From: Caballeronia turbans
GTDB lineage: Bacteria; Pseudomonadota; Gammaproteobacteria; Burkholderiales; Burkholderiaceae
Reading direction: 5' to 3'
Assembly (NCBI GenBank): GCA_001544655.2
Contig: FCOD02000003.1
Location: 372,001-436,000, forward strand
Length of the DNA stretch: 64,000 nucleotides
Below are positions 1-64,000 of the stretch, piece after piece; the stretch's first letter is position 1; each line of letters begins with the position of its first letter. The position numbers and the translations under genes were made by a program. Under the pieces are notes generated by a model, which was given only the letters and a program-made list of their open reading frames with translations, searched no databases and was not told the DNA's origin.

Positions 1-110
1 GCGCCGTGCGTGACGAAAAGCTCGTCGGCGGCGCGGGAGAAGCTCTCGTGACGGGCGGCGGCCTCGAAGGCACGCAACGCGTTCAGGGCGGGAAGCTGTC
101 GGAGGTCCAT
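1..110 (-). CDS. LysR-family transcriptional regulator, N-terminal fragment
   Basis: Only the first 36 codons lie in the window; the rest runs off the left edge. The start ATG is at 108-110 on the minus strand. The peptide opens [20 protein letters not shown] and continues with [16 protein letters not shown], the typical first helices of a LysR helix-turn-helix, and the [15 protein letters not shown] form is common in GcvA-like members. It is transcribed away from the DUF2917 gene at 234, and LysR regulators often control a divergent neighbour, so that gene is a possible target (inference). The effector cannot be predicted because the ligand domain is missing. Confidence 0.85.
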
Positions 111-233
111 GTGGATCGTTGGCGTGGTCGTTGTCAATACAGCTCACATAGCGGTGAAAATTGATCGTTTTGTCTGATGCCTTGCCACGCCTAGGATTGT
201 AGTCATCGAAACGTTCCTCTGGCGGAGTGGATC

Positions 234-560
234 ATGCGAGAAATATCAACAAGCGTCACCTTCGAAATCAAGCCCGGCGAAACCGTGCCGATGCGCATTG
301 CGCGAGGCTCGCGTCTGACGGTCCACGGCACCGCCGTCTGGGCGACGCGCAGCAACGACATCGAAGACTACTGGCTCGTCCCCGGCGACCACCTCAAGCT
401 GCGCGAACGCGAGCGGCTCTGGCTTTCCGTCGAAGGCGACCGTCCGGCGCACGTCGTCTTCACGATCCTGCCGCGCTGCGACGAGCGTGCGATGCACTGG
501 CTTTCGACGCGCATCGAGCGTCTTGCCCAACGTCTTCGCGCCGGATGGCGCACCGTCTGA
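234..560 (+). CDS. DUF2917 domain-containing protein
   Basis: A 108-residue soluble protein with no signal peptide or membrane segment. The core TVHGTAVWATRSNDIEDYWL followed by PGDHLKLRERERLWLSVEGD matches the DUF2917 pattern (a small beta-rich domain with a conserved W-TR, DYWL and PG-x-L arrangement). The function of the family is unknown. The start ATG at 234 is preceded by a GGAG-type ribosome site. It lies divergent from the LysR fragment, an arrangement often seen for DUF2917 genes in Burkholderiaceae, which makes regulation by that LysR protein plausible but unproven. Confidence 0.75.
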   Translation: MREISTSVTFEIKPGETVPMRIARGSRLTVHGTAVWATRSNDIEDYWLVPGDHLKLRERERLWLSVEGDRPAHVVFTILPRCDERAMHWLSTRIERLAQRLRAGWRTV

Positions 561-642
561 GCCAACTATTCGAATTTGCCATCGAAGGCATGCGAATTCA
601 CCATCGGCGGGCATGGGCCTATTTCGGTAAACTACCGGCACC

Positions 643-1425
643 ATGTCCGCCACACCGCTCGCAGTCCCACAAGAAATTCACGACGCGCCCGACACCGTGC
701 TCAGTTCCGGTGAGTTTCCGGTTGCGTTGCGCTGGCGCGGCCTCGAGCCGTACAGCCAGAGCTTCGACGCGATGCGGGCCTTCACCGACGCCCGCACGCC
801 CGACACACCGGACGAAATCTGGCTCGTCGAGCATCCGCCGGTTTTCACGCTCGGTCTCGCGGGCGATCCGGCGCATCTTCTGCTCGCCGAAAGCGGTATT
901 CCGCTTCTCAAGGTGGATCGCGGCGGACAGATTACCTATCACGGGCCGGGACAGATCGTCGCTTATCTGCTGATCGATTTGCGTCGCCGCAAACTCATGG
1001 TGCGCGAGCTGGTGCGGCGCATCGAAGAGGCCGTGATCGAAACCCTCGCGACGTATAATCTCGCGACCGACCGCAAGGCCGGCGCGCCCGGCATCTATGT
1101 CACGCGGCCATCGGCGCGGCAGGTCGAACATAATGCGAACGTTCGTTCGCATGAACGCCATGAGGGCGCGAAGATCGCCGCGCTCGGACTCAAGATTCGC
1201 AACGGCTGCAGTTATCACGGCGTGAGCCTCAATGTGAGCATGGACTTGCAGCCGTTCCTCGCAATCAACCCGTGTGGCTACGCGGGGCTCGAAACGGTCG
1301 ACATGGCGACGCTCGGCGTCGCGGCCGACTGGCGCGACGTAGCTCTCGTGCTGGCCGTTCGGCTGGCACTTCAAATCGGCGGCCTCCCCGCAACTGCCGC
1401 CGCAACAACCGGATCGACCGAATGA
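643..1425 (+). CDS. lipB: Octanoyl-[acyl-carrier-protein]:protein N-octanoyltransferase LipB
   Basis: Moves the octanoyl group from octanoyl-ACP onto lipoyl domains, the first step of de novo lipoylation. The 260-residue protein carries the family signatures [15 protein letters not shown], the catalytic lysine region [19 protein letters not shown] (Lys about 177) and INPCGYAG with the catalytic Cys at about 211. Between GIYV and GAK there is an extra stretch of about 20 residues (about 154-174) that is absent from E. coli LipB; its DNA holds a perfect inverted repeat (see findings). The stop codon overlaps the start of lipA in ATGA, so translation is probably coupled. The last 15 residues are low-complexity Ala/Thr. 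Confidence 0.96.
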
Positions 1426-2408
1426 CTGACGCAACCGCAAACCTGGCCGGCGATACCGCTGCTCCCGCCTACGACGCCACTGCCAAGCAAAAGGCCCAAG
1501 CGAAGACGTCGCGTATTCCGATCAAGGTCATCCCCATCGAGAAGCTGAAGAAGCCGGACTGGATCCGCGTGCGCACGGCGACGGGCAACTCACGCTTCAA
1601 CGAGATCAAGCACATCCTGCGCGAGCACAACCTGCATACGGTGTGCGAGGAAGCGAGCTGCCCGAACATCGGCGAATGCTTCGGCAAAGGCACCGCGACG
1701 TTCATGATCATGGGCGACAAGTGCACGCGCCGCTGCCCGTTCTGCGACGTCGGTCACGGCCGCCCCGATCCGCTCGATGCGGACGAGCCGCTGAATCTCG
1801 CGCGCACCATCGGCGCGTTGAAGCTGAAGTACGTGGTGATCACGTCCGTCGATCGCGATGATCTGCGCGACGGCGGCGCGGCGCACTTCGTCGAGTGCAT
1901 CAAACAGGTCCGCGAGCATTCGCCGGAGACGCGCATCGAGATTTTGACGCCGGACTTCCGCGGCCGCCTGGATCGTGCGATCGGCATCCTTACCGCCGCG
2001 CCGCCCGACGTGATGAACCACAACCTCGAAACGGTGCCGCGTCTCTATAAGGAAGCGCGTCCGGGTTCGGATTATCACCATTCGTTGAAGCTCCTCAAGG
2101 ACTTCAAGGCCCTGCATCCGGAAGTCGCGACGAAATCGGGCCTGATGGTTGGCCTGGGCGAAACGGAAGAAGAAATTCTCCAGGTGATGCGCGATCTGCG
2201 CGCGCACGACGTGGACATGCTGACGATCGGCCAATACTTGCAGCCGTCGGAGCACCACCTGCCGGTGCGGGCTTACGTCCATCCGGATACGTTCAAGATG
2301 TACGAGGAAGAGGCGTACAAGATGGGCTTCACGCACGCGGCTGTCGGCGCGATGGTGCGGTCGAGCTATCACGCGGATTTGCAGGCGCACGGGGCGGGCG
2401 TGGTCTGA
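1422..2408 (+). CDS. lipA: Lipoyl synthase LipA (radical SAM)
   Basis: Inserts two sulfurs into protein-bound octanoyl groups to complete lipoyl cofactors. From the ATG at 1422 the protein is 328 residues. It shows the LipA-specific auxiliary cluster motif C-x4-C-x5-C (Cys about 75, 80, 86) and the radical SAM motif CTRRCPFC (Cys about 101, 105, 108), followed by [11 protein letters not shown] and the C-terminal [10 protein letters not shown] longer reading frame begins at 1272 inside lipB, but the ATG in the ATGA overlap gives the normal family length. It forms an operon with lipB and ends just before an intrinsic terminator. Confidence 0.97.
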
Positions 2409-2432
2409 GCGCTTCTGGCTGACCGAAAAGAG

Positions 2433-2459
2433 AAACCCACGGGCGACCGTGGGTTTTTT
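2433..2459 (+). terminator. Rho-independent terminator of lipBA
   Basis: AAACCCACGG (2433-2442) pairs with CCGTGGGTTT (2447-2456) around a four-base loop, followed by a run of six T. It lies 25 bases after the lipA stop and separates lipBA from the dctA regulatory region. Confidence 0.9.
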
Positions 2460-2482
2460 CATGGCTGAACCGAAACCGCAGC

Positions 2483-2500
2483 CGTCCGGATCGCCGGACG
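2483..2500. promoter_or_regulatory. Inverted repeat upstream of the dctA promoter, possible activator site
   Basis: CGTCCGG (2483-2489) and CCGGACG (2494-2500) form a 7-bp inverted repeat with a four-base spacer, about 95 bases upstream of the -24 element of the sigma-54 promoter. That is a usual distance for an enhancer-binding protein site, so DctD is the natural candidate. This is inference from position; I do not recognise a DctD consensus here. Confidence 0.35.
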
Positions 2501-2591
2501 TCCCTATTCCGGATTTCCAGAAACACAGATTCCGCATGATCGCTTCATAAAAAAGATCTCGACAAATCAAAGGTTTAAAAACAAGTAGAAC

Positions 2592-2606
2592 TGGCATCGC
2601 CCTTGC
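2592..2606 (+). promoter_or_regulatory. Sigma-54 (-24/-12) promoter of dctA
   Basis: TGGCATCGCCCTTGC has GG at 2593-2594 and GC at 2605-2606 with exactly the spacing of the RpoN consensus TGGCAC-N5-TTGC. Transcription should start near 2618, leaving a leader of about 215 bases before dctA. The gene for the matching sigma-54 activator, dctD, is downstream in the same cluster, which supports the call. Confidence 0.88.
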
Positions 2607-2658
2607 GATATAGAGTGCACGGCCGATGAGCCGCCCATAAAAGTCAAGGAGACAACCG

Positions 2659-2688
2659 ATGACCCCTCTCGCACCCAAACGTCCCTGA
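2659..2688 (+). CDS. Nine-codon ORF in the dctA leader (MTPLAPKRP)
   Basis: An ATG at 2659 sits seven bases after a near-perfect ribosome site AAGGAG (2646-2651), yet the frame closes after nine codons at 2686-2688. It lies between the sigma-54 promoter and dctA, in a different frame from dctA, and has the best ribosome site in the region, while the dctA start itself has only a weak GGA. It could be a regulatory leader peptide or an upstream ribosome-loading site. Three of its nine residues are proline. No homologue is known to me, and chance cannot be excluded from one sequence. Confidence 0.35.
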   Translation: MTPLAPKRP

Positions 2689-2834
2689 ATCCGTCGACGA
2701 AGCGGCTATCGCTACGCGGCGCGTTTCGGCGTGCGCATCCCACAGTTTCATCCGCGCACCGGGAAAGCTTCCGCAGGTTCAAGCTCGCCGCTGGCCGTAC
2801 TTCCGCCAATTGCTAGTCCTTGCCTGGAAACATC

Positions 2835-4124
2835 GTGAAAAAACCTATCTATAAAGTCCTGTACGTGCAGGTGATCGTCGCCATCATCATCGGCATCGCG
2901 CTCGGGCACTTCCAACCGAATCTCGCCACCGACATGAAGCCGCTCGGCGACGGGTTCATCAAGCTCATCAAGATGGTGATCGGGCCGATCATCTTCTGTA
3001 CTGTCGTGACCGGCATTGCCGGCATGGAAGACATGAAGAAGGTCGGGCGCGTCGGCGGCAAGGCGCTCCTGTACTTCGAAGTCGTGTCCACGTTCGCGCT
3101 GATCCTCGGCCTCGCCGCGACGCACATCCTGAAGCCCGGCGTCGGCTTCAACGTCGATCCGGCCACGCTCGATCACAAGGCTGTCGATTCCTTCGCGACG
3201 AAGGCGCACGGCCAGAGCACGGTCGACTTCTTCATGCACATCATCCCGGACACGCTGGTGTCGGCGTTCGCGCAGGGCGAAATCCTCCAGATCCTGCTGA
3301 TCGCGCTGCTGTTCGGCTCGGTGCTCGCGCATATCGGCGAGCGAGGCAAGGTCGTGACGAGTTTCATCGAGGGGTTGTCGAGCATCCTGTTCGGCATGGT
3401 CGGCATCATCACGAAGCTCGCGCCGATCGGTGCGTTCGGCGCGATGGCCTTCACCATCGGCAAGTACGGCATCGGTTCGCTGCTGCCGATGCTCAAGCTC
3501 GTCGGCACCTTCTATCTGACGTCGTTCATCTTCGTCGTCGTCGTGCTTGGCGCCATCGCGCGCATGGTCGGCTTCAACATCCTGAAGTTCATCGCGTACA
3601 TCAAGGAAGAAATGCTGATCGTGCTCGGCACGTCGTCGTCGGAAGCGGCGCTCCCGCAACTGATGCTCAAGCTCGAAAAGCTCGGCTGCTCGCGCTCGGT
3701 CGTGGGTCTCGTCGTGCCGACCGGCTATTCGTTCAACCTCGACGGCACGAACATCTACATGACGATGGCTGTGCTGTTCATCGCCCAGGCAACCAACACC
3801 GACCTCTCGTGGGGCCAGCAACTGACGCTGCTCGCGGTGACGATGCTCACATCGAAGGGCGCGAGCGGCGTGACCGGCGCGGGCTTCATCACGCTGGCGG
3901 CGACGCTGGCCGTCGTGCCGACCATTCCGCTCGCGGGCATGGTGCTGATCCTCGGCATCGACCGCTTCATGTCGGAATGCCGCGCGCTGACGAACATCGT
4001 CGGTAACGGCGTGGCGACGGTCGTCGTGTCGGCGTGGGAGAAGGAACTCGACCGCAGCAAGCTGAAGGCGGCGTTGTCACGCGAGGTCGACGTGACCGAT
4101 ACGGAAGAAGTGAAGTCCGTCTAA
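2835..4124 (+). CDS. dctA: C4-dicarboxylate transporter DctA
   Basis: Inner-membrane symporter for succinate, fumarate and malate of the DAACS (glutamate/dicarboxylate:cation) family. Starting at GTG 2835 the protein is 429 residues and begins [20 protein letters not shown], matching the usual DctA length and N-terminus; a TTG six codons earlier (2820) is the alternative. Family signatures are [49 protein letters not shown] (the serine-rich re-entrant loop), [16 protein letters not shown] and [20 protein letters not shown]. It is controlled by the sigma-54 promoter at 2592 and followed by dctB-dctD. The start has no strong ribosome site. Confidence 0.96.
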
Positions 4125-4163
4125 GCAGCGTCGGCGACCCCTTCCGGACACGCGATCATGCAA

Positions 4164-4197
4164 GCGGCGAAGCCTCAGTCCGAGAGTGCTTCGCCGC
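4164..4197 (+). terminator. GC-rich hairpin between dctA and dctB
   Basis: GCGGCGAAGC (4164-4173) pairs perfectly with GCTTCGCCGC (4188-4197) over a 14-base loop, 40 bases after the dctA stop. There is no T run, so it is more likely a transcript-stabilising or partial-termination hairpin that lowers dctBD relative to dctA than a full terminator. Its presence also argues against starting dctB at 4158. Confidence 0.5.
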
Positions 4198-4247
4198 AAT
4201 CGCTTGCGGCGTCCGCAAAGCCTTATCCAGAAGGCGCCTATGCCACA

Positions 4248-6149
4248 ATGACAGATCCTCACTCGCGGGAATCTGCTCACGTGACGCGCCGCATCCTCGT
4301 GTTCTTCGCGCTATGCGCCGCGCTCGTGGCGTGCTGCGCGCTCACGTGGCAGCTCGCGTGGCAAAGCGGCATCGACGAGCTCAGGCTCAATGCCGCCGCG
4401 CGCGTCGATCGCACGACGAACACGCTCAAGAGCACGCTCGACCGCTACGAATATCTGCCGTATCTGCTCTCGCGGCATCCTGTCGTGCAGAACGCGCTGG
4501 ATCATCCCGATAAGGCCAATGTCGAGCGCGCGAACCGCTATCTCGAAGATCTCAACGCGCGCGCACATGCCACGGTCACCTATCTGATCCGCTCGAACGG
4601 GATCAGCGTCGCCGCGAGTAACTGGAACGCGGCGGACAGCTTCGTCGGCGTGGACTATAACTTCCGGCCGTATTTCATCGATGCGATGAAGGGCGGCGTC
4701 GGCCGGTTCTTCGGCATCGGGACGATTTCCATCGAACCCGGCTATTACATTTCGCAGCCGGTGTACCGCGAAGGCACGCGCGAGGTCATCGGCGTTGCGG
4801 TCGTGAAGCTCAATCTGGAATGGCTGCAAGGCGCTGATGCGGCCGAGCCGCTCATCGTCACGGACGATCACGGCGTCATCTTTCTCTCGTCGGTGCCGGC
4901 GTGGAAATATCACACGGTGCGGCCGCTGCCGCAGAACATCGAGGCTTCGGTGTATGCGACGCGCCAGTACGCGCAGCAGGCGATCACGCCATTGCCGATG
5001 ACCGTCGTGAAGACCTTCAGCGACGGCGCGCAGATCGTGCGTGTCGGCGGCGGGCGCAACGCGCCGGCGTTTCTCGCGACGCATCGTTCCATCGGCGAGC
5101 CCGACTGGCAACTGATCACGATGGCCGCGCTCGATCCCGTCGAAAGCGCCGCGCAGAACGCGGTCATCGTCACGGCGCTCGTGTTCGTGTCGCTGTGCCT
5201 GCTCGCGTTCTACTGGCGCATGCGCCGCGCGCGCGTGCGAGAGATGATCCGCAGCCGCGAGTTGCTGCAGACCGCGTATGCCGAGTTGAACCAGCGTGTC
5301 GCGGAGCGCACGGCCGATTTGTCCGAAGCGAACGCGCAACTGACGAAAGAAGTCAACGAGCGCACGCGCGCGGAGCAGGACTTGCGCGCGGCGCACGACG
5401 AGCTCATTCAGGCGAGCAAGCTCGCCGCGCTCGGCCAGATGGCGGCCGGCATCACGCACGAACTGAATCAGCCGCTCGCCGCGTTGCGCAGTTTCTCCGA
5501 CAACACCCGCGTGCTGATCGAGCGCGGCGATCAGGCGGCGGCGCGTGAGAATCTCGAAGCGATCGCATCGCTGACCGAGCGCATGGGCAACATCACGAAT
5601 CAGCTCAAGCTCTTTGTCACGAAGGCGCGGCCGAAGAACGCACGCGCGGACGTCGCGCGCGCATTGCGCCAGGTGTTCTCGATGCTGCGTCCGCGCATGA
5701 AGAATGTCGTCATCGATATCGCGCCGGAGCTCGCCGAAGGCAGCGCGCCTGTGTTCGTGCGTTGCGAGGATTTGCGGCTCGAGCAGGTGTTCATCAATCT
5801 GATCGGCAATGCGCTCGATGCGGTCGCGTCGTGCGACAAGCCGCGCATCGTCATCGAACTGAACACGCGCGCGGATACGATCGAACTCATGGTGCGCGAC
5901 AACGGCCCCGGCATTCCCGCCGACGCGCTGCCGCGTCTTTTCGAGCCGTTCTTCACGACGAAGGAAATGGGGCAGGGCCTGGGCCTCGGGCTCGCGATTT
6001 CCTCGGCGATCGCGCGTGACTATGGCGGCACGCTCGTCGCGCGCAATCGCGAGGCGCCGATCGTCGCGGACGGACCGGAAGGCGGCACGCAGGCCGACGC
6101 GGACGGATCGTACGGCGCAGAATTCGTATTGACGCTGCGTCGCGCGTAG
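4248..6149 (+). CDS. dctB: C4-dicarboxylate sensor histidine kinase DctB
   Basis: Membrane sensor kinase of the DctB/DctD system. From ATG 4248 it has 633 residues: a first membrane helix at about 12-33, a periplasmic double-Cache sensor region (about 35-300) including YLPYLLSRHP and GVDYNFRPYF, a second helix at about 305-325, a coiled-coil linker, the HisKA box GQMAAGITHELNQPLAALR with phospho-accepting His at about 404, then the ATPase domain with NLIGNALDAV, DNGPGIP and GQGLGLGLAIS. The frame is open back to 4158, but that extension overlaps the hairpin at 4164. It is followed 29 bases later by dctD. Confidence 0.93.
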   Translation: MTDPHSRESAHVTRRILVFFALCAALVACCALTWQLAWQSGIDELRLNAAARVDRTTNTLKSTLDRYEYLPYLLSRHPVVQNALDHPDKANVERANRYLEDLNARAHATVTYLIRSNGISVAASNWNAADSFVGVDYNFRPYFIDAMKGGVGRFFGIGTISIEPGYYISQPVYREGTREVIGVAVVKLNLEWLQGADAAEPLIVTDDHGVIFLSSVPAWKYHTVRPLPQNIEASVYATRQYAQQAITPLPMTVVKTFSDGAQIVRVGGGRNAPAFLATHRSIGEPDWQLITMAALDPVESAAQNAVIVTALVFVSLCLLAFYWRMRRARVREMIRSRELLQTAYAELNQRVAERTADLSEANAQLTKEVNERTRAEQDLRAAHDELIQASKLAALGQMAAGITHELNQPLAALRSFSDNTRVLIERGDQAAARENLEAIASLTERMGNITNQLKLFVTKARPKNARADVARALRQVFSMLRPRMKNVVIDIAPELAEGSAPVFVRCEDLRLEQVFINLIGNALDAVASCDKPRIVIELNTRADTIELMVRDNGPGIPADALPRLFEPFFTTKEMGQGLGLGLAISSAIARDYGGTLVARNREAPIVADGPEGGTQADADGSYGAEFVLTLRRA

Positions 6150-6178
6150 CATCCGAAACTTTGAATCGAGACAAGACA

Positions 6179-7512
<1,334 letters not shown>

Positions 7513-7513
<1 letters not shown>

Positions 7514-7547
7514 AAAAAGCCCGCTGGTTGCGCCAGCGGGCTTTTTT
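7513..7547. terminator. Bidirectional terminator between dctD and the TlpA-like gene
   Basis: AAAAAAGCCCGCTGG (7513-7527) pairs with CCAGCGGGCTTTTTT (7533-7547) over a five-base loop. With A and T runs on either side it serves both dctD (plus) and the convergent thioredoxin-like gene (minus). Confidence 0.93.
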
Positions 7548-7567
7548 CTGATTTTCGGAAGCGGCGC

Positions 7568-8104
7568 TTAGGCCGAACCGAGCGCCTTGTCGAGCAGTTG
7601 ATCGAGTTCCGCGAACGTCGGCTCGCCGACATAGCGCTTCAAAATCTTGCCGTTCTTGTCGATGACGAAGGTCGTCGGCGTCAGTTGTACGTTGCCGAAC
7701 TGCTTCGCGGCGCTGCCGTCGTCCATCGCGACCTTGAACGGCAGGTTGCGCGTCTGCGCGTAGTTGCTGACGTACATCGGCGCGTCGTAGTTCATCGCGA
7801 CCGCCACGAACTCCAGGCCGCGGCCCTTGAACTTGTTGTACGTGTCGATCATCTGCGGCATTTCCTTCATGCAGGTCTCGCAGCTCGTCGCCCAGAAGTT
7901 GACGAGGTAGACCTTGCCCTTGAGATCGCCCGACGTGGAAATCTTCTGTCCCGAAAGCAGCGTGAAAGTCGCATCCGGCACCTTCTGCTGGCCGCCGAAG
8001 GCGAAATACCCGGTGCAGGCGATCACGCCCGCGACGAGCGCCATCACGATGTAGCGCAGCGGGCTCTTGGCGCGCGTGGATGTGTCTTGCGTGGATTGGG
8101 ACAT
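7568..8104 (-). CDS. TlpA-like membrane-anchored thiol:disulfide oxidoreductase
   Basis: A 178-residue thioredoxin-fold protein with an N-terminal membrane anchor (about 20-40, IVMALVAGVIACTGYF) and a periplasmic domain. The active-site motif is WATSCETCMKEMP, a CxxC of the TlpA/ResA group with Glu-Thr between the cysteines, and the cis-proline region is LTPTTFVID. Such proteins reduce disulfides in apocytochromes or copper-binding sites, but the partner cannot be read from the sequence. The start at 8104 is chosen because GAGG lies six bases upstream; ATGs at 8125 and 8116 are less well placed. Convergent with dctD. Confidence 0.85.
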   Translation of the reverse strand: MSQSTQDTSTRAKSPLRYIVMALVAGVIACTGYFAFGGQQKVPDATFTLLSGQKISTSGDLKGKVYLVNFWATSCETCMKEMPQMIDTYNKFKGRGLEFVAVAMNYDAPMYVSNYAQTRNLPFKVAMDDGSAAKQFGNVQLTPTTFVIDKNGKILKRYVGEPTFAELDQLLDKALGSA

Positions 8105-8259
8105 GTGGAACCTCATGTTGCTCATTTCCGCAGTTTGCGGACTCCGCCGGAACGGAGACTGCTGGCTATTTTAGCGCCAATTTCGGGATGGATTCCTGAC
8201 GCGCCGATAAGTCCGGCATTGCAGCGCGATAATGATGCTTTTCCACGCAGCGGTTCCTT

Positions 8260-8862
8260 ATGAAGCGAGTTTTCTCCGTGTTTCCGTCTCTCTGGCATCG
8301 TGCAACATCGCGCATTCTTCCGAGCCTGAAGTCGGCCACCAAATGGGTGTGCGCATCTGTCGCATGCGGCGCCTTACTCGCGTGCACGCCCTCGTACGAC
8401 TGGCGCACCGTGATGAACAACGACGATGGCTACGAAGTGACGTTGCCCGCGAAGCCGCGTTCGGAGGAGCGGCAAATCGAAATTGCCGGCCAGTCGATGA
8501 CGATGCGCATGCAAACCGCCGAAGCCGGCGATGCCGTCTTCGCCGTCGGCACGGTGGTGCTGCCGCATGCCGACCCGCAATTGCAGCGGGCGACGCTCGA
8601 TTTCCTTCAGCAGGGGCTCGCGCGCAACGTCAACGCGCAACCGGGCGCGCGTGCGACGCAAATCGAACTCGCCGCCGGCGGGCGCGTGCTTGGAAGCGAG
8701 ATGGAAGTGAAAGGCGAAGGCGGCGAGAAACACCAGTCGCGGACGATTCAGGCGAGATTCGTCGCGCGCGGCGCGCACGTCTATCAACTGGCGATCGTGT
8801 CGGACAAAGCGCCGCCCCGAGAGCAGGCAGAACAATTCTTTACGTCCTTCAAACTCTTTTAG
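8260..8862 (+). CDS. Predicted lipoprotein of unknown function
   Basis: 200 residues. A basic N-terminus leads to a hydrophobic stretch ending in the lipobox LLACTPSYDW, so the mature protein would be lipid-anchored at Cys about 42. The mature part has about 160 residues, including DWRTVMNNDDGYEVTLPAKP and a C-terminal PREQAEQFFTSFKLF. I recognise it only as a conserved hypothetical lipoprotein of Burkholderiaceae. A GATAAT -10-like box at 8228-8233 lies about 27 bases before the ATG. The signal peptide is unusually long, so a later start is possible. Confidence 0.7.
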   Translation: MKRVFSVFPSLWHRATSRILPSLKSATKWVCASVACGALLACTPSYDWRTVMNNDDGYEVTLPAKPRSEERQIEIAGQSMTMRMQTAEAGDAVFAVGTVVLPHADPQLQRATLDFLQQGLARNVNAQPGARATQIELAAGGRVLGSEMEVKGEGGEKHQSRTIQARFVARGAHVYQLAIVSDKAPPREQAEQFFTSFKLF

Positions 8863-8978
8863 AGGAAGGCCTCGAATTCTGCACGCGTTGATTTAAGAGC
8901 GCCCTGCATTCGCGAAAACAAGCTAGGTTTCCTCGTAAGTTTACGCGCTAATTCACGGATTCATATGGACTTTTTCCG

Positions 8979-9010
8979 CTATCCACAATGTCTGTGGATA
9001 ACATTGTGGA
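8979..9010. other. DnaA-box cluster with inverted repeat in an intergenic region
   Basis: TGTGGATAA at 8993-9001 is a perfect DnaA box on the minus strand, and CTATCCACA at 8979-8987 matches eight of nine positions on the plus strand. TATCCACA and TGTGGATA form an inverted repeat with a five-base spacer. TCCACAATG (8982-8990) is also the exact reverse complement of CATTGTGGA (9002-9010), allowing an alternative hairpin. The 379-base gap 8863-9241 otherwise shows nothing I can name. Confidence 0.6.
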
Positions 9011-9241
9011 AAAGAATGTGCGGTGGCGCGCAAAAGCCCAGTTCATACGGTTTACGTTAGTTTGCCTTCGTTCGTGGCAAGTTAAATAATTCAATAAAAT
9101 CAATGGTCTGCAAAAACGACTGGAAACGGGGGTTTGATCGGATGAAAGATCGTCCCGGATCGCTTCAATGTGCATAAGTCAAGTCTTGACAAGCACTTTT
9201 CGTGGTAGCAGGGCTTGGACCCGTGCTTGGCAGCGTCGACG

Positions 9242-10786
9242 TTAGGCAGCCGTCGGCAGCCGCCGATACTGAACTGCCTCGGCGACGTGCGATGCATTGG
9301 GCATATCGGCACCGGCGAGGTCGGCGATCGTCCGCACGACTTTGAGCACGCGGTAGTACGCGCGCGCCGACCAGCCGAAGCGTTCGCCCGCCGCGCGCAA
9401 CAACGCTTCTCCGGTCGAATCGGGGCGGCAGACTTCGTCAGCCTCGCGACCGTCGAGGTCGCGGTTGATCTTGCCCTGACGCTGCACCTGAATGTCGCGC
9501 GCCGCCGCGACGCGCGCCGCGACCGTGGCGCTCGGCTCACCGCGTTTCACGTCGCGCGCCGACAGTTCCGCCGGCGATAGTGCCGGCAGTTCGATTTGAA
9601 TATCGATGCGGTCCATCAGTGGCCCGGACAGTTTGCGAAGATAACGTGCGGCGACATCGGGTGAGCAGCGGCACCGTCCGCTCGGGTCGCCCCGCCAGCC
9701 GCACGGACATGGGTTCATCGCGGCGACGAGCTGGCAGGCCGCCGGAAAGTCCGCCTGCTGCGCGGCGCGCGAAATCGTGATTTGGCCGACTTCGAGCGGT
9801 TCGCGCAGGGTCTCCAGCACTTTTCGATCGAACTCGGGAAACTCGTCGAGAAACAGGACGCCGAGATGCGCGAGCGTGATCTCGCCCGGCTGCGGCGGAT
9901 TACGCCCGCCGACGAGCGCCGCCGCACTCGACGAATGATGCGGCGCGCGAAACGGCCGTCGCCGCCACTGCCCGGGCGTGAAGCCGAGCGAGCTCGCCGA
10001 GAGGATCGCCGCGGAGGTGAGCGCTTCGTCGTCGTTCATTGGCGGAAGCAGGCCCGGCAAGCGCGCGGCGAGCATCGATTTGCCCGCGCCGGGCGGTCCC
10101 ACCATCAGCAGATGATGTCCGCCCGCGGCGGCCACTTCGAGCGCGCGCCGCGCGGCGGGATGGCCGATCACGTCGGCGAGATCGGCGGCGGGCTCGGCTA
10201 TCGGCGCAAGCGGCGCGGCGTGCACCGGCCTGAGCCGCGCATCGGGGACACCGTTCAGATGCGCACAGAGCGTAGGCAAGTCCGCCGCGCCGAACACCTC
10301 GATGCCCGGCACGAGCGCCGCCTCCGCCGCGCTTGCGAGCGGCACGTAGATCTCCGGGATGCGCGTATCCGGATCGCGGATCGATGCATAGTGACGCGCC
10401 GCGCCGCAGACCATCGCGAATGCGCCGCGCATCGGACGCAGCGCGCCGGTGAGCGACAGTTCACCGGCGAACTCGCGATGCTCGAGCGATTCGGCCGGGA
10501 TCTGACCGCTCGCTGCAAGAATGCCGAGCGCGATCGGCAGATCGAAGCGGCCGCTTTCCTTCGGCAGATCGGCTGGCGCGAGATTGACGGTGATCCGGCG
10601 GACGGGAAAATCGAAACCGCAGTTCTGAAGCGCGGCGCGCACGCGCTCCCGGCTTTCACGGACTTCGAGATCGGGCAGGCCGACGATGGAAAACGACGGC
10701 AACCCGTTGGCGAGATGGACTTCGACGACGACTTCGGGCGCGCGCCCAGGAGCGGGCGCGCGGCTGCGTACCACGGCAAGCGACAT
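9242..10786 (-). CDS. comM: YifB/ComM family Mg-chelatase-like AAA+ ATPase
   Basis: 514 residues. The N-terminal ChlI-type (Lon-protease-like) domain spans about 1-170 (SFSIVGLPDLEVRESRERVR, NLAPADLPKESGRFDLPIA). The AAA+ domain follows with Walker A GPPGAGKS, FRAPHHSSS and Walker B LGVLFLDEFPEF. The zinc-binding loop is MNPCPCGWRGDPSGRCRC, and a C-terminal Mg-chelatase domain contains RAYYRVLKVVRTIADL. Family members such as ComM act as hexameric helicases that extend branch migration during natural transformation. It is followed upstream in the same orientation by ubiK, with 86 bases between them. Confidence 0.93.
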   Translation of the reverse strand: MSLAVVRSRAPAPGRAPEVVVEVHLANGLPSFSIVGLPDLEVRESRERVRAALQNCGFDFPVRRITVNLAPADLPKESGRFDLPIALGILAASGQIPAESLEHREFAGELSLTGALRPMRGAFAMVCGAARHYASIRDPDTRIPEIYVPLASAAEAALVPGIEVFGAADLPTLCAHLNGVPDARLRPVHAAPLAPIAEPAADLADVIGHPAARRALEVAAAGGHHLLMVGPPGAGKSMLAARLPGLLPPMNDDEALTSAAILSASSLGFTPGQWRRRPFRAPHHSSSAAALVGGRNPPQPGEITLAHLGVLFLDEFPEFDRKVLETLREPLEVGQITISRAAQQADFPAACQLVAAMNPCPCGWRGDPSGRCRCSPDVAARYLRKLSGPLMDRIDIQIELPALSPAELSARDVKRGEPSATVAARVAAARDIQVQRQGKINRDLDGREADEVCRPDSTGEALLRAAGERFGWSARAYYRVLKVVRTIADLAGADMPNASHVAEAVQYRRLPTAA

Positions 10787-10872
10787 GATTTCACCTGAAA
10801 CGGCGCTTCGACCGCGCCGGCAAAAAAACTAGAAACTCACGGCTCGCTAGCCGAGGTATGCAGGACCGGCGC

Positions 10873-11139
10873 TCAGTCCTGCGTGGTGCTGGAGCCTGCG
10901 CCCGCGAGACGCTGCTCCAGTTGCGCGACGCGCTTCTCGAGTTCCTCCAGACGTGCGCGTGTGCGCACCAGCACCTGCGTCTGCGTGTCGAATTCCTCGC
11001 GCGTCACGAGATCCAGCTTCGAGAACCCCTGCGAGAGCATCGCCTTCATATTTTTTTCGACGTCTTTCGCGGGCGAATTCTTGAAGAGATCGCTCATCTT
11101 CTGCTGCAAATCGTTGAAAACGTCGTTGGGCTGCTTCAT
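10873..11139 (-). CDS. ubiK: Ubiquinone biosynthesis accessory factor UbiK
   Basis: An 88-residue protein beginning MKQPNDVFNDLQQKMSDLF, with an amphipathic N-terminal half and a C-terminal coiled coil (TRARLEELEKRVAQLEQRL). This is the YqiC/UbiK (BMFP) family, which helps the soluble Ubi complex in aerobic ubiquinone synthesis. ATG 11139 is chosen because GGGAGAAACG precedes it; an in-frame ATG at 11175 would add twelve residues not typical of the family. It lies head to head with glnK across a 445-base gap. Confidence 0.9.
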   Translation of the reverse strand: MKQPNDVFNDLQQKMSDLFKNSPAKDVEKNMKAMLSQGFSKLDLVTREEFDTQTQVLVRTRARLEELEKRVAQLEQRLAGAGSSTTQD

Positions 11140-11443
11140 CGTTTCTCCCTTCTTGCACAAAAAAAGTGCATTCATTGTTAGGTCAGTGCCCCGTTTTTTC
11201 GAATGTTCGAAATTGGTGCGCGCGACTCACTGCGCCGGCATGCCCGGGGCACCGTCGAGGCGCCGCGATTTTAGCGCTGCCGCGCGCTCGCGTTGTCCGC
11301 CCATGCCCCTTTTTGCGGGACCTCCAGACCACTCTAGCAACGAACCTACCCCGGCGCCAGCATGCGCGGCGCGCGTTGGCCGTTCGGCCGACCCTTCGAA
11401 CGAAGGTTTCCGTAAACCGCCGAAACCCGCATGAGTGCTCGCA
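11140..11443. other. Long regulatory gap between ubiK and glnK
   Basis: No gene is supportable here. The stretch must hold the ubiK promoter on the minus strand and any upstream activator sites for the sigma-54 promoter of glnK at 11444. I could not identify an NtrC site with confidence. Confidence 0.5.
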
Positions 11444-11459
11444 TGGCATACGAGTTGCA
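11444..11459 (+). promoter_or_regulatory. Sigma-54 (-24/-12) promoter of glnK-amtB
   Basis: TGGCATACGAGTTGCA has GG at 11445-11446 and GC at 11457-11458, exactly the RpoN spacing with the preferred TTGCA. Transcription would begin near 11470, about 115 bases before glnK. glnK-amtB operons are classically NtrC/RpoN controlled, so position and target agree. Confidence 0.9.
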
Positions 11460-11524
11460 TAACTGGCGCGGACCTTTTCTGCACGCTTCTTTGAGCGGCC
11501 CCGGCAGGGCAGACGTCGCGGTAA

Positions 11525-11923
<399 letters not shown>

Positions 11924-11954
11924 CAAGAAATTGGCGATAAGAGGAACCAGAAGA

Positions 11955-13430
11955 ATGCGTAACTTTTTGATGTCACTGCTGGTGGCGGGCGCGCTGGTCG
12001 GCGCGAATGTCGGCACCGCTCTCGCCCAGGATGCGTCCGCTCCGGCCGCTGCCTCGGCACCCGCGTCGTCCGATACCGCCGCAAGTGCACCGGCCTCCGC
12101 CAACACGGCGATGGCGTCGTCGGCGGAAGCCGCATCGGCGGCGGCAGCAGCGTCGGGCGCGTCGGATGCAGCGCCCGCCGCGCCGACGGAACCGGTCATG
12201 ATCGATTCGTCCAAGATCAGCTCGGGCGACACCGCCTGGATGCTGACCTCGGTCGCCCTCGTGCTCTTCATGACGATTCCGGGTCTCGCGCTCTTCTATG
12301 CGGGCATGGTGCGCAAGAAGAACGTGCTCGCCACGGCGATGCAGAGCTTCGCGATCTGCTGTCTCGTGACGATTCTCTGGACCGTCGTCGGCTACAGCAT
12401 CGCGTTCACACCGGGCGGCTCGTTCATCGGCGGCTTCTCGCGCGTGTTCCTGCACGGCATGGCCTACATCAAGGGCGACAAGGCGACCACGCTCACCGTG
12501 AGCCACCTCGCCACGACCATACCGGAGTCGGTCTACTTCGCGTTCCAGCTGACGTTCGCGATCATCACTCCGGCGCTCATCACCGGCGCATTCGCCGACC
12601 GCATGAAGTTCTCCGCGATGCTCGTGTTCATGACGCTGTGGTCGCTGATCGTCTACTCGCCGGTCGCGCACATGGTCTGGGAACCGACCGGCTGGCTCGC
12701 GTCGGCTGGCGTGCTCGACTTCGCGGGCGGCACGGTGGTTCACATCAACGCCGGTATCGCGGGCCTGATGTGCTGTCTGGTGCTCGGCAAGCGCGTCGGC
12801 TACGGCCGCGAAGTGATGGCTCCGCACAATCTCGTGCTCTCGCTGATCGGCGCGTCGATGCTGTGGGTGGGCTGGTTCGGCTTCAACGCGGGTTCGGCGG
12901 TGGCGGCTGACGGCCGTGCCGGCTTCGCGATGCTCACGACGCAGATCGCCACGGCGTTCGCCGCATTCGGCTGGATGTTCGCGGAGTGGATCACGAAGGG
13001 CAAGCCGTCGGTGCTCGGCATCATTTCGGGCGCCGTCGCGGGTCTGGTCGCGGTGACGCCGGCGTCGGGCTTCGTCGGCGTGACGGGCGCGATCGTGATC
13101 GGCATCGTCGCGGGCGTGGTCTGCTTCTGGTCGGCGACGTGGCTCAAGCACAAGTTCAACTACGACGACTCGCTCGACGCGTTCGGCGTGCACGGCGTGG
13201 GCGGGATCATCGGGGCGTTGCTGACGGGCGTGTTCGCCGTGAAGGACATCGGCGGCTTCGACGGCAGCGTGCTCGTGCAGGCAAAGGGCGTGCTCGTCAC
13301 GCTGGTCTACAGCGGGGTCGTCAGCTTCATCCTGCTCAAGGTCATCGACATGACGATGGGCCTGCGTGTCACGGAAGAACAGGAACGCGAAGGTCTCGAC
13401 GTCACGCTGCACGGCGAGCACGTCGAATAA
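11955..13430 (+). CDS. amtB: Ammonium transporter AmtB
   Basis: 491 residues. A cleavable signal peptide (about 1-25, ending ALAQ) is followed by about 60 residues of Ala/Ser-rich periplasmic sequence and then the eleven-helix Amt channel. Family motifs include DTAWMLTSVALVLFMTIPGLALFYAGMVR, the pore region FADRMKF, DFAGGTVVHINAGIAGL with the first pore histidine, and DDSLDAFGVHGVGGIIGA with the second. The low-complexity segment between signal peptide and channel is a linker often seen in Burkholderia AmtB. It is cotranscribed with glnK and ends before a strong terminator. Confidence 0.95.
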   Translation: MRNFLMSLLVAGALVGANVGTALAQDASAPAAASAPASSDTAASAPASANTAMASSAEAASAAAAASGASDAAPAAPTEPVMIDSSKISSGDTAWMLTSVALVLFMTIPGLALFYAGMVRKKNVLATAMQSFAICCLVTILWTVVGYSIAFTPGGSFIGGFSRVFLHGMAYIKGDKATTLTVSHLATTIPESVYFAFQLTFAIITPALITGAFADRMKFSAMLVFMTLWSLIVYSPVAHMVWEPTGWLASAGVLDFAGGTVVHINAGIAGLMCCLVLGKRVGYGREVMAPHNLVLSLIGASMLWVGWFGFNAGSAVAADGRAGFAMLTTQIATAFAAFGWMFAEWITKGKPSVLGIISGAVAGLVAVTPASGFVGVTGAIVIGIVAGVVCFWSATWLKHKFNYDDSLDAFGVHGVGGIIGALLTGVFAVKDIGGFDGSVLVQAKGVLVTLVYSGVVSFILLKVIDMTMGLRVTEEQEREGLDVTLHGEHVE

Positions 13431-13498
13431 GGATTCGTCGCAACCGGACGTCCGGGGAGGGCGTCGGTTGCCACGTAAGGAACGAGCGCAGCGACTTC

Positions 13499-13524
13499 GC
13501 CCGCCTTCACGGCGGGCTTTTTTT
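13499..13524 (+). terminator. Rho-independent terminator of glnK-amtB
   Basis: GCCCGCC (13499-13505) and GGCGGGC (13511-13517) flank a five-base loop and are followed by seven T. Confidence 0.92.
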
Positions 13525-13706
13525 CGCTGAACGGTTTTCGTCGGGCTTTCGTCGAACCACTCGCGCGCAACGGATCGTGTGAAAGGGCGAACCGGGCGTT
13601 CGTACTCGGGTGTCAATGGCCGGGAGACCTTGTCGACTGGTGGTTCATACCCAGTTAGGCAAAGCAATTGCTCTACAATCTTTCGTCCCCAGTTCGCGAG
13701 TGATCA

Positions 13707-14996
13707 ATGGTTCCGCACCTAGTTACGGCGTTAAGTGGCCCGCTGCTCGACCTCGAGCGGAAGATCCTCGAGGCCATGCCCGCTATCGAGCGCTGGTTCC
13801 GGCTCGAATGGCAAGAGCACACGCCGCCGTTTTACTGTTCGGTCGATCTGCGCAACGCGGGGTTCAAGCTCGCGCCCGTCGACACCAATTTATTTCCCGG
13901 CGGTTTCAACAATCTGCCGCAGGAAGTGCTGCCGCTTGCGGTGCAGGCGGCGATGGCGTCCATCGAGAAAATCTGCCCGGACGCGAAGAATCTGCTCGTG
14001 ATTCCCGAGCGCCACACGCGCAACGCGTTCTATCTCGAGAACGTCGCGCGCCTCGCGCTGATCATGCGGCAGGCCGGACTCAATATCCGCTTCGGGACGC
14101 TTGACGAGAACATTCACGGTCCGGTGACCATCGCGCTCGCGGATGGCCAGAAGATCGTGCTGGAGCCGCTCGAACGCACGCCGCGGCGTCTGGGCCTGAA
14201 GAACTTCGATCCCTGTTCGATCCTGCTCAACAACGATCTCTCCGCGGGCATCCCGCCCGTGCTGGAGAATCTGCATGAGCAGTATCTGCTGCCGCCCTTG
14301 CACGCCGGCTGGGCCGTGCGCCGCAAGTCGACGCATTTCTCCTGCTATGACGACGTCGCGAAGAAGTTTTCGAAGCTCGTCGAGATCGATCCGTGGATGG
14401 TGAATCCGTATTTCGCGCACGTGGAAGGCGTCGATTACGAAGCGCGCACCGGCGAGCAAGCGCTCGCCGAGGCCATCGACGGCGTGCTCAAGAAGATTGC
14501 GAAGAAGTATCGCGAATACGGGATCAGCGAGCGGCCGTATGTCGTGATCAAGGCGGATGCCGGCACCTACGGAAAAGGCGTGATGACCGTTCACGACGCG
14601 AGCGAGGTCGCCGCATTGACCAAGCGCGAGCGCACGAAGATGAACGACGCGAAGGAAGGACTGCAAGTCCACGACGTGATCGTGCAGGAAGGCGTGCATA
14701 CCTTCGAGCGCGTGGAGAATGCGGTTGCCGAGCCGGTGGTGTACATGATCGACCGGTATGTCGTCGGCGGTTTCTATCGCGTGCACGAGTCGCGTGAGCG
14801 CGACCAGAACCTCAACGCGCCGGGCATGCATTTCGTGCCGCTCGGTTTCGAGCACACCGCGCTTCCCGACACGCACGCCAAACCCGGCGCCGCGCCGCCG
14901 AACCGCTTCTACATGTATGGCGTCGTCGCGCGGCTCGCGTTACTGGCGGCATCGCTCGAACTCGAGAAGACCGATCCGGAAGCCATTCAGGTGTGA
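13707..14996 (+). CDS. gshA: Glutamate-cysteine ligase (proteobacterial GshA type)
   Basis: First step of glutathione synthesis: joins glutamate and cysteine using ATP. The 429-residue protein belongs to the class common in beta- and some gammaproteobacteria, unrelated in sequence to E. coli GshA. Recognisable segments are TPPFYCSVDLRNAGFKLAPV, NLFPGGFNNL, GWAVRRKSTHFSCYDDVAKKF, VVIKADAGTYGKGVM and VVYMIDRYVVGGFYRVHES. A possible -10 box TACAAT is at 13674-13679. It is followed 52 bases later by gshB, giving a complete glutathione pathway. Confidence 0.94.
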   Translation: MVPHLVTALSGPLLDLERKILEAMPAIERWFRLEWQEHTPPFYCSVDLRNAGFKLAPVDTNLFPGGFNNLPQEVLPLAVQAAMASIEKICPDAKNLLVIPERHTRNAFYLENVARLALIMRQAGLNIRFGTLDENIHGPVTIALADGQKIVLEPLERTPRRLGLKNFDPCSILLNNDLSAGIPPVLENLHEQYLLPPLHAGWAVRRKSTHFSCYDDVAKKFSKLVEIDPWMVNPYFAHVEGVDYEARTGEQALAEAIDGVLKKIAKKYREYGISERPYVVIKADAGTYGKGVMTVHDASEVAALTKRERTKMNDAKEGLQVHDVIVQEGVHTFERVENAVAEPVVYMIDRYVVGGFYRVHESRERDQNLNAPGMHFVPLGFEHTALPDTHAKPGAAPPNRFYMYGVVARLALLAASLELEKTDPEAIQV

Positions 14997-15048
14997 TACG
15001 GCGGCTTGCGGTAAGCTCGCAGGCCGCGCACCGAACTAGCGAATTGTC

Positions 15049-16005
15049 ATGAACATCCTCTTTATCGCCGACCCGCTCGATCGCTTCAAGATCTACAAGG
15101 ACACGACCTACGCGATGATGGCCGAAGCCGCGCGCCGCGGCCACGTGCTCTTTGCGTGCGAGCCGCAGCATCTCGCGTGGACGGGAAGCCGGGTCGAGGC
15201 GAGTGTGCGACGCATTGCGATCGTCGGCGACGAGGCGAACAGCGACCGCTGGCCCTGGTATGCGGCCGAGCAGGCGGAGCATCTGCCGCTCACGCATTTC
15301 GATGCCGTGCTGATGCGCAAGGATCCGCCCTTCGATCTCGAGTACGTCAACGCCACATGGCTGCTGGAGATCGCCGAGCGCAACGGCGCGCGCGTCTTCA
15401 ACAAGCCGCAGGCGATCCGCGATCATTCGGAGAAGCTCGCCATCGCGGAATGGCCGCAGTTCGTCACACCCACGCTCGTCACGCGCGACGCAGCGCGTTT
15501 GCGTGCCTTCCACGCCGAACATGGCGACGTGATCCTAAAGCCGCTCGACGGCATGGGCGGCATGGGCGTGTTCCGCGTGAAGGCGGACGGCATGAATCTC
15601 GGTTCCATCGTCGAGATGCTGTCGGAGGACGGCGCGCGCACGGTCATGGCGCAACGGTTCATCCCCGAAATCAAGGACGGCGACAAGCGCATCCTCGTGA
15701 TCGGCGGGCAGCCCGTGCCATACTCGCTCGCGCGCATTCCGCAGGGCAGCGAAGTGCGCGGCAATCTCGCGGCGGGCGGTCTTGGCCGCGCGCAGCCGCT
15801 GTCGGCGCGCGATCGTGAAATCGCCGAAACGCTCGGGCCGGTGCTGCAAGCGCGCGGCTTGCTGCTCGCCGGGCTGGACGCGATCGGCGACTACCTGACC
15901 GAAGTCAACGTGACGAGCCCGACGTGCTTCCGCGAGATCATGGATCAGACCGGCTTCGACGTCGCCGGCATGTTCATCGACGCGCTCGAGCGCGCAGCCG
16001 ACTGA
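15049..16005 (+). CDS. gshB: Glutathione synthase GshB
   Basis: ATP-grasp enzyme that adds glycine to gamma-glutamylcysteine. At 318 residues it has the normal length. It starts [20 protein letters not shown] and carries [35 protein letters not shown], the ATP-grasp segment [15 protein letters not shown], and [14 protein letters not shown] and [13 protein letters not shown] near the end. It lies downstream of gshA in the same direction and leads towards the PTS genes. Confidence 0.97.
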
Positions 16006-16288
16006 GTCCGCCGGCGCACGGAGCGCGCGGACAGCGCGTCAAACTCAACTCGGCGGCACTGTTACAATTGACTTCCCGCTGGCTGCGGTTTTGGGGCGCA
16101 ATCGCGTCTTAAAGCTCGGTTAAGCATCGAGGCGCAGGCTGCAGGTCATCAAGTGGAAGCGGTTGATTTCCGCCTGATCCGCGCCCACGTAGGAGTTGTG
16201 TTCCGCGCCGCTCGCGCGCTTTCGAGCGAACTTTGTACGTTATCGTCTGACTTTTGCCGATAAATCGTCGCTGGGGCAATATCCTGAC

Positions 16289-16777
16289 ATGGCTGGCATC
16301 CTGATCATCGCGCATGCACCTTTCGCCACCGCGCTACGCGAGTGCGTGGCTCATATCTACGGCGGTCTGCCGGCGCGCATCGGCGTCATCGATGTGATGC
16401 CGGACTGCGATCCGGTCGAAGTTCGCGCGTTCGCACGCGCCGAGATCGATCGTCTGAAGGAAGAAAACGGCGCAATCGTGCTCACCGACGTGTTCGGCGC
16501 GACGCCTGCGAATATCGCGGCGAGCCTCCACGATACCGACGTGCGCGTGCTCGCCGGCTGCAATCTGCCGATGCTGGTGCGCGCCGTGTGCTACCGCGCG
16601 ACGCCGCTCGACACGCTGACCGAAAAAATCCTGCAGGGCGGCTCGAAGGGCATTCAGGAACTGGATTCGTCCACGCCGCTCAACCCCTGCGCCCTCGCGA
16701 CGAAAGCTGCCGGCTCGCCCGATCCGGCATGCTCGGCGAGCGCGGATCTCGTCAGCACGAAGGCCGCCAGCCACTGA
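16289..16777 (+). CDS. PTS system mannose-type EIIA component
   Basis: 162 residues from ATG 16289. The EIIA-Man fold is shown by MAGILIIAHAPFATAL with the phospho-accepting His9, DVFGATPANIA, and LAGCNLPMLVRAVCYR. The last 30 residues are a low-complexity tail. No mannose-type membrane components (EIIB, C, D) are nearby, so it is probably a regulatory phosphoryl acceptor at the end of the ptsH-ptsI relay, as in other betaproteobacteria (inference). It is 36 bases upstream of ptsH. The frame is open further upstream, but the family start is MAGI. Confidence 0.9.
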   Translation: MAGILIIAHAPFATALRECVAHIYGGLPARIGVIDVMPDCDPVEVRAFARAEIDRLKEENGAIVLTDVFGATPANIAASLHDTDVRVLAGCNLPMLVRAVCYRATPLDTLTEKILQGGSKGIQELDSSTPLNPCALATKAAGSPDPACSASADLVSTKAASH

Positions 16778-16813
16778 CGCCGCTCAATTCATCCATCTAG
16801 CGTTCGGAGCATC

Positions 16814-17083
16814 ATGCTGCAACAAGAAACAACAATCGTGAACAAGCTGGGGCTCCACGCACGCGCTTCGGCGAAGCTCACGCAACTGGCGGGCAACTTT
16901 CAATGCGAAATCTGGATGAGCCGCAACGGCCGCCGGATCAACGCGAAGAGCATCATGGGCGTGATGATGCTGGCGGCGGGCATCGGCAGCACGGTGACTA
17001 TCGAAACCGAAGGCGCCGACGAAGCCGAAGCGATGCAGGCAATGCTCGCGCTGATCGCCGACAAATTCGGGGAAGGGCAGTAA
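16814..17083 (+). CDS. ptsH: Phosphocarrier protein HPr
   Basis: 89-residue phosphorelay protein. NKLGLHARASAKL holds the phospho-accepting His15, and AKSIMGVMMLAAG holds Ser46, the HPr-kinase site in organisms that have HprK. It receives phosphate from EI (gene at 17305) and passes it to the EIIA upstream. It is separated from ptsI by a hairpin and an apparent separate promoter. Confidence 0.96.
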   Translation: MLQQETTIVNKLGLHARASAKLTQLAGNFQCEIWMSRNGRRINAKSIMGVMMLAAGIGSTVTIETEGADEAEAMQAMLALIADKFGEGQ

Positions 17084-17113
17084 GCGCTTCGCCGCCCTGG
17101 AGATTCGATGAAG

Positions 17114-17137
17114 AGCCGCGCATCGACGCGGCTTTTT
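17114..17137 (+). terminator. Terminator or attenuator between ptsH and ptsI
   Basis: AGCCGCG (17114-17120) pairs with CGCGGCT (17127-17133), followed by five T. It would end or reduce transcription from ptsH before ptsI. Confidence 0.8.
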
Positions 17138-17228
17138 CGTATCTGCGTCACGCGCTCGCGTAACTTCGCGCAACCGTTCCGGCCCTGACGCCGCAGTGTG
17201 TTCAGGGACTTACCGCGTCAATCGAACT

Positions 17229-17234
17229 TATAAT
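17229..17234 (+). promoter_or_regulatory. -10 element for ptsI
   Basis: A perfect TATAAT lies 71 bases upstream of the ptsI GTG and after the terminator, so ptsI probably has its own promoter. The -35 is poor. Transcription from here would start near 17241, which rules out an earlier ptsI start at 17233. Confidence 0.55.
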
Positions 17235-17304
17235 GGACGCGCGGTTTGCGCCCGCCGAGGGGGCTCCCGTCAGACCGCGACAATCAAAATTAGAGGAGGT
17301 GCGC

Positions 17305-19065
17305 GTGTCCTTCACGCTGCATGGAATTCCCGTCTCGCGCGGCATCGCCATTGGGCGCGCGTACCTGATCGCGCCGGCAGCGCTCGACGTAGATCATTAT
17401 CTGATCGAACCCGATCAGATCGACGCCGAAATCGCTCGTTTTCACGCGGCGCAGGCGGGCGTGCTCGCCGAGCTCGAAGCACTGCGCGACGATCTTTCCG
17501 CCGACGCGCCCAGCGAAATGAGCGCGTTCATCAACGTTCATACGATGATCCTGAACGACGCCATGCTCGTGCAGGAAACCATCGATCTCATCCGCACCCG
17601 CCGCTACAACGTCGAGTGGGCGCTTACCGAGCAACTGGAAATTCTCGGCGGCTATTTCGACGAAATCGAGGATGAATACCTGCGCGAACGCAAGGCCGAC
17701 GTCGAGCAGGTGGTCGAGCGTCTCTTGAAGGCGCTCGCCGGCGCGCCGACGGCCGCGTCGCTCGTCGTGCATACGGCCGCGAGCAACGGTCACAACGAGA
17801 TGATCGTCGTCGCGCACGATATCGCGCCGGCGGACATGCTTCAGTTCAAGACGCAGGCGTTCAAGGGCTTCGTGACCGATCTCGGCGGCCGCACGTCGCA
17901 CACGGCGATCGTCGCGCGCAGTCTCGGCATTCCGGCGTCCGTCGGCGTGCAGCAGGCGAGCGTGCTGATTCGCCAGAACGATCTCATCATCGTCGATGGA
18001 GATCACGGCATCGTCATCGTCGATCCGGCGCCGATCGTCCTCGAAGAGTATTCGTACCGGCAAAGCGAGAAGGTGCTGGAGCAGCGCAAGCTGCAACGCC
18101 TCAAGTTCTCGCCGACGCAAACGCTCTGTGGCACCAAGATCGAGCTGTGCGCGAACATCGAACTGCCGGACGACGCCCAAGTCGCGGTCGAGGCGGGCGC
18201 GATGGGCGTGGGCCTGTTCCGCACGGAATTCCTCTTCATGAATCACAAGGATCAGTTGCCGGAGGAAGAGGAGCAGTTCGAGGCGTACAAGCGCGCGGTC
18301 GAACTGATGAACGGCAAGCCGGTGACGATCCGCACGATCGACGTCGGCGCCGACAAGCCGCTCGATTCGATGAGCGGCGGCGACGGCTACGAGACCGCGC
18401 CCAATCCCGCGCTCGGCCTGCGCGCGATCCGCTGGAGCCTGTCCGAGCCGCAGATGTTCATTACGCAGTTACGGGCGATCCTGCGCGCGTCGGCGTTCGG
18501 CCCGACGAAGATCCTGATTCCGATGCTCGCGCACGCACAGGAGATCGACCAGACGCTCGATCTGATCCGCGAGGCGAAGCGTCAGCTGGACGAGGAAGGC
18601 ATCGCGTATGACCGGCAGATTCAGGTCGGCGCGATGATCGAGATTCCCGCTGCGGCCATCGCGGTGAGGCTGTTCTTGAGCCGGCTCGATTTTCTGTCGA
18701 TCGGCACGAACGACCTGATCCAGTACACGCTCGCGATCGATCGCGCGGACAACTCCGTCGCGCATCTCTACGACCCGCTGCATCCGGCGGTGCTAAACCT
18801 GATCGCATTCACGCTGCGCGAGGCGAAGCGCGCGGGCGTGCCGGTGTCGGTGTGCGGGGAAATGGCGGGAGACCCCTCCGTCACGCGTCTGCTGCTCGGG
18901 CTTGGACTCACCGAATTCTCGATGCACCCGAGCCAGTTGCTCGTCGTGAAGCAGGAAATCTTGCGCTCGAATCTGAAGGCGTTCGACAAACCGGTCGCGG
19001 ACGTGCTCGCGGCTTACGAGCCTGCGGAGCTGCAGGCCGCGCTCGCGCAGCTCCAGAAGGTCTAG
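17305..19065 (+). CDS. ptsI: Phosphoenolpyruvate-protein phosphotransferase (enzyme I)
   Basis: Takes phosphate from PEP and passes it to HPr. From GTG 17305, preceded by TAGAGGAGGTG, it has 586 residues. It begins MSFTLHGIPVSRGIAIGRA; the phospho-histidine is at about 199 in GGRTSHTAIVARSLGIP. The PEP-binding domain has GVGLFRTEFLFM, IRTIDVGADKPL, DFLSIGTNDLIQYTLAIDR and the active cysteine in VPVSVCGEMAGDP. The stop codon TAG (19063-19065) overlaps the stop of the convergent gene in CTAG. It is the second of two EI modules in the window, the other being in NagF. Confidence 0.96.
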   Translation: MSFTLHGIPVSRGIAIGRAYLIAPAALDVDHYLIEPDQIDAEIARFHAAQAGVLAELEALRDDLSADAPSEMSAFINVHTMILNDAMLVQETIDLIRTRRYNVEWALTEQLEILGGYFDEIEDEYLRERKADVEQVVERLLKALAGAPTAASLVVHTAASNGHNEMIVVAHDIAPADMLQFKTQAFKGFVTDLGGRTSHTAIVARSLGIPASVGVQQASVLIRQNDLIIVDGDHGIVIVDPAPIVLEEYSYRQSEKVLEQRKLQRLKFSPTQTLCGTKIELCANIELPDDAQVAVEAGAMGVGLFRTEFLFMNHKDQLPEEEEQFEAYKRAVELMNGKPVTIRTIDVGADKPLDSMSGGDGYETAPNPALGLRAIRWSLSEPQMFITQLRAILRASAFGPTKILIPMLAHAQEIDQTLDLIREAKRQLDEEGIAYDRQIQVGAMIEIPAAAIAVRLFLSRLDFLSIGTNDLIQYTLAIDRADNSVAHLYDPLHPAVLNLIAFTLREAKRAGVPVSVCGEMAGDPSVTRLLLGLGLTEFSMHPSQLLVVKQEILRSNLKAFDKPVADVLAAYEPAELQAALAQLQKV

Positions 19066-20306
19066 GCCAGACCGTGATCGGCGATCAGTCGTTCCACCTG
19101 AGCGATGACCTGCTCGGGTGAGATCGCCGAACTGCATTGAAAGCGCCCGGGTTTGTCGCGGCGGCGCGGACACCACTGAAAGTCTCTGTCATCGAAGTCG
19201 CAAGTCGTGTCGTTGAAGCAACTGTTGCATGCGTGGAAATTGATCACGCGATACGGCGTGCGGAACTCGGTATGCGGATGGGTGAAGCCGCTGATCATCA
19301 CCACGGGCGTGCCCGCCGCCCACGCGAGCCAGGACAGTCCGCTGCTGAGTCCCACAAAAAAATCCGCGTGCCTGAGCAGGGCCGCCCGCTCTTCGAGCGG
19401 ACGATCGCCGGTGAAGTCCTCGCAGCCTTCCGGCATCGTGTTGAGGGCGCCATCGGCGCCGTATTCGCGATGCCGATCGATGCAAAGGACACGGTATCCC
19501 CGCGATTTCAGATGGTCGATCAGTGCCGGCCAGCCACGCGGGTTGTTCCAGTACTTGCACTGCGCCGTCGATTGCGTCGCGATGCACACGTAGCGCTGAG
19601 CGACAGGCCGCGCCGAATCCGCAACCACGATGTTCGGCCGTCGCTCTTTGCATGGCACGCCAAGCAGATACGCGGCCGCATCCTGCAGGCTGCTCATCCG
19701 CGGATCGGTTGGCTGGTGATCGCGATCGGTGTACGGCGAGAAGAAGCCGAGAAGGTACGTGGCGTAGAACGGTTCATCGAGCGAATCGGCGGATTCGGGC
19801 GACACGAAGCGCATCTCCGGGTAGCCCTTCACGAATAGCGCTTGCAGATGCGCGGGCAGCGCGACGTGAACTTCGCACTGCTCCTGCAGCCGGAAGGCTT
19901 CCACGGCAGGCATCCACGCGAGCGTGTCGCCGAGCGCCGTGCCGGACGGACGAATCAGGACGTGACGGCCGCGCGCGTCGTACGCGTGACGAAAAACGAG
20001 GCGCTCGCCGTCGAACACCTGCAGTTCGAAGCGCACGAAATATTTACGCCTGCTCGTGACGATCGAATCGGCTTCGACGGCCTCGTCGAAAACCAGGCTG
20101 AACGTGTCCAGGTCGACCATGCGGACTCGCCAGCCGTCGACCGGCACCCGCACGCGGCACCCGTAATTGAAATCATAGAGAATGCCTTCCGGTCCGACGA
20201 ATTTCGGAAGCGATGGCCGGACGAACGCGCTTTGTGTAAGGCCGCGCTGCGTGCTTGCCGATGAAGTGACGATGCTCAAGTGACGATCCGGTCTTTGACG
20301 GCGCAC
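19062..20306 (-). CDS. Autotransporter strand-loop-strand O-heptosyltransferase (TibC/Aah/BAHT family)
   Basis: Predicted cytosolic glycosyltransferase of about 414 residues that adds heptose to serines in repeat regions of autotransporter adhesins. Supporting segments are GILYDFNYGCRVRVP, LIRPSGTALGDTLAWMPAVE, GLSSGLSWLAWAAGTPVVMISGFTHP (GT9-type nucleotide-sugar site) and the cysteine-rich finger HACNSCFNDTTCDF then FQWCPRRR and FQCSS (Cys about 360, 363, 369, 379, 391), which binds iron in characterised members. No autotransporter gene lies in the window. The GTG start at 20306 is uncertain; family N-termini suggest a start anywhere up to about residue 25. It lies downstream of the MoeB-like gene. 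Confidence 0.85.
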   Translation of the reverse strand: MRRQRPDRHLSIVTSSASTQRGLTQSAFVRPSLPKFVGPEGILYDFNYGCRVRVPVDGWRVRMVDLDTFSLVFDEAVEADSIVTSRRKYFVRFELQVFDGERLVFRHAYDARGRHVLIRPSGTALGDTLAWMPAVEAFRLQEQCEVHVALPAHLQALFVKGYPEMRFVSPESADSLDEPFYATYLLGFFSPYTDRDHQPTDPRMSSLQDAAAYLLGVPCKERRPNIVVADSARPVAQRYVCIATQSTAQCKYWNNPRGWPALIDHLKSRGYRVLCIDRHREYGADGALNTMPEGCEDFTGDRPLEERAALLRHADFFVGLSSGLSWLAWAAGTPVVMISGFTHPHTEFRTPYRVINFHACNSCFNDTTCDFDDRDFQWCPRRRDKPGRFQCSSAISPEQVIAQVERLIADHGLA

Positions 20307-20382
20307 CCGCTGCCGGGCGGCCGATTGAAGGATCGAACAGCTTAAGTGGATCGACCCGAACGCCGCCTAGGACGTGACCCAA

Positions 20383-21153
20383 TTAGCGCGCCGCTTCACG
20401 AATCGCCGCGTTTGCGCAGACCGGGCAATCCGGCTGTCGCGCGATCTTCATCGTGTTCCATTCCATGCGCAGCGAGTCGAGCATCATCAGCCGGCCCGCA
20501 AGCGTCTCGCCGAAGCCGCCGATCGCGCGCAGTGCCTCGGCCGCCTGCATCGCACCGATGATGCCGACCGTCGGCGCGAACACGCCCATCGTCGAGCACG
20601 CGACTTCCTCGAACGGCTGATCCGGCGGAAACACGCACGCGTAGCAGGGCGAGTCCGGCGAGCGGAAATCGAAGGTGCTGATCTGCCCGTCGAAACGCAA
20701 CGCCGCGCCCGACACGAGCGGCACGCGATGCGCAACGCAAGCCGCGTTGATCGCGTGGCGCGTTGCGAAGTTGTCGCTGCAATCGAGCACGACCGAGCTG
20801 CCGGGCACGTTGGCATCGAGCCATGCGGCGTCCGCGCGCGTGCTCACCGCGATGACTTCGACACCGGGATTCAATGCGTTCAATGTCTCGCGAGCCGATT
20901 CCACTTTCAGCGTGCCGACCGATCGCGTCATGTGCACGATCTGGCGCTGCAGATTCGTGAGATCGACGGTATCGGCATCGACCAGCGTGATCTTTCCGAC
21001 ACCCGCCGCCGCGAGATACATCGCCGCGGGCGCGCCGAGGCCGCCTGCGCCTATGATGATCGCGTGCGCGTCGAGAAAGCGCTCCTGCGCCTCGATGCCG
21101 ATTTCATCGACGAGGATATGGCGGGAGTAGCGAAGGAGTTGATCGTCGTTCAT
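20383..21153 (-). CDS. moeB: MoeB/ThiF family adenylyltransferase
   Basis: E1-like enzyme that adenylates the C-terminus of a ubiquitin-like sulfur carrier (MoaD or ThiS). 256 residues from ATG 21153 (MNDDQLLRYSRHILVDEIG). The nucleotide site is IIIGAGGLGAPAAMYL, with DADTVDLTNLQRQIVH and the adenylation region LDCSDNFATRHAIN. Zinc is held by CYAC and CPVC. There is no rhodanese domain. No moa or thi gene is adjacent, so whether it serves molybdopterin or thiamine synthesis is open. Transcribed after ctpA, from which a terminator hairpin separates it. Confidence 0.9.
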   Translation of the reverse strand: MNDDQLLRYSRHILVDEIGIEAQERFLDAHAIIIGAGGLGAPAAMYLAAAGVGKITLVDADTVDLTNLQRQIVHMTRSVGTLKVESARETLNALNPGVEVIAVSTRADAAWLDANVPGSSVVLDCSDNFATRHAINAACVAHRVPLVSGAALRFDGQISTFDFRSPDSPCYACVFPPDQPFEEVACSTMGVFAPTVGIIGAMQAAEALRAIGGFGETLAGRLMMLDSLRMEWNTMKIARQPDCPVCANAAIREAAR

Positions 21154-21204
21154 CGCGGAAAGAATCGGCTTGCTCGAACGAAGCATTCTAAGCGCGCAAA
21201 AGAG

Positions 21205-21239
21205 AAAAGGCTTCGCAACGTCATGCTGCGAAGCCTTTT
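21205..21239 (-). terminator. Terminator after ctpA
   Basis: AAAAGGCTTCGCA (21205-21217) and TGCGAAGCCTTTT (21227-21239) form a 13-bp perfect stem with a nine-base loop, 18 bases beyond the ctpA stop. Read on the minus strand it ends in four U. Confidence 0.8.
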
Positions 21240-21256
21240 GTCGGACTACGGGAAAC

Positions 21257-22840
21257 TTACTTCGATTGCTGCGCGGTCGGCGACGAGGCCGGCTGCGCGC
21301 CCGACGCCGGCGCGGAGCCCGGCGTGGCCGGCAGCGCCGGAGGCGCCACGACCGGCGCCGATGCCGAACGCGGCGGCTTGTTCTGCGCGAGCTTGCGTTC
21401 GCTGTACGACTTCGACTCCACGACCTGCTTGCCTTCGAGCTTGTTCAGCCCTTGCTGGAGCATGAAGTCGTCCGAACTGCCGAACTCGACCGGCTTGCGC
21501 TCGCGATCCTTGCGGCGCTGCTCGGGCGTCTTCTTGTCGTTTTGCTCTTCGAGAATGCGCAGTTGCTCCAGGCGATCGGCCTCGCGCTGTTCCTGCTCCT
21601 TCTTCTCGTTCGGATCCTGCGTGTTGGCGAGGTGGTTCGAGTAATCCACTTCGCGCGTGACGAGCGCGTCATCCGGATCGCCGTCCGCGTACTGATCGAC
21701 CGGAACGTCCGGGCGCACGCCCTGGTTCTGAATCGACTTGCCGCTCGGCGTGTAGTAGTAGGCAGTCGTCAGGCGCAGCGCGGAGTCGGCGGTCATCGGG
21801 CGAACCGTCTGGACGGAGCCCTTGCCGAACGTCGTCTTGCCCACGATGAGCGCGCGGTGATGATCCTGCAGCGCGCCCGCGACGATTTCCGAAGCCGACG
21901 CCGAGTAGGCGTTGGTCAGCACGACCATCGGCACCTTCTTGAAGATCTCCGGCACGCTCTTGAGCGGATCGGAATCGAAGGAGGGCAGGCGGTAGTTGTC
22001 GTAGGTGTCGCGGAAGGTCTGCTTCGCGTCCGCGATTTGTCCATTGGTCGACACGACCACGGCGTTGTCCGGCAGGAATGCGCCCGCGACGCCGACCGCG
22101 CTTTGCAACAGGCCGCCGCCGTTGTTGCGCAGGTCGAGCACGAGCCCCTTCAGATTCGGCTGCTGACGCGCCAGATCCTGCAGCTTCGCGGCGAGATCCG
22201 GCACCGTGCGCTCCTGGAAGCTCGTGATGCGGATATAGCCATAGCCCGGTTCCGGCACTTTCATCTTCACCGACTGCACGCGGATCACGGCGCGCGTCAC
22301 GGTGAGCGGGAAGGTGCGGTCGTCGCTCTTGCGGAAGATCGTGAGCGTGACCTTCGTGCCCGGTTCGCCGCGCATCTGCTTCACGGCTTTATCCAGCGTC
22401 ATGCCGCGCACCGGCTTGTCGTTGATGCGCGTGATGAGGTCGCCCGGACGAATGCCGGCGCGGAACGCGGGCGTGTCCTCGATCGGCGAGATCACCTTGA
22501 TGAGCCCGTCTTCCGAAGAAATCTCGATGCCGAGGCCCGCGAAGCGGCCCTTGGTCTGCTCCTGCAGTTCTTCGTAATCGGTCTTGTCGAGATACGACGA
22601 GTGCGGGTCGAGGCTCGACACCATGCCCTTGATGGCGGCGGTGAGGAGCTTCTTATCGTCGACAGGTTCGACGTACTCGTGCTTGATTTGCCCGAAAACT
22701 TCGGCGAACAGCCGCAATTGTTCGAGCGGCAGCGGCGAGGAGGCGGATTGCTGTGCGGATGCGGAAATCTGCAATGTTGCGAGTGCGCCGGCAGCAACGC
22801 CTGCGGCGATCAGGCCGAAATTTTTCAGGTTCTTTCGCAT
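21257..22840 (-). CDS. ctpA: S41-family carboxy-terminal processing protease (CtpA)
   Basis: Periplasmic serine protease of 527 residues. A signal peptide or anchor covers about 1-30. The PDZ domain is at about 90-175 (IEISSEDGLIKVISPIEDTP, AFRAGIRPGDLITRIND), and the S41 domain has GYIRITSFQ, LDLRNNGGGLLQSA, the serine region NAYSASASEIVAGAL (SASASE at about 313-318) and the lysine region VGKTTFGKGSVQT. The C-terminal 60 residues are Pro/Ala-rich. Family members trim periplasmic and outer-membrane proteins; the substrate here is not predictable. It reads away from gpmA, 266 bases downstream of that gene. Confidence 0.93.
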   Translation of the reverse strand: MRKNLKNFGLIAAGVAAGALATLQISASAQQSASSPLPLEQLRLFAEVFGQIKHEYVEPVDDKKLLTAAIKGMVSSLDPHSSYLDKTDYEELQEQTKGRFAGLGIEISSEDGLIKVISPIEDTPAFRAGIRPGDLITRINDKPVRGMTLDKAVKQMRGEPGTKVTLTIFRKSDDRTFPLTVTRAVIRVQSVKMKVPEPGYGYIRITSFQERTVPDLAAKLQDLARQQPNLKGLVLDLRNNGGGLLQSAVGVAGAFLPDNAVVVSTNGQIADAKQTFRDTYDNYRLPSFDSDPLKSVPEIFKKVPMVVLTNAYSASASEIVAGALQDHHRALIVGKTTFGKGSVQTVRPMTADSALRLTTAYYYTPSGKSIQNQGVRPDVPVDQYADGDPDDALVTREVDYSNHLANTQDPNEKKEQEQREADRLEQLRILEEQNDKKTPEQRRKDRERKPVEFGSSDDFMLQQGLNKLEGKQVVESKSYSERKLAQNKPPRSASAPVVAPPALPATPGSAPASGAQPASSPTAQQSK

Positions 22841-23028
22841 AGGGGGTGCGGTCGGAATCGAATGAGCAGCAACGTAGGTGACGGGCCAGTATACCCGCTC
22901 GTCTTGATCGACGACTTAAACGCAACTTAAATGCCAGAGGCTTTGACGCCTCGCAGCGTAGGGTTGCGCAAGTTTCAACGCCAATATGTCGATGCCGCCG
23001 GCACGCCGTCAGCCGCGCGTCATATGCG

Positions 23029-23056
23029 GCGAGGGCGCTTTTTACGACGCCCTCGC
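23029..23056 (-). terminator. Hairpin downstream of gpmA
   Basis: GCGAGGGCG (23029-23037) and CGCCCTCGC (23048-23056) form a 9-bp stem with a ten-base loop, 50 bases after the gpmA stop. The T-rich patch is in the loop rather than after the stem, so this is a weak or Rho-assisted terminator at best. Confidence 0.5.
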
Positions 23057-23106
23057 ATGCGAATCGCACCGCGCGACCAAGTCATCGCGCGGCCTGCGAT
23101 ACGGCC

Positions 23107-23853
23107 TCAGCCCGCCTTGCCCTGCTTGGCGACAGCGGCCTCCGCAGCCGCGATGGCTTCCGGATCGCCCAGATAGTAGTGCTTGATGGGCTTCAGGTTT
23201 TCGTCGAGCTCGTAGACGAGCGGCACGCCGTTCGGGATGTTCAGCCCGACGATGTCGTCATCGGAGATATTGTCCAGATACTTGACGAGCGCGCGGATCG
23301 AGTTGCCGTGCGCCGAAATGACGACCTGCTTGCCCGACTTGATGGCCGGCGCGATCGACTCGTTCCAGATGGGCAGCACGCGTGCGACCGTGTCCTTCAG
23401 ACACTCGGTGAGCGGCAACTGCTCGCGCGGCACCTTGGCGTAGCGCGGATCGTTGTACGACGCGCGCTCGTCGCCCGGTTCAAGCGCGGGCGGCGGCGTG
23501 TCGTAGCTGCGGCGCCATACGAGCACCTGATCGTCGCCGTACTTCTTGGCCGTCTCGGCTTTGTTCAGACCCGCGAGCGCGCCGTAGTGCCGCTCGTTCA
23601 GACGCCACGAATGCACGACCGGGATGTACATCTGGTCCATCTCGTCCTGCACGTGCCACAGCGTGCGGATCGCGCGCTTGAGCACCGAGGTATAGGCGAT
23701 ATCGAACGTGTAGCCAGCTTCCCTCAACAGCACGCCGGCCTGACGCGCCTCCCGGTTGCCCTGCTCGGTCAGGTCGACGTCGACCCAGCCGGTGAAGCGG
23801 TTTTCCTTGTTCCACGTCGATTCGCCGTGGCGGATGAGCACTAGCTTGTACAT
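23107..23853 (-). CDS. gpmA: 2,3-bisphosphoglycerate-dependent phosphoglycerate mutase
   Basis: Interconverts 3- and 2-phosphoglycerate in glycolysis and gluconeogenesis. The 248-residue protein has the phospho-histidine motif [18 protein letters not shown] (His about 9), the catalytic region [15 protein letters not shown], and [17 protein letters not shown] with the second histidine. Length and start are normal for dPGM. It is divergent from the rhodanese gene. Confidence 0.97.
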
Positions 23854-23971
23854 GATTTCGGTCGGTCAGTTGAAAAAGCGGGTGCGCCGATCGCACCCCG
23901 GCATCTTGCGCGTGCAGGCGGGGCGTCGCCATCGGCCGGACGGCGGAGGCCATCGCGGGAAACGGTTATTT

Positions 23972-23977
23972 TATAAT
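23972..23977 (+). promoter_or_regulatory. -10 element for the rhodanese-grxC operon
   Basis: TATAAT lies 59 bases upstream of the GTG at 24036. Its predicted start site (about 23984) falls after the in-frame ATG at 23976, so that ATG cannot be the translation start from this promoter. The -35 is weak. Confidence 0.5.
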
Positions 23978-24035
23978 GCCCCGATTGCCCCAATTCCCCT
24001 TTCTTCCTTTCCTACTAAATTCTGGCGGCCCTGAC

Positions 24036-24461
24036 GTGACGTTTTTCACCAATTACACGAATATCGCACTCATTGTCATCGCGCTCGTTTCCGGCGCGCT
24101 GCTCCTCTGGCCCGCCATCTCGCGGCGCGGGCGAGGCGGCATTTCCGCTGCCGAAGCCACCACGCTCATCAACCGGCGCAATGCCGTGATCGTCGATCTG
24201 CGGCCGGCTGCCGAATTCGCGAAAGGGCATCTGCCGCAGGCACGAAACGTCGAATTGACGGAGCTTCAAGCAAAAATCGGCCAGATCGCAAAGAATAAGA
24301 GCAATCCGGTCGTGCTCGTTTGCCAAACCGGTCAAGAATCGCAGCGTGCGAGCCGCGCCGTGTCCGAAGCGGGTTACGCCGAGGTCCACGTTTTGCAAGG
24401 TGGAGTCGACGCCTGGCAAAAAGCCGGCATGCCGGTGGTGAAACAAGGAGCAGTCAAGTGA
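24036..24461 (+). CDS. Membrane-anchored rhodanese-like protein
   Basis: 141 residues from GTG 24036 (MTFFTNYTNIALIVIALVSG). One N-terminal membrane helix (about 9-28) is followed by a single rhodanese domain with VIVDLRPAAEFAKGHLPQARNV and the active loop VLVCQTGQESQRA, whose cysteine is the sulfur acceptor. The final LQGGVDAWQKAGMPVV is typical of YibN-like proteins encoded before grxC and secB. The stop overlaps the grxC start in GTGA, so the two are coupled. The role in sulfur transfer is a family property; the acceptor is unknown. Confidence 0.9.
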   Translation: MTFFTNYTNIALIVIALVSGALLLWPAISRRGRGGISAAEATTLINRRNAVIVDLRPAAEFAKGHLPQARNVELTELQAKIGQIAKNKSNPVVLVCQTGQESQRASRAVSEAGYAEVHVLQGGVDAWQKAGMPVVKQGAVK

Positions 24462-24718
24462 AGAAAGTGATGATGTACAGCACGGTCGTGTGCCCGTATT
24501 GCCAGATGGCCGAACGTCTTTTAAAGTCCCGCGGGGTCGAGACAATCGAGAAGATCCTGATCGACCGTGAACCGGGCCGGCGTGAGGAAATGATGACGCG
24601 CACCGGCCGGCGCACCGTGCCGCAGGTTTATATCGGCGAAACGCATGTCGGCGGATACGACGATCTGTCCGCGCTCGATCGCAAAGGCGGTCTCGTGCCG
24701 CTGCTCGAATCCGCCTGA
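24458..24718 (+). CDS. grxC: Glutaredoxin 3
   Basis: 86-residue dithiol glutaredoxin with active site CPYC (Cys 12 and 15), the cis-proline motif TVPQVYIGETHVGGYDDL and a C-terminal LVPLLESA. It uses glutathione, made by gshAB in this window, to reduce disulfides. GTG 24458 is preceded by AAGGAG (24445-24450) and overlaps the stop of the rhodanese gene. secB follows, an order found in many proteobacteria. Confidence 0.95.
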   Translation: MKKVMMYSTVVCPYCQMAERLLKSRGVETIEKILIDREPGRREEMMTRTGRRTVPQVYIGETHVGGYDDLSALDRKGGLVPLLESA

Positions 24719-24728
24719 AGGCACACTA

Positions 24729-24757
24729 GCGGCGCGTTCAATGAATAGACGCGCCGC
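24729..24757 (+). other. Intergenic hairpin between grxC and secB
   Basis: GCGGCGCGT (24729-24737) and ACGCGCCGC (24749-24757) form a perfect 9-bp stem with an 11-base loop. It fills nearly half the 64-base gap and has no T run. It may tune read-through or mRNA stability. Confidence 0.45.
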
Positions 24758-24782
24758 ATACCGAATTACCTAGGGAATTACT

Positions 24783-25253
24783 ATGTCCGACGAGAACAAT
24801 CAGCCGTTTTTCAATATCCAGCGCATCTATCTGAAGGACATGTCGCTCGAGCAGCCGAATTCGCCGGCCATCTTTCTCGAGCAGGAAATGCCGTCGGTCG
24901 AAGTCGAAGTCGACGTGAAGGCCGACCGGCTCGCCGAAAGTGTCTTCGAAGTGCTGGTCACGGGCACCGTGACGGCGAAGGTCGCGGGCAAGGTCGCGTT
25001 TCTGATCGAAGCGAAGCAGGCAGGCATCTTCGATATCCGCAACATTCCGGCCGAGCAGATCGATCCGCTCGTCGGCATCGCGTGCCCGACCATCCTGTTC
25101 CCGTACTTGCGCTCGAACATCGCCGATGCGATCACGCGCGCCGGTTTCCCGCCGATTCACCTCGCGGAAATCAACTTCCAGGCGCTGTACGAGCAACGCA
25201 TCGCCCAGCTCGCGAACGCGCAGGAAGGCGCGGCCAACGGCGCGACGCATTAA
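24783..25253 (+). CDS. secB: Protein-export chaperone SecB
   Basis: 156-residue cytosolic chaperone, active as a tetramer, that keeps precursors unfolded and delivers them to SecA. It has the characteristic [52 protein letters not shown] and [19 protein letters not shown]. It lies between grxC and gpsA, the common proteobacterial order. The last 12 residues are a short Ala/Asn-rich tail. Confidence 0.97.
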
Positions 25254-25281
25254 CCTTGACTCTGCCGAACCGGAGCCGGGC

Positions 25282-26280
25282 ATGAAAGTAGCCGTTCTCG
25301 GCGCCGGCGCGTGGGGCACCGCACTTGCGGGCCACCTTGCGACCCGGCACGACACGAAGCTCTGGGCGCGCGACGCCGCGCTCATCGAATCCCTCTCCCG
25401 CACGCACGAAAACACGCGCTATCTCGAAGGCGTCGCGTTGCCGCACACGCTCGCATTCGAGGCGGATTTCACGGCGGCGCTCACACACGCATCGGCCGAC
25501 GAAGCGTTGTGTGTCGTCGCGACGCCTGTCGCCGGCTTGCGTGCACTGTGCCGCGCGATGCGGCAGGCCGGCGTCGTGCCGGCGCATATCGTCTGGCTTT
25601 GCAAAGGCTTCGAGGCGGATACGCAATGTCTCCCCAACGAAGTCGTCGCCGCCGAACTGCCGGCGCATCGCAGCAACGGCACGCTCTCCGGCCCGAGCTT
25701 CGCGCGCGAAGTGGGGCAGGGCTTGCCGGTCGCGCTGACGGTCGCGAGCACGTCCGCGCAACTGGGCGCGCGCACGGTCGCGGCTTTCCACCACGGCGCG
25801 ATGCGCATTTATACCGGCGATGACGTCATCGGCGTCGAAGTGGGCGGTGCCGTCAAGAACGTGCTGGCGATCGCCACGGGCATTTCGGACGGCCTCGGCC
25901 TCGGTCTGAACGCGCGCGCGGCGCTGATTACGCGCGGGCTCGCGGAGATGTCGCGGCTGGGCGTCGCGCTCGGCGGCCGCGCGGAGACCTTCAACGGTTT
26001 GACCGGCCTGGGCGATCTCATTCTCACCGCGACGGGCGATCTGTCGCGCAATCGGACGGTCGGCAAGCAACTCGCGAGCGGACGTACGCTCGACGAAATC
26101 CTCGCGGCGCTCGGCCACGTCGCGGAAGGCGTGCGATGCGCGCGCGCGGTGCTTGGACTCGCGCAATCGCGTGGCATCGAGATGCCGATCACACAGGCGG
26201 TATGCCGCGTGCTCTTCGAAAACGTGGCTCCGCGCGATGCGGTGCAGGCGTTGCTGAGCCGGGACGCGAAGGCCGAATAG
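25282..26280 (+). CDS. gpsA: Glycerol-3-phosphate dehydrogenase [NAD(P)+]
   Basis: Makes sn-glycerol-3-phosphate from dihydroxyacetone phosphate for phospholipid synthesis. 332 residues from ATG 25282. The Rossmann motif is [18 protein letters not shown]; catalytic and substrate segments are [47 protein letters not shown] and [22 protein letters not shown]. It lies 28 bases after secB. Confidence 0.97.
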
Positions 26281-26309
26281 CATCGCGTTCATCCGCAAGG
26301 AGGTGTGCG

Positions 26310-26840
26310 ATGGTCAAACTGGAAGCGCAGGTCGTTGACATCACCACGCTCGACGTCGACGCTATCGTCAATGCGGCGAACAAATCGCTGCTCGGCGGTG
26401 GTGGCGTCGACGGCGCGATTCATCGAAAGGCGGGCAAGGGTTTGCTGCGCGAATGTGAGACGCTCGGCGGCTGTGAAACCGGCGATGCGAAAATCACCGG
26501 CGGCCACGATCTTCCCGCGAAGCACGTCATTCACGCGGTCGGTCCGCGCTGGAGCGGCGGCCACAGAAAAGAGCCTGAACTGCTCGCAAACTGCTACCGC
26601 CGCTCGCTCGAACTCGCTCAGGAAGCCGGCTGCGAGTCGCTTGCGTTTCCCGCGATCAGTTGCGGCATCTACCGCTTTCCATCGGACCAGGCCGTGCGGA
26701 TCGCGGTGCGGACCGTCATCGACACCTTGCCCTCCACGCCTGCTGTGCGACACGTCATCTTTGCGTGTTTTCAGGACGACATGCTCGCGCTCTATCAGGC
26801 CGAGCTCGATGCTCAGGCGCCGCCTTCGAAGCCCGCCTGA
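26310..26840 (+). CDS. Macrodomain protein, O-acetyl-ADP-ribose deacetylase type
   Basis: 176 residues from ATG 26310, which has AAGGAGG ten bases upstream. A single MacroD-like domain is shown by [49 protein letters not shown] and [22 protein letters not shown], which contact ADP-ribose. Related enzymes hydrolyse O-acetyl-ADP-ribose or remove mono-ADP-ribose from proteins. The 3' end overlaps the convergent trmL by 28 bases. The direct partner in this organism is unknown. Confidence 0.9.
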
Positions 26841-27283
26841 CGCCACGCCTCGAACGTCACGATCGCCACCGTATTCGACAGATTCAGGCTGCGATTGCCG
26901 GGCCGCATCGGCAGGCGCACGCGCTGTTCCGTCGGAAAGCGCTCCAGCAATGCGGGCGCGAGGCCGCGCGTCTCGGCCCCGAACACGAACCAGTCGCCTG
27001 TCTTGAACGCGTGATCGAAGAACGGCGTCGAGCCGCGCGTGGTAAACGCGAACATGCGCGTGGCATCGGGTGCTTCTTTGGCAATGAAGGCATCCCAATT
27101 CGCATGCACGTTCATTTCGGCGTACTCGTGATAGTCGAGGCCGGCGCGGCGCATCTTCGCATCGTCGAGCGGGAAGCCGAGCGGCTCGATCAGATGCAGG
27201 CGCGCGCCCGTGTTCGCGCAGAGGCGGATCACGTTGCCGGTGTTCGGCGGAATTTCGGGTTCGACGAGTACGACGTTGAACAT
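26813..27283 (-). CDS. trmL: tRNA (cytidine/uridine-2'-O-)-methyltransferase TrmL
   Basis: 156-residue SPOUT methyltransferase that modifies the wobble base of some leucine tRNAs. It has [21 protein letters not shown], the TrmL-type segment [20 protein letters not shown] and the knot motif [24 protein letters not shown]. Length and start match the family. It runs in the same direction as comF upstream, 22 bases away. Confidence 0.95.
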
Positions 27284-27305
27284 GGATTGCTGTGAATGAA
27301 GGTGG

Positions 27306-28091
27306 TTAATCTTTCGGCGTACGGAGCGCCACGAAATTGGTCACGCGGCGCGCACCGGCATGCTTGAGCGTGCGGGCGAGGGCGTCGAGCGTCGCGCCGG
27401 ATGTCATCACATCATCGACCACGCCCACGTGCCCCCCGCGCACATCGCCCGAAACGGCGAACGCGCTCGCGACATTGCGGCGGCGCGTTTCCTGATCCAG
27501 CCGCGATTGTGCCGATGTGTGCCGCACACGCGTCACGACAGACGCGTCGCTTCGCACGTTCATCATGCGCGCAAGCGGACGCGCCATCGCCCACGCCTGG
27601 TTATAGCCGCGTGCGACGAGCCGGGCATGGGACAGCGGCACGGGCACGATCAGGTCCGGCGCGGGCAGATCGCTGTCCTCGAAGACAGCAAGCAAATGCC
27701 GCGCAATTGTTTCGCCCGCTGCAAGCCGCGCACGAAACTTCAATTCGACGACGAGCGTATCGAGCGGCGCGCGATAGTCTGCGAGCGCGAGCGTGTCGTT
27801 GAACGCGGGCGGCGATTCGAGGCACGCGGCGCAGTGCGCACGCGTGTCGTCGCGTTCCCGTCGGAGTAAAGACGCGGACAGCGGCAGCGCGCATGTCGCG
27901 CAGCGCAGACGCGGCTCGTTCCAGTACTGCGCGTCGCAACCGTCGCAGAGCAGTCTTTGCGACAAATTGCCGCACAACGCGCACTGGCTCGGCAGCGCGT
28001 AGGCGGCGAACCGTTTCGCGGCCGACGCGAATTCGCGAAGGCGCGCTGCCATGGGCGTTTGAATTGGAGGACGGTTGCTGTCGGCTTTCAT
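27306..28091 (-). CDS. ComF family protein (phosphoribosyltransferase-like)
   Basis: About 261 residues. The N-terminal part has zinc-ribbon cysteines (CALCGNLSQRLLCDGC, CATCALP, CAAC); the C-terminal half is a phosphoribosyltransferase domain with the pyrophosphate loop region and GVVDDVMTSGATLDALART. ComF proteins take part in DNA uptake during competence, probably in handling internalised single strands. The start is taken at ATG 28091; an earlier ATG at 28139 would add 16 atypical residues. Together with comM at 9242 it makes natural competence genes a theme, though no uptake machinery is in the window. Confidence 0.88.
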   Translation of the reverse strand: MKADSNRPPIQTPMAARLREFASAAKRFAAYALPSQCALCGNLSQRLLCDGCDAQYWNEPRLRCATCALPLSASLLRRERDDTRAHCAACLESPPAFNDTLALADYRAPLDTLVVELKFRARLAAGETIARHLLAVFEDSDLPAPDLIVPVPLSHARLVARGYNQAWAMARPLARMMNVRSDASVVTRVRHTSAQSRLDQETRRRNVASAFAVSGDVRGGHVGVVDDVMTSGATLDALARTLKHAGARRVTNFVALRTPKD

Positions 28092-28209
28092 GACGGCGAG
28101 ATCGGGAAAATCACGGCTCGAAGCGCTAAACACGCCCATTCGTTGCGCCTCAGGAAGCGTTTATGCCTCGTATCAGCACTTCGCACGGGTTGTTTTCGAG
28201 ACGACCGAG

Positions 28210-28215
28210 TATACT
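28210..28215 (+). promoter_or_regulatory. -10 element for the BioC-like gene
   Basis: TATACT lies 26 bases upstream of ATG 28241; its predicted start near 28222 supports that ATG over the in-frame codon at 28163. Confidence 0.45.
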
Positions 28216-28240
28216 TCGCACTCTCCGCAAAAAGATCGAC

Positions 28241-29221
28241 ATGTCCCCGACATCCCCTGAAACCGGCCGTTCGGCCTATGATCCGCGCCGCTTGCGCGCG
28301 ATCTTCGACGATCGCGCCGCCGCCTTCGACGAGGTCGCGTTCCTGCCGCGCGAAATCGCGCAGCGCATGCGCGAGCGTCTCGAATACATCAAGGTCGCGC
28401 CGGTGCGCGTCCTCGATGCGGCGTGCGGCGTCGGGGCGGACCTGGGCGGTCTGCGGGAAAGGTTTGCAGAGGCGTCGGTGACCGGCATCGATATGTCGTC
28501 CGCGATGCTCGCGCGCGCCCGTGCCGCCGAAGCGGCGGACGCCGACAATGGCGCGGGCTGGCGTCGCTTTCTTCCGTCGACCCTCGCGAAGGCGTTCGGC
28601 GCACGCGGCCCGCAACTCGCACAGGCCGATTTCTCCGAGCTGCCGTTCGCACCAAGTGCGTTCGAGTTGCTGTGGTCGAACCTCGCATTGCATTGGCATC
28701 CGCGTCCGGACGTCGTTTTTCCCGAATGGCAGCGCGTGCTCAAGGTGAACGGCCTGCTGATGTTCAGCACGTTCGGCCCGGATACGTTGCGCGAGCTCAG
28801 AGCCGCGTATCGGGAAGCAGAGCGCACGCTCGGGCTCGATCCCCAACCGCACACGATCGATTTCGTCGACATGCACGATCTTGGCGACATGCTCGTGGAA
28901 AGCGGCTTCGAAATCCCGGTGATGGATCAGGAAGTCCTGACCATCACATACAAGTCGCCCGAATCGCTTTTCGCCGACGTGACGCGCTGGGGCGCGTATC
29001 CGTTCGAGCGCGCGTTCGGCGCAGGGCGCGCGGATCCGAAAAACGTGCGCAGCGCGGTGCATCAGGCGCTCGACGCCCTTCGTCGCGACGACGGCACGAT
29101 CCCGCTGACCTTCGAAGTGATCTACGGCCACGCCTGGAAAGCGGTGCCGCGCACGACGGCCGAAGGACACGGCATCGTGCGTCTGGAAGATATCGGCCGA
29201 GGCTCGAAACCGAAACGCTGA
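28241..29221 (+). CDS. BioC-like malonyl-ACP O-methyltransferase / class I SAM methyltransferase
   Basis: 326 residues from ATG 28241. The class I methyltransferase fold is shown by motif I VRVLDAACGVGADLGGL, motif II VTGIDMSSAMLARAR, QADFSELPFAPSAFELLWSNLALHW and VLKVNGLLMFSTFGPDTLREL. The LLWSNLALHW and FSTFGPDTLREL segments are those of BioC, which methylates malonyl-ACP to start pimelate synthesis for biotin. No other bio gene is here, and the insert after the SAM motifs makes it longer than E. coli BioC, so the assignment is likely but not certain. Divergent from comF. Confidence 0.78.
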   Translation: MSPTSPETGRSAYDPRRLRAIFDDRAAAFDEVAFLPREIAQRMRERLEYIKVAPVRVLDAACGVGADLGGLRERFAEASVTGIDMSSAMLARARAAEAADADNGAGWRRFLPSTLAKAFGARGPQLAQADFSELPFAPSAFELLWSNLALHWHPRPDVVFPEWQRVLKVNGLLMFSTFGPDTLRELRAAYREAERTLGLDPQPHTIDFVDMHDLGDMLVESGFEIPVMDQEVLTITYKSPESLFADVTRWGAYPFERAFGAGRADPKNVRSAVHQALDALRRDDGTIPLTFEVIYGHAWKAVPRTTAEGHGIVRLEDIGRGSKPKR

Positions 29222-29338
29222 ATCGGTAAATAGGGCGTTCGTTATGTCTGAAATTTGCGCGAAAAATGCGCGCAAAAAGGTGCGTCAAAAGGGCGCAGAG
29301 GCTTGTGGCGCTTGGCTCTGCGACGTTACGACCCTTGC

Positions 29339-29367
29339 TTGTGGATGCCACTTAACACGCCTATAAT
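29339..29367 (+). promoter_or_regulatory. Sigma-70-type promoter of the cox cluster
   Basis: TTGTGG (29339-29344) and a perfect TATAAT (29362-29367) are 17 bases apart. It lies about 85 bases upstream of the DUF2244 gene, the first gene of the cytochrome oxidase run. Confidence 0.65.
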
Positions 29368-29453
29368 GCGTCAGTTTGTCGCCTGGGTTGACACAAATTT
29401 GGGCGAAATCCGAGCGAAAGTATGTGATTACGTGCGGATTGATGGAGGCAGCG

Positions 29454-29927
29454 ATGCAAGCCAGCCAGACGCTGACGGAGTCCGAGCCGGTCATCAAAGA
29501 CTGGCTGATGAAGCGAAACTGCTCGGTGTCGCCGCGTCAGTTCGTGGGCTTCTATTTGTCGCTTGCGTTGTTTTCGCTGGCAATCGCAACGCCGCTGTTC
29601 CTGAATGGCGCCTGGCTGGTGCTGCCGTTCACCGGGGTCGAGTTGGCGGTCGTGGGCATCGCGTTCGTGATTTACGCGCGCCATGCCGTCGACTACGAAC
29701 GAATCCGGCTGTATCAAAACCGGTTGTTGATCGAACAGATGAACGCCGAAGTGCTGACGCAGTTCGAGTTCAACCCGCGCTGGGTGCGGGTGGAAGCGGG
29801 CGCGACGCCGAGAGAACCGCTCACGATCGTATCGCGCGGTCAATCGGTGAAAATCGGACAACACCTTGCACAGCATCGTCGCAAACAATTTGCTGCCGAG
29901 TTGCAGGCGTCGCTGAGACGCCTTTGA
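29454..29927 (+). CDS. DUF2244 membrane protein preceding coxB
   Basis: 157 residues from ATG 29454, which has GGAGG five bases upstream. Two close membrane helices (about 33-75: FVGFYLSLALFSLAIATPLF and WLVLPFTGVELAVVGIAF) are followed by a basic cytosolic domain with YARHAVDYERI, FEFNPRWVRVEAG and VSRGQSVKIGQHL. This is the DUF2244 pattern, often found at the head of cox operons in alpha- and betaproteobacteria. A role in oxidase assembly is inferred from position only. Confidence 0.8.
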   Translation: MQASQTLTESEPVIKDWLMKRNCSVSPRQFVGFYLSLALFSLAIATPLFLNGAWLVLPFTGVELAVVGIAFVIYARHAVDYERIRLYQNRLLIEQMNAEVLTQFEFNPRWVRVEAGATPREPLTIVSRGQSVKIGQHLAQHRRKQFAAELQASLRRL

Positions 29928-29995
29928 GAGGAGCCGGCAGGCGCATGATGCAACGGGGGTCGAGGGTTTGAATGGAAAATTTGGGTAAGGATGCT

Positions 29996-31585
29996 ATGAA
30001 AACAATCAAGCGAGCCCTCTCGGGCGTGCTGGCGGCAGGCGCACTGCTCACCGCCGGCGCGGCCCTGGCGGTCGAAAACAGTCCAGGCGGTCCCGCTGTC
30101 AACGAGATCAACTTCCAGCAGCCTGTGACAAAGATCGCCGAGGAGCTCTACGGCCTCCATATCTTCATGCTCATCATCTGTACCGTCATTTTCATTGGCG
30201 TGTTCGGGGTGATGTTCTATTCGCTCTTCAAGCATCGCAAGTCGAAAGGCTTCAAGCCGGCCAACTTCCACGAAAGCACTACGGTCGAAATCATCTGGAC
30301 GATCGTGCCGTTCATCATCGTCATTCTGATGGCGCTGCCGGCAACGAAGGCCGTCGTCGCGATGAAGGACACCTCCAACGCCGACCTCACGGTGAAGGTC
30401 ACCGGCTACCAGTGGAAGTGGGGCTACGACTACGTGAAGGGTCCGGGCGAGGGCATCAGTTTCCTCTCGACGCTCTCCACGCCGCGCAGCGAAGTGAACG
30501 GCCAGAAGCCGATTTCGACGCTGTATCTGCAGGAAGTCGACAACCCGCTCGTGGTGCCGGTCGACAAGAAGATCCGCATCATCACCACGGCGAACGATGT
30601 CGTGCACTCGTGGTACATCCCGGCGTTCGGTGTGAAGCAGGATGCGATTCCGGGCTTCGTGCGCGATACCTGGTTCAAGGCCGAGAAGGTGGGCACCTAT
30701 CGCGGCTTCTGTACGGAACTGTGCGGCAAGGAGCACGCGTACATGCCGGTGGTGGTCGAAGTGCTGTCGGCTGACGACTACGCGAAGTGGGTCGACGCGC
30801 AAAAGAAGAAGATGGCCGCCGGCGCCGACGATCCCCTCAAGACCTACACGATGGAAGAGCTGAAGGCGCGCGGCCAGCAGGTCTACACGTCGAACTGCGC
30901 GGTCTGCCACCAGCCGACCGGCAAGGGTGCGGGCCAGTTCCCGGCGCTCGACGGCTCCAAGATCGCGAACGGCTCGATCGCCGACCATCTGAATATCGTG
31001 TTGCACGGCAAGGGTGCGATGCCGCCGTGGCAAGGCGTGCTGAACGACGTCGAGATTGCATCGGTCGTCACGTTCGAGCGCAACAACTGGGGCAACCACA
31101 CGGGCGACCTCCTCCAGCCGAAGCAGGTGATCGACGCCAAAGCGGGCAAGATGCCGGCAGGCGGCGGCACTGCGGCGGCGGCATCGGCGCCTGAGGCTGC
31201 GAGCGCCGCGCCCGCGGCAGCCGAAGCAGGCGCGCCTGCGGCATCGGGCGCCGAAGCGTCGCAAGCCGCCGGGCTGCCCGCGAGCATCTACTTCGAGACG
31301 GGCAAGGACACGCTGCCCGCCGACGCGAAAAGCGCGGTGGAGGCCGCCGCGGCCTACGCAAAGGCGCATCCGGACGCGAAGATTGCGCTGTCCGGCTTCA
31401 CCGATGCGACCGGCGGCGCCGATCTGAACGCCGATCTCGCGAAGCGCCGCGCGCAAGCCGTGCGCGACGCGTTGAAGGCCGCGGGCGTGTCGGAAGACCG
31501 TATCGTGTTGAAGAAACCGGAAACCATCACGGGCGGCGCCGATAACAAGGAAGCCCGCCGCGTGGAAATCAGTCCGGCTGCTTGA
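29996..31585 (+). CDS. coxB: Cytochrome c oxidase subunit II with fused cytochrome c and OmpA-like domains
   Basis: About 529 residues in three modules. After a signal peptide (AGALLTAGAALA) come the two membrane helices and the CuA domain with QWKWGYDY, VVHSWYIPAFGVKQDAIPG and GFCTELCGKEHAYMPV carrying the copper ligands. Next is a class I cytochrome c with CAVCH at about 301-305 and the axial Met in GAMPPW. An Ala-rich linker (about 385-425) leads to an OmpA-family domain with IYFETGKDTLP and SGFTDATGGADLNADLAKRR. OmpA domains bind peptidoglycan, so the oxidase could be tethered to the wall (inference). An in-frame ATG at 29972 is the alternative start. Confidence 0.94.
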   Translation: MKTIKRALSGVLAAGALLTAGAALAVENSPGGPAVNEINFQQPVTKIAEELYGLHIFMLIICTVIFIGVFGVMFYSLFKHRKSKGFKPANFHESTTVEIIWTIVPFIIVILMALPATKAVVAMKDTSNADLTVKVTGYQWKWGYDYVKGPGEGISFLSTLSTPRSEVNGQKPISTLYLQEVDNPLVVPVDKKIRIITTANDVVHSWYIPAFGVKQDAIPGFVRDTWFKAEKVGTYRGFCTELCGKEHAYMPVVVEVLSADDYAKWVDAQKKKMAAGADDPLKTYTMEELKARGQQVYTSNCAVCHQPTGKGAGQFPALDGSKIANGSIADHLNIVLHGKGAMPPWQGVLNDVEIASVVTFERNNWGNHTGDLLQPKQVIDAKAGKMPAGGGTAAAASAPEAASAAPAAAEAGAPAASGAEASQAAGLPASIYFETGKDTLPADAKSAVEAAAAYAKAHPDAKIALSGFTDATGGADLNADLAKRRAQAVRDALKAAGVSEDRIVLKKPETITGGADNKEARRVEISPAA

Positions 31586-31680
31586 CGTGCCGAGCGTGTC
31601 GCTTTCCTTCGCCCGACAGCAACGGAAAGCCACGCGTCATTGCCAAGTGCCCCGAGTATTCGCTTTAGGAGATGATTGTC

Positions 31681-33291
31681 ATGTCTAGCATCGGACACGA
31701 TGTAGGCGCAGGTCACGACCACGCGCACGACCATGCGCACGAGACGCCGCATGGCTGGCGCCGGTGGCTCTTCGCCACCAACCACAAGGACATCGGTACG
31801 CTGTACCTGTTGTTCTCTTTCATCATGTTCCTCTCGGGGGGCGTGATGGCGCTCGGCATCCGTGCCGAGCTGTTCGAGCCGGGCCTGCAGATCATGCGTC
31901 CCGAGTTCTTCAATCAGCTGACCACCATGCACGGCCTCATCATGGTGTTCGGCGCGATCATGCCGGCGTTCGTCGGTTTCGCGAACTGGATGGTGCCGCT
32001 GCAGATCGGCGCATCGGATATGGCGTTCGCGCGGATGAACAACTTCAGCTTCTGGCTGCTGCCGGCCGCTGCGGTGCTGCTCGTCGGCTCGTTCTTCGTG
32101 CCGGGCGGCGCAACCGCCGCGGGCTGGACGCTCTACGCGCCGCTCTCCACGCAGATGGGCCCGGGCATGGACTTCGCGATTTTCGCGGTCCACATCATGG
32201 GTGCGTCGTCGATCATGGGCGGGATCAACATCGTCGTGACGATCCTGAACATGCGCGCGCCCGGCATGACGCTCATGAAGATGCCGATGTTCGCGTGGAC
32301 GTGGCTCATCACCGCGTACCTGCTGATCGCCGTGATGCCGGTTCTCGCCGGCGCGATCACGATGGTGCTCTTCGACCGTCACTTCGGCACGTCGTTCTTC
32401 AACGCGGCGGGCGGCGGCGATCCGGTCATGTACCAGCACATCTTCTGGTTCTTCGGTCACCCCGAGGTGTACATTATGATCTTGCCGGCGTTCGGGATCG
32501 TGTCGCAGGTGATCCCGGCGTTCTCGCGCAAGCCGTTGTTCGGCTATAGCTCGATGGTGTACGCGACCGCGTCGATCGCGATTCTGTCGTTCATGGTGTG
32601 GGCGCACCACATGTTCGCGACCGGCATGCCGGTGACGGGCCAGTTGTTCTTCATGTACGCGACGATGCTGATCGCGGTCCCGACGGGCGTGAAGGTGTTC
32701 AACTGGGTGGCGACGATGTGGCGCGGCGCGCTCTCCTTCGAGACCCCGATGCTCTTCGCGATCGGCTTCCTGTTCGTGTTCACGATGGGCGGCTTCACGG
32801 GCCTGATCCTGTCGATGGCGCCGCTCGACATCCAGATGCACGGCACGTATTACGTGGTGGCGCACTTCCACTACGTGCTCGTGGCGGGTTCGCTCTTCGC
32901 GCTGTTCGCGGGCTGGTACTACTGGGCGCCGAAGTGGACCGGCTGGATGTACAACGAAATGCGCGGAAAGATCCACTTCTGGGCGTCGATGATCTTCTTC
33001 AACATCACGTTCTTCCCGATGCACTTCCTGGGTCTCGCCGGCATGCCGCGCCGCTATGCGGACTACCCGGCGCAGTTCACGGACTTCAACCAGGTCGCGA
33101 CGATCGGCGCATTCGGCTTCGGCCTCGCGCAGGTGTACTTCCTGTTCGCGGTCGCGCTGCCTACTTATCGTGGCGGCGGTGAACTCGAGAAGGCGGGCGA
33201 CAAGCCGTGGGATGGCGCGGAAGGCCTCGAATGGACCGTGCCGAGCCCGGCGCCGTTCCATACGTTCGAGCATCCGCCGACGGTCGAATAA
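31681..33291 (+). CDS. ctaD: Cytochrome c oxidase subunit I (aa3-type)
   Basis: 536-residue catalytic subunit with twelve membrane helices. A His/Asp-rich N-terminus (DHAHDHAHETPHG) precedes WRRWLFATNHKDIGTLY. HGLIMVFGAIMPAFVGFANW holds a heme a ligand. FFGHPEVYIMILPAFGIVSQ holds the CuB His and the D-channel Glu of A-type oxidases, WAHHMFATG holds the two further CuB histidines, and the heme a3 and heme a ligands are in HFHYVLVAG. ATG 31681 is preferred; a second in-frame ATG lies nine bases earlier. Confidence 0.97.
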   Translation: MSSIGHDVGAGHDHAHDHAHETPHGWRRWLFATNHKDIGTLYLLFSFIMFLSGGVMALGIRAELFEPGLQIMRPEFFNQLTTMHGLIMVFGAIMPAFVGFANWMVPLQIGASDMAFARMNNFSFWLLPAAAVLLVGSFFVPGGATAAGWTLYAPLSTQMGPGMDFAIFAVHIMGASSIMGGINIVVTILNMRAPGMTLMKMPMFAWTWLITAYLLIAVMPVLAGAITMVLFDRHFGTSFFNAAGGGDPVMYQHIFWFFGHPEVYIMILPAFGIVSQVIPAFSRKPLFGYSSMVYATASIAILSFMVWAHHMFATGMPVTGQLFFMYATMLIAVPTGVKVFNWVATMWRGALSFETPMLFAIGFLFVFTMGGFTGLILSMAPLDIQMHGTYYVVAHFHYVLVAGSLFALFAGWYYWAPKWTGWMYNEMRGKIHFWASMIFFNITFFPMHFLGLAGMPRRYADYPAQFTDFNQVATIGAFGFGLAQVYFLFAVALPTYRGGGELEKAGDKPWDGAEGLEWTVPSPAPFHTFEHPPTVE

Positions 33292-33303
33292 GTAGTCAGT
33301 CTG

Positions 33304-33337
33304 GTTCGCGGGGCTTCGTTGAACGTGCCCCGCGAAC
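33304..33337 (+). other. Strong hairpin after ctaD
   Basis: GTTCGCGGGGC (33304-33314) and GCCCCGCGAAC (33327-33337) form an 11-bp perfect stem with a 12-base loop. What follows is A-rich, not T-rich, so it is not a standard terminator in this direction. It could set the high subunit to assembly-factor ratio by mRNA protection. Confidence 0.55.
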
Positions 33338-33354
33338 GAAAAAGTCAGGAAAGC

Positions 33355-33495
33355 ATGGCCCCGAATCCACAAAAAAGACGCACGCCCGAGGAAATTCGCG
33401 CGGGCAACAAGCGGCTCGGAATCATCATGGTGTTGGTTGCCGCCGTCTTCTTTCTGGGTATCGTCGTCAGGCAATATCTGTTGTCGCGAGGGTAG
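33355..33495 (+). CDS. Small cytochrome oxidase assembly protein (46 residues)
   Basis: A short gene that simple ORF cut-offs miss. It begins MAPNPQKRRTPEEIRAGNKR, a basic cytosolic tail, then one membrane helix (about 21-38, LGIIMVLVAAVFFLGIVV) and ends RQYLLSRG. GTCAGGA precedes the ATG at 33355. Burkholderiaceae cox clusters carry a gene of this type between ctaD and ctaG, annotated as a cytochrome oxidase small assembly protein. Function inferred from position; it may support Cox11 or subunit I maturation. Confidence 0.8.
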   Translation: MAPNPQKRRTPEEIRAGNKRLGIIMVLVAAVFFLGIVVRQYLLSRG

Positions 33496-33504
33496 GAAAG
33501 CAAC

Positions 33505-34077
33505 GTGTCCACTCAGCAGGAAAATTCGCATGTCGACCGGTCCTTCAACCGGTCGATGCTGGTTAAGCTCTTCGTCGTGGCGGCGCTGATGTTCGGCTTT
33601 GGCTTCGCGCTCGTGCCGATGTACAGGGCGATCTGCCAGATCACGGGCATCAACAATCTCGTGCAGCGCGATGTCGGTGCGCGTGAGGCGAAGAATACGC
33701 AGGTCGACATGACCCGCACGATCTCGATCGAGTTCGACGCGAACGCGCGCGGGCCGCTGAGGTTCAAGCCCGAGCAGAACACGCTGGATATTCACCCGGG
33801 CGAAGTGATGACGGTGATGTACGACGTGACCAACGAGCAGAATCGCACGGTGAACGCGCAGGCGATCCCGAGCTATGCGCCGAAGCAGGCCACCGAGTAC
33901 TTCAAGAAGATCGAATGCTTTTGTTTTACGCAGCAGACGCTCGCGCCGAACGAGACCAAGCGCATGCCGGTCGTGTTCGTCGTCGATCCGAAGCTGCCGA
34001 AGGATGTGAAGACGATCACGCTGTCGTACACGTTCTTCGAGTTGAACGCGCCGAAGTCGGTCGCGAAAGGTTCATGA
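33505..34077 (+). CDS. ctaG: Cytochrome c oxidase assembly protein CtaG (Cox11)
   Basis: Delivers copper to the CuB site of subunit I. 190 residues from GTG 33505, with one membrane helix (about 19-40, VKLFVVAALMFGFGFALVPMY) and a periplasmic domain holding AICQITGINN and the copper motif IECFCFTQQTLAPNE, ending DPKLPKDVKTITLSYTFFEL. It starts nine bases after the 46-residue gene and lies four bases before the DUF2970 gene. Confidence 0.95.
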   Translation: MSTQQENSHVDRSFNRSMLVKLFVVAALMFGFGFALVPMYRAICQITGINNLVQRDVGAREAKNTQVDMTRTISIEFDANARGPLRFKPEQNTLDIHPGEVMTVMYDVTNEQNRTVNAQAIPSYAPKQATEYFKKIECFCFTQQTLAPNETKRMPVVFVVDPKLPKDVKTITLSYTFFELNAPKSVAKGS

Positions 34078-34081
34078 CGCC

Positions 34082-34285
34082 ATGCGCGCGGACACGCCGA
34101 ACAAGGGCGGTTTCCTCAAGCTCGTGAAGGCGGTGTTCTGGTCGTTCTTCGGGGTGCGCCGCCGGGCCGACCTGGAACGCGATGCCGCGCAGTTGAACCC
34201 GCTGCATCTGATTGCGGCGGGCGTCATCGGAGCGGTGCTGTTCATCGTCGTGTTGCTGCTCGTCGTGCGCGCGGTAGTGGGATAG
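34082..34285 (+). CDS. DUF2970 small membrane protein
   Basis: 67 residues with one C-terminal membrane helix (about 42-65). The pattern FLKLVKAVFWSFFGVRRRADLERDA matches DUF2970, a small family located between ctaG and coxC in betaproteobacterial cox operons. Its part in oxidase assembly or stability is inferred from this position only. Confidence 0.85.
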   Translation: MRADTPNKGGFLKLVKAVFWSFFGVRRRADLERDAAQLNPLHLIAAGVIGAVLFIVVLLLVVRAVVG

Positions 34286-34378
34286 ACGGAAAAGGCAGGG
34301 CATGGCCGACGCACGTGCAGTCGGGCAACCGGCGGCAAAAGAAAATTCAAGCAACTGGATCGAAGTGGAGAATCAACA

Positions 34379-35236
34379 ATGAGCGGTCAAAACGAGAGCC
34401 CGTACTATTTCGTGCCGCATCCGTCGCGGCATCCGGTGATGGCTGCAACTGGCTTGCTGATCATGCTGGCCTCGCTGGCGTCGTGGGTGAACGGCCATAG
34501 CTTCGGGCCGGCCGGCACGTTCATCGGCCTGCTGTTCGTGTTGTTCGTGCTGTGGCACTGGTTCGGCGACGCGATCTCCGAATCCGAAGGCGGCATGTAC
34601 GGCAAGCGCGTCGATGTGTCGTACCGCTGGAGCATGAGCTGGTTCATCTTCTCCGAAGTCATGTTCTTCGCGGCGTTCTTCGGCGCGCTCTTCTATGCCC
34701 GCGCAATCGCGATGCATGAACTCGGCAGCCTCGACTACAAGCTCATTTGGCCTGACTTCACCGCCGTGTGGCCGAACAACGGCCCTGCCGCGCTCGTGCC
34801 GCATTTCCGCGCGATGGTGCCGTGGCCCCTGCCGACCATCAACACGGCGCTGCTGCTGTCCTCCGGCGCAACGCTGACGGTGGCGCACCACGCGCTGCGT
34901 GAAGATCATCGCATGAAGGCGATCATCTGGCTGGGTGCGACCGTGCTGCTCGGTCTGATCTTCCTGTTCTGCCAGGGCTACGAGTATTTTCACGCGTATA
35001 ACGAACTCAACCTGACGCTCAACTCGGGCGTGTACGGCTCGACGTTCTTCCTGCTGACCGGCTTCCACGGCTTCCACGTGTTCCTGGGCGGTACGATGTT
35101 GGCCGTGGTGATGTTCCGTTTGATCCGCGGCCACTTCTCGGCGGAGCACCACTTCGCGTTCGAAGGCGCGGCGTGGTACTGGCACTTCGTCGACGTCGTG
35201 TGGCTGGGTCTGTACGTCGTCGTCTACTGGCTGTAA
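34379..35236 (+). CDS. coxC: Cytochrome c oxidase subunit III
   Basis: 285-residue membrane subunit with about seven helices. It shows YYFVPHPSRHPVMAATGLL, GKRVDVSYRWSMSWFIFSEVMFFAAFFGALFYAR-type helix III (EVMFFAAFFG), FLLTGFHGFHVFLGG and the final EGAAWYWHFVDVVWLGLYVVVYWL-type segment. It stabilises subunit I and the proton-uptake path. It closes the first part of the cox cluster and is followed by a terminator hairpin. Confidence 0.96.
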   Translation: MSGQNESPYYFVPHPSRHPVMAATGLLIMLASLASWVNGHSFGPAGTFIGLLFVLFVLWHWFGDAISESEGGMYGKRVDVSYRWSMSWFIFSEVMFFAAFFGALFYARAIAMHELGSLDYKLIWPDFTAVWPNNGPAALVPHFRAMVPWPLPTINTALLLSSGATLTVAHHALREDHRMKAIIWLGATVLLGLIFLFCQGYEYFHAYNELNLTLNSGVYGSTFFLLTGFHGFHVFLGGTMLAVVMFRLIRGHFSAEHHFAFEGAAWYWHFVDVVWLGLYVVVYWL

Positions 35237-35325
35237 TGAATATCGAAGCGGGCGCGCGCGGTGCGCCGTCCGCGATGCAAGGCCGGCGGCGACGCCGGTC
35301 CGAGAGCAAAGAAGCAGTGACCAAC

Positions 35326-35356
35326 ACGCCGCCCTCGACGTCTCAAGGGGCGGCGT
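35326..35356. terminator. Terminator-like hairpin after coxC
   Basis: ACGCCGCCC (35326-35334) pairs with GGGCGGCGT (35348-35356) over a 13-base loop, then a T-rich stretch TGTCGTTT. It lies in the 192-base gap between coxC and the convergent DUF2909 gene. Confidence 0.6.
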
Positions 35357-35428
35357 TGTCGTTTCGAGGACGTCGAAAGGTGCCGCGGCGCGACAATACG
35401 TCTCGTAGGGCCGTACCCGGGCGGTGGG

Positions 35429-35638
35429 TTATCGTCCGATGGGAATGCCCGACGACTGAATCCAGCCCATCCAGTGCGCGAACAGGATGAAGAGGAAGAG
35501 CGAGATGGACAGCCCCACGCGTGCCGCGAGCGACCAGACCATCCGCTTCGTCCTGCCCCGGTCGGTCATCATGAAGTAGAGCGCCGAACCCAGGCTGCCG
35601 ATGATAAGGATGAATGCAATAGCAACGATGATGTGCAT
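35429..35638 (-). CDS. DUF2909 twin-transmembrane protein
   Basis: 69 residues with two membrane helices (about 3-23 and 41-60) joined by a short charged loop FMMTDRGRTKRMVWSLAAR. This is the DUF2909 pattern, which occurs inside betaproteobacterial cytochrome oxidase clusters in the orientation opposite to coxC, as here. Function unknown; a role in oxidase assembly is guessed from linkage. Confidence 0.8.
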   Translation of the reverse strand: MHIIVAIAFILIIGSLGSALYFMMTDRGRTKRMVWSLAARVGLSISLFLFILFAHWMGWIQSSGIPIGR

Positions 35639-35763
35639 GAAACCAGCCAGCGTTTTTGCTCAGGAACCACAGCGAGCAGTATGAATTTGGATCATCTCAT
35701 TATCTCACTCGACAGATCGCGCCGTGCGGCGCCCGACCGGATCCCGGCACTAAGGCTGGCAGC

Positions 35764-36507
35764 ATGAAGATCCGGTTCTGGCCCGCGCTGCTGATTCTGA
35801 TCGTCGTTGCGGTGACCGTGCGGCTCGGCTTCTGGCAACGCGATCGCGCGCATCAGAAAGAAGCGCTCAACGCACAGATCGTCGCGTTCGAGGACGCACC
35901 GGTGCGAGAAGTCGGCGTCGAGCCGATACCGCTCAAGTCGATCGAATTCCACCGCGTGGAGGCGCGCGGCGAGTTTCTGCCGGAACGCGTCGTGTATCTG
36001 GACAATCGTCCGTATAACGACCAGCCGGGCTTTTATGTCGTGATGCCGCTTAAACTCGAGGGCGGCGGCTATGTGCTCGTGAATCGCGGATGGCTGCCGC
36101 GCAACATGGCGGACCGCACGGGCATCGAGTCGTATGAAACGCCGAAGGGCGTCGTCGAGGTGCAAGGCATCGCGCGCGCGAATGCGTCGCAGGCGTTCGA
36201 GCTGGGCAGCGGCGGATCGGCCGCGCACAAGGAAATTCGGCAGAACCTCGATATCAGGTCGTATGCGGCCGAAACCGGGCTCGCCTTCCAGCCGTTCGTG
36301 ATTCAGCAGACGAACGACACCGGCGACAAGCTCGTGCGCAACTGGCCCGCGCCGACGCTCGGCGTCGAGCGCAATTACGGATACATGCTCCAGTGGTGGG
36401 GCATGGCGGCCGCGGCTATCGGGTTTGGCCTGTATGCCGCGCGCCGCGCCGCGAAGAAGGGCGACGAGCCCGACGAGCGCGACGACGAAGCCGAGCACCA
36501 CGCCTGA
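35764..36507 (+). CDS. SURF1 family cytochrome oxidase assembly protein
   Basis: 247 residues from ATG 35764. The family topology is visible: N-terminal helix (about 5-22), periplasmic domain with LGFWQRDRAHQKEALN, VYLDNRPYNDQPGFYVVMPL and LVNRGWLP, and a C-terminal helix ending in NYGYMLQWWGMAAAAIGFGLY. SURF1 proteins aid heme A insertion into subunit I, which fits the nearby ctaA and ctaB. The final 20 residues are a highly charged Glu/Asp tail. Confidence 0.92.
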   Translation: MKIRFWPALLILIVVAVTVRLGFWQRDRAHQKEALNAQIVAFEDAPVREVGVEPIPLKSIEFHRVEARGEFLPERVVYLDNRPYNDQPGFYVVMPLKLEGGGYVLVNRGWLPRNMADRTGIESYETPKGVVEVQGIARANASQAFELGSGGSAAHKEIRQNLDIRSYAAETGLAFQPFVIQQTNDTGDKLVRNWPAPTLGVERNYGYMLQWWGMAAAAIGFGLYAARRAAKKGDEPDERDDEAEHHA

Positions 36508-36538
36508 CAATCGACCGAACAGAGACAAGTCTCCACCG

Positions 36539-37192
36539 ATGCAATCACAACGCCCCACCGCCGCCGCCGACAAGGCGCGCACGCCACAACGAACCGCCAG
36601 AAAAGGCTCCTGGATCAGCGGCCGCTGGATGCTCCTGCTGCTCGCGCTGGTGTGCGCCGCGCCGGTGATCGCGTCGTACCTGATGTACTACGTGTTCAAG
36701 CCGGCAGGCGGCACGTCGAGCTACGGTGCGCTGATCGACCCGCAGCGCCCGATCCCGGCGCAACTCGTCGTCATCGACGAGAAAGGGCAGAGCCTGCCGT
36801 TCAAGTCGCTCGAAGGCAAATGGCTGATGATCACGGTCAACGGCAGCGACTGCGACGAACAATGCGCGACGCGCCTCTATTTCATGCGCCAGGTGCGCGC
36901 GCTGCAATCGGGCGAGCGCGATCGCGTCGTGAACGTCTGGCTGCGAACCGATGACAAACCAGTGTCCGACGTCATCAAGACCGCATACCCGCAGCCGGAT
37001 ACGCGCATGCTCGTCGCGGACGACAAGTCGATCGCGGCGTGGCTGCCCGTCGACGACGGCACGAAACTCACGGATCACATTTTTCTCGTCGATCCGAATG
37101 GCAATCTGATGATGCGCTTTCCGAAGAACCCCGATCCGAAGAAGATCAACGCGGATCTGGCGAAGCTTCTGAAGTGGTCGCGCATCGGTTAA
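36539..37192 (+). CDS. Membrane-anchored SCO-like thioredoxin-fold protein
   Basis: 217 residues from ATG 36539. One membrane helix (about 29-52) precedes a periplasmic thioredoxin-like domain with PAQLVVIDEKGQSLPFKSLEG, a C-x3-C pair in NGSDCDEQCATRLYFMRQVR, and TDHIFLVDPNGNLMMRFPK. The C-x3-C plus the His of TDHIFLVD match the three copper ligands of SCO proteins, although overall similarity to SCO1 is weak. Lying between SURF1 and ctaA, it probably serves copper or thiol chemistry in CuA assembly (inference). Confidence 0.78.
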   Translation: MQSQRPTAAADKARTPQRTARKGSWISGRWMLLLLALVCAAPVIASYLMYYVFKPAGGTSSYGALIDPQRPIPAQLVVIDEKGQSLPFKSLEGKWLMITVNGSDCDEQCATRLYFMRQVRALQSGERDRVVNVWLRTDDKPVSDVIKTAYPQPDTRMLVADDKSIAAWLPVDDGTKLTDHIFLVDPNGNLMMRFPKNPDPKKINADLAKLLKWSRIG

Positions 37193-37216
37193 AACGCGGG
37201 CTGAAGGTAAGAGAGC

Positions 37217-38326
37217 ATGTTTTTACTGCAACTGGGTCTGATCGGCATCTGCATCGCGCTGCTGCCGCTTTCGTATGTCTGGGTCAAGGCCGATGACAAC
37301 AAGTTCAGGAAGCTCGTCTGGCTGACGACGTTCCTGACGCTCGATCTCATCATGTTCGGCGGCTTCACCCGCCTCACCGATTCCGGCCTCGGCTGCCCCG
37401 ACTGGCCGGGCTGCTACGGCACGTCGTCGCCCTTCATCGCGCACGCGCAAATTTCCGCCGCGTATCAGGCAATGCCGACCGGCCCCGTCAGCATGGTGAA
37501 GGCGTGGATCGAGATGCTGCATCGTTACTTCGCGATGGCGATCGGCGTGCTGATCATCGCGCAGGTGATCATCGCGTGGACCGCGCGCATCAAGAAGCGT
37601 CCGCTGCATGTGTCGCCGTGGTGGCCGACCGGGATCCTGGCGCTCATCCTGCTGCAAGGTGCGTTCGGCGCGTGGACCGTCACGCTCAAGCTGCAACCGG
37701 TGATCGTCACGACGCACCTGCTGCTCGGCCTCGCGCTGCTCGGCGTGCTCGGCTGGCTCGCGGCGCGCATGACGCCGATTCCATCGCTCGATTCGGGCGC
37801 CGCGCGCTGGATGCCCGCCGCGGCATTCGGGCTGCTGCTGCTCGTCGCGCAGATCGCGCTCGGCGGCTGGGTCAGCACGAACTACGCGGTGCTGGCGTGC
37901 ACGGACTTCCCGCTGTGCAATGGCCAATGGGTTCCCCCGATGAACTTCGAGCATGGCTTCCATCTGTGGCGCGCCCTCGGCATGACCGGCGACGGCGACG
38001 TGATCTCGCAGGACGCGCTCGTCGCAATTCACTGGACGCATCGCACGTTCGCGGTGGTCGTCGTGCTGTATCTGCTCTGGCTTGCACTGAGACTGCGACG
38101 TTTCGAATCTCTGCGAAAGCCCGCAAACGGCGTATTGTTGATGATCGTCGTCCAGTTCCTGACGGGCATGTCGAACGTCGTGCTGCAATGGCCGTTGGCG
38201 GTCGCGGTCGCGCACAACGGCGGGGCCGCGATCCTGTTGCTGCTACTCGTTATGCTAAACTTTCGAATCTCTTCCAGCCGTCCCGGCCGCGCCGCAGTTC
38301 CCGCGCGCGACGTCGTTTCAGCGTGA
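37217..38326 (+). CDS. ctaA: Heme A synthase (COX15/CtaA)
   Basis: 369-residue membrane enzyme with about eight helices that oxidises heme O to heme A. The family signatures are FGGFTRLTDSGLGCPDWPGCYG (with the conserved cysteines), EMLHRYFAMAIGVLI, GAFGAWTVTLKLQPVIVTTHLLLG-type helix IV, CTDFPLCNGQWVPPMNF and AIHWTHRTFAVVVVLYLL with heme-ligand histidines. It is followed by ctaB nine bases later, completing heme B to O to A conversion. Confidence 0.95.
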   Translation: MFLLQLGLIGICIALLPLSYVWVKADDNKFRKLVWLTTFLTLDLIMFGGFTRLTDSGLGCPDWPGCYGTSSPFIAHAQISAAYQAMPTGPVSMVKAWIEMLHRYFAMAIGVLIIAQVIIAWTARIKKRPLHVSPWWPTGILALILLQGAFGAWTVTLKLQPVIVTTHLLLGLALLGVLGWLAARMTPIPSLDSGAARWMPAAAFGLLLLVAQIALGGWVSTNYAVLACTDFPLCNGQWVPPMNFEHGFHLWRALGMTGDGDVISQDALVAIHWTHRTFAVVVVLYLLWLALRLRRFESLRKPANGVLLMIVVQFLTGMSNVVLQWPLAVAVAHNGGAAILLLLLVMLNFRISSSRPGRAAVPARDVVSA

Positions 38327-38335
38327 CTCCACATC

Positions 38336-39241
38336 ATGGATAGCACGACACTCAATTCCCCACTCGGCAATCGCGCGTCGCAATACCTCGCGCTGACAAA
38401 GCCGCGCGTCACGCAGCTCGCCGTGTTTTGTGCCGTCATCGGCATGTTCCTGTCCACGCCCGGCATGGTGCCGTGGGACAAGCTGATCGGCGGCGTCGTC
38501 GGCATCTGGTTGCTGGCCGGTGCGGCATTTGCAATCAATTGTCTCGTCGAGCAAAAAGTCGATGCGAAGATGCGCCGCACCGCGTGGCGTCCGTCGGCAC
38601 GCGGGCAAATCACGCCGACGCAGATTCTGACGTTCTCGGCGGTGCTCGGCGGCATCGGCATGTGGACGCTCTACACGTTCACCAATCCGCTCACGATGTG
38701 GCTCACCATCGCCACGTTCGTCGGCTATGCGGTCATCTATACGCTGCTGCTCAAGCCTTATACGCCGCAGAACATCGTGATCGGCGGCGCGTCCGGCGCG
38801 ATGCCGCCCGCGCTCGGATGGGCCGCGGTAACCGGCACGGTGCCCGGCGACGCGTGGATTCTCGTGCTGATCATCTTCGTGTGGACGCCGCCGCATTTCT
38901 GGGCGCTCGCGCTGTATCGCCGCAAGGACTACGAAAACGCCGGCCTGCCGATGCTCCCCATCACGCACGGCGAGAAATACACGCTGCTCAACATCTTCCT
39001 GTACACGCTCGTGCTGTTCGCGGTCACGCTGATGCCCTATATTTCCGGCATGAGCGGCGTCGTGTACCTGGCGAGCGCGATTGCGCTCGGCGCGGGCTTC
39101 ATCGGCTACGCGTGGAAGATGTATCGCGACTATTCGGATGCACTCGCGCGCAAGACCTTCCGTTATTCAATCGTGTATCTGTCGTTGCTGTTCGGCGCGT
39201 TGCTCGTCGATCATTACGTGCGTACGGTGATCGGCGCATGA
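38336..39241 (+). CDS. ctaB: Protoheme IX farnesyltransferase (heme O synthase)
   Basis: 301-residue UbiA-family prenyltransferase with about nine helices that adds farnesyl to heme B. It has [20 protein letters not shown], the first Asp-rich region [39 protein letters not shown] and [26 protein letters not shown]. Product feeds ctaA upstream. The stop codon overlaps the start of the SCO gene. Confidence 0.95.
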
Positions 39242-39837
39242 TGGCTCTTCGTCGCGTATTTGCGCTGCTGGCGCTCGTGTTCTCCTGCGCGGCGCTGCTT
39301 TCGGCTTGTGAGAAAGCGCCCGATTTCAAGAATCTCGATATCACCGGCAACAAGCAGTTCGGCAGCGATTTCTCCCTGCCCGACACACACGGCAAGACGC
39401 GCACGCTTGCTGACTTCAAAGGCAAGGCTGTCGTGCTGTTCTTCGGCTACACGCATTGTCCGGACGTGTGCCCGACGACGCTCGCCGAACTCTCGCAAGC
39501 CATGCAGCAACTCGGCGACAAATCGAAGGACGTGCAGGTACTGATGGTCACCGTCGATCCGGCGCGCGACACGCCCGATCTGCTTGGCCAATACGTGGCA
39601 GCGTTCAACTCGTCGTATATCGGTCTGCGTCCGGCGAACGATGCGCAGCTCGCACAGGTCGCGAAGGACTTCCGGGTGTATTACGCCAAGTCGCAGGGAA
39701 AGACGCCCGACGATTACACAATGGATCACACCGCCGCGAGCTACGTGTTCGACAAGGACGGGAAGCTGCGTCTCTTCGCGCGCGACGGGCAGGGCGTCGA
39801 GCCGTGGGTTCACGACTTGAAGCTGCTGGTCGACTGA
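39238..39837 (+). CDS. SCO1/SenC family copper chaperone lipoprotein
   Basis: 199 residues starting [14 protein letters not shown]; the start overlaps the ctaB stop in ATGATG. A lipobox LLSACEKA predicts lipid anchoring. The domain has the copper-binding C-x3-C in [18 protein letters not shown] and the distal His in [15 protein letters not shown], as in SCO proteins that load the CuA site of subunit II. It closes the oxidase cluster before a terminator. Confidence 0.94.
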
Positions 39838-39842
39838 TGGTG

Positions 39843-39872
39843 AAAGTGGCCCGCGCGGGCCACTTTGTTTTT
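39843..39872 (+). terminator. Terminator at the end of the cox cluster
   Basis: AAAGTGGCCCGC (39843-39854) is directly followed by its exact reverse complement (39855-39866), giving a long stem with a tight loop and a T-rich tail TTTGTTTTT. It may serve the convergent YciI gene as well. Confidence 0.85.
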
Positions 39873-40171
39873 CAGCTATCCAACGATGGCTCGGGCAGAT
39901 TCAAGCCGCGCGCAAGCCGCGTCGCCTTGAACTCGGTGATGTCGTAATGCGCGAGTCCCTGTTGCGCGAACGGATCTTCCGCGATGATCGCATCGAGCCG
40001 ATCGCGCTCGATGCCCGACGCCAGAATGATGCCGCCTTCGCGCGGCACCTTCGGCCCTGCGATCACGAAGACGCCCGCCGCAAAATAACGTTCGAGATAG
40101 ACGCGATGCGCGTCGAGGGCATCGTCGATCTCGGCAAGCGCGCCGGTATATCGCAGATTGATTACGTACAT
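39872..40171 (-). CDS. YciI-like protein
   Basis: 99 residues from ATG 40171, which has GGAGG eight bases upstream. The small YCII fold is shown by MYVINLRYTGALAEIDDALD, AHRVYLERYFAAGVFVIAGP, GGIILASG and DPFAQQGLAHYDITEF. Some members are dehydrochlorinase-like enzymes with a His-Asp pair, but most have no known reaction. No functional hint from neighbours. Confidence 0.85.
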   Translation of the reverse strand: MYVINLRYTGALAEIDDALDAHRVYLERYFAAGVFVIAGPKVPREGGIILASGIERDRLDAIIAEDPFAQQGLAHYDITEFKATRLARGLNLPEPSLDS

Positions 40172-40368
40172 GATGCTTGCCTCCGGCATGAGAGTTCGTG
40201 ACGTTCCATGGCAATTCTATCCGGACCTCGCGCAGGTGATATTCACATAAGCATTCTGTATTTCGTCCCGCACCGTTGCTGTGCGAACATCCGTCACCCG
40301 GTTTGAATCGTTCGCCGGGCACGACTCAGGCAATTCCAGCAAGAACGCATCATCGAAACAGGAACACC

Positions 40369-41181
40369 ATGCAGCGCAGAAATTTGCTCAAAGCCATTAC
40401 CGCCGTCGCGGCGTCCGCCGCGTTTTTCACGAGCCTCGCCGCTCACGCCGATGACAAGGTGATCAAGGTGGGCACCATCAGCGGCCCGGACGCGCAGATC
40501 TGGCAAGTCGTGCAGAAGGTCGCGAAGCGCGAGGGGCTCAACGTGAAGGTGATCGAGTTCAACGATTACGTTCAGCCAAACGCAGCGCTCGACGCCGGCG
40601 ATCTCGATGCCAACAGCTTTCAGCATCAGCCGTATCTCGACAGCCAGATCAAGCAGCGTGGCTACAAGATCGTGAACGCGGGGCTCACGTATATTTCGCC
40701 GCTCGGCGTCTATTCGAAGAAGCTGAAGTCGCTGAAGGATCTGCCGCAGGGCGCGAAGGTCGCGGTGCCGAATGATCCGTCGAACGAGAATCGCGCACTT
40801 CTGCTGCTGCAATCGCAAGGCGTGATCAAGCTGAAGGCGGGCGCAGGCACGAACGGCAATAATGCGACGGCGCTCGACGTGGCGGAAAATCCGAAGAAGG
40901 TCAAGCTCGTGGAGCTCGATGCGGCGCAACTGCCGCGCACGCTCGCCGATGTCGATGCGGCCGCGATCAACACGAACTTCGCGCTCGCGGCGGGTCTGCA
41001 ACCGACGAAGGACGCGATCGCGCTCGAGGACGTGCATAGCCCGTACGCGAACCTGATCGCGGTGCGCGCAAAAGACAAGGACCAGCCGTGGGTGAAGAAG
41101 CTGGTCTCGGCCTATCAGTCCGAAGACGTGCGCCAGTTCCTCAAGAGCGAGTTCAAAGGTTCGGTCGTGCCGTCGTTCTGA
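40369..41181 (+). CDS. MetQ/NlpA family substrate-binding protein (methionine ABC transporter type)
   Basis: 270 residues from ATG 40369. A signal peptide with an AxA-type site (SLAAHADDKVI) precedes the NlpA domain: VGTISGPDAQIWQVVQKVAKREG, VIEFNDYVQPNAALDAGDLDANSFQHQPYL, PLGVYSKKLKSLKDLPQGAKVAVPNDPSNENRALLLL-type core, and AAAINTNFALAAGL. Most MetQ proteins are lipoproteins; here no lipobox cysteine follows the signal, so it would be free in the periplasm. No metN or metI gene is adjacent, so the permease partner must be elsewhere. The substrate, D/L-methionine or a related amino acid, is a family inference. Confidence 0.88.
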   Translation: MQRRNLLKAITAVAASAAFFTSLAAHADDKVIKVGTISGPDAQIWQVVQKVAKREGLNVKVIEFNDYVQPNAALDAGDLDANSFQHQPYLDSQIKQRGYKIVNAGLTYISPLGVYSKKLKSLKDLPQGAKVAVPNDPSNENRALLLLQSQGVIKLKAGAGTNGNNATALDVAENPKKVKLVELDAAQLPRTLADVDAAAINTNFALAAGLQPTKDAIALEDVHSPYANLIAVRAKDKDQPWVKKLVSAYQSEDVRQFLKSEFKGSVVPSF

Positions 41182-41205
41182 GAGCGATTGCGCACGAATA
41201 TGCAG

Positions 41206-41231
41206 CGGCGTCCCACGGGACGCCGTTTTTT
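41206..41231 (+). terminator. Rho-independent terminator after the MetQ-like gene
   Basis: CGGCGTCCC (41206-41214) and GGGACGCCG (41217-41225) form the stem, followed by six T. It sits between convergent genes. Confidence 0.88.
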
Positions 41232-41245
41232 ACTTGCGCGGCCGT

Positions 41246-42172
41246 TCAGTCTACGAAGATCGGCTGCAGTTCTCGTTGCCACACCATTCCCTTGGATCCT
41301 TCCATAACGGGCGTGAAGCCGGATCGCACGAACAGGGCGCAAAGCTCTTCATGCGGTTCATCCAGGCGGCAGATGACCCGCTCATAGCGAGCGCCGTGCG
41401 CGAAGTTCGTGCATGCCGCGACGAGCCGCTCGCCGAGCCCGCGCCGCCGCGCGCCCGGTTCGACGAACAATAGTTCGATTCGCGCCTGACTTTCGGACTC
41501 CGCAGTAAGCAGCGCCGCGCCGACGCGCATGGCCTCGCCTTGTTCGGCCACCCAGCAGGCGATGCGCGGTGTGCTCGCCTGCATCTCGGCGAGAAAGTGC
41601 GCCACCGCCCTCGCCGTGCGCGCCTCGCTGGAAAACTTCGGCCGCTCGCCCGAATACAGATGAGCCTGACGCTCGATCATCCAGCCGAAGTCTCCGGCGC
41701 GGGGGACGCGAAGCCGGGCTTCTCCTTCGGCGCACCCCGGTGAAAGAAGCCGTTCGACGTCTGCCATTGCAGTGCATAGCTGATCGATTTCGGCGGTAGT
41801 CAGCCGTTTGAGCAGCATGGCGGTTTCCGCGGAAACATGCAGGTCGATCTCGTCGACCTTTGCTTTTGCCTCGGGCGTGATGCGCAGCAGGTGCGCGCGG
41901 CCATCCAGCTCGTTCTTTCGCCGCACGACGAGGCCGAGCTTGTGAAAGTTGTTGATCAACCTGCTCAAATAGCCCGTGTCCAGCCCGAGGTTGCGCGACA
42001 AGTCTGCGGCCGTTGTGGCCCGCGCTTGTGCCAGCTCGTGCAGGATGCGTACTTCCGTCAGGGAAAAGCTGCTTTTATGTAGCCGCTCGTGGAGTGCGCC
42101 TGTGTGGCGCGCATAAAAGCGGTTAAAGCGGCGCACCGCTTCGACAGCCCGGCTCGGATCGGAACAGCCCAT
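41246..42172 (-). CDS. MarR-type regulator fused to a GNAT acetyltransferase
   Basis: 308 residues. The N-terminal half (about 1-150) is a MarR winged helix: LTEVRILHELAQARATTAADLSRNLGLDTGYLSRLINNFHKLGLVVR-type recognition region and an arginine-rich wing GRAHLLRITPEAK. The C-terminal half (about 155-300) is a GNAT domain with ARIELLFVEPGARRRGLGERLVAACTNFA, whose RRRGLGERL is the acetyl-CoA loop. Such fusions are widespread; the substrate is unknown. An inverted repeat at 42200 in its promoter is a likely autoregulatory operator. Divergent from the nag regulator. Confidence 0.9.
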   Translation of the reverse strand: MGCSDPSRAVEAVRRFNRFYARHTGALHERLHKSSFSLTEVRILHELAQARATTAADLSRNLGLDTGYLSRLINNFHKLGLVVRRKNELDGRAHLLRITPEAKAKVDEIDLHVSAETAMLLKRLTTAEIDQLCTAMADVERLLSPGCAEGEARLRVPRAGDFGWMIERQAHLYSGERPKFSSEARTARAVAHFLAEMQASTPRIACWVAEQGEAMRVGAALLTAESESQARIELLFVEPGARRRGLGERLVAACTNFAHGARYERVICRLDEPHEELCALFVRSGFTPVMEGSKGMVWQRELQPIFVD

Positions 42173-42199
42173 CGCGTCAGTCTCTCATCGATATTGTTG

Positions 42200-42225
42200 G
42201 AATTAATCGGAATCCGAATTAATGC
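42200..42225. promoter_or_regulatory. Imperfect palindrome upstream of the MarR-GNAT gene
   Basis: ATTAATCGG and CCGAATTAAT lie three bases apart, an AT-rich near-palindrome 30-55 bases upstream of the start. Size and position fit a MarR operator controlling this gene. Direct binding is not shown. Confidence 0.45.
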
Positions 42226-42431
42226 GCGCATTGTGCCAAAGAAGAACGATCGTGCGAATACGAAAATGCCCGAAAAAAGGCTATCGGCCGTTTAATTGAC
42301 CGGTTCATCCACTGGGCTGCGTGTAGGGGTAAGTCCTGATGGCATGTTTGTTCCGATTCGTCCTCGCAAAATCACTTAACTATTTGATTTGTTTGAAAAT
42401 TTGACGATCGTCCTCCGATGCCGGTTTAACG

Positions 42432-42459
42432 TTGACTGGTATTATGTTGGTTATATAAT
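42432..42459 (+). promoter_or_regulatory. Strong sigma-70 promoter of the nag regulator/operon
   Basis: TTGACT (42432-42437) and a perfect TATAAT (42454-42459) are 16 bases apart. The spacer holds two direct repeats, TGGTATTAT and TGGTTATAT, that could be half-sites for a GntR-type repressor acting on this promoter (inference). Confidence 0.75.
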
Positions 42460-42488
42460 GGGCTCCAATTCGGCACTGAGAGCGTTCG

Positions 42489-43223
42489 ATGAAGCATCGC
42501 TGGCAGGATTTGACGCCGGAGGCGCAGAGCGATACGCCACTTTATTTACAGTTGGCGTCGCGTCTCGCCAAAGCGATTCATGCGGGAAACTGGGCGGCCG
42601 GCGAGGCGCTGCCTTCGGAGCGCACGCTCTCCGAAGGCGTCGGCGTATCGCGTATCACGGCGAGGAAGGCTCTCGCACTGCTCGTTGAGCAAGGCTTGAT
42701 CAGGCGCGTGCGCGGCGCGGGCAGTTTCATCACGCCGCGTGTCGAAGACCCGCTCTCCCGGCTCACCGGCTTCACCCGAAAGATGGAATAGCGCGGCTTT
42801 ACGCCGGATTCGATCTGGCTGGATCGCGGACTGCGCACAGCGAGTCGCGACGAAACGGTGCGGCTAGGTCTGTCGCCGGGCGCGTCCGTTGCGAGCCTAA
42901 GACGTCTGCGGCGCGCGGACGGCATCGTGATGGCGGTCGAGCACTCGGCCTTGCCCGTCGCCGTGGTGCCGGACCCGCTCGCGATCGGCGCGTCGCTGTA
43001 TCGGCATCTCGAGGAGCGCGGGCTGTCGGTGGTGCGTGCATTGCAGCACTTCCGTGCAGTGAACGCGGGCGCGGAAATCGCGCGGCTGATGGGCGTGGCG
43101 CCGCGCGCCGCATTGCTCGTGATCACGCGGATCGGCTATTCGGCGGATCAACGTGCGATCGAATTGACGGACACCTACTGTCGCGACGACTACTACGACT
43201 TCGTCGCCGAACTGCATCGATAA
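42489..43223 (+). pseudogene. GntR/HutC-family regulator of the nag genes, interrupted by an in-frame amber codon
   Basis: The gene reads as a full regulator of about 244 codons, but codon 101 is TAG (42789-42791). Before it lies a complete GntR winged helix (SDTPLYLQLASRLAKAIHAG, LPSERTLSEGVGVSRITARKALALLVEQGLIRRV-type) and the linker LTGFTRKME. After it the same frame continues without interruption as RGFTPDSIWLDRGLRTASRD and a UTRA effector domain (LRRADGIVMAVEHSALPVAV, ELTDTYCRDDYYDFVAELHR). Relatives usually have Gln at this place, so CAG to TAG is the simplest change. No frameshift is needed. The effector in relatives is an amino-sugar phosphate. Confidence 0.85.
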
Positions 43224-43387
43224 GCGTCGGTACAGACGCGCATGACCCGATACGCATCGAGAGAGCAAACAAGAGAACGAGAGGACCCAAGGAAGCCGTT
43301 CGCTTTTTTCGTGACGAAAGCCTGCTCGCAGCACGGCGCGGACGGCACTGAACCTCATCCATGCAGCGCGTACTTCCAGAGAACTTC

Positions 43388-44491
43388 ATGCTGAAAGGAA
43401 ACATACTCACGACCGACGGCTGGATCCACGGTTCGATCCGCGTCGAGAACGGCCGCGTGACGGCGCTCGAAGGCCATATCGCCGATCCGCTCGCCAACGA
43501 CGCGCCGTACATCCTGCCAGGCTTCATCGATCTGCACGTGCATGGGGGCGGCGGCCGCGACATCATGGAAGGCGGCGATGCGGCGGACACCGTGGCGCGT
43601 CAGCACGCGCAACACGGCACGACGAGCCTGCTCGCCACCACGATGACCGCGCCGCGCGACGAGTTGATGGAAGTCGTCGCGGGTCTCGGCGAACAGGCGA
43701 AACACCGCGCCGCCGGCGGCGCGCGCATGCTGGGCGTGCATCTGGAAGGCCCGTACATCAACCCGGGCAAGCTCGGCGCGCAGCCGGACGCCGCTGCGGT
43801 CGCGGTGCGCGACGAAGTGCTGAAGTACCTCGAGCTCGCGCCGATCCGCGTCGTCACGATCGCCCCGGAAATCTCGGGCCATCTGGACATCATTTCGGAA
43901 CTGGCCGCGCGCGGCGTGCGCGTGCAACTCGGCCATTCGCTCGGCACGTATGACGACGCCGTCAACGCGCTCAAGCATGGCGCGCGCGGCTTCACGCACT
44001 TGTTCAATGCAATGTCGCCGCTGCATCACCGCGATCCCGGCATGGTCGGCGCGGCGCTCGCGCATGCCGAATACGCCGAGCTCATTCCCGATCTGCTGCA
44101 CGTGCATCCGGGCGCCATCCGCGCCGCGATGCGCGCGATACCGCGTCTCTATGTCGTGACCGACAGCACGTCGGCGGCCGGCATGCCCGACGGCGAATAT
44201 CGGCTCGGCAGCCAACACGTCACCAAATGCATGGGCGGTGTGCGTCTCGCGGACGGCACGCTCGCCGGCAGCACCCTGACCATGGATCAGGCGCTGCGCA
44301 ATCTCGTCTCGCTGGGCATTCCGCTCGCGGACGTCTCGAATCGCCTGTCGCGTTTCCCCGCCGACTATCTCGGGCTCGAAGACCGCGGCCGCATCGCGCG
44401 CGGCGCATGGGCCGATCTCGTCGTGCTCGACCGGGAACACGCGCTGACCGCCACGTATGTCGAAGGAGAATCAATTGTCGAATATGCTTAA
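43388..44491 (+). CDS. nagA: N-acetylglucosamine-6-phosphate deacetylase
   Basis: Amidohydrolase that removes acetate from GlcNAc-6-phosphate. 367 residues from ATG 43388 (MLKGNILTTDGWIHG); an ATG nine codons earlier is possible. It has the metal-site motif PGFIDLHVHGGGGRDIMEG, the catalytic HLEGPYINPGKLGAQP, QLGHSLGTYDDAV, GFTHLFNAMSPLHHRDPG and the catalytic aspartate in VTDSTSAAGMPDGEY. It is the first intact gene of the nag operon and overlaps the next gene by 17 bases. Confidence 0.95.
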   Translation: MLKGNILTTDGWIHGSIRVENGRVTALEGHIADPLANDAPYILPGFIDLHVHGGGGRDIMEGGDAADTVARQHAQHGTTSLLATTMTAPRDELMEVVAGLGEQAKHRAAGGARMLGVHLEGPYINPGKLGAQPDAAAVAVRDEVLKYLELAPIRVVTIAPEISGHLDIISELAARGVRVQLGHSLGTYDDAVNALKHGARGFTHLFNAMSPLHHRDPGMVGAALAHAEYAELIPDLLHVHPGAIRAAMRAIPRLYVVTDSTSAAGMPDGEYRLGSQHVTKCMGGVRLADGTLAGSTLTMDQALRNLVSLGIPLADVSNRLSRFPADYLGLEDRGRIARGAWADLVVLDREHALTATYVEGESIVEYA

Positions 44492-45491
44492 TGAGGCGCT
44501 GGAGTCCGCCGACGTCGTCGCGGCCCAGCTCGCCGATACCTCGCGCATCGAAGAGCTCGCGGTCAAGCTCGCCGAGCAGCCCCGCCACGTCGCGCTGACG
44601 GTGGCGCGCGGCAGTTCCGATCACGCCGCCAGTTATTTCGCAAGCCTGACAATGAGCCGTATCGGCGTGCCGGTCGCATCGCTGCCGATGTCGGTCGCCA
44701 CGCTCCAGCAGGCGCCGCTGCGTGTCTCCGGGCAACTCGCCGTCGCGTTCTCGCAATCGGGCAAGAGCCCCGATCTCGTCGGTACGATGCAGGCGCTGCG
44801 CGACGCGGGCGCGTTCACCGTCGCGGCAGTCAATGTCACCGGTTCACCGCTCGAAAGCGCATGCGAATATTTCCTGCCGCTGCTCGCCGGTCCCGAGCTG
44901 TCGGTCGCAGCGACCAAGAGCTACATCGCGATGCTGTCGCTGTCGGCCATCGTCATCGCGCACGTTCAGCGCGACGTCGAATTGCTCAATGCGCTGAAAT
45001 CGCTGCCCGACGCGCTGCGTGCCGCGGGCAAGCTCGACTGGACGCGCGCCGTGACCGAGCTTACGGACGTCGATCGCATGATCGTGATCGGCCGTGGCCT
45101 CGGCCTCGCGATCGCGCAGGAAGCCGCGCTCAAGCTGAAGGAAACCTCGGGCATCCAGGCCGAAGCGTTTTCGAGCGCGGAAGTGCGCCACGGTCCGATG
45201 GAAATCATCGACCGCGACTATCCGCTGCTCGTGTTCGCGCCGCGCGGGCCGGAGCAGGCGGGCCTCATCCAGCTTGCCGCGGAGATGCGCGCTCGCGGCG
45301 CGCGCGTGCTGCTCGCCGCACCCGAGGACGTTGCGGACGCGGAGTTGCCGCTCGTCGCCACCGATCACCCGGCGCTCGATCCGATCGCCGCGATCCTTTC
45401 TTTTTATGTGATGGCCGCGGGTCTGGCCGCCGCACGCGGCCGCAATCCCGACGCGCCGCGCCACCTGAACAAGGTCACCGAAACCCATTGA
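44475..45491 (+). CDS. SIS-domain glucosamine-6-phosphate deaminase (NagB-II type)
   Basis: About 338 residues with two sugar-isomerase domains: VALTVARGSSDHAASYFASL, AVAFSQSGKSPDLVGTM, GPELSVAATKSYIAML, VIGRGLGLAIAQEAALKLKE and SSAEVRHGPMEII. It resembles the isomerase half of GlmS without the glutaminase domain, as in NagB-II/AgaS enzymes that convert glucosamine-6-P to fructose-6-P. A TTG at 44475 has GAAGGAGA five bases upstream; the ATG at 44457 would place that ribosome site inside the gene. It replaces a classical NagB, which is absent. Confidence 0.9.
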   Translation: MSNMLNEALESADVVAAQLADTSRIEELAVKLAEQPRHVALTVARGSSDHAASYFASLTMSRIGVPVASLPMSVATLQQAPLRVSGQLAVAFSQSGKSPDLVGTMQALRDAGAFTVAAVNVTGSPLESACEYFLPLLAGPELSVAATKSYIAMLSLSAIVIAHVQRDVELLNALKSLPDALRAAGKLDWTRAVTELTDVDRMIVIGRGLGLAIAQEAALKLKETSGIQAEAFSSAEVRHGPMEIIDRDYPLLVFAPRGPEQAGLIQLAAEMRARGARVLLAAPEDVADAELPLVATDHPALDPIAAILSFYVMAAGLAAARGRNPDAPRHLNKVTETH

Positions 45492-45527
45492 GCGAGATAG
45501 CCGATGCGCCGTGCCGAGGAGTCACTG

Positions 45528-48092
45528 TTGAACCATTCCGTCAATAATCCGAACGATGTCGTGCTGCTCGCGCCGTTCACCGGTCCCGTCGTGCCGCTCG
45601 CCGACGTGCCGGACCCCGTATTCGCCGAGGGCATGTTCGGCGACGGCATCGGCATCGATCCGCTCGATAACGTGCTTGTTTCGCCCTGCGACGGCACGAT
45701 CACGCATCTCGCGCGCACGCATCACGCGGTGACGGTGCGCACGCAAGAGGGCGCGGAGATTCTCGTGCATATCGGCATCGACACGGTCGAGCTGAGCGGC
45801 AAGGGTTTCACGCCGAAGGTCGAGCAAGGCGCGACGGTGCGCGCGGGCGATCCGCTCATCGAATTCGATGCGGACTTCGTCGCGCAGCACGCGCCGAGCC
45901 TGGTCTCCGTGATTGCAGTCGCAAACGGCGATGCCTTCGACGTCATCGATCGCGCTGGCCGCGGCGTGCTGAAGGCGGGCTCCCGCATGCTGGTGTTGCG
46001 CGCAAAGCAAGGCGAGAAAGCCGAAACGGCACGCGCGGGGGCGGTCGTGCTGGAGGAAGCGCGCCGCAGCGTGACGCTGGCGCACGCGGGCGGTCTGCAT
46101 GCGCGTCCGGCTGCCCGGGCGCGCGAAGCGGCGCGCGGTTTCGACGCGAAGGTCGAACTGCGCTACCAAGGCAGGAAGGCGCCGGTTGAAAGCGTCGTCG
46201 GTCTGCTCGGTCTCGGAGCGGGCGAGGGCGCGACCATCGAACTGGTTGCTATCGGCGGGCAGGCGCAGCAGGCGATCGAAGCGGTTGCCGCCGAATTGCT
46301 GCGCGCGGCGCAAGGCGAAGTCGAAGAGACGCCCGCGCGCGCGAAGTCGCCCGCGCCGGTCGCCAGGGCAGCCGGTGCAGGAGAGCCGCTGCCGCCGAAC
46401 ACGCTTGCCGGCGTGTGCGCGGCGCCGGGCATCGCGGTCGGCAAGCTCGTGCGCTGGGACGATCAGGAAATCGTGCCGCCCGAACAGGCGGGCGGCTCGT
46501 CGGCGGCGGAAAGCCGTGCGCTGGACAAAGCCATCGCCCAGGTCGATGCCGAACTCGGCGAAACGGTGCGCACCGCGTCGCAGCGCGGCGCAGTCGGCGA
46601 AGCGGGCATTTTCGCGGTGCATCGCGTGCTGCTCGAAGATCCGACGCTCGTCGATGCCGCGCGCGATCTGATCAGCCTCGGCAAGAGCGCGGGCTTCGCG
46701 TGGCGCGAGGCGATCCGCGCGCAAATCGCGCTGCTTTCGAACGTGCAGGACGACCTGCTCGCGGAGCGTGCCGCCGATCTTCGTGATATCGAAAAGCGCG
46801 TGTTGCGCGCGCTCGGTCTGAACAACACCGCGGCGCCCGAACTGCCCGAAGAGACCGTGCTCGCGGCCGCGGAATTCACGCCGTCCGATCTGTCTTCGAT
46901 CGACCGCACGCGCGTCACCGCGCTCGTCATGGCGCGCGGCGGCGCAACCTCCCACGCGGCGATCATCGCGCGGCAGATCGGCATTCCGGCGCTCGTCGCC
47001 ATCGGCGATGCGCTGCACGCGATTCCCGAAGGCACGCAAGTGGTCGTGGATGCATCGGCGGGACGGATCGAGCATGCGCCGACCGCGCTCGACGTCGAAC
47101 GCGCGCGCAACGAACGCGAACGGCTCGCGGGCGTGCGCGAGGCGAATCGCAAGCTTTCGCGGCAAACCGCATCGACGAAGGATGGCAGGCATATCGAAAT
47201 CGCCGCGAATATCGCGACGCTCGACGACGCGAAGGCCGCCGTCGAAAACGGCGCGGATGCGGTCGGCCTGTTGCGCACCGAACTGCTGTTCATCCATCGC
47301 CAGTCGGCGCCGACGGTCGCGGAGCACGCGCAGAGCTATCAGGGCATCGTCGATGCGCTGCAGGGCCGCACCGCGATCATCCGCACGCTCGATGTCGGCG
47401 CGGACAAGGAAGTCGACTATCTGACGCTGCCGCCCGAAGAAAATCCGGCGCTCGGTCTGCGCGGCATCCGCCTCGCGCAGGTGCGCCCCGATCTGCTCGA
47501 CGACCAGTTGCGCGGCCTGCTCGCCGTGAAACCGCTCGGCACCGTGCGCATCCTTTTGCCGATGGTGACGGATGCGGGCGAGTTGCAGCGCTTGCGTGCG
47601 CGCATCGACGAACTGTCGCGCGAAGCGGGCCGAACCGAGCCGATCGAAGTGGGCGTGATGATCGAAGTGCCGTCGGCGGCGCTGCTCGCGGATCAACTCG
47701 CGAAACACGCGGATTTCCTCTCGATCGGCACCAACGATCTCACGCAGTACACGCTCGCGATGGACCGCTGCCAGCCCGATCTCGCCGCGCAGTCCGATGG
47801 CCTGCATCCCGCTGTGCTGCGCCTCATCAAGGCGACGGTGCAAGGCGCGGAAAAGCACGGCAAATGGGTCGGCGTGTGCGGCGCGCTCGGCGGCGATCCG
47901 GTCGCGGCGCCCTTGCTCGTCGGCCTCGGCGTGACCGAGTTGTCGGTCGATCCGGGGTCCGTGCCCGGCATCAAGGCGCGCGTGCGCAATCTCGATTACC
48001 AACTGTGCCGCCAGCGCGCCGAGGACTGCCTCGCGCTCGAATCGGCGCAGGCAGTAAGAGCGGCAAGCCGCGAAATCTGGCCGCAGGACTGA
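45528..48092 (+). CDS. Multiphosphoryl transfer protein NagF: EIIA-HPr-enzyme I fusion
   Basis: About 854 residues carrying three PTS proteins in one chain. EIIA-Glc type: about 5-150 with phospho-His at 81 (GAEILVHIGIDTVEL). HPr: about 180-265 with His at 191 (HAGGLHARPAAR). Enzyme I: about 290-854 with His at 476 (GGATSHAAIIARQIGIP), VGLLRTELLFI, IRTLDVGADKEVDY, SIGTNDLTQYTLAMDR and WVGVCGALGG. It takes phosphate from PEP all the way to EIICB of NagE next door. TTG 45528 has AGGAG six bases upstream; ATG 45504 is an alternative. Confidence 0.93.
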   Translation: MNHSVNNPNDVVLLAPFTGPVVPLADVPDPVFAEGMFGDGIGIDPLDNVLVSPCDGTITHLARTHHAVTVRTQEGAEILVHIGIDTVELSGKGFTPKVEQGATVRAGDPLIEFDADFVAQHAPSLVSVIAVANGDAFDVIDRAGRGVLKAGSRMLVLRAKQGEKAETARAGAVVLEEARRSVTLAHAGGLHARPAARAREAARGFDAKVELRYQGRKAPVESVVGLLGLGAGEGATIELVAIGGQAQQAIEAVAAELLRAAQGEVEETPARAKSPAPVARAAGAGEPLPPNTLAGVCAAPGIAVGKLVRWDDQEIVPPEQAGGSSAAESRALDKAIAQVDAELGETVRTASQRGAVGEAGIFAVHRVLLEDPTLVDAARDLISLGKSAGFAWREAIRAQIALLSNVQDDLLAERAADLRDIEKRVLRALGLNNTAAPELPEETVLAAAEFTPSDLSSIDRTRVTALVMARGGATSHAAIIARQIGIPALVAIGDALHAIPEGTQVVVDASAGRIEHAPTALDVERARNERERLAGVREANRKLSRQTASTKDGRHIEIAANIATLDDAKAAVENGADAVGLLRTELLFIHRQSAPTVAEHAQSYQGIVDALQGRTAIIRTLDVGADKEVDYLTLPPEENPALGLRGIRLAQVRPDLLDDQLRGLLAVKPLGTVRILLPMVTDAGELQRLRARIDELSREAGRTEPIEVGVMIEVPSAALLADQLAKHADFLSIGTNDLTQYTLAMDRCQPDLAAQSDGLHPAVLRLIKATVQGAEKHGKWVGVCGALGGDPVAAPLLVGLGVTELSVDPGSVPGIKARVRNLDYQLCRQRAEDCLALESAQAVRAASREIWPQD

Positions 48093-48230
48093 ACGTCCGA
48101 TTCGTCGACCAGAGCTGGCGCCTCGGCGCCCGCCCTGGTCCCGTTCGAAGCCACAGACGGATTCGCGGATCCTTCAATCCCAGCAATCCCCGAAGCAGTA
48201 ACGACAAGACTTATATTTTTGGAGAATCCG

Positions 48231-50021
<1,791 letters not shown>

Positions 50022-50048
50022 TGCAGTAGACCATGCTTGAAAGCGGGC

Positions 50049-50065
50049 GGCACCCTCTGGGTGCC
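50049..50065 (+). terminator. First hairpin after nagE
   Basis: GGCACCC (50049-50055) and GGGTGCC (50059-50065) form a compact stem followed by the T-rich GTTTGCTTTT, 27 bases after the nagE stop. Confidence 0.65.
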
Positions 50066-50092
50066 GTTTGCTTTTCGCGCAAGGTCAAAGAA

Positions 50093-50123
50093 AAAGCCCG
50101 CCGTCTCATCGACGGCGGGCTTT
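50093..50123. terminator. Bidirectional terminator between nagE and rpoH
   Basis: AAAGCCCGCCGTC (50093-50105) pairs perfectly with GACGGCGGGCTTT (50111-50123) over a five-base loop, with A-rich sequence to the left. It ends rpoH transcripts on the minus strand and nag transcripts on the plus strand. Confidence 0.92.
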
Positions 50124-50151
50124 GCAATTTTTGTTACGACACAGTCAGGTG

Positions 50152-51093
50152 TTACGCGAAGTCGTGCAGCGCCGAGCGCATCTTCTTCATTGCGCTCGCC
50201 TCGATCTGGCGAATACGCTCCGCCGATACGCCGAACTCGTCCGCCAGTTCATGCAGCGTTTTGCCGCCCGAACCGTCGTCCTGCACGTCGAGCCAGCGCG
50301 CCGTGATGATGCGGCGGCTGCGCTCATCCAGCGATTCGAGCGCTTCGGCAAGGCCGTCGCTTTGCAGCTTGTCGAACTGGCGCGCTGCAATGACGTTAGT
50401 CGGCTCGTTGTGCGAGTCCGCCAGATAGGCGATGGGCGCGAACGCTTCCTCGCCGTCCTCGACCTGCCCTTCGAGGGCGATATCGCCGCCCGACAAGCGG
50501 GTTTCCATCTCCGCCACTTCCTCGCGCTTCACCTTCAACTCGTTGGCGAGACCGTCGATCTCGTCCGGCGTGAACGCCGAATGGCTGGTCTTGTGACTGC
50601 GCAGGTTAAAGAACAGCTTGCGCTGCGCCTTCGTCGTTGCGACCTTCACCATGCGCCAGTTGCGCAGGATGTACTCGTGAATCTCGGCCTTGATCCAGTG
50701 CATTGCATACGACACCAGGCGCACGTTTTGCTCGGGGTCGAAGCGCTTCACGGCTTTCATCAGACCGATGTTGCCTTCTTGGATCAGATCCGCGTGCGGC
50801 AGTCCGTAACCGAGATAGTTACGGGCGATCGACACGACGAGGCGCAGGTGCGAAAGCACAAGCTGACGCGCGGCGTTCAGGTTGCCCTGCTCGCGGAACT
50901 CGGTGGCGTACTGACGTTCCTCTGCCGGCGAAAGCATCGGAATACGGTTCACTGCTTGTATGTATGAATCGATGTTGCCGATCTGGCCGGTCAGCATCGA
51001 CGACTGTGCGTACGTCAGCGCGCCTGCCGAAGATGCCTTGGCAGGTGCCGAGTTCACAACATTCGGTAGGGTCATCGCATTGGTCACGCTCAT
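50152..51093 (-). CDS. rpoH: Heat-shock sigma factor RpoH (sigma-32)
   Basis: 313-residue sigma factor directing heat-shock gene transcription. Region 2 has NLVLSHLRLVVSIARNYLGYGLPHADLIQEGNIGLMKAV-type sequence and VRLVSYAMHWIKAEIHEYILRN-type melting region. The RpoH box QRKLFFNLR, found only in this sigma group, is present, and region 4 has LHELADEFGVSAERIRQIEASAMKKMR-type helix-turn-helix. The start at 51093 has AAGGAG three bases upstream. Its promoter region contains a CIRCE operator, so HrcA probably represses it. Confidence 0.96.
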   Translation of the reverse strand: MSVTNAMTLPNVVNSAPAKASSAGALTYAQSSMLTGQIGNIDSYIQAVNRIPMLSPAEERQYATEFREQGNLNAARQLVLSHLRLVVSIARNYLGYGLPHADLIQEGNIGLMKAVKRFDPEQNVRLVSYAMHWIKAEIHEYILRNWRMVKVATTKAQRKLFFNLRSHKTSHSAFTPDEIDGLANELKVKREEVAEMETRLSGGDIALEGQVEDGEEAFAPIAYLADSHNEPTNVIAARQFDKLQSDGLAEALESLDERSRRIITARWLDVQDDGSGGKTLHELADEFGVSAERIRQIEASAMKKMRSALHDFA

Positions 51094-51147
51094 AAGCTCC
51101 TTATCAACAATTCATTCGCCGCTTAACAGCAGCGGAAGTCAGACATG

Positions 51148-51177
51148 ATATTAGCACTCCGGTTCAACGAGTGCTAA
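51148..51177 (-). promoter_or_regulatory. Candidate rpoH promoter overlapped by CIRCE
   Basis: On the minus strand TTAGCA (51177-51172) and TAATAT (51153-51148) are 18 bases apart, giving a plausible sigma-70 promoter with a start near 51141. The -35 and most of the spacer fall inside the CIRCE repeat, so HrcA binding would block polymerase. Confidence 0.5.
51151..51177. promoter_or_regulatory. CIRCE element (HrcA operator) upstream of rpoH
   Basis: TTAGCACTC (51151-51159), nine bases, then GAGTGCTAA (51169-51177) is a perfect match to CIRCE, the operator of the heat-shock repressor HrcA. It lies 58-84 bases upstream of the rpoH start. The plus-strand gene on the other side (PagL-like) starts 270 bases away, so rpoH is the likely target. 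Confidence 0.95.
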
Positions 51178-51447
51178 GTGTTAGAGGAGAGGGGAATGTG
51201 AGAGTTCCCACAAATACTATCGAATTTGCGGGATCAATAGGACAGTCCGTTGCATCACAAACGGAAGAATCTACCGATACACGGCATGCGTCGAATTCTT
51301 TACCGCTTTTGCGCGCTGGGGCGAAAGAAAATTCAACAAACCGGGTGGCCGGCTGCGTTTCCTGCAAGTACTGAAAAAGGTCACTAGAATTCGGCGAGAC
51401 GATGCTCTTCGTGAAACACGCCCGTCATCCGAGAACATGGGGTGCTC

Positions 51448-52014
51448 ATGCATAAAAACAAGAGTTCGTGGCATCGCACGCTTTTCCGCGTGGCGATCTG
51501 CACGGCGTTCGGCCTGGCGTCGGCGGCAGCGCATGCCGATCGATTCGGCCTTCAGATTGCAGGCGGCGTCGCCGATCGCGACATCAAGAAAGCCGACCTC
51601 GGCGTGGCCTGGGATCCTGGCCTCACGTGGTGGGAGATCGGCGGGTTCCACTTCACGCTCATCGGCGAAGGTCACGTGTCCTACTGGCACACGACCGAGG
51701 ACAATGCCGTCCACCCGAACATCTGGGAATTCGGCATTACGCCGGTCGTGCGCTTCGTAAAAAGCTCCGGCTATTTCCGGCCGTTCATCGAGGCGGGCGT
51801 CGGCGTGCGGCTGCTTTCGCATACGCGCATCACGGAGGATTTCTCCGTCGCGACGGCGTTCCAGTTCGCCGACATGGTGGGCGTCGGCATGATCTTCGGC
51901 GCGAAGCAGAACTATCAGGCGGGCTTTCGCTTCCAGCATCTGTCGAACGGCGGTATCAAAGAGCCGAATCCTGGTATAAATTTCAGCCAGCTATATCTGC
52001 AATACAACTTCTGA
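51448..52014 (+). CDS. PagL-like lipid A 3-O-deacylase (acyloxyacyl hydrolase)
   Basis: Outer-membrane enzyme that removes an acyl chain from lipid A. 188 residues from ATG 51448, with signal peptide (AICTAFGLASAAAHA) and a mature part made of alternating beta-strands ending in aromatic YLQYNF, as in outer-membrane barrels. The catalytic motif of the PagL family is visible in RFQHLSNGGIKEPNPGINF (His about 164, Ser about 166, Glu about 172). A GTG two codons earlier is an alternative start. Such trimming alters host recognition and membrane stability. Confidence 0.87.
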   Translation: MHKNKSSWHRTLFRVAICTAFGLASAAAHADRFGLQIAGGVADRDIKKADLGVAWDPGLTWWEIGGFHFTLIGEGHVSYWHTTEDNAVHPNIWEFGITPVVRFVKSSGYFRPFIEAGVGVRLLSHTRITEDFSVATAFQFADMVGVGMIFGAKQNYQAGFRFQHLSNGGIKEPNPGINFSQLYLQYNF

Positions 52015-52059
52015 CGAGGCGCCGGTGCATCGGTTCCTCGACACAAGGGGACTCGACAG

Positions 52060-52443
52060 ATGCCGGCAAAAACCATTGAGGCCATTCGCGGCCTCGAGCG
52101 CGACCGCTTCCGTGCGATGGTCGACGGCGACGGCCCGGCGCTGGACGCGCTGCTGGCCGAAAACGTCAGCTACGTCCATACGAACGGCAAGCGGGAGACG
52201 AAGCGCCAGTTCATCGACGCGATCACCGCAGGTCGCCGCCGTTACCGGCAGATCGAGATTCAGTCGCAGGACGTGCTGCCCGCCGGCCGCGATACGTGCC
52301 TCGTCTCGGGCCGCGCGCTGGTCGAGATGGAATCGAAGAACGGCGCGCTGCTATTTCCGATCGCCTATACCGCCGTCCACGTGCAGACCGAGGGCCAATG
52401 GCAACTGCTCGCGCTGCAGGCGACGCGCGTGGCACTCGAATAG
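52060..52443 (+). CDS. NTF2-like / DUF4440 family protein
   Basis: 127-residue soluble protein with the small cone-like NTF2 fold: IRGLERDRFRAMVDGDGPALDALLAENVSYVHTNG-type N-terminus, KRQFIDAITAGRRRYRQIEI and a C-terminal strand region FPIAYTAVHVQTEGQWQLLALQAT. Family members are enzymes or ligand-binding proteins of many kinds, so no reaction is assigned. It begins 45 bases after the PagL-like gene in the same direction and is convergent with leuA. Confidence 0.82.
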   Translation: MPAKTIEAIRGLERDRFRAMVDGDGPALDALLAENVSYVHTNGKRETKRQFIDAITAGRRRYRQIEIQSQDVLPAGRDTCLVSGRALVEMESKNGALLFPIAYTAVHVQTEGQWQLLALQATRVALE

Positions 52444-52459
52444 CCACGCGCGCCGTTCG

Positions 52460-54112
52460 TCAGGCTTCTACGGCTTCGTCCTGCCGCACATTCTCTGCGA
52501 CGCGCCCGGAGCGGTTCACTGCGCTCACGACCGCATCGGCGACTGCGAGCGCCGGATTCGCATGTACGGCGACGCCGAAGCGCGTCTGGCCCTCGCCGAC
52601 GCGGCAGCCGACGAACGCCGCCGTGTCGCCGCTCGCCGTCACGGCCGTCTCGAACCAGTTCACGTTCGCGTCCACGCCGAGCGCTGCGGCGACCGTCTGC
52701 GCGTAGGCATCGCCGCTCATCGTGCTCGCCGGCGGTGCAACCGTGACGCGCTTTCCGAACACCGACAACGTCGATACATCGACCCGCGAAACCGGCCCGC
52801 CGGCATCGAAATATTCGCGCTTGAAGAGCTCGCAGATCGCGTCGCCGCCGATTTCGGCGCCGGATGCATCGGTGATCTGCTGCACGGCGTGGCTGAACTC
52901 GATCTGCACGCGGCGCGGCGGCGTGAAGCCGAGCCCGCGTTCGAGCAGAAAAGTCGAGCCGCCCTTGCCGGACTGGCTGTTCACGCGAATCACGGCATCG
53001 TAGCTGCGGCCGAGATCGGCGGGATCGATCGGCAAATAGGGCACTTCCCACATCGTGCCTGGCACGCGCTGCGCGAGACCCTTGCGGATCGCGTCCTGAT
53101 GCGAACCCGAAAATGCGGTGAACACGAGGTCGCCCGCATACGGATGACGCGGATGCACCGGAATCTGGTTGCAGCGCTCGACGACGCGGCGCACGGCGTC
53201 GATATCGGAGAAATCGAGCCCCGGGTCGATGCCCTGCGTGTAGAGATTCATCGCGAGCGTGACGAGATCGACATTGCCGGTGCGCTCGCCATTGCCGAAA
53301 AGACATCCTTCGATGCGGTCCGCGCCCGCGAGCACCGCCATTTCCGCCGCGGCGACCGCCGTGCCGCGATCGTTATGCGGATGCACTGACAGCACGATGC
53401 TGTCGCGAAAGCCCATGTTGCGGTCCATCCACTCGACCTGATCGGCGAACACGTTGGGCATCGCGGCTTCGACCGTCGCGGGCAGGTTCACGATCATCTT
53501 GTGATCGGGCGTCGGACGCCACATTTGCGCGACCGCGTCGCACACTTCCCGCGCGAACGGCAACTCCGTCATGCTGAAGGTCTCGGGCGAGTATTGATAG
53601 ATCCAGTGCGTTTGAGGCCGCGCGGCCGCGCATTCCTTGATGAGGCGCGTGCCTTCGACGGCGAGCGCCTTCACTTCGTCCTTCGACTGATTGAACACGA
53701 TCTTGCGGAACGACGGCGCGATCGCGTTATAGAGATGCACGATCACCTTGCTCGCGCCCTCGACCGCTTCGAACGTGCGCTCGATCAGCTCGCGGCGCGA
53801 CTGCACGAGCACTTCGATGGTCACGTCATCCGGAATGCGCTTTTCGTCGATCAACTTGCGCACGAAATCGAAATCGGTCTGCGACGCCGACGGGAATCCC
53901 ACCTCGATTTCCTTGAACCCGATTTTCACCAGCATCTCGAAGAACTCGAGCTTCGCAGCAATGCTCATCGGTTCGATGAGCGACTGGTTGCCATCGCGCA
54001 GATCGGTGCTCATCCAGATGGGCGCCTTCTCGATCGTGCGGGTCGGCCAGCGACGGCCATTCAGACGGACTTGCGGAAACGGGCGGTATTTCTCGGCGGG
54101 GTTCGGCATCAT
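52460..54112 (-). CDS. leuA: 2-isopropylmalate synthase (LeuA, long form)
   Basis: First committed step of leucine synthesis, condensing acetyl-CoA with 2-ketoisovalerate. The 550-residue protein has the catalytic barrel with [53 protein letters not shown] and [18 protein letters not shown], and a C-terminal LeuA dimer/regulatory domain that normally binds leucine. The start follows 300 bases of untranslated leader that begins with the leucine-rich leader peptide at 54494, so control by leucine supply at both RNA and enzyme level is likely. Confidence 0.96.
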
Positions 54113-54400
54113 GATCGTCGATCTCTCTTCGGACAGTTTGCGTAGCGCCTGCGAGAGAGGCCGTGTCCGGCGGCTGGCCGGGCGTGGCGGGATGCACGTG
54201 AGACGGAGCGGCGCGCGCGTGTCCCGGAATCACCAGCGACGGTGACGCCTGTGACCAACGTGAACGTGCGCGGAGCAACGTGCATTTGACCCTCGCGTTT
54301 CCGTTTCGCGGGATGCGCGAACGAAAAGCTGACGACTACAGGTGGTAAGAAAAGGAACTACTGGGACTTCTGGCAGGACCGGGCGCCTTGCGACGCGCGG

Positions 54401-54433
54401 CGCTACATCTGGCGACTTACGCTAGACGTAGCG
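54401..54433 (-). promoter_or_regulatory. Hairpin overlapping the end of the leucine leader peptide
   Basis: On the minus strand CGCTACGTCTAGCG (54433-54420) can pair with CGCCAGATGTAGCG (54414-54401) over the loop TAAGT: 12 Watson-Crick pairs, one G-U, one mismatch. The left arm contains the last two CTA leucine codons and the loop contains the leader stop. A ribosome stalled on these codons would prevent pairing. I could not find a downstream intrinsic terminator with a clear U run. Confidence 0.65.
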
Positions 54434-54494
54434 ATAGGGGCCGCGCTAGGCGGCCCGGAATAATTCGGAGGGAGGCGGGCTGGGTGAAACTCAT
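54417..54494 (-). CDS. leuL: Leucine leader peptide upstream of leuA (25 residues)
   Basis: ATG at 54494-54492, stop TAA at 54419-54417. The peptide starts MSFTQPASLRIIPGR and ends LARPLSLRLA; its last four leucines (codons 16, 20, 22 and 24) are all CTA, a very rare codon in this high-GC genome. This is the design of attenuation leaders such as E. coli leuL. No ribosome site precedes it; the predicted promoter puts the transcript start at or within about five bases of the ATG, so it may be translated from a leaderless end. Function inferred from composition and position. Confidence 0.78.
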   Translation of the reverse strand: MSFTQPASLRIIPGRLARPLSLRLA

Positions 54495-54501
54495 GTAGTC
54501 G

Positions 54502-54531
54502 ACTTTAAACCACCGTTGAATAGCGTGTCAA
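54502..54531 (-). promoter_or_regulatory. Promoter of leuL-leuA
   Basis: A perfect -35 TTGACA (54531-54526) overlaps the stop codon of ybiB. With 16-18 bases of spacer the -10 is TTTAAA (preceded by TG) or TAAAGT around 54509-54502. Transcription would begin between about 54499 and 54494, at the leader ATG. Confidence 0.65.
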
Positions 54532-55520
54532 ATGGGATTTGCCTGACCGACAGCTGGTTTACGCACCACATTGGCAATCACTTCGACCTGGCGCGTGACC
54601 GCGGGCGGCACCGGCACGTCGCCGCGCAGCACGCATTCGATCCACCGCGCGGTGGTCGCTGCGTCGAGGGTGTCGGGCAGGTCGACCGGAGGCGTGTGCG
54701 GCTGAGAGTGCTCGGGCGTGATCAGCGTCTCGACGTGGCCGTCGTGGAACCAGTCGACCTGCACCTGGCGGCGCGTGTCCGCGACGGCTTCGCCTTCGGT
54801 GCCGCGCGCGAGCAGTGCGCCGCCCGCCGCCGCGTCCGGGTGCTCGGTGAAAAGTCCGGTGAGGCTCTCGCGATACTCGGGATGCGTGTAGTTGACGAGC
54901 CTCAGGCCCGGCTCGGCGAAGGGCTGAAGGATCTTCACGAGCGTGTGCGTCGAATTGCGCACGCCCATGCGGCGTCTCAGCGCCAGCAGCCGCGCGAGCT
55001 TGGGCGCGAGCACGGCGATCGGCGCGAATGCGAGACGGCGCGACGCGAGGCTGTCTTCGATTTCATCGTGTGAAGCCGCGTGCGCGATACCCAGTTCGGC
55101 GAAAATCGCGGCGCTCGTGACGCGGCCCGGATCGTCGGTGACACCGTGCACCAGCACCGGCACGCCTTCGCGCGCAAGCAAGAGCGACAACAGCGGCACG
55201 AGATTCGGCGTCTTGCGTGCGCCGTTGTAGCTCGGAATCGACACGGGCCGCGCGTGCTCTCGTCCATCCTGGACATGCAGCGGCTCGAACGAGCGATGCG
55301 CGGCGGATAGCATGGCGGCGAGCTCGGCGGCAGTTTCGCCCTTGACGCGATAGGCGAGCAGTACCGCGCCGAGTTCGAGTTCAGAGACGCGATCCTCGAG
55401 TATCGCTTCGTAGAGCGCATAGGTGTCGTCGTGCGAGAGGGCGCGCGCGCCGTTCGGCCCGCGGCCGATTTCCTTGATATAACGCGCGCAGTTGAAAGCG
55501 GGGGGAGCGGAGTCGGTCAT
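54528..55520 (-). CDS. ybiB: DNA-binding protein YbiB (TrpD2 family)
   Basis: 330 residues resembling anthranilate phosphoribosyltransferase: N-terminal helices (ARALSHDDTYALYEAILEDRVSELELGAVLLAYRVKGET-type) and LVPLLSLLLAREGVPVLVHG, LGIAHAASHDEIEDSL, LALRRRMGVRNSTHTLVKIL and VNYTHPEYRESLTGLF. YbiB/TrpD2 proteins lack the PRPP motifs of TrpD and bind DNA instead; E. coli ybiB is linked to the SOS response. It ends inside the promoter of the leucine leader, so it may read through into leuA. Confidence 0.87.
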   Translation of the reverse strand: MTDSAPPAFNCARYIKEIGRGPNGARALSHDDTYALYEAILEDRVSELELGAVLLAYRVKGETAAELAAMLSAAHRSFEPLHVQDGREHARPVSIPSYNGARKTPNLVPLLSLLLAREGVPVLVHGVTDDPGRVTSAAIFAELGIAHAASHDEIEDSLASRRLAFAPIAVLAPKLARLLALRRRMGVRNSTHTLVKILQPFAEPGLRLVNYTHPEYRESLTGLFTEHPDAAAGGALLARGTEGEAVADTRRQVQVDWFHDGHVETLITPEHSQPHTPPVDLPDTLDAATTARWIECVLRGDVPVPPAVTRQVEVIANVVRKPAVGQANPI

Positions 55521-55848
55521 CGGAAAGTTGGGGCGGATCGGGTGCTCGATTTCGTACAGCGAGCGATGCCGTCGCGCGTTTTAAGGTGCAAGAAGATTAT
55601 TGAGTACCGTATTTGACGAGCGCTGGCAAGCTGCACCGAGCGGGCGTCTCGCGCCAGGTGTGTCCGATGCTTACGAATGACGGCGCTTTCGTCGACCCGC
55701 CGATGGCTCGTCGAAAGCTCGCAAAGCCGCGCCCGACAAGCTCCGCCACGATTTGCGCGCGCACGTTAAACTTCCTTTTCTCGCCGGCCGTCCGCGCTGG
55801 CGCGTTCGCCCATGAATCTGCACATCAAAACAGCAACAGGAGAGCGGG
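55521..55848. other. Divergent gap between ybiB and the FAH-family gene
   Basis: 328 bases that must contain both promoters. I see no convincing promoter pair, RNA gene, riboswitch or repeat. A short open frame at 55613-55852 has no ribosome site or recognisable product and was not called. Confidence 0.5.
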
Positions 55849-56547
55849 ATGAGTTACGTGTTTCCTCCGGCGCCGGCCGCAGCGGTCCCCGTCGATGGTT
55901 CGAATGAGCAGTTTCCGGTGCGCCGGATCTACTGCGTCGGCCGCAACTACGAAGCCCACGCGCGCGAAATGGGCCACGATCCGGATCGCGAGCCGCCGTT
56001 TTTCTTCAGCAAGCCCGCGGATGCCGTGCTGTACGTCGCGCCGGGTTCCACGGGCGAATTCCCATATCCGTCGCAGACGAAGAACCTGCACTTCGAGATG
56101 GAGCTCGTCGCGGCGATCGGCAAGCAGGGCAAGAACATTCCCGCCGATAAGGCGCTCGATTACGTCTACGGGTACGCGCTCGGCCTCGACATGACGCGCC
56201 GTGACCTGCAAGCCGAAGCGAAGAAGCTCGGCCGCCCGTGGGACACGGCGAAAGGATTCGACCGTTCCGCGCCGATCGGCCCGATCCATCCGGTGTCGAA
56301 GGTCGGGCATCTGCAAAAGAGCGCGATCTGGCTGAGCGTCAACGGCGAGGAAAAGCAGCGTTCCGACATCTCGCAACTGATCTGGTCGGTGGGTGAAACC
56401 GTCGCGTATCTGTCGACGCTCTTCGAGCTCTTTCCCGGTGATCTCATTTTCACCGGCACGCCCGAAGGCGTCGGCGCGGTCGTGAAGGGCGATCTGCTGA
56501 AGGGCGGCGTCGACGGCATCGGTGAATTCGCCGTGCGCGTGGTCTGA
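55849..56547 (+). CDS. Fumarylacetoacetate hydrolase family protein
   Basis: 232 residues with the FAH fold: VRRIYCVGRNYEAHAREMG, PPFFFSKPADAVLYV, NLHFEMELVAAIGKQG (acidic metal ligands), GYALGLDMTRRDLQAEAKK and LFPGDLIFTGTPEGVGAVVKGD. The protein is short and lacks the N-terminal SH3 domain of true fumarylacetoacetase; it resembles fumarylpyruvate hydrolases of the gentisate route. The adjacent maleylacetoacetate/maleylpyruvate isomerase (five bases downstream) supports a role in aromatic ring-cleavage product breakdown. Ribosome site CAGGAGAG precedes the ATG. Confidence 0.9.
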   Translation: MSYVFPPAPAAAVPVDGSNEQFPVRRIYCVGRNYEAHAREMGHDPDREPPFFFSKPADAVLYVAPGSTGEFPYPSQTKNLHFEMELVAAIGKQGKNIPADKALDYVYGYALGLDMTRRDLQAEAKKLGRPWDTAKGFDRSAPIGPIHPVSKVGHLQKSAIWLSVNGEEKQRSDISQLIWSVGETVAYLSTLFELFPGDLIFTGTPEGVGAVVKGDLLKGGVDGIGEFAVRVV

Positions 56548-56551
56548 GCTC

Positions 56552-57202
56552 ATGAACATGAAGCTCTATAGCTATTTCCGCAGCTCGGCGGCGTACCGCG
56601 TGCGCATCGCGCTGAATCTGAAGGGGCTCGATTACGACTACGTCGGCGTGCATCTGCTGCGCGACGGCGGGCAGCAACTCAAGCCCGAGTATCGGGCGGT
56701 GAATCCGGACGGCATCGTGCCGGCTCTCGTCGATGGCGACGACGTGCTGACGCAGTCCCTCGCGATCATCGAGTATCTCGACGAAACGCATCCCGAGCCG
56801 CCGCTTCTGCCGAAAAGCCCGTCCGATCGCGCGTTCGTGCGCTCCGTCGCGCTGCAGGTCGCATGCGAAATCCATCCGCTCGACAACCTGCGCGTGCTCA
56901 AGTACCTGAAGCATCAGGTCAAGGTGCCGGACGAAGCAAAAGACGCGTGGTATCGGCATTGGGTCGAGGCCGGGTTCGAATCGCTCGAAAAACGGCTTGC
57001 CACGGACAGGCGCGTCGGTGCGCTGACCTTCGGCGACACACCGACGGTCGCCGATCTGTGCATCGTGCCGCAGGTGTTCAACGCGCGGCGCTTCGGCATC
57101 GACGTGACGCCGTATCCGACGATCGCGCGTATCGCGGATCACGCCTGCACGCTCGACGCCTTCGCACGGGCCGCTCCGGCGCAGCAGCCGGACGCCGAAT
57201 GA
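56552..57202 (+). CDS. maiA: Maleylacetoacetate (maleylpyruvate) isomerase
   Basis: Zeta-class glutathione transferase of 216 residues that isomerises maleyl- to fumaryl- compounds using glutathione. The N-terminal YSYFRSSAAYRVRIALNLKGL has the catalytic S-S-x-x-x-x-R motif of the class, with VNPDGIVPALVDG (cis-proline) and LTQSLAIIEYLDETHPEPPLLP. The C-terminal domain has TFGDTPTVADLCIVPQVFNARRF-type sequence. It pairs with the FAH-family hydrolase upstream and consumes no net glutathione. An in-frame ATG at 56558 is a possible second start. Overlaps the next gene in ATGA. Confidence 0.93.
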   Translation: MNMKLYSYFRSSAAYRVRIALNLKGLDYDYVGVHLLRDGGQQLKPEYRAVNPDGIVPALVDGDDVLTQSLAIIEYLDETHPEPPLLPKSPSDRAFVRSVALQVACEIHPLDNLRVLKYLKHQVKVPDEAKDAWYRHWVEAGFESLEKRLATDRRVGALTFGDTPTVADLCIVPQVFNARRFGIDVTPYPTIARIADHACTLDAFARAAPAQQPDAE

Positions 57203-57831
57203 CGGCGGCTGTTCCCACAGGAGCGCTGTCGAGCTATTTGTCGGGTGCCGGGTTGGGGGCGAGCCTGATCGTCGCGATCGGGGCGCAGAATGCGTTCGTG
57301 TTGCGGCAAGGGTTGAAGCGCCGCCACGTGAGTATCGTCGTGTCGATCTGCGCGTTCATCGACGTGCTGTTGATCGCCCTCGGCGTTGGCGGAATGGGCG
57401 CGCTCATCGCGCGTGCGCCCTTTCTGCTCGACGTGATTCGCTGGGCAGGCGCGATCTTCGTGTTTCTGTATGGCTTGCGCGCGTTTCTCGCGGCGTGGCG
57501 GGGACCGGGGCATCTGAACGCGTCAGACGGCGACTCGCAGACGGCGATCGGCGCGGCGTCCACGGTGCTCGCGCTGTCGCTGCTCAATCCGCACGTCTAT
57601 CTCGATACCGTCGTGCTGCTCGGCGGCATCGGCGCGCAGCGTGGCTGGCCGGGCAACGCGTGGTTCGCGGCGGGCGCAATGTGCGCGTCGGTGATCTGGT
57701 TCACGGCGCTCGGCTACGGCGCGCGTCTGCTGGAGCCGTGGTTCGAGAAGGACGTATCGTGGCGCGTGCTCGATGTGATCGTCGGCTGCGTGATGTGGTG
57801 GATCGCGGCTTCCCTGATACTTGCGCGATGA
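57199..57831 (+). CDS. LysE/ArgO family amino-acid exporter
   Basis: 210-residue inner-membrane protein with about six helices. SLIVAIGAQNAFVLRQGLKR is the LysE/ArgO signature, with SICAFIDVLLIALGVGGMG and LSLLNPHVYLDTVVLLGGIG later. Members export arginine or lysine. The substrate here is not determined; there is no adjacent ArgP/LysG-type regulator. The start overlaps the maiA stop, and a terminator follows. Confidence 0.9.
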   Translation: MTAAVPTGALSSYLSGAGLGASLIVAIGAQNAFVLRQGLKRRHVSIVVSICAFIDVLLIALGVGGMGALIARAPFLLDVIRWAGAIFVFLYGLRAFLAAWRGPGHLNASDGDSQTAIGAASTVLALSLLNPHVYLDTVVLLGGIGAQRGWPGNAWFAAGAMCASVIWFTALGYGARLLEPWFEKDVSWRVLDVIVGCVMWWIAASLILAR

Positions 57832-57833
57832 AA

Positions 57834-57859
57834 AAAGGGCGCCCACGTGGACGCCCTTT
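57834..57859. terminator. Bidirectional terminator between the exporter gene and ftsY
   Basis: AAAGGGCG (57834-57841) and CGCCCTTT (57852-57859) enclose the self-complementary CCACGTGG, forming one long stem with a single mismatch. A run of A upstream serves as the U run for ftsY on the minus strand. Confidence 0.82.
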
Positions 57860-57865
57860 CCAGGT

Positions 57866-59098
57866 TCAACCGAGCAAGGCGTCGGCGAATTCTTCCGCGC
57901 TGAACGGCTGCAAATCCTCGACTTTCTCGCCCACGCCGATGAAGTACACCGGAACAGGCCGCTGACGCGCGATCGCGGCGAGAATGCCGCCTTTTGCGGT
58001 GCCGTCGAGCTTCGTCACGACGAGGCCGGTCAGACCCAGCGCATCGTCGAACGCCTTCACCTGCGCGAGCGCGTTCTGGCCCGTGTTCGCGTCGATCACG
58101 AGCAGCACTTCGTGCGGCGCGTCCGGCATCGCCTTCGCGATCACACGGCGCACCTTGCGCAGTTCTTCCATCAGATGCAGTTGCGTCGGCAGGCGGCCGG
58201 CGGTGTCGGCCATCATCACGTCGATCTTGCGCGCACGCGCCGCGCCGACTGCGTCATAAATGACGGCGGCCGCGTCGCCGCTTTCCTGCGCGATCACCGT
58301 CACGTTGTTGCGTTCGCCCCAGACCGTCAGTTGCTCGCGCGCGGCGGCGCGGAACGTATCGCCCGCGGCGAGCAGCACCGACTGATTGAAGCGCTGCAGA
58401 TGCTTCGCCAGCTTGCCGATGCTGGTTGTCTTGCCGACGCCGTTCACGCCCGCGATCATCATCACGAGCGGTTGCGCGCGTCCGAGCATCAACGATTTTT
58501 CGAGCGGGCGCAGCAGGTCGATCAGCAATTCGCGCAGCGCAGCCTTCACTTGCGACGCGTCGGTCAGACGCTCCGCGCGCACTTTCTCACGCAGCGATTC
58601 GAGCAGGAACTCGGTTGCGTCGACGCCGGCGTCGGACATCAGCAGAGCGGTTTCGAGTTCTTCGTACAGGTCTTCGTCGATCTTCGCGCTGACGAAAATG
58701 CCGGTGAGGTTCGAGCTCGTCTTGGAAAGACCGTGACGCAGACGCGAGATCCACGATTTTTTCGCGACCGGATCGGGCTCGGGCGGCGGCACGATTTCCT
58801 CGCTCGCCTGATCCGTTTCCGGAACGCGCGCCCATTGCGACTCGGTGCGGCCTTGCCAGTATTCCTTTGAGTGGTCCGTCTCAGGCTCGACGGGCGATGC
58901 GGGAACGACGGGAGCCGACGGTTCCGCGGGCGCTTCAGGCTGCGCTACTTCCGACGACGGCGCTTCGGCCGTAAGCGCCTGCCGCTCGAGCTCGGCGTCG
59001 GATATTTCTTCGTCCTCGGCCGCCTCGACGGATTCTTCCTGAGGAGCGTCGAGCGGCGCGTCAGCCGACTTTTTGAATTTCTTGAAGAAGCTGAACAT
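57866..59098 (-). CDS. ftsY: Signal recognition particle receptor FtsY
   Basis: Membrane-targeting GTPase of 410 residues from ATG 59098 (MFSFFKKFKKSADAPLD, an amphipathic lipid-binding helix). A long acidic A domain (about 20-110, rich in Glu, Ala and Pro) precedes the NG domain with P-loop GVNGVGKTTSIGKLA, AAGDTFRAAAREQL, DTAGRLPTQLHLMEEL and VTKLDGTAKGG. It receives ribosome-SRP complexes at the membrane. Convergent with the exporter gene and divergent from rsmD. An in-frame codon at 59236 would add an atypical basic extension. Confidence 0.95.
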   Translation of the reverse strand: MFSFFKKFKKSADAPLDAPQEESVEAAEDEEISDAELERQALTAEAPSSEVAQPEAPAEPSAPVVPASPVEPETDHSKEYWQGRTESQWARVPETDQASEEIVPPPEPDPVAKKSWISRLRHGLSKTSSNLTGIFVSAKIDEDLYEELETALLMSDAGVDATEFLLESLREKVRAERLTDASQVKAALRELLIDLLRPLEKSLMLGRAQPLVMMIAGVNGVGKTTSIGKLAKHLQRFNQSVLLAAGDTFRAAAREQLTVWGERNNVTVIAQESGDAAAVIYDAVGAARARKIDVMMADTAGRLPTQLHLMEELRKVRRVIAKAMPDAPHEVLLVIDANTGQNALAQVKAFDDALGLTGLVVTKLDGTAKGGILAAIARQRPVPVYFIGVGEKVEDLQPFSAEEFADALLG

Positions 59099-59297
59099 GG
59101 ATTTTGGCGATGATGCGCGCGTGAACCGATGGCCTCGTGCGCGCTTTCGAGTCGCTGCGCGCGAGGCCCGCGCGATGGGATAGTAGCCGCGTATTTTATC
59201 AGGCGCCGCGGTGCGCGCCCGTGCGGCTCCCGGCATGGCGTGCGCGTGTGGTAACGTTGGCTTTCATTGCCCGCGCCGGCTGATCTTCAGGCAAAAA

Positions 59298-59957
59298 ATG
59301 CCCGGCGAGCACGACTCCGACAACTCTTTTATGCCCCGCTTGTCCGCTACCCGATCCGCCTTGCCCAGCCATACGCCGTCGCGCGGAGGCAAACCGCACA
59401 CGATCCGCATCATCGGCGGTGACTGGAAGCGCACGCCGCTGCCCGTCCTCGATCTCGACGGCCTCAGGCCCACGCCGGATCGCGTGCGCGAGACGCTTTT
59501 CAACTGGCTCGGCCAGGATCTGAACGGGCAGAATTGTCTCGATATGTTCGCGGGCAGCGGCGCGCTCGGTTTCGAGGCGGCGTCGCGCGGCGCGGCGCGC
59601 GTGCTGATGGTCGAAAGAAGCGGGAAAGCGGCCGCGCAGATCCGGGCGAATCAGGCGAAGCTCGGCGCGCGCAATATCGAGATTGCGGAAGCGGATGCTT
59701 TGCGGCTCGCCGCCAGCCTCGCGCACGGCTCGTTCGACGTGATCTTTCTAGACCCGCCGTTCGGCGATCAGGCGATGCTCTTGCGCGCGCTGGAACTGGC
59801 GGCGCCGCTCGTCGCGCCGGATGGGGCGATCTACGTCGAATGCGGCGATCCGCTGGACCTGACCGGCATCGATGCGCTCGCCGGCTGGACCATCGTACGT
59901 GAAGGCAAGGCGGGCGCGGTCCGCTATCATTTGCTGCGCCGCGAAAATGAGGAATAA
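59298..59957 (+). CDS. rsmD: 16S rRNA (guanine966-N2)-methyltransferase RsmD
   Basis: About 219 residues from ATG 59298 (CAGG six bases upstream); ATG 59331 is equally possible. The family core is TIRIIGGDWKRTPLPVLD, GLRPTPDRVRETLFNWLG, the SAM motif CLDMFAGSGALGFEAASRGA, and the catalytic DPPF in FDVIFLDPPFGDQAML. It methylates the small ribosomal subunit. The following coaD is 99 bases downstream, the usual proteobacterial pairing. Confidence 0.94.
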   Translation: MPGEHDSDNSFMPRLSATRSALPSHTPSRGGKPHTIRIIGGDWKRTPLPVLDLDGLRPTPDRVRETLFNWLGQDLNGQNCLDMFAGSGALGFEAASRGAARVLMVERSGKAAAQIRANQAKLGARNIEIAEADALRLAASLAHGSFDVIFLDPPFGDQAMLLRALELAAPLVAPDGAIYVECGDPLDLTGIDALAGWTIVREGKAGAVRYHLLRRENEE

Positions 59958-60056
59958 TGCGCGTTCCCGATTTTGGGCTATCCAAAGTCTCGGGAAATCA
60001 GGGAGAGTTGGTCGTCGCAGCCACGCGGCCCAATGTAAATAGAAGAGGAGAAGCTC

Positions 60057-60907
<851 letters not shown>

Positions 60908-60919
60908 GCCCTTCGTGTC

Positions 60920-61987
60920 TTACCCGATCAGCCCGCTCAGCGCGGCGATGAGCGCATCGCATTCGGCGGGCGTGCCGATCGAGATGCGAAGATGCTGATC
61001 GATACGCGGCAGCTTGAAGTGGCGCACGAAAATCTCTTTCGCCTTGAGCGCGGCGGCGAGCGCCGCGGCATCGTGCGCGGGATGTTTCGCGAACAGGAAG
61101 TTGGCGGCGGACGGCACCACGTCGAAGCCGAGCGTCCGCAGTTGCGCGGTCAACGTCTCACGGCTCGCAATGATCTTCGCGCAGCTTTCTTCGAACCACG
61201 CCTGATCCTCGTACGATGCGAGCGCTGCGACCTGCGCGAGGCGATCGAGCGGATATGAGTTGAAGCTGTCCTTCACGCGCGTGAGCGCTTCTATGAGCGC
61301 CGGATCGCCGAACGCGAAACCGACGCGCATGCCCGCCAGCGAACGCGCCTTCGACGTCGTCTGCACGACGAGCAGGTTCGGATAGGCGTCGATCAGATTT
61401 ACCGCCGATTCCGCGCCGAAATCGACATACGCTTCGTCGATGATGACGGGCGCGTCCGGGTTCGCCTTCAGCAAGACTTCGATTTCCGAAAGCGGCAGCG
61501 CGCGACCCGTCGGCGCATTCGGATTCGGTAGCAGCACGCCGCCGCGCGGCGCGCGGTAATCATCAACATCGATTGCGAAATCCGCGTTCAAGGGCACGGT
61601 CTCGTACGCGACGCCGTAAAGCTGCGCGTAGACGGGATAGAAGCTGTACGTGATGTCCGGGAAGGCGATCGGCTTGTCGTGCTTCAGCAGCGCCTGGAAC
61701 GCGTGCGCGAGCACTTCATCGGAACCGTTGCCGGCGAACACCTGCTCGATGCGCAGCCCATGATGCTTCGCGACGGCTTCACGCAGCGCACGCGCGGTCG
61801 GATCGGGATACTTGCGCAGCGACGCGCCATCCTCGCCGAGCTCGCGACGAATCGCTTCGATGACACGCGGCGAAGGCGGGTACGGGTTTTCGTTCGTGTT
61901 GAGCTTGACGGGATGGGCCAGCGCAGGTTGCTCGCCCGGCACATACGGCGTCAGAGGATGGACGATATCGCTCCAGAAACGGCTCAA
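60920..61987 (-). CDS. hisC: Histidinol-phosphate aminotransferase
   Basis: PLP enzyme of 355 residues from TTG 61987, which has GGAG six bases upstream (61997-61994); a TTG four codons earlier is possible. It starts [20 protein letters not shown] and has [72 protein letters not shown] and the PLP-lysine region [19 protein letters not shown]. It lies apart from any his operon, so it may be a second HisC or also act on aromatic amino acids. It abuts pth. Confidence 0.92.
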
Positions 61988-61999
61988 GGTCGGCTCCAA

Positions 62000-62602
62000 T
62001 CAAGAGTTGCGGTGGAGGTTCATCATCGCACGCTCGGTTTCGCCGGCGACGACGAAGGGCATCACGGCGAGTGCGCGCTCGATCGACTGATCGATCACGT
62101 CCTGTTCTTCACGGCGCGGCGGCTTGAGCACGAAGTTCGCGACATCGGGTTTCGCGCCCGCGCGCGCGCCTTCGGGAATCAGATCGCGCGGATGTCCGAT
62201 ACCGATGCGCAGCCGCCAGTATTGCTGCGACGACAGATGCGCGGAAATATCCTTGAGTCCGTTATGTCCGCCGCTGCCGCCGCCGAGTTTCATCTTGACG
62301 GTGCCGGGCGGAAGATCGAGTTCGTCGTGCGCGACGAGAATCTCATCGGGAAGAATTTTGAAGAACTGCGCCACCGCGACGACCGATTGCCCCGAGCGGT
62401 TCATAAAGGTCTGCGGTTCGAGCAAATGCACTTCATGGCCGTGCAGACGTCCCTTGCCGTAGAAACCGTGAAAGCGGCGTTCGTCGCGCAGCGTCGCGCC
62501 GGCATCGCGTGCGAACTGGTCGACGAACCAGAAGCCCGCGTTATGCCGCGTCGCGGTGTATTCGGCGCCCGGATTACCCAGGCCGACGATCAGCTTGATC
62601 AT
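62000..62602 (-). CDS. pth: Peptidyl-tRNA hydrolase
   Basis: Recycles peptidyl-tRNA released from stalled ribosomes. 200 residues with [22 protein letters not shown]-type N-terminus containing the catalytic His, [42 protein letters not shown]-type motif (catalytic Asp and Asn) and RLRIGIGHP. It is transcribed after rplY, the classic rplY-pth order, with a terminator hairpin between them, and hisC starts 13 bases beyond its stop. Confidence 0.96.
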
Positions 62603-62620
62603 GTCGAATCATGTAGAACG

Positions 62621-62654
62621 AAAAAAAACCCGCCGGGGCTTGCGCGCCGGCGGG
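62621..62654 (-). terminator. Terminator between rplY and pth
   Basis: CCCGCCGG (62629-62636) pairs with CCGGCGGG (62647-62654). On the minus strand the stem is followed by eight U (A run at 62621-62628). It should end most rplY transcripts before pth. Confidence 0.9.
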
Positions 62655-62707
62655 TCACGTCGACCGTTCTTGCGAACGGATCGAGAGGATAGCGGTGTTC
62701 CGCGTGC

Positions 62708-63328
62708 TTACTCGGCCGCCGGCTTTTCGCCTTCAGCAGCTTCGCTAGTCCCTTCCGACACGACAGCGGCCGGAACGGTAGCCGAGGCCACCACCGGGTT
62801 TTCCGCTTCGACGGAAACCGTCAGGCTCACGCCCTTCGGCAGCGGAATGTCCTTCGCGTGCATCGTCTGACCGGCTTCGATCTTTGCCAGATCGATTTCC
62901 AGGAACTCAGGCAGGTCTGCCGGCAGGCATTCCACTTCCAGTTCCGTCACGACGTGCGAAATCACCGCGCCCGCCAGCTTCACGGCCGGGTTGGTTTCCT
63001 GGTTCATGAAGTGCAGCGGCACCTTGGTGTGCAGCTTCTTCTTCGCGTCGACGCGCTGGAAGTCCACGTGCAGCACGAGCTGCTTGAACGGGTGGTATTG
63101 CACGTCGCGCAGCAGAACCTGTTGCGACTTGCCGGCCACTTCCAGGTCGAGAATCGACGAATGGAAAACTTCTTTCTTCAGGGCGTGCCACAGGGCGTTG
63201 TGATCGAGTTCGACCAGTTGAACGTCCGTTTCACCACCGTACACGATACCCGGGGTCTTGCCCGAGTTGCGCAGGCGGCGGCTCGCACCCGTACCTTGCT
63301 TGCTACGCTCGAAAGCGACGACTTTCAT
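62708..63328 (-). CDS. rplY: 50S ribosomal protein L25 (Ctc/TL5 form)
   Basis: 5S rRNA-binding protein of 206 residues, the long form with a C-terminal TL5 domain. It has [23 protein letters not shown]-type start, [44 protein letters not shown] and [23 protein letters not shown]-type C-terminal segment, ending in an Ala/Glu-rich tail. It lies between prs and pth, the standard order. Confidence 0.97.
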
Positions 63329-63436
63329 GTTTCACTCCTATATCTGCCCGCGACCAGGCAGGGAAACCGGGATCATCGAAAAGGTGTGATCCCAAAACAA
63401 GCGACGCGAACCTTCGTTCGTTCGCGCCGATCATGC

Positions 63437-63464
63437 AAAAACGCGAAGCGTGTGCCTCGCGTTT
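63437..63464 (-). terminator. Terminator after prs
   Basis: AAACGCGA (63439-63446) pairs with TCGCGTTT (63457-63464) over a ten-base loop, and the minus-strand transcript continues in U. It lies 16-43 bases beyond the prs stop. Confidence 0.82.
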
Positions 63465-63479
63465 CTTGCTCAATTCTGA

Positions 63480-64000
63480 TTAACCTTCGGCGAAGAGCGA
63501 CATCACCGAGTCGCCGCGCCGGATTCGGGAGAACGTCTCCGCGAGCAGACCCGCGCTCGACAGCAGACGGATCTTCGGGCACGCGAGCGACTCGGACGAC
63601 AACGGAATGGTGTCCGTGACGACCAGTTCGTCCAGCTGCGACGCCGCGATGCGTTCGCCCGCGCCACCCGACAGCACCGGGTGCGTGGCATACGCGAAGA
63701 CCTGCTTCGCGCCGCGGTCCTTCAGCACTTGCGCGGCCTTGCACAGCGTGCCGGCGGTATCGACCATGTCGTCCATGATCACGCAGGTGCGTCCTTCCAC
63801 TTCACCGATGATGTTCATCACCTCGGCGACATTCGCCTTGGGACGGCGCTTGTCGATGATGGCGAGGTCGGTGTTCAACTGCTTGGCGAGCGCACGCGCG
63901 CGCACCACACCGCCGACGTCCGGCGACACGACCAGCAGATGATCATGGTTCTGCTTGCGCAGATCGCCAAGAAGGACGGGAGTAGCGTAGATGTTGTCGA
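63480..64000 (-). CDS. prs: Ribose-phosphate pyrophosphokinase, C-terminal part
   Basis: Makes PRPP from ribose-5-phosphate and ATP. The window holds the last 173 codons; the gene continues past the right edge. Visible motifs are [39 protein letters not shown], the PRPP-binding loop [21 protein letters not shown], and [21 protein letters not shown]-type C-terminal segment ending MSLFAEG. It precedes rplY, as usual. Confidence 0.96.

Follow-up and report, generated by a model that had tools for sequence, protein, structure and literature searches.

The window, by which we mean the whole 64,000-nt stretch of Caballeronia turbans DNA that was analysed, carries on its minus strand, in this order, the gene ybiB (55520–54528), a promoter, a short leader open reading frame (ORF; 54494–54417), 304 nt, and the gene leuA (54112–52460). 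Family models identify leuA (52460..54112, minus strand) as a 2-isopropylmalate synthase of the long (yeast-type) form (leuA_yeast TIGR00970, 705.4 bits against a cut-off of 697.4), and ybiB matches YbiB NF006005 with 457.8 bits against a cut-off of 185. The leader ORF (54417..54494, minus strand), found among the ORF calls and conserved in relatives, comprises 25 codons and a stop codon, encodes MSFTQPASLRIIPGRLARPLSLRLA*, and is predicted to be leaderless. It sits, as the preliminary description had placed it, between a TTGACA-type promoter and leuA. The −35 hexamer TTGACA (54526..54531) and the −10 hexamer TAAAGT (54502..54507), both on the minus strand, are separated by an 18-nt spacer, and the −10 box, which ends at 54502, is followed by the leader ATG after 7 nt. 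This is the only promoter-like site detected on either strand of 54000–55000, where shuffled sequences average 0.1.

The last four leucines of the peptide, at codons 16, 20, 22 and 24, are all encoded by CTA (54449–54447, 54437–54435, 54431–54429 and 54425–54423, minus strand; stretch 54423..54449), and the sole earlier leucine, at codon 9, by CTC. The earlier remark that CTA is scarce elsewhere agrees with the counts in the flanking genes, where it accounts for 0/31 leucine codons in leuA and 1/37 in ybiB. A scan of 53500–55500 against Rfam, up to an E-value of 5, gave no match for any known RNA family.

Conservation of the leader ORF and its promoter

leuA was detected in 116 of 150 family genomes and in 55 named loci; together with further fetched stretches these yielded 142 loci whose upstream region was available, three of them copies of the window. 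The leader motif occurs in 101 of the 142 and is missing from 41; 18 of the 101 are identical over the compared region, which leaves 83 distinct regions, whose mutual relationship means that the counts given below do not represent independent events. In 83/83 TTGACA is present, followed after a spacer fixed at 18 nt by TAnnnT. The gap between the −10 box and the ATG is 6 nt in 35 regions, 7 nt in 46 and 9 nt in two, and because the ATG thus lies 6–7 nt behind the −10 box in 81 of 83, a leaderless start is predicted. The absence of a ribosome site before the leader ATG, claimed from the window, extends to the relatives: a Shine-Dalgarno-like site (an anti-SD duplex at least as stable as −4 kcal) precedes only 4/83 leaders, versus 75/83 leuA genes and 54/54 of the second ORFs described below. 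From this comparison of sequences, a putative leaderless leucine leader before leuA is well supported.

Within the last ten codons 334 of 340 leucine codons are CTA, against 0 of 109 earlier ones, and at the last four leucine positions CTA is found in 78, 83, 83 and 82 of the 83 regions. The peptide end is highly conserved and reads mostly GRLAR[PS]LSLRLA. Of the 150 family genomes, 49 contain the pattern CTATCGCTACGNCTAGC, each of them once (reversed control pattern, 0), and 48 of these 49 matches lie within about 360 nt upstream of a leuA match; the remaining one (G017:C1), inside a long unrelated ORF that has no leader features, was rejected as a leader and taken as chance. A search for plasmid copies of the leader found none. 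Conservation in related genomes had been set as one test of the leader, and both the ORF and its CTA codons are conserved, together with the promoter and the short gap, in the 83 distinct regions. Judged by these comparisons, the leader ORF with its CTA codons and promoter is not due to chance.

Three further leader codons, CTC CGA ATT (LRI, 54470–54462), also show high conservation at the DNA level in the alignment of the 83 regions, and a 7-mer scan of these regions found no pairing partner for them. CGA and ATT are uncommon codon choices in high-GC genes.

Conserved helices in the leader transcript

Six helices, A to F, were derived from the alignment of the 83 regions and from consensus folds, and were assessed by a swap test, in which two arms taken from one sequence are compared in pairing energy with arms swapped between sequences (5000 swaps, ignoring the tree; counts are those of swaps that did as well). 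All coordinates refer to the minus strand. Hairpins A and B overlap the CTA codon run. Hairpin A (54438..54456), GGGCCGC-CTAGC-GCGGCCC, has the first CTA in its loop (0/5000 swaps; 510/548 cells paired), and hairpin B (54401..54433), CGCTACGTCTAGCG-TAAGT-CGCCAGATGTAGCG, covers the end of the ORF with the stop codon TAA in its loop (0/5000; 780/829 cells paired). Counting by eye, together with folding, gave 12 Watson-Crick pairs, one G-U pair and one A-C mismatch for B, so that the 14-position hairpin of the preliminary description was correct. The second CTA lies between A and B. Since the first (CTA1, 78/83) and the second (CTA2, 83/83) are both outside the stems, it is the codon itself that is kept, and pairing does not explain it. 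Hairpin C (54376..54401; 0/5000 swaps), GCCGCGCG...GCGCCCGGTCC, has no U run behind it.

The remaining helices lie closer to leuA. Helix E joins the 5′ arm GTAGTCGTC (54331..54339) to the 3′ arm GGCGCTAC (54142..54149), 29 nt before the leuA ATG; it encloses hairpin D (54298..54327; 0/5000) and helix F, whose 5′ arm GCGAG (54292..54296) overlaps the ribosome site of the second ORF and pairs with CTCGC (54151..54155; 0/5000, 383/415 cells paired). Among the regions E pairs GTAGTCGTC with GACGCTAC, GACGAC, CGACTT or ACGACA, and F pairs GCGAG or GCGAA with CTCGC or TTCGC. Helix E gave 4/5000, or 44/5000 with shorter arms, and its inner four pairs are formed in 263/332 cells. Five other arm pairs used as controls or candidate switches gave 895–3948/5000, and the crossed arms of E and F gave 120/5000 (E5:F3) and 4998/5000 (F5:E3); in view of the former value, the short-arm version of E is only moderately better than a control. 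Pairs that occur in more than one Watson-Crick type number three in A, two in B, two in F and one in E. Together, D, E and F are predicted to form a domain resembling a three-way junction, which ends 16–40 nt (median 20) before the leuA ATG. Run at a 60% threshold, the 7-mer scan recovered only A, B, C and an A-right:C-left pairing; as D, E and F escaped it, its negative results elsewhere carry little weight.

A C-rich stretch and a second ORF before leuA

A scan of 54000–55000 detected no intrinsic-terminator-like site (shuffles, 0.7). Among 110 loci no conserved intrinsic terminator was found, only 19 scattered, non-homologous matches, in a scan that allowed no bulges and missed the terminators of loci L131 and L134 described below. 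Within this scope, the earlier statement that no intrinsic terminator with a U run precedes leuA holds for the window and, as regards a conserved one, for the relatives.

Between hairpin C and helix E lies a C/U-rich, G-poor stretch (54341..54376, minus strand; 13 C, 5 G, 11 T and 7 A), a candidate Rho-binding site. In 82 regions (one of the 83 has no E box in the searched range) the mean counts in the 60 nt before the E box are 23.4 for C and 11.0 for G; the C count reaches twice that of G or more in 54/82 and 1.5 times or more in 75/82, against 0.95% and 7.5%, respectively, of all 60-nt segments on both strands of the window, a control that represents all such segments and not other 5′ leaders. 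The corresponding 60 nt of the window itself contain 21 C and 14 G, a ratio of only 1.5; the 36-nt core with its 13 C and 5 G fits better. The stretch is mostly unpaired in the folds (mean 0.575), and its sequence and length vary. By its composition it looks like a Rho-binding site, more clearly in the relatives than in the window. It often contains repeated GCAGTTCC-like units, in the window (54341–54376) and in relatives, with a mean of 2.2 GYNGT per 60 nt (range 0–4).

A second upstream ORF of 58 codons (54109..54285, minus strand) has a Shine-Dalgarno site and shares an ATGA overlap with the leuA start; its product in the window has no Pfam match. An ATG led by a Shine-Dalgarno site is found behind the 5′ arm of F in 54/83 regions. 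From there the frame is open to the leuA start in 54/54, versus 29 and 18 for the other two frames, and the ORF overlaps the leuA start in 53/54, that of L065 ending 11 nt short. At L004 and L079 it continues in the leuA frame. At least one of the 29 regions in which the motif defines no second ORF, L097, has the same start without the motif, and its ORF ends 86 nt before leuA.

Search for a structural switch

When the leader was blocked in folds of the 83 regions up to CTA2, CTA4 or the stop codon, the predicted accessibility of the leuA start changed from 0.404 to 0.394–0.403 and the unpaired fraction of the C-rich stretch from 0.575 to 0.543–0.550 (0.403 and 0.543, respectively, with the stall at CTA4). 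The folding therefore yields no switch for the clade and no account of induction. The sole alternative pairing available in at least 60% of the regions, A-right:C-left, is possible in 62/83, yet own arms show no excess over swapped ones (1851/5000), and it was rejected. For a textbook 1:2/2:3/3:4 switch the CTA codons lie too near, and B-right:E3 (3948/5000), B-left:E5 (2216), B-right:C-right (895) and A-left:B-right (3627) did no better than swapped arms.

Pairing between the leader and the leuA start was likewise rejected. In the actinobacterial LEU element, as far as the available part of its description goes, the leucine codon run pairs with the leuA Shine-Dalgarno sequence in a pseudoknot (PMC1262725). 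The equivalent stem has here an energy of −10.16 kcal for own arms, −10.32 for swapped arms and −12.89 for a shuffled leuA arm. For the leader end and the leuA start, 3915/5000 swaps were as good, and the 7-mer scan, which also misses D, E and F, found no such pairing. In a consensus of 24 Caballeronia-type regions with the ribosome placed at CTA2, ten pairs join the freed region of the leader stop (GCGUA.G.CGCC) to the 3′ arm of E; with the ribosome at CTA4 this pairing does not form. This modelled pairing would be a clade-specific lead and not an explanation. Folds, swap tests and the 7-mer scan found no structural step common to the clade that would link a stall to Rho.

Leucine-rich leaders in other genera and families

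Of the 41 family loci without the leader motif, 39 were scanned (L101 and L109 were omitted as repeats of L070 and L074) for an ORF starting 3–12 nt behind a promoter-like site. Thirteen have a leucine-rich ORF 6–7 nt behind such a site, with −10 boxes that are poor in some. Twelve of them encode other peptides (L070, L074, L110, L111, L122, L123, L125, L126, L127, L128, L131 and L134), and the thirteenth, L136, encodes the usual leader peptide, which the motif had missed. By eye, L119, L129 and L140 may share the layout with weak −10 boxes. In 23/39, including the whole group L112–L118, L120, L121 and L139, the scan detected neither a leucine-rich ORF nor a leader remnant at such a distance.

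In other families of the order, 14 of 36 leuA regions have such an ORF, counted if it contains at least four leucines in ten codons, 5–9 nt behind a promoter-like site (6–7 nt in 9/14), versus 7 of 720 Markov controls; the same scan found none in 22/36. In the last 18 codons of these 14 candidates only 17 of 98 leucine codons are CTA, which makes the CTA preference a feature of the family and not of the order. The peptides differ widely between genera; the leucine codons and the position before leuA stay. The near-zero gap before the ATG thus extends to more distant loci than peptide, codon or structure do, though not everywhere.

Some of these loci differ from the window in what follows the leader. 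At L131 and L134, from small genomes, a leaderless-type leucine leader is followed by CCTCGGC...GCCGAGG with a T run, by eye a plain intrinsic terminator, unlike in the clade of the window, and this ties a leaderless-type leader to transcription attenuation. At L116 and L120 (genus g3), where the scan found no leaderless promoter, the leader end CTTCCTCGC and GCGAGGAAG, which lies at the leuA ribosome site, can form 9–10 bp, an arrangement known from the LEU element. L070, L074 and L110 have tandem leucine leaders, the first of the leaderless type and the second, downstream of it, ending in LPLPIG or LALPIG, and by eye a stem GTTCGCCTC:GAGGCGAAC lies over the leuA ribosome site. At L126, L128, L159 and L160 a second leucine-rich ORF (for instance MPTSILLSLRLL... 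or MLRLHSLLLRLR...) extends across the leuA start.

A model for the control of leuA

The leader probably acts as a leucine-sensing attenuator of leuA, in which a leaderless leader and a stall at CTA codons are combined with what is most likely a Rho-dependent readout. Transcription would begin at or beside the leader ATG, and the leader peptide would be translated from the leaderless 5′ end. With too little charged tRNA-Leu for the rare CTA codon, the ribosome would stall on the CTA run, in and between A and B, and when leucine is plentiful it would reach the stop codon inside B and leave. The stall would set the amount of full-length leuA mRNA, most likely through Rho, which would terminate transcription within the C/U-rich stretch and the structured domain that follows. 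The conserved ORF, its CTA codons, the promoter geometry, the lack of a ribosome site, helices A to F and the C-rich composition are read from the sequence; the leaderless start, the stalling, the leucine response and the part of Rho are what we infer. The weak point of this model is the link between stall and readout, and a stalled ribosome would not reach the C-rich stretch. The preliminary description had pointed to Rho-dependent or translational attenuation. This is backed only in part: the C-rich, G-poor stretch fits Rho in most relatives and less so in the window, and no ribosome-controlled switch was found that would serve the whole clade. Rho-dependent attenuation is our first choice, because a C-rich stretch is present and an intrinsic terminator absent, and translational control is our second.

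In the latter case the leader, the E/D/F domain and the second ORF would together set the translation of leuA, and a stalled ribosome would refold the domain or alter how ribosomes enter the second ORF. Own arms fit better than swapped ones in both E and F, and E ends a median of 20 nt before the leuA ATG, where the Caballeronia-type fold of 24 regions would open it with a ribosome at CTA2; against this, the rearrangement is absent at CTA4 and shows no co-variation across the clade (B-right:E3, 3948/5000). The second ORF, with its Shine-Dalgarno site and a frame open to the leuA start in 54/54, would suit such a role, but 29/83 regions have none by the motif used. Relatives offer suggestive variants in the leader of L116 and L120, which can pair with the leuA ribosome site, and in the sequestering stem seen there by eye at L070, L074 and L110, and Streptomyces LeuL1, in the available part of its description, also has no terminator (PMC8079986). 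In the 83 regions, by contrast, the leader end fits the leuA start no better than swapped ends do (3915/5000), and blocking the leader leaves the predicted accessibility of the leuA start unchanged. On balance we consider translational control unlikely, if worth keeping in mind.

Classical transcription attenuation, with an intrinsic terminator that the consensus scans missed (for instance hairpin C without a U run), is highly improbable. A-left, A-right, C-left and C-right can pair as 1:2, 2:3 and 3:4 in 57, 62 and 57 of the 83 regions, and the relatives L131 and L134 have a true terminator. Hairpin C of the window is followed by TGCCAGAAG and not by U, however, and 54000–55000 holds no terminator-like site, nor do the 110 loci share one. 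With a ribosome footprint of the generally quoted size, moreover, A-right would lie under a ribosome positioned at CTA1 or CTA2, and 2:3 should not form on stalling. Least likely of all is an action mainly in trans of the leader RNA or peptide, like that of rnTrpL and peTrpL of Sinorhizobium, to which the control of leuA would be secondary. The highly conserved peptide end in the 83 regions, a C/U-rich tail that could pair with ribosome sites and the leaderless trpL precedent, as known from part of the source (PMC7298713), would be compatible with it; the wide differences between the peptides of other genera, in which leucine codons and the position before leuA stay, and the variable sequence and length of the C/U-rich stretch argue against it.

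Comparison with known leaders

The customary picture of a leader peptide includes a ribosome site and an intrinsic terminator. The leuL of E. coli and Salmonella, whose leucine leader peptide contains rare CTA codons and precedes leuA, has both, and neither was found here. The loci described above present a highly conserved leader seemingly with neither, in several betaproteobacterial genera, and with downstream readouts that differ in relatives. Canestrari is said to have described in 2020 leaderless polycysteine leader ORFs of mycobacteria; such cys leaders are amino-acid-rich and terminator-less like the leader analysed here, with cysteine in place of leucine. For cys leaders with no terminator, Rho was suspected and pyrimidine motifs were not conserved (Seliverstov 2005), whereas here a C-rich composition recurs in most relatives.

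E. coli leuL, named as the precedent in the preliminary description, remains one for a leucine leader with rare CTA codons, but LeuL1 of Streptomyces lividans is closer: in the portion of its description available, it is a leaderless leucine-rich leader before leuA with no typical Rho-independent terminator (PMC8079986). Leaderless, terminator-less leuA leaders are thus already known in Streptomyces. As in LeuL1 and the LEU element, so far as their sources are accessible, a short leucine-rich leader precedes leuA here without a Rho-independent terminator (PMC8079986, PMC1262725). Unlike in the LEU element, the leader lies 304 nt from leuA in the window and the Shine-Dalgarno pairing is absent; helices A to F, the C-rich stretch and the second ORF are found instead. 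LeuL of Campylobacter jejuni is a 28-residue leader with five C-terminal rare leucine codons before leuABCD; the accessible parts of its descriptions do not call it leaderless, and its RNA ends shortly behind the stop codon (PMC3847290, PMC11955535). Corynebacterium glutamicum and C. diphtheriae have leuA leaders with four consecutive leucines, according to the available passages, in peptides that are much shorter, and the C. diphtheriae leader could not be given a start site (PMC4046766, PMC5784534). The trpL of Sinorhizobium meliloti, in the part of the source available, provides a leaderless leader peptide in a proteobacterium, as predicted here, but it senses through tryptophan codons and ends in a transcription terminator (PMC7298713). 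No description of this leader in Burkholderiales was found in the literature searched, though the 2004 comparison of proteobacterial attenuators (Vitreschak and others) may cover it in part, and no mention of leuA, a leader peptide or leucine was found in the available main text of PMC4603805.

We tentatively consider it possible that many Burkholderiales have a leaderless, terminator-less leucine attenuator before the long-form leuA, composed of a leaderless leader, a Rho-loading linker, a three-way-junction domain near the leuA ribosome site and often a second ORF that overlaps leuA and is leucine-rich in some genera, with peptide, codon, structures and mode of termination exchanged between genera and the leaderless start kept. 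Direct initiation at the 5′ end would, if this is true, be a component of the sensor that is under selection. The loci form a natural series for asking why amino acid sensors keep leaderless starts (fast loading of the first ribosome, coupling to the polymerase) and in what way a terminator is replaced by Rho or translation, and they supply constructs with which leaderless initiation in a proteobacterium can readily be tested.

Loci with a degenerate or missing leader

A few leuA loci deviate from this layout. The record of C. jiangsuensis MP-1 includes a second leuA locus (L075, contig 28), either a true paralogue or contamination, that has no detectable leader. In three genomes of leaf-nodule symbionts (L081, L082 and L085) and on one Caballeronia contig (L086) the leader ORF is frameshifted or was not found. 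Among these, L081, L082 and L086, which belong to the 39 scanned loci, keep the promoter in front of a degenerate ORF, and at L081 and L082 remnants of the CTA end persist.
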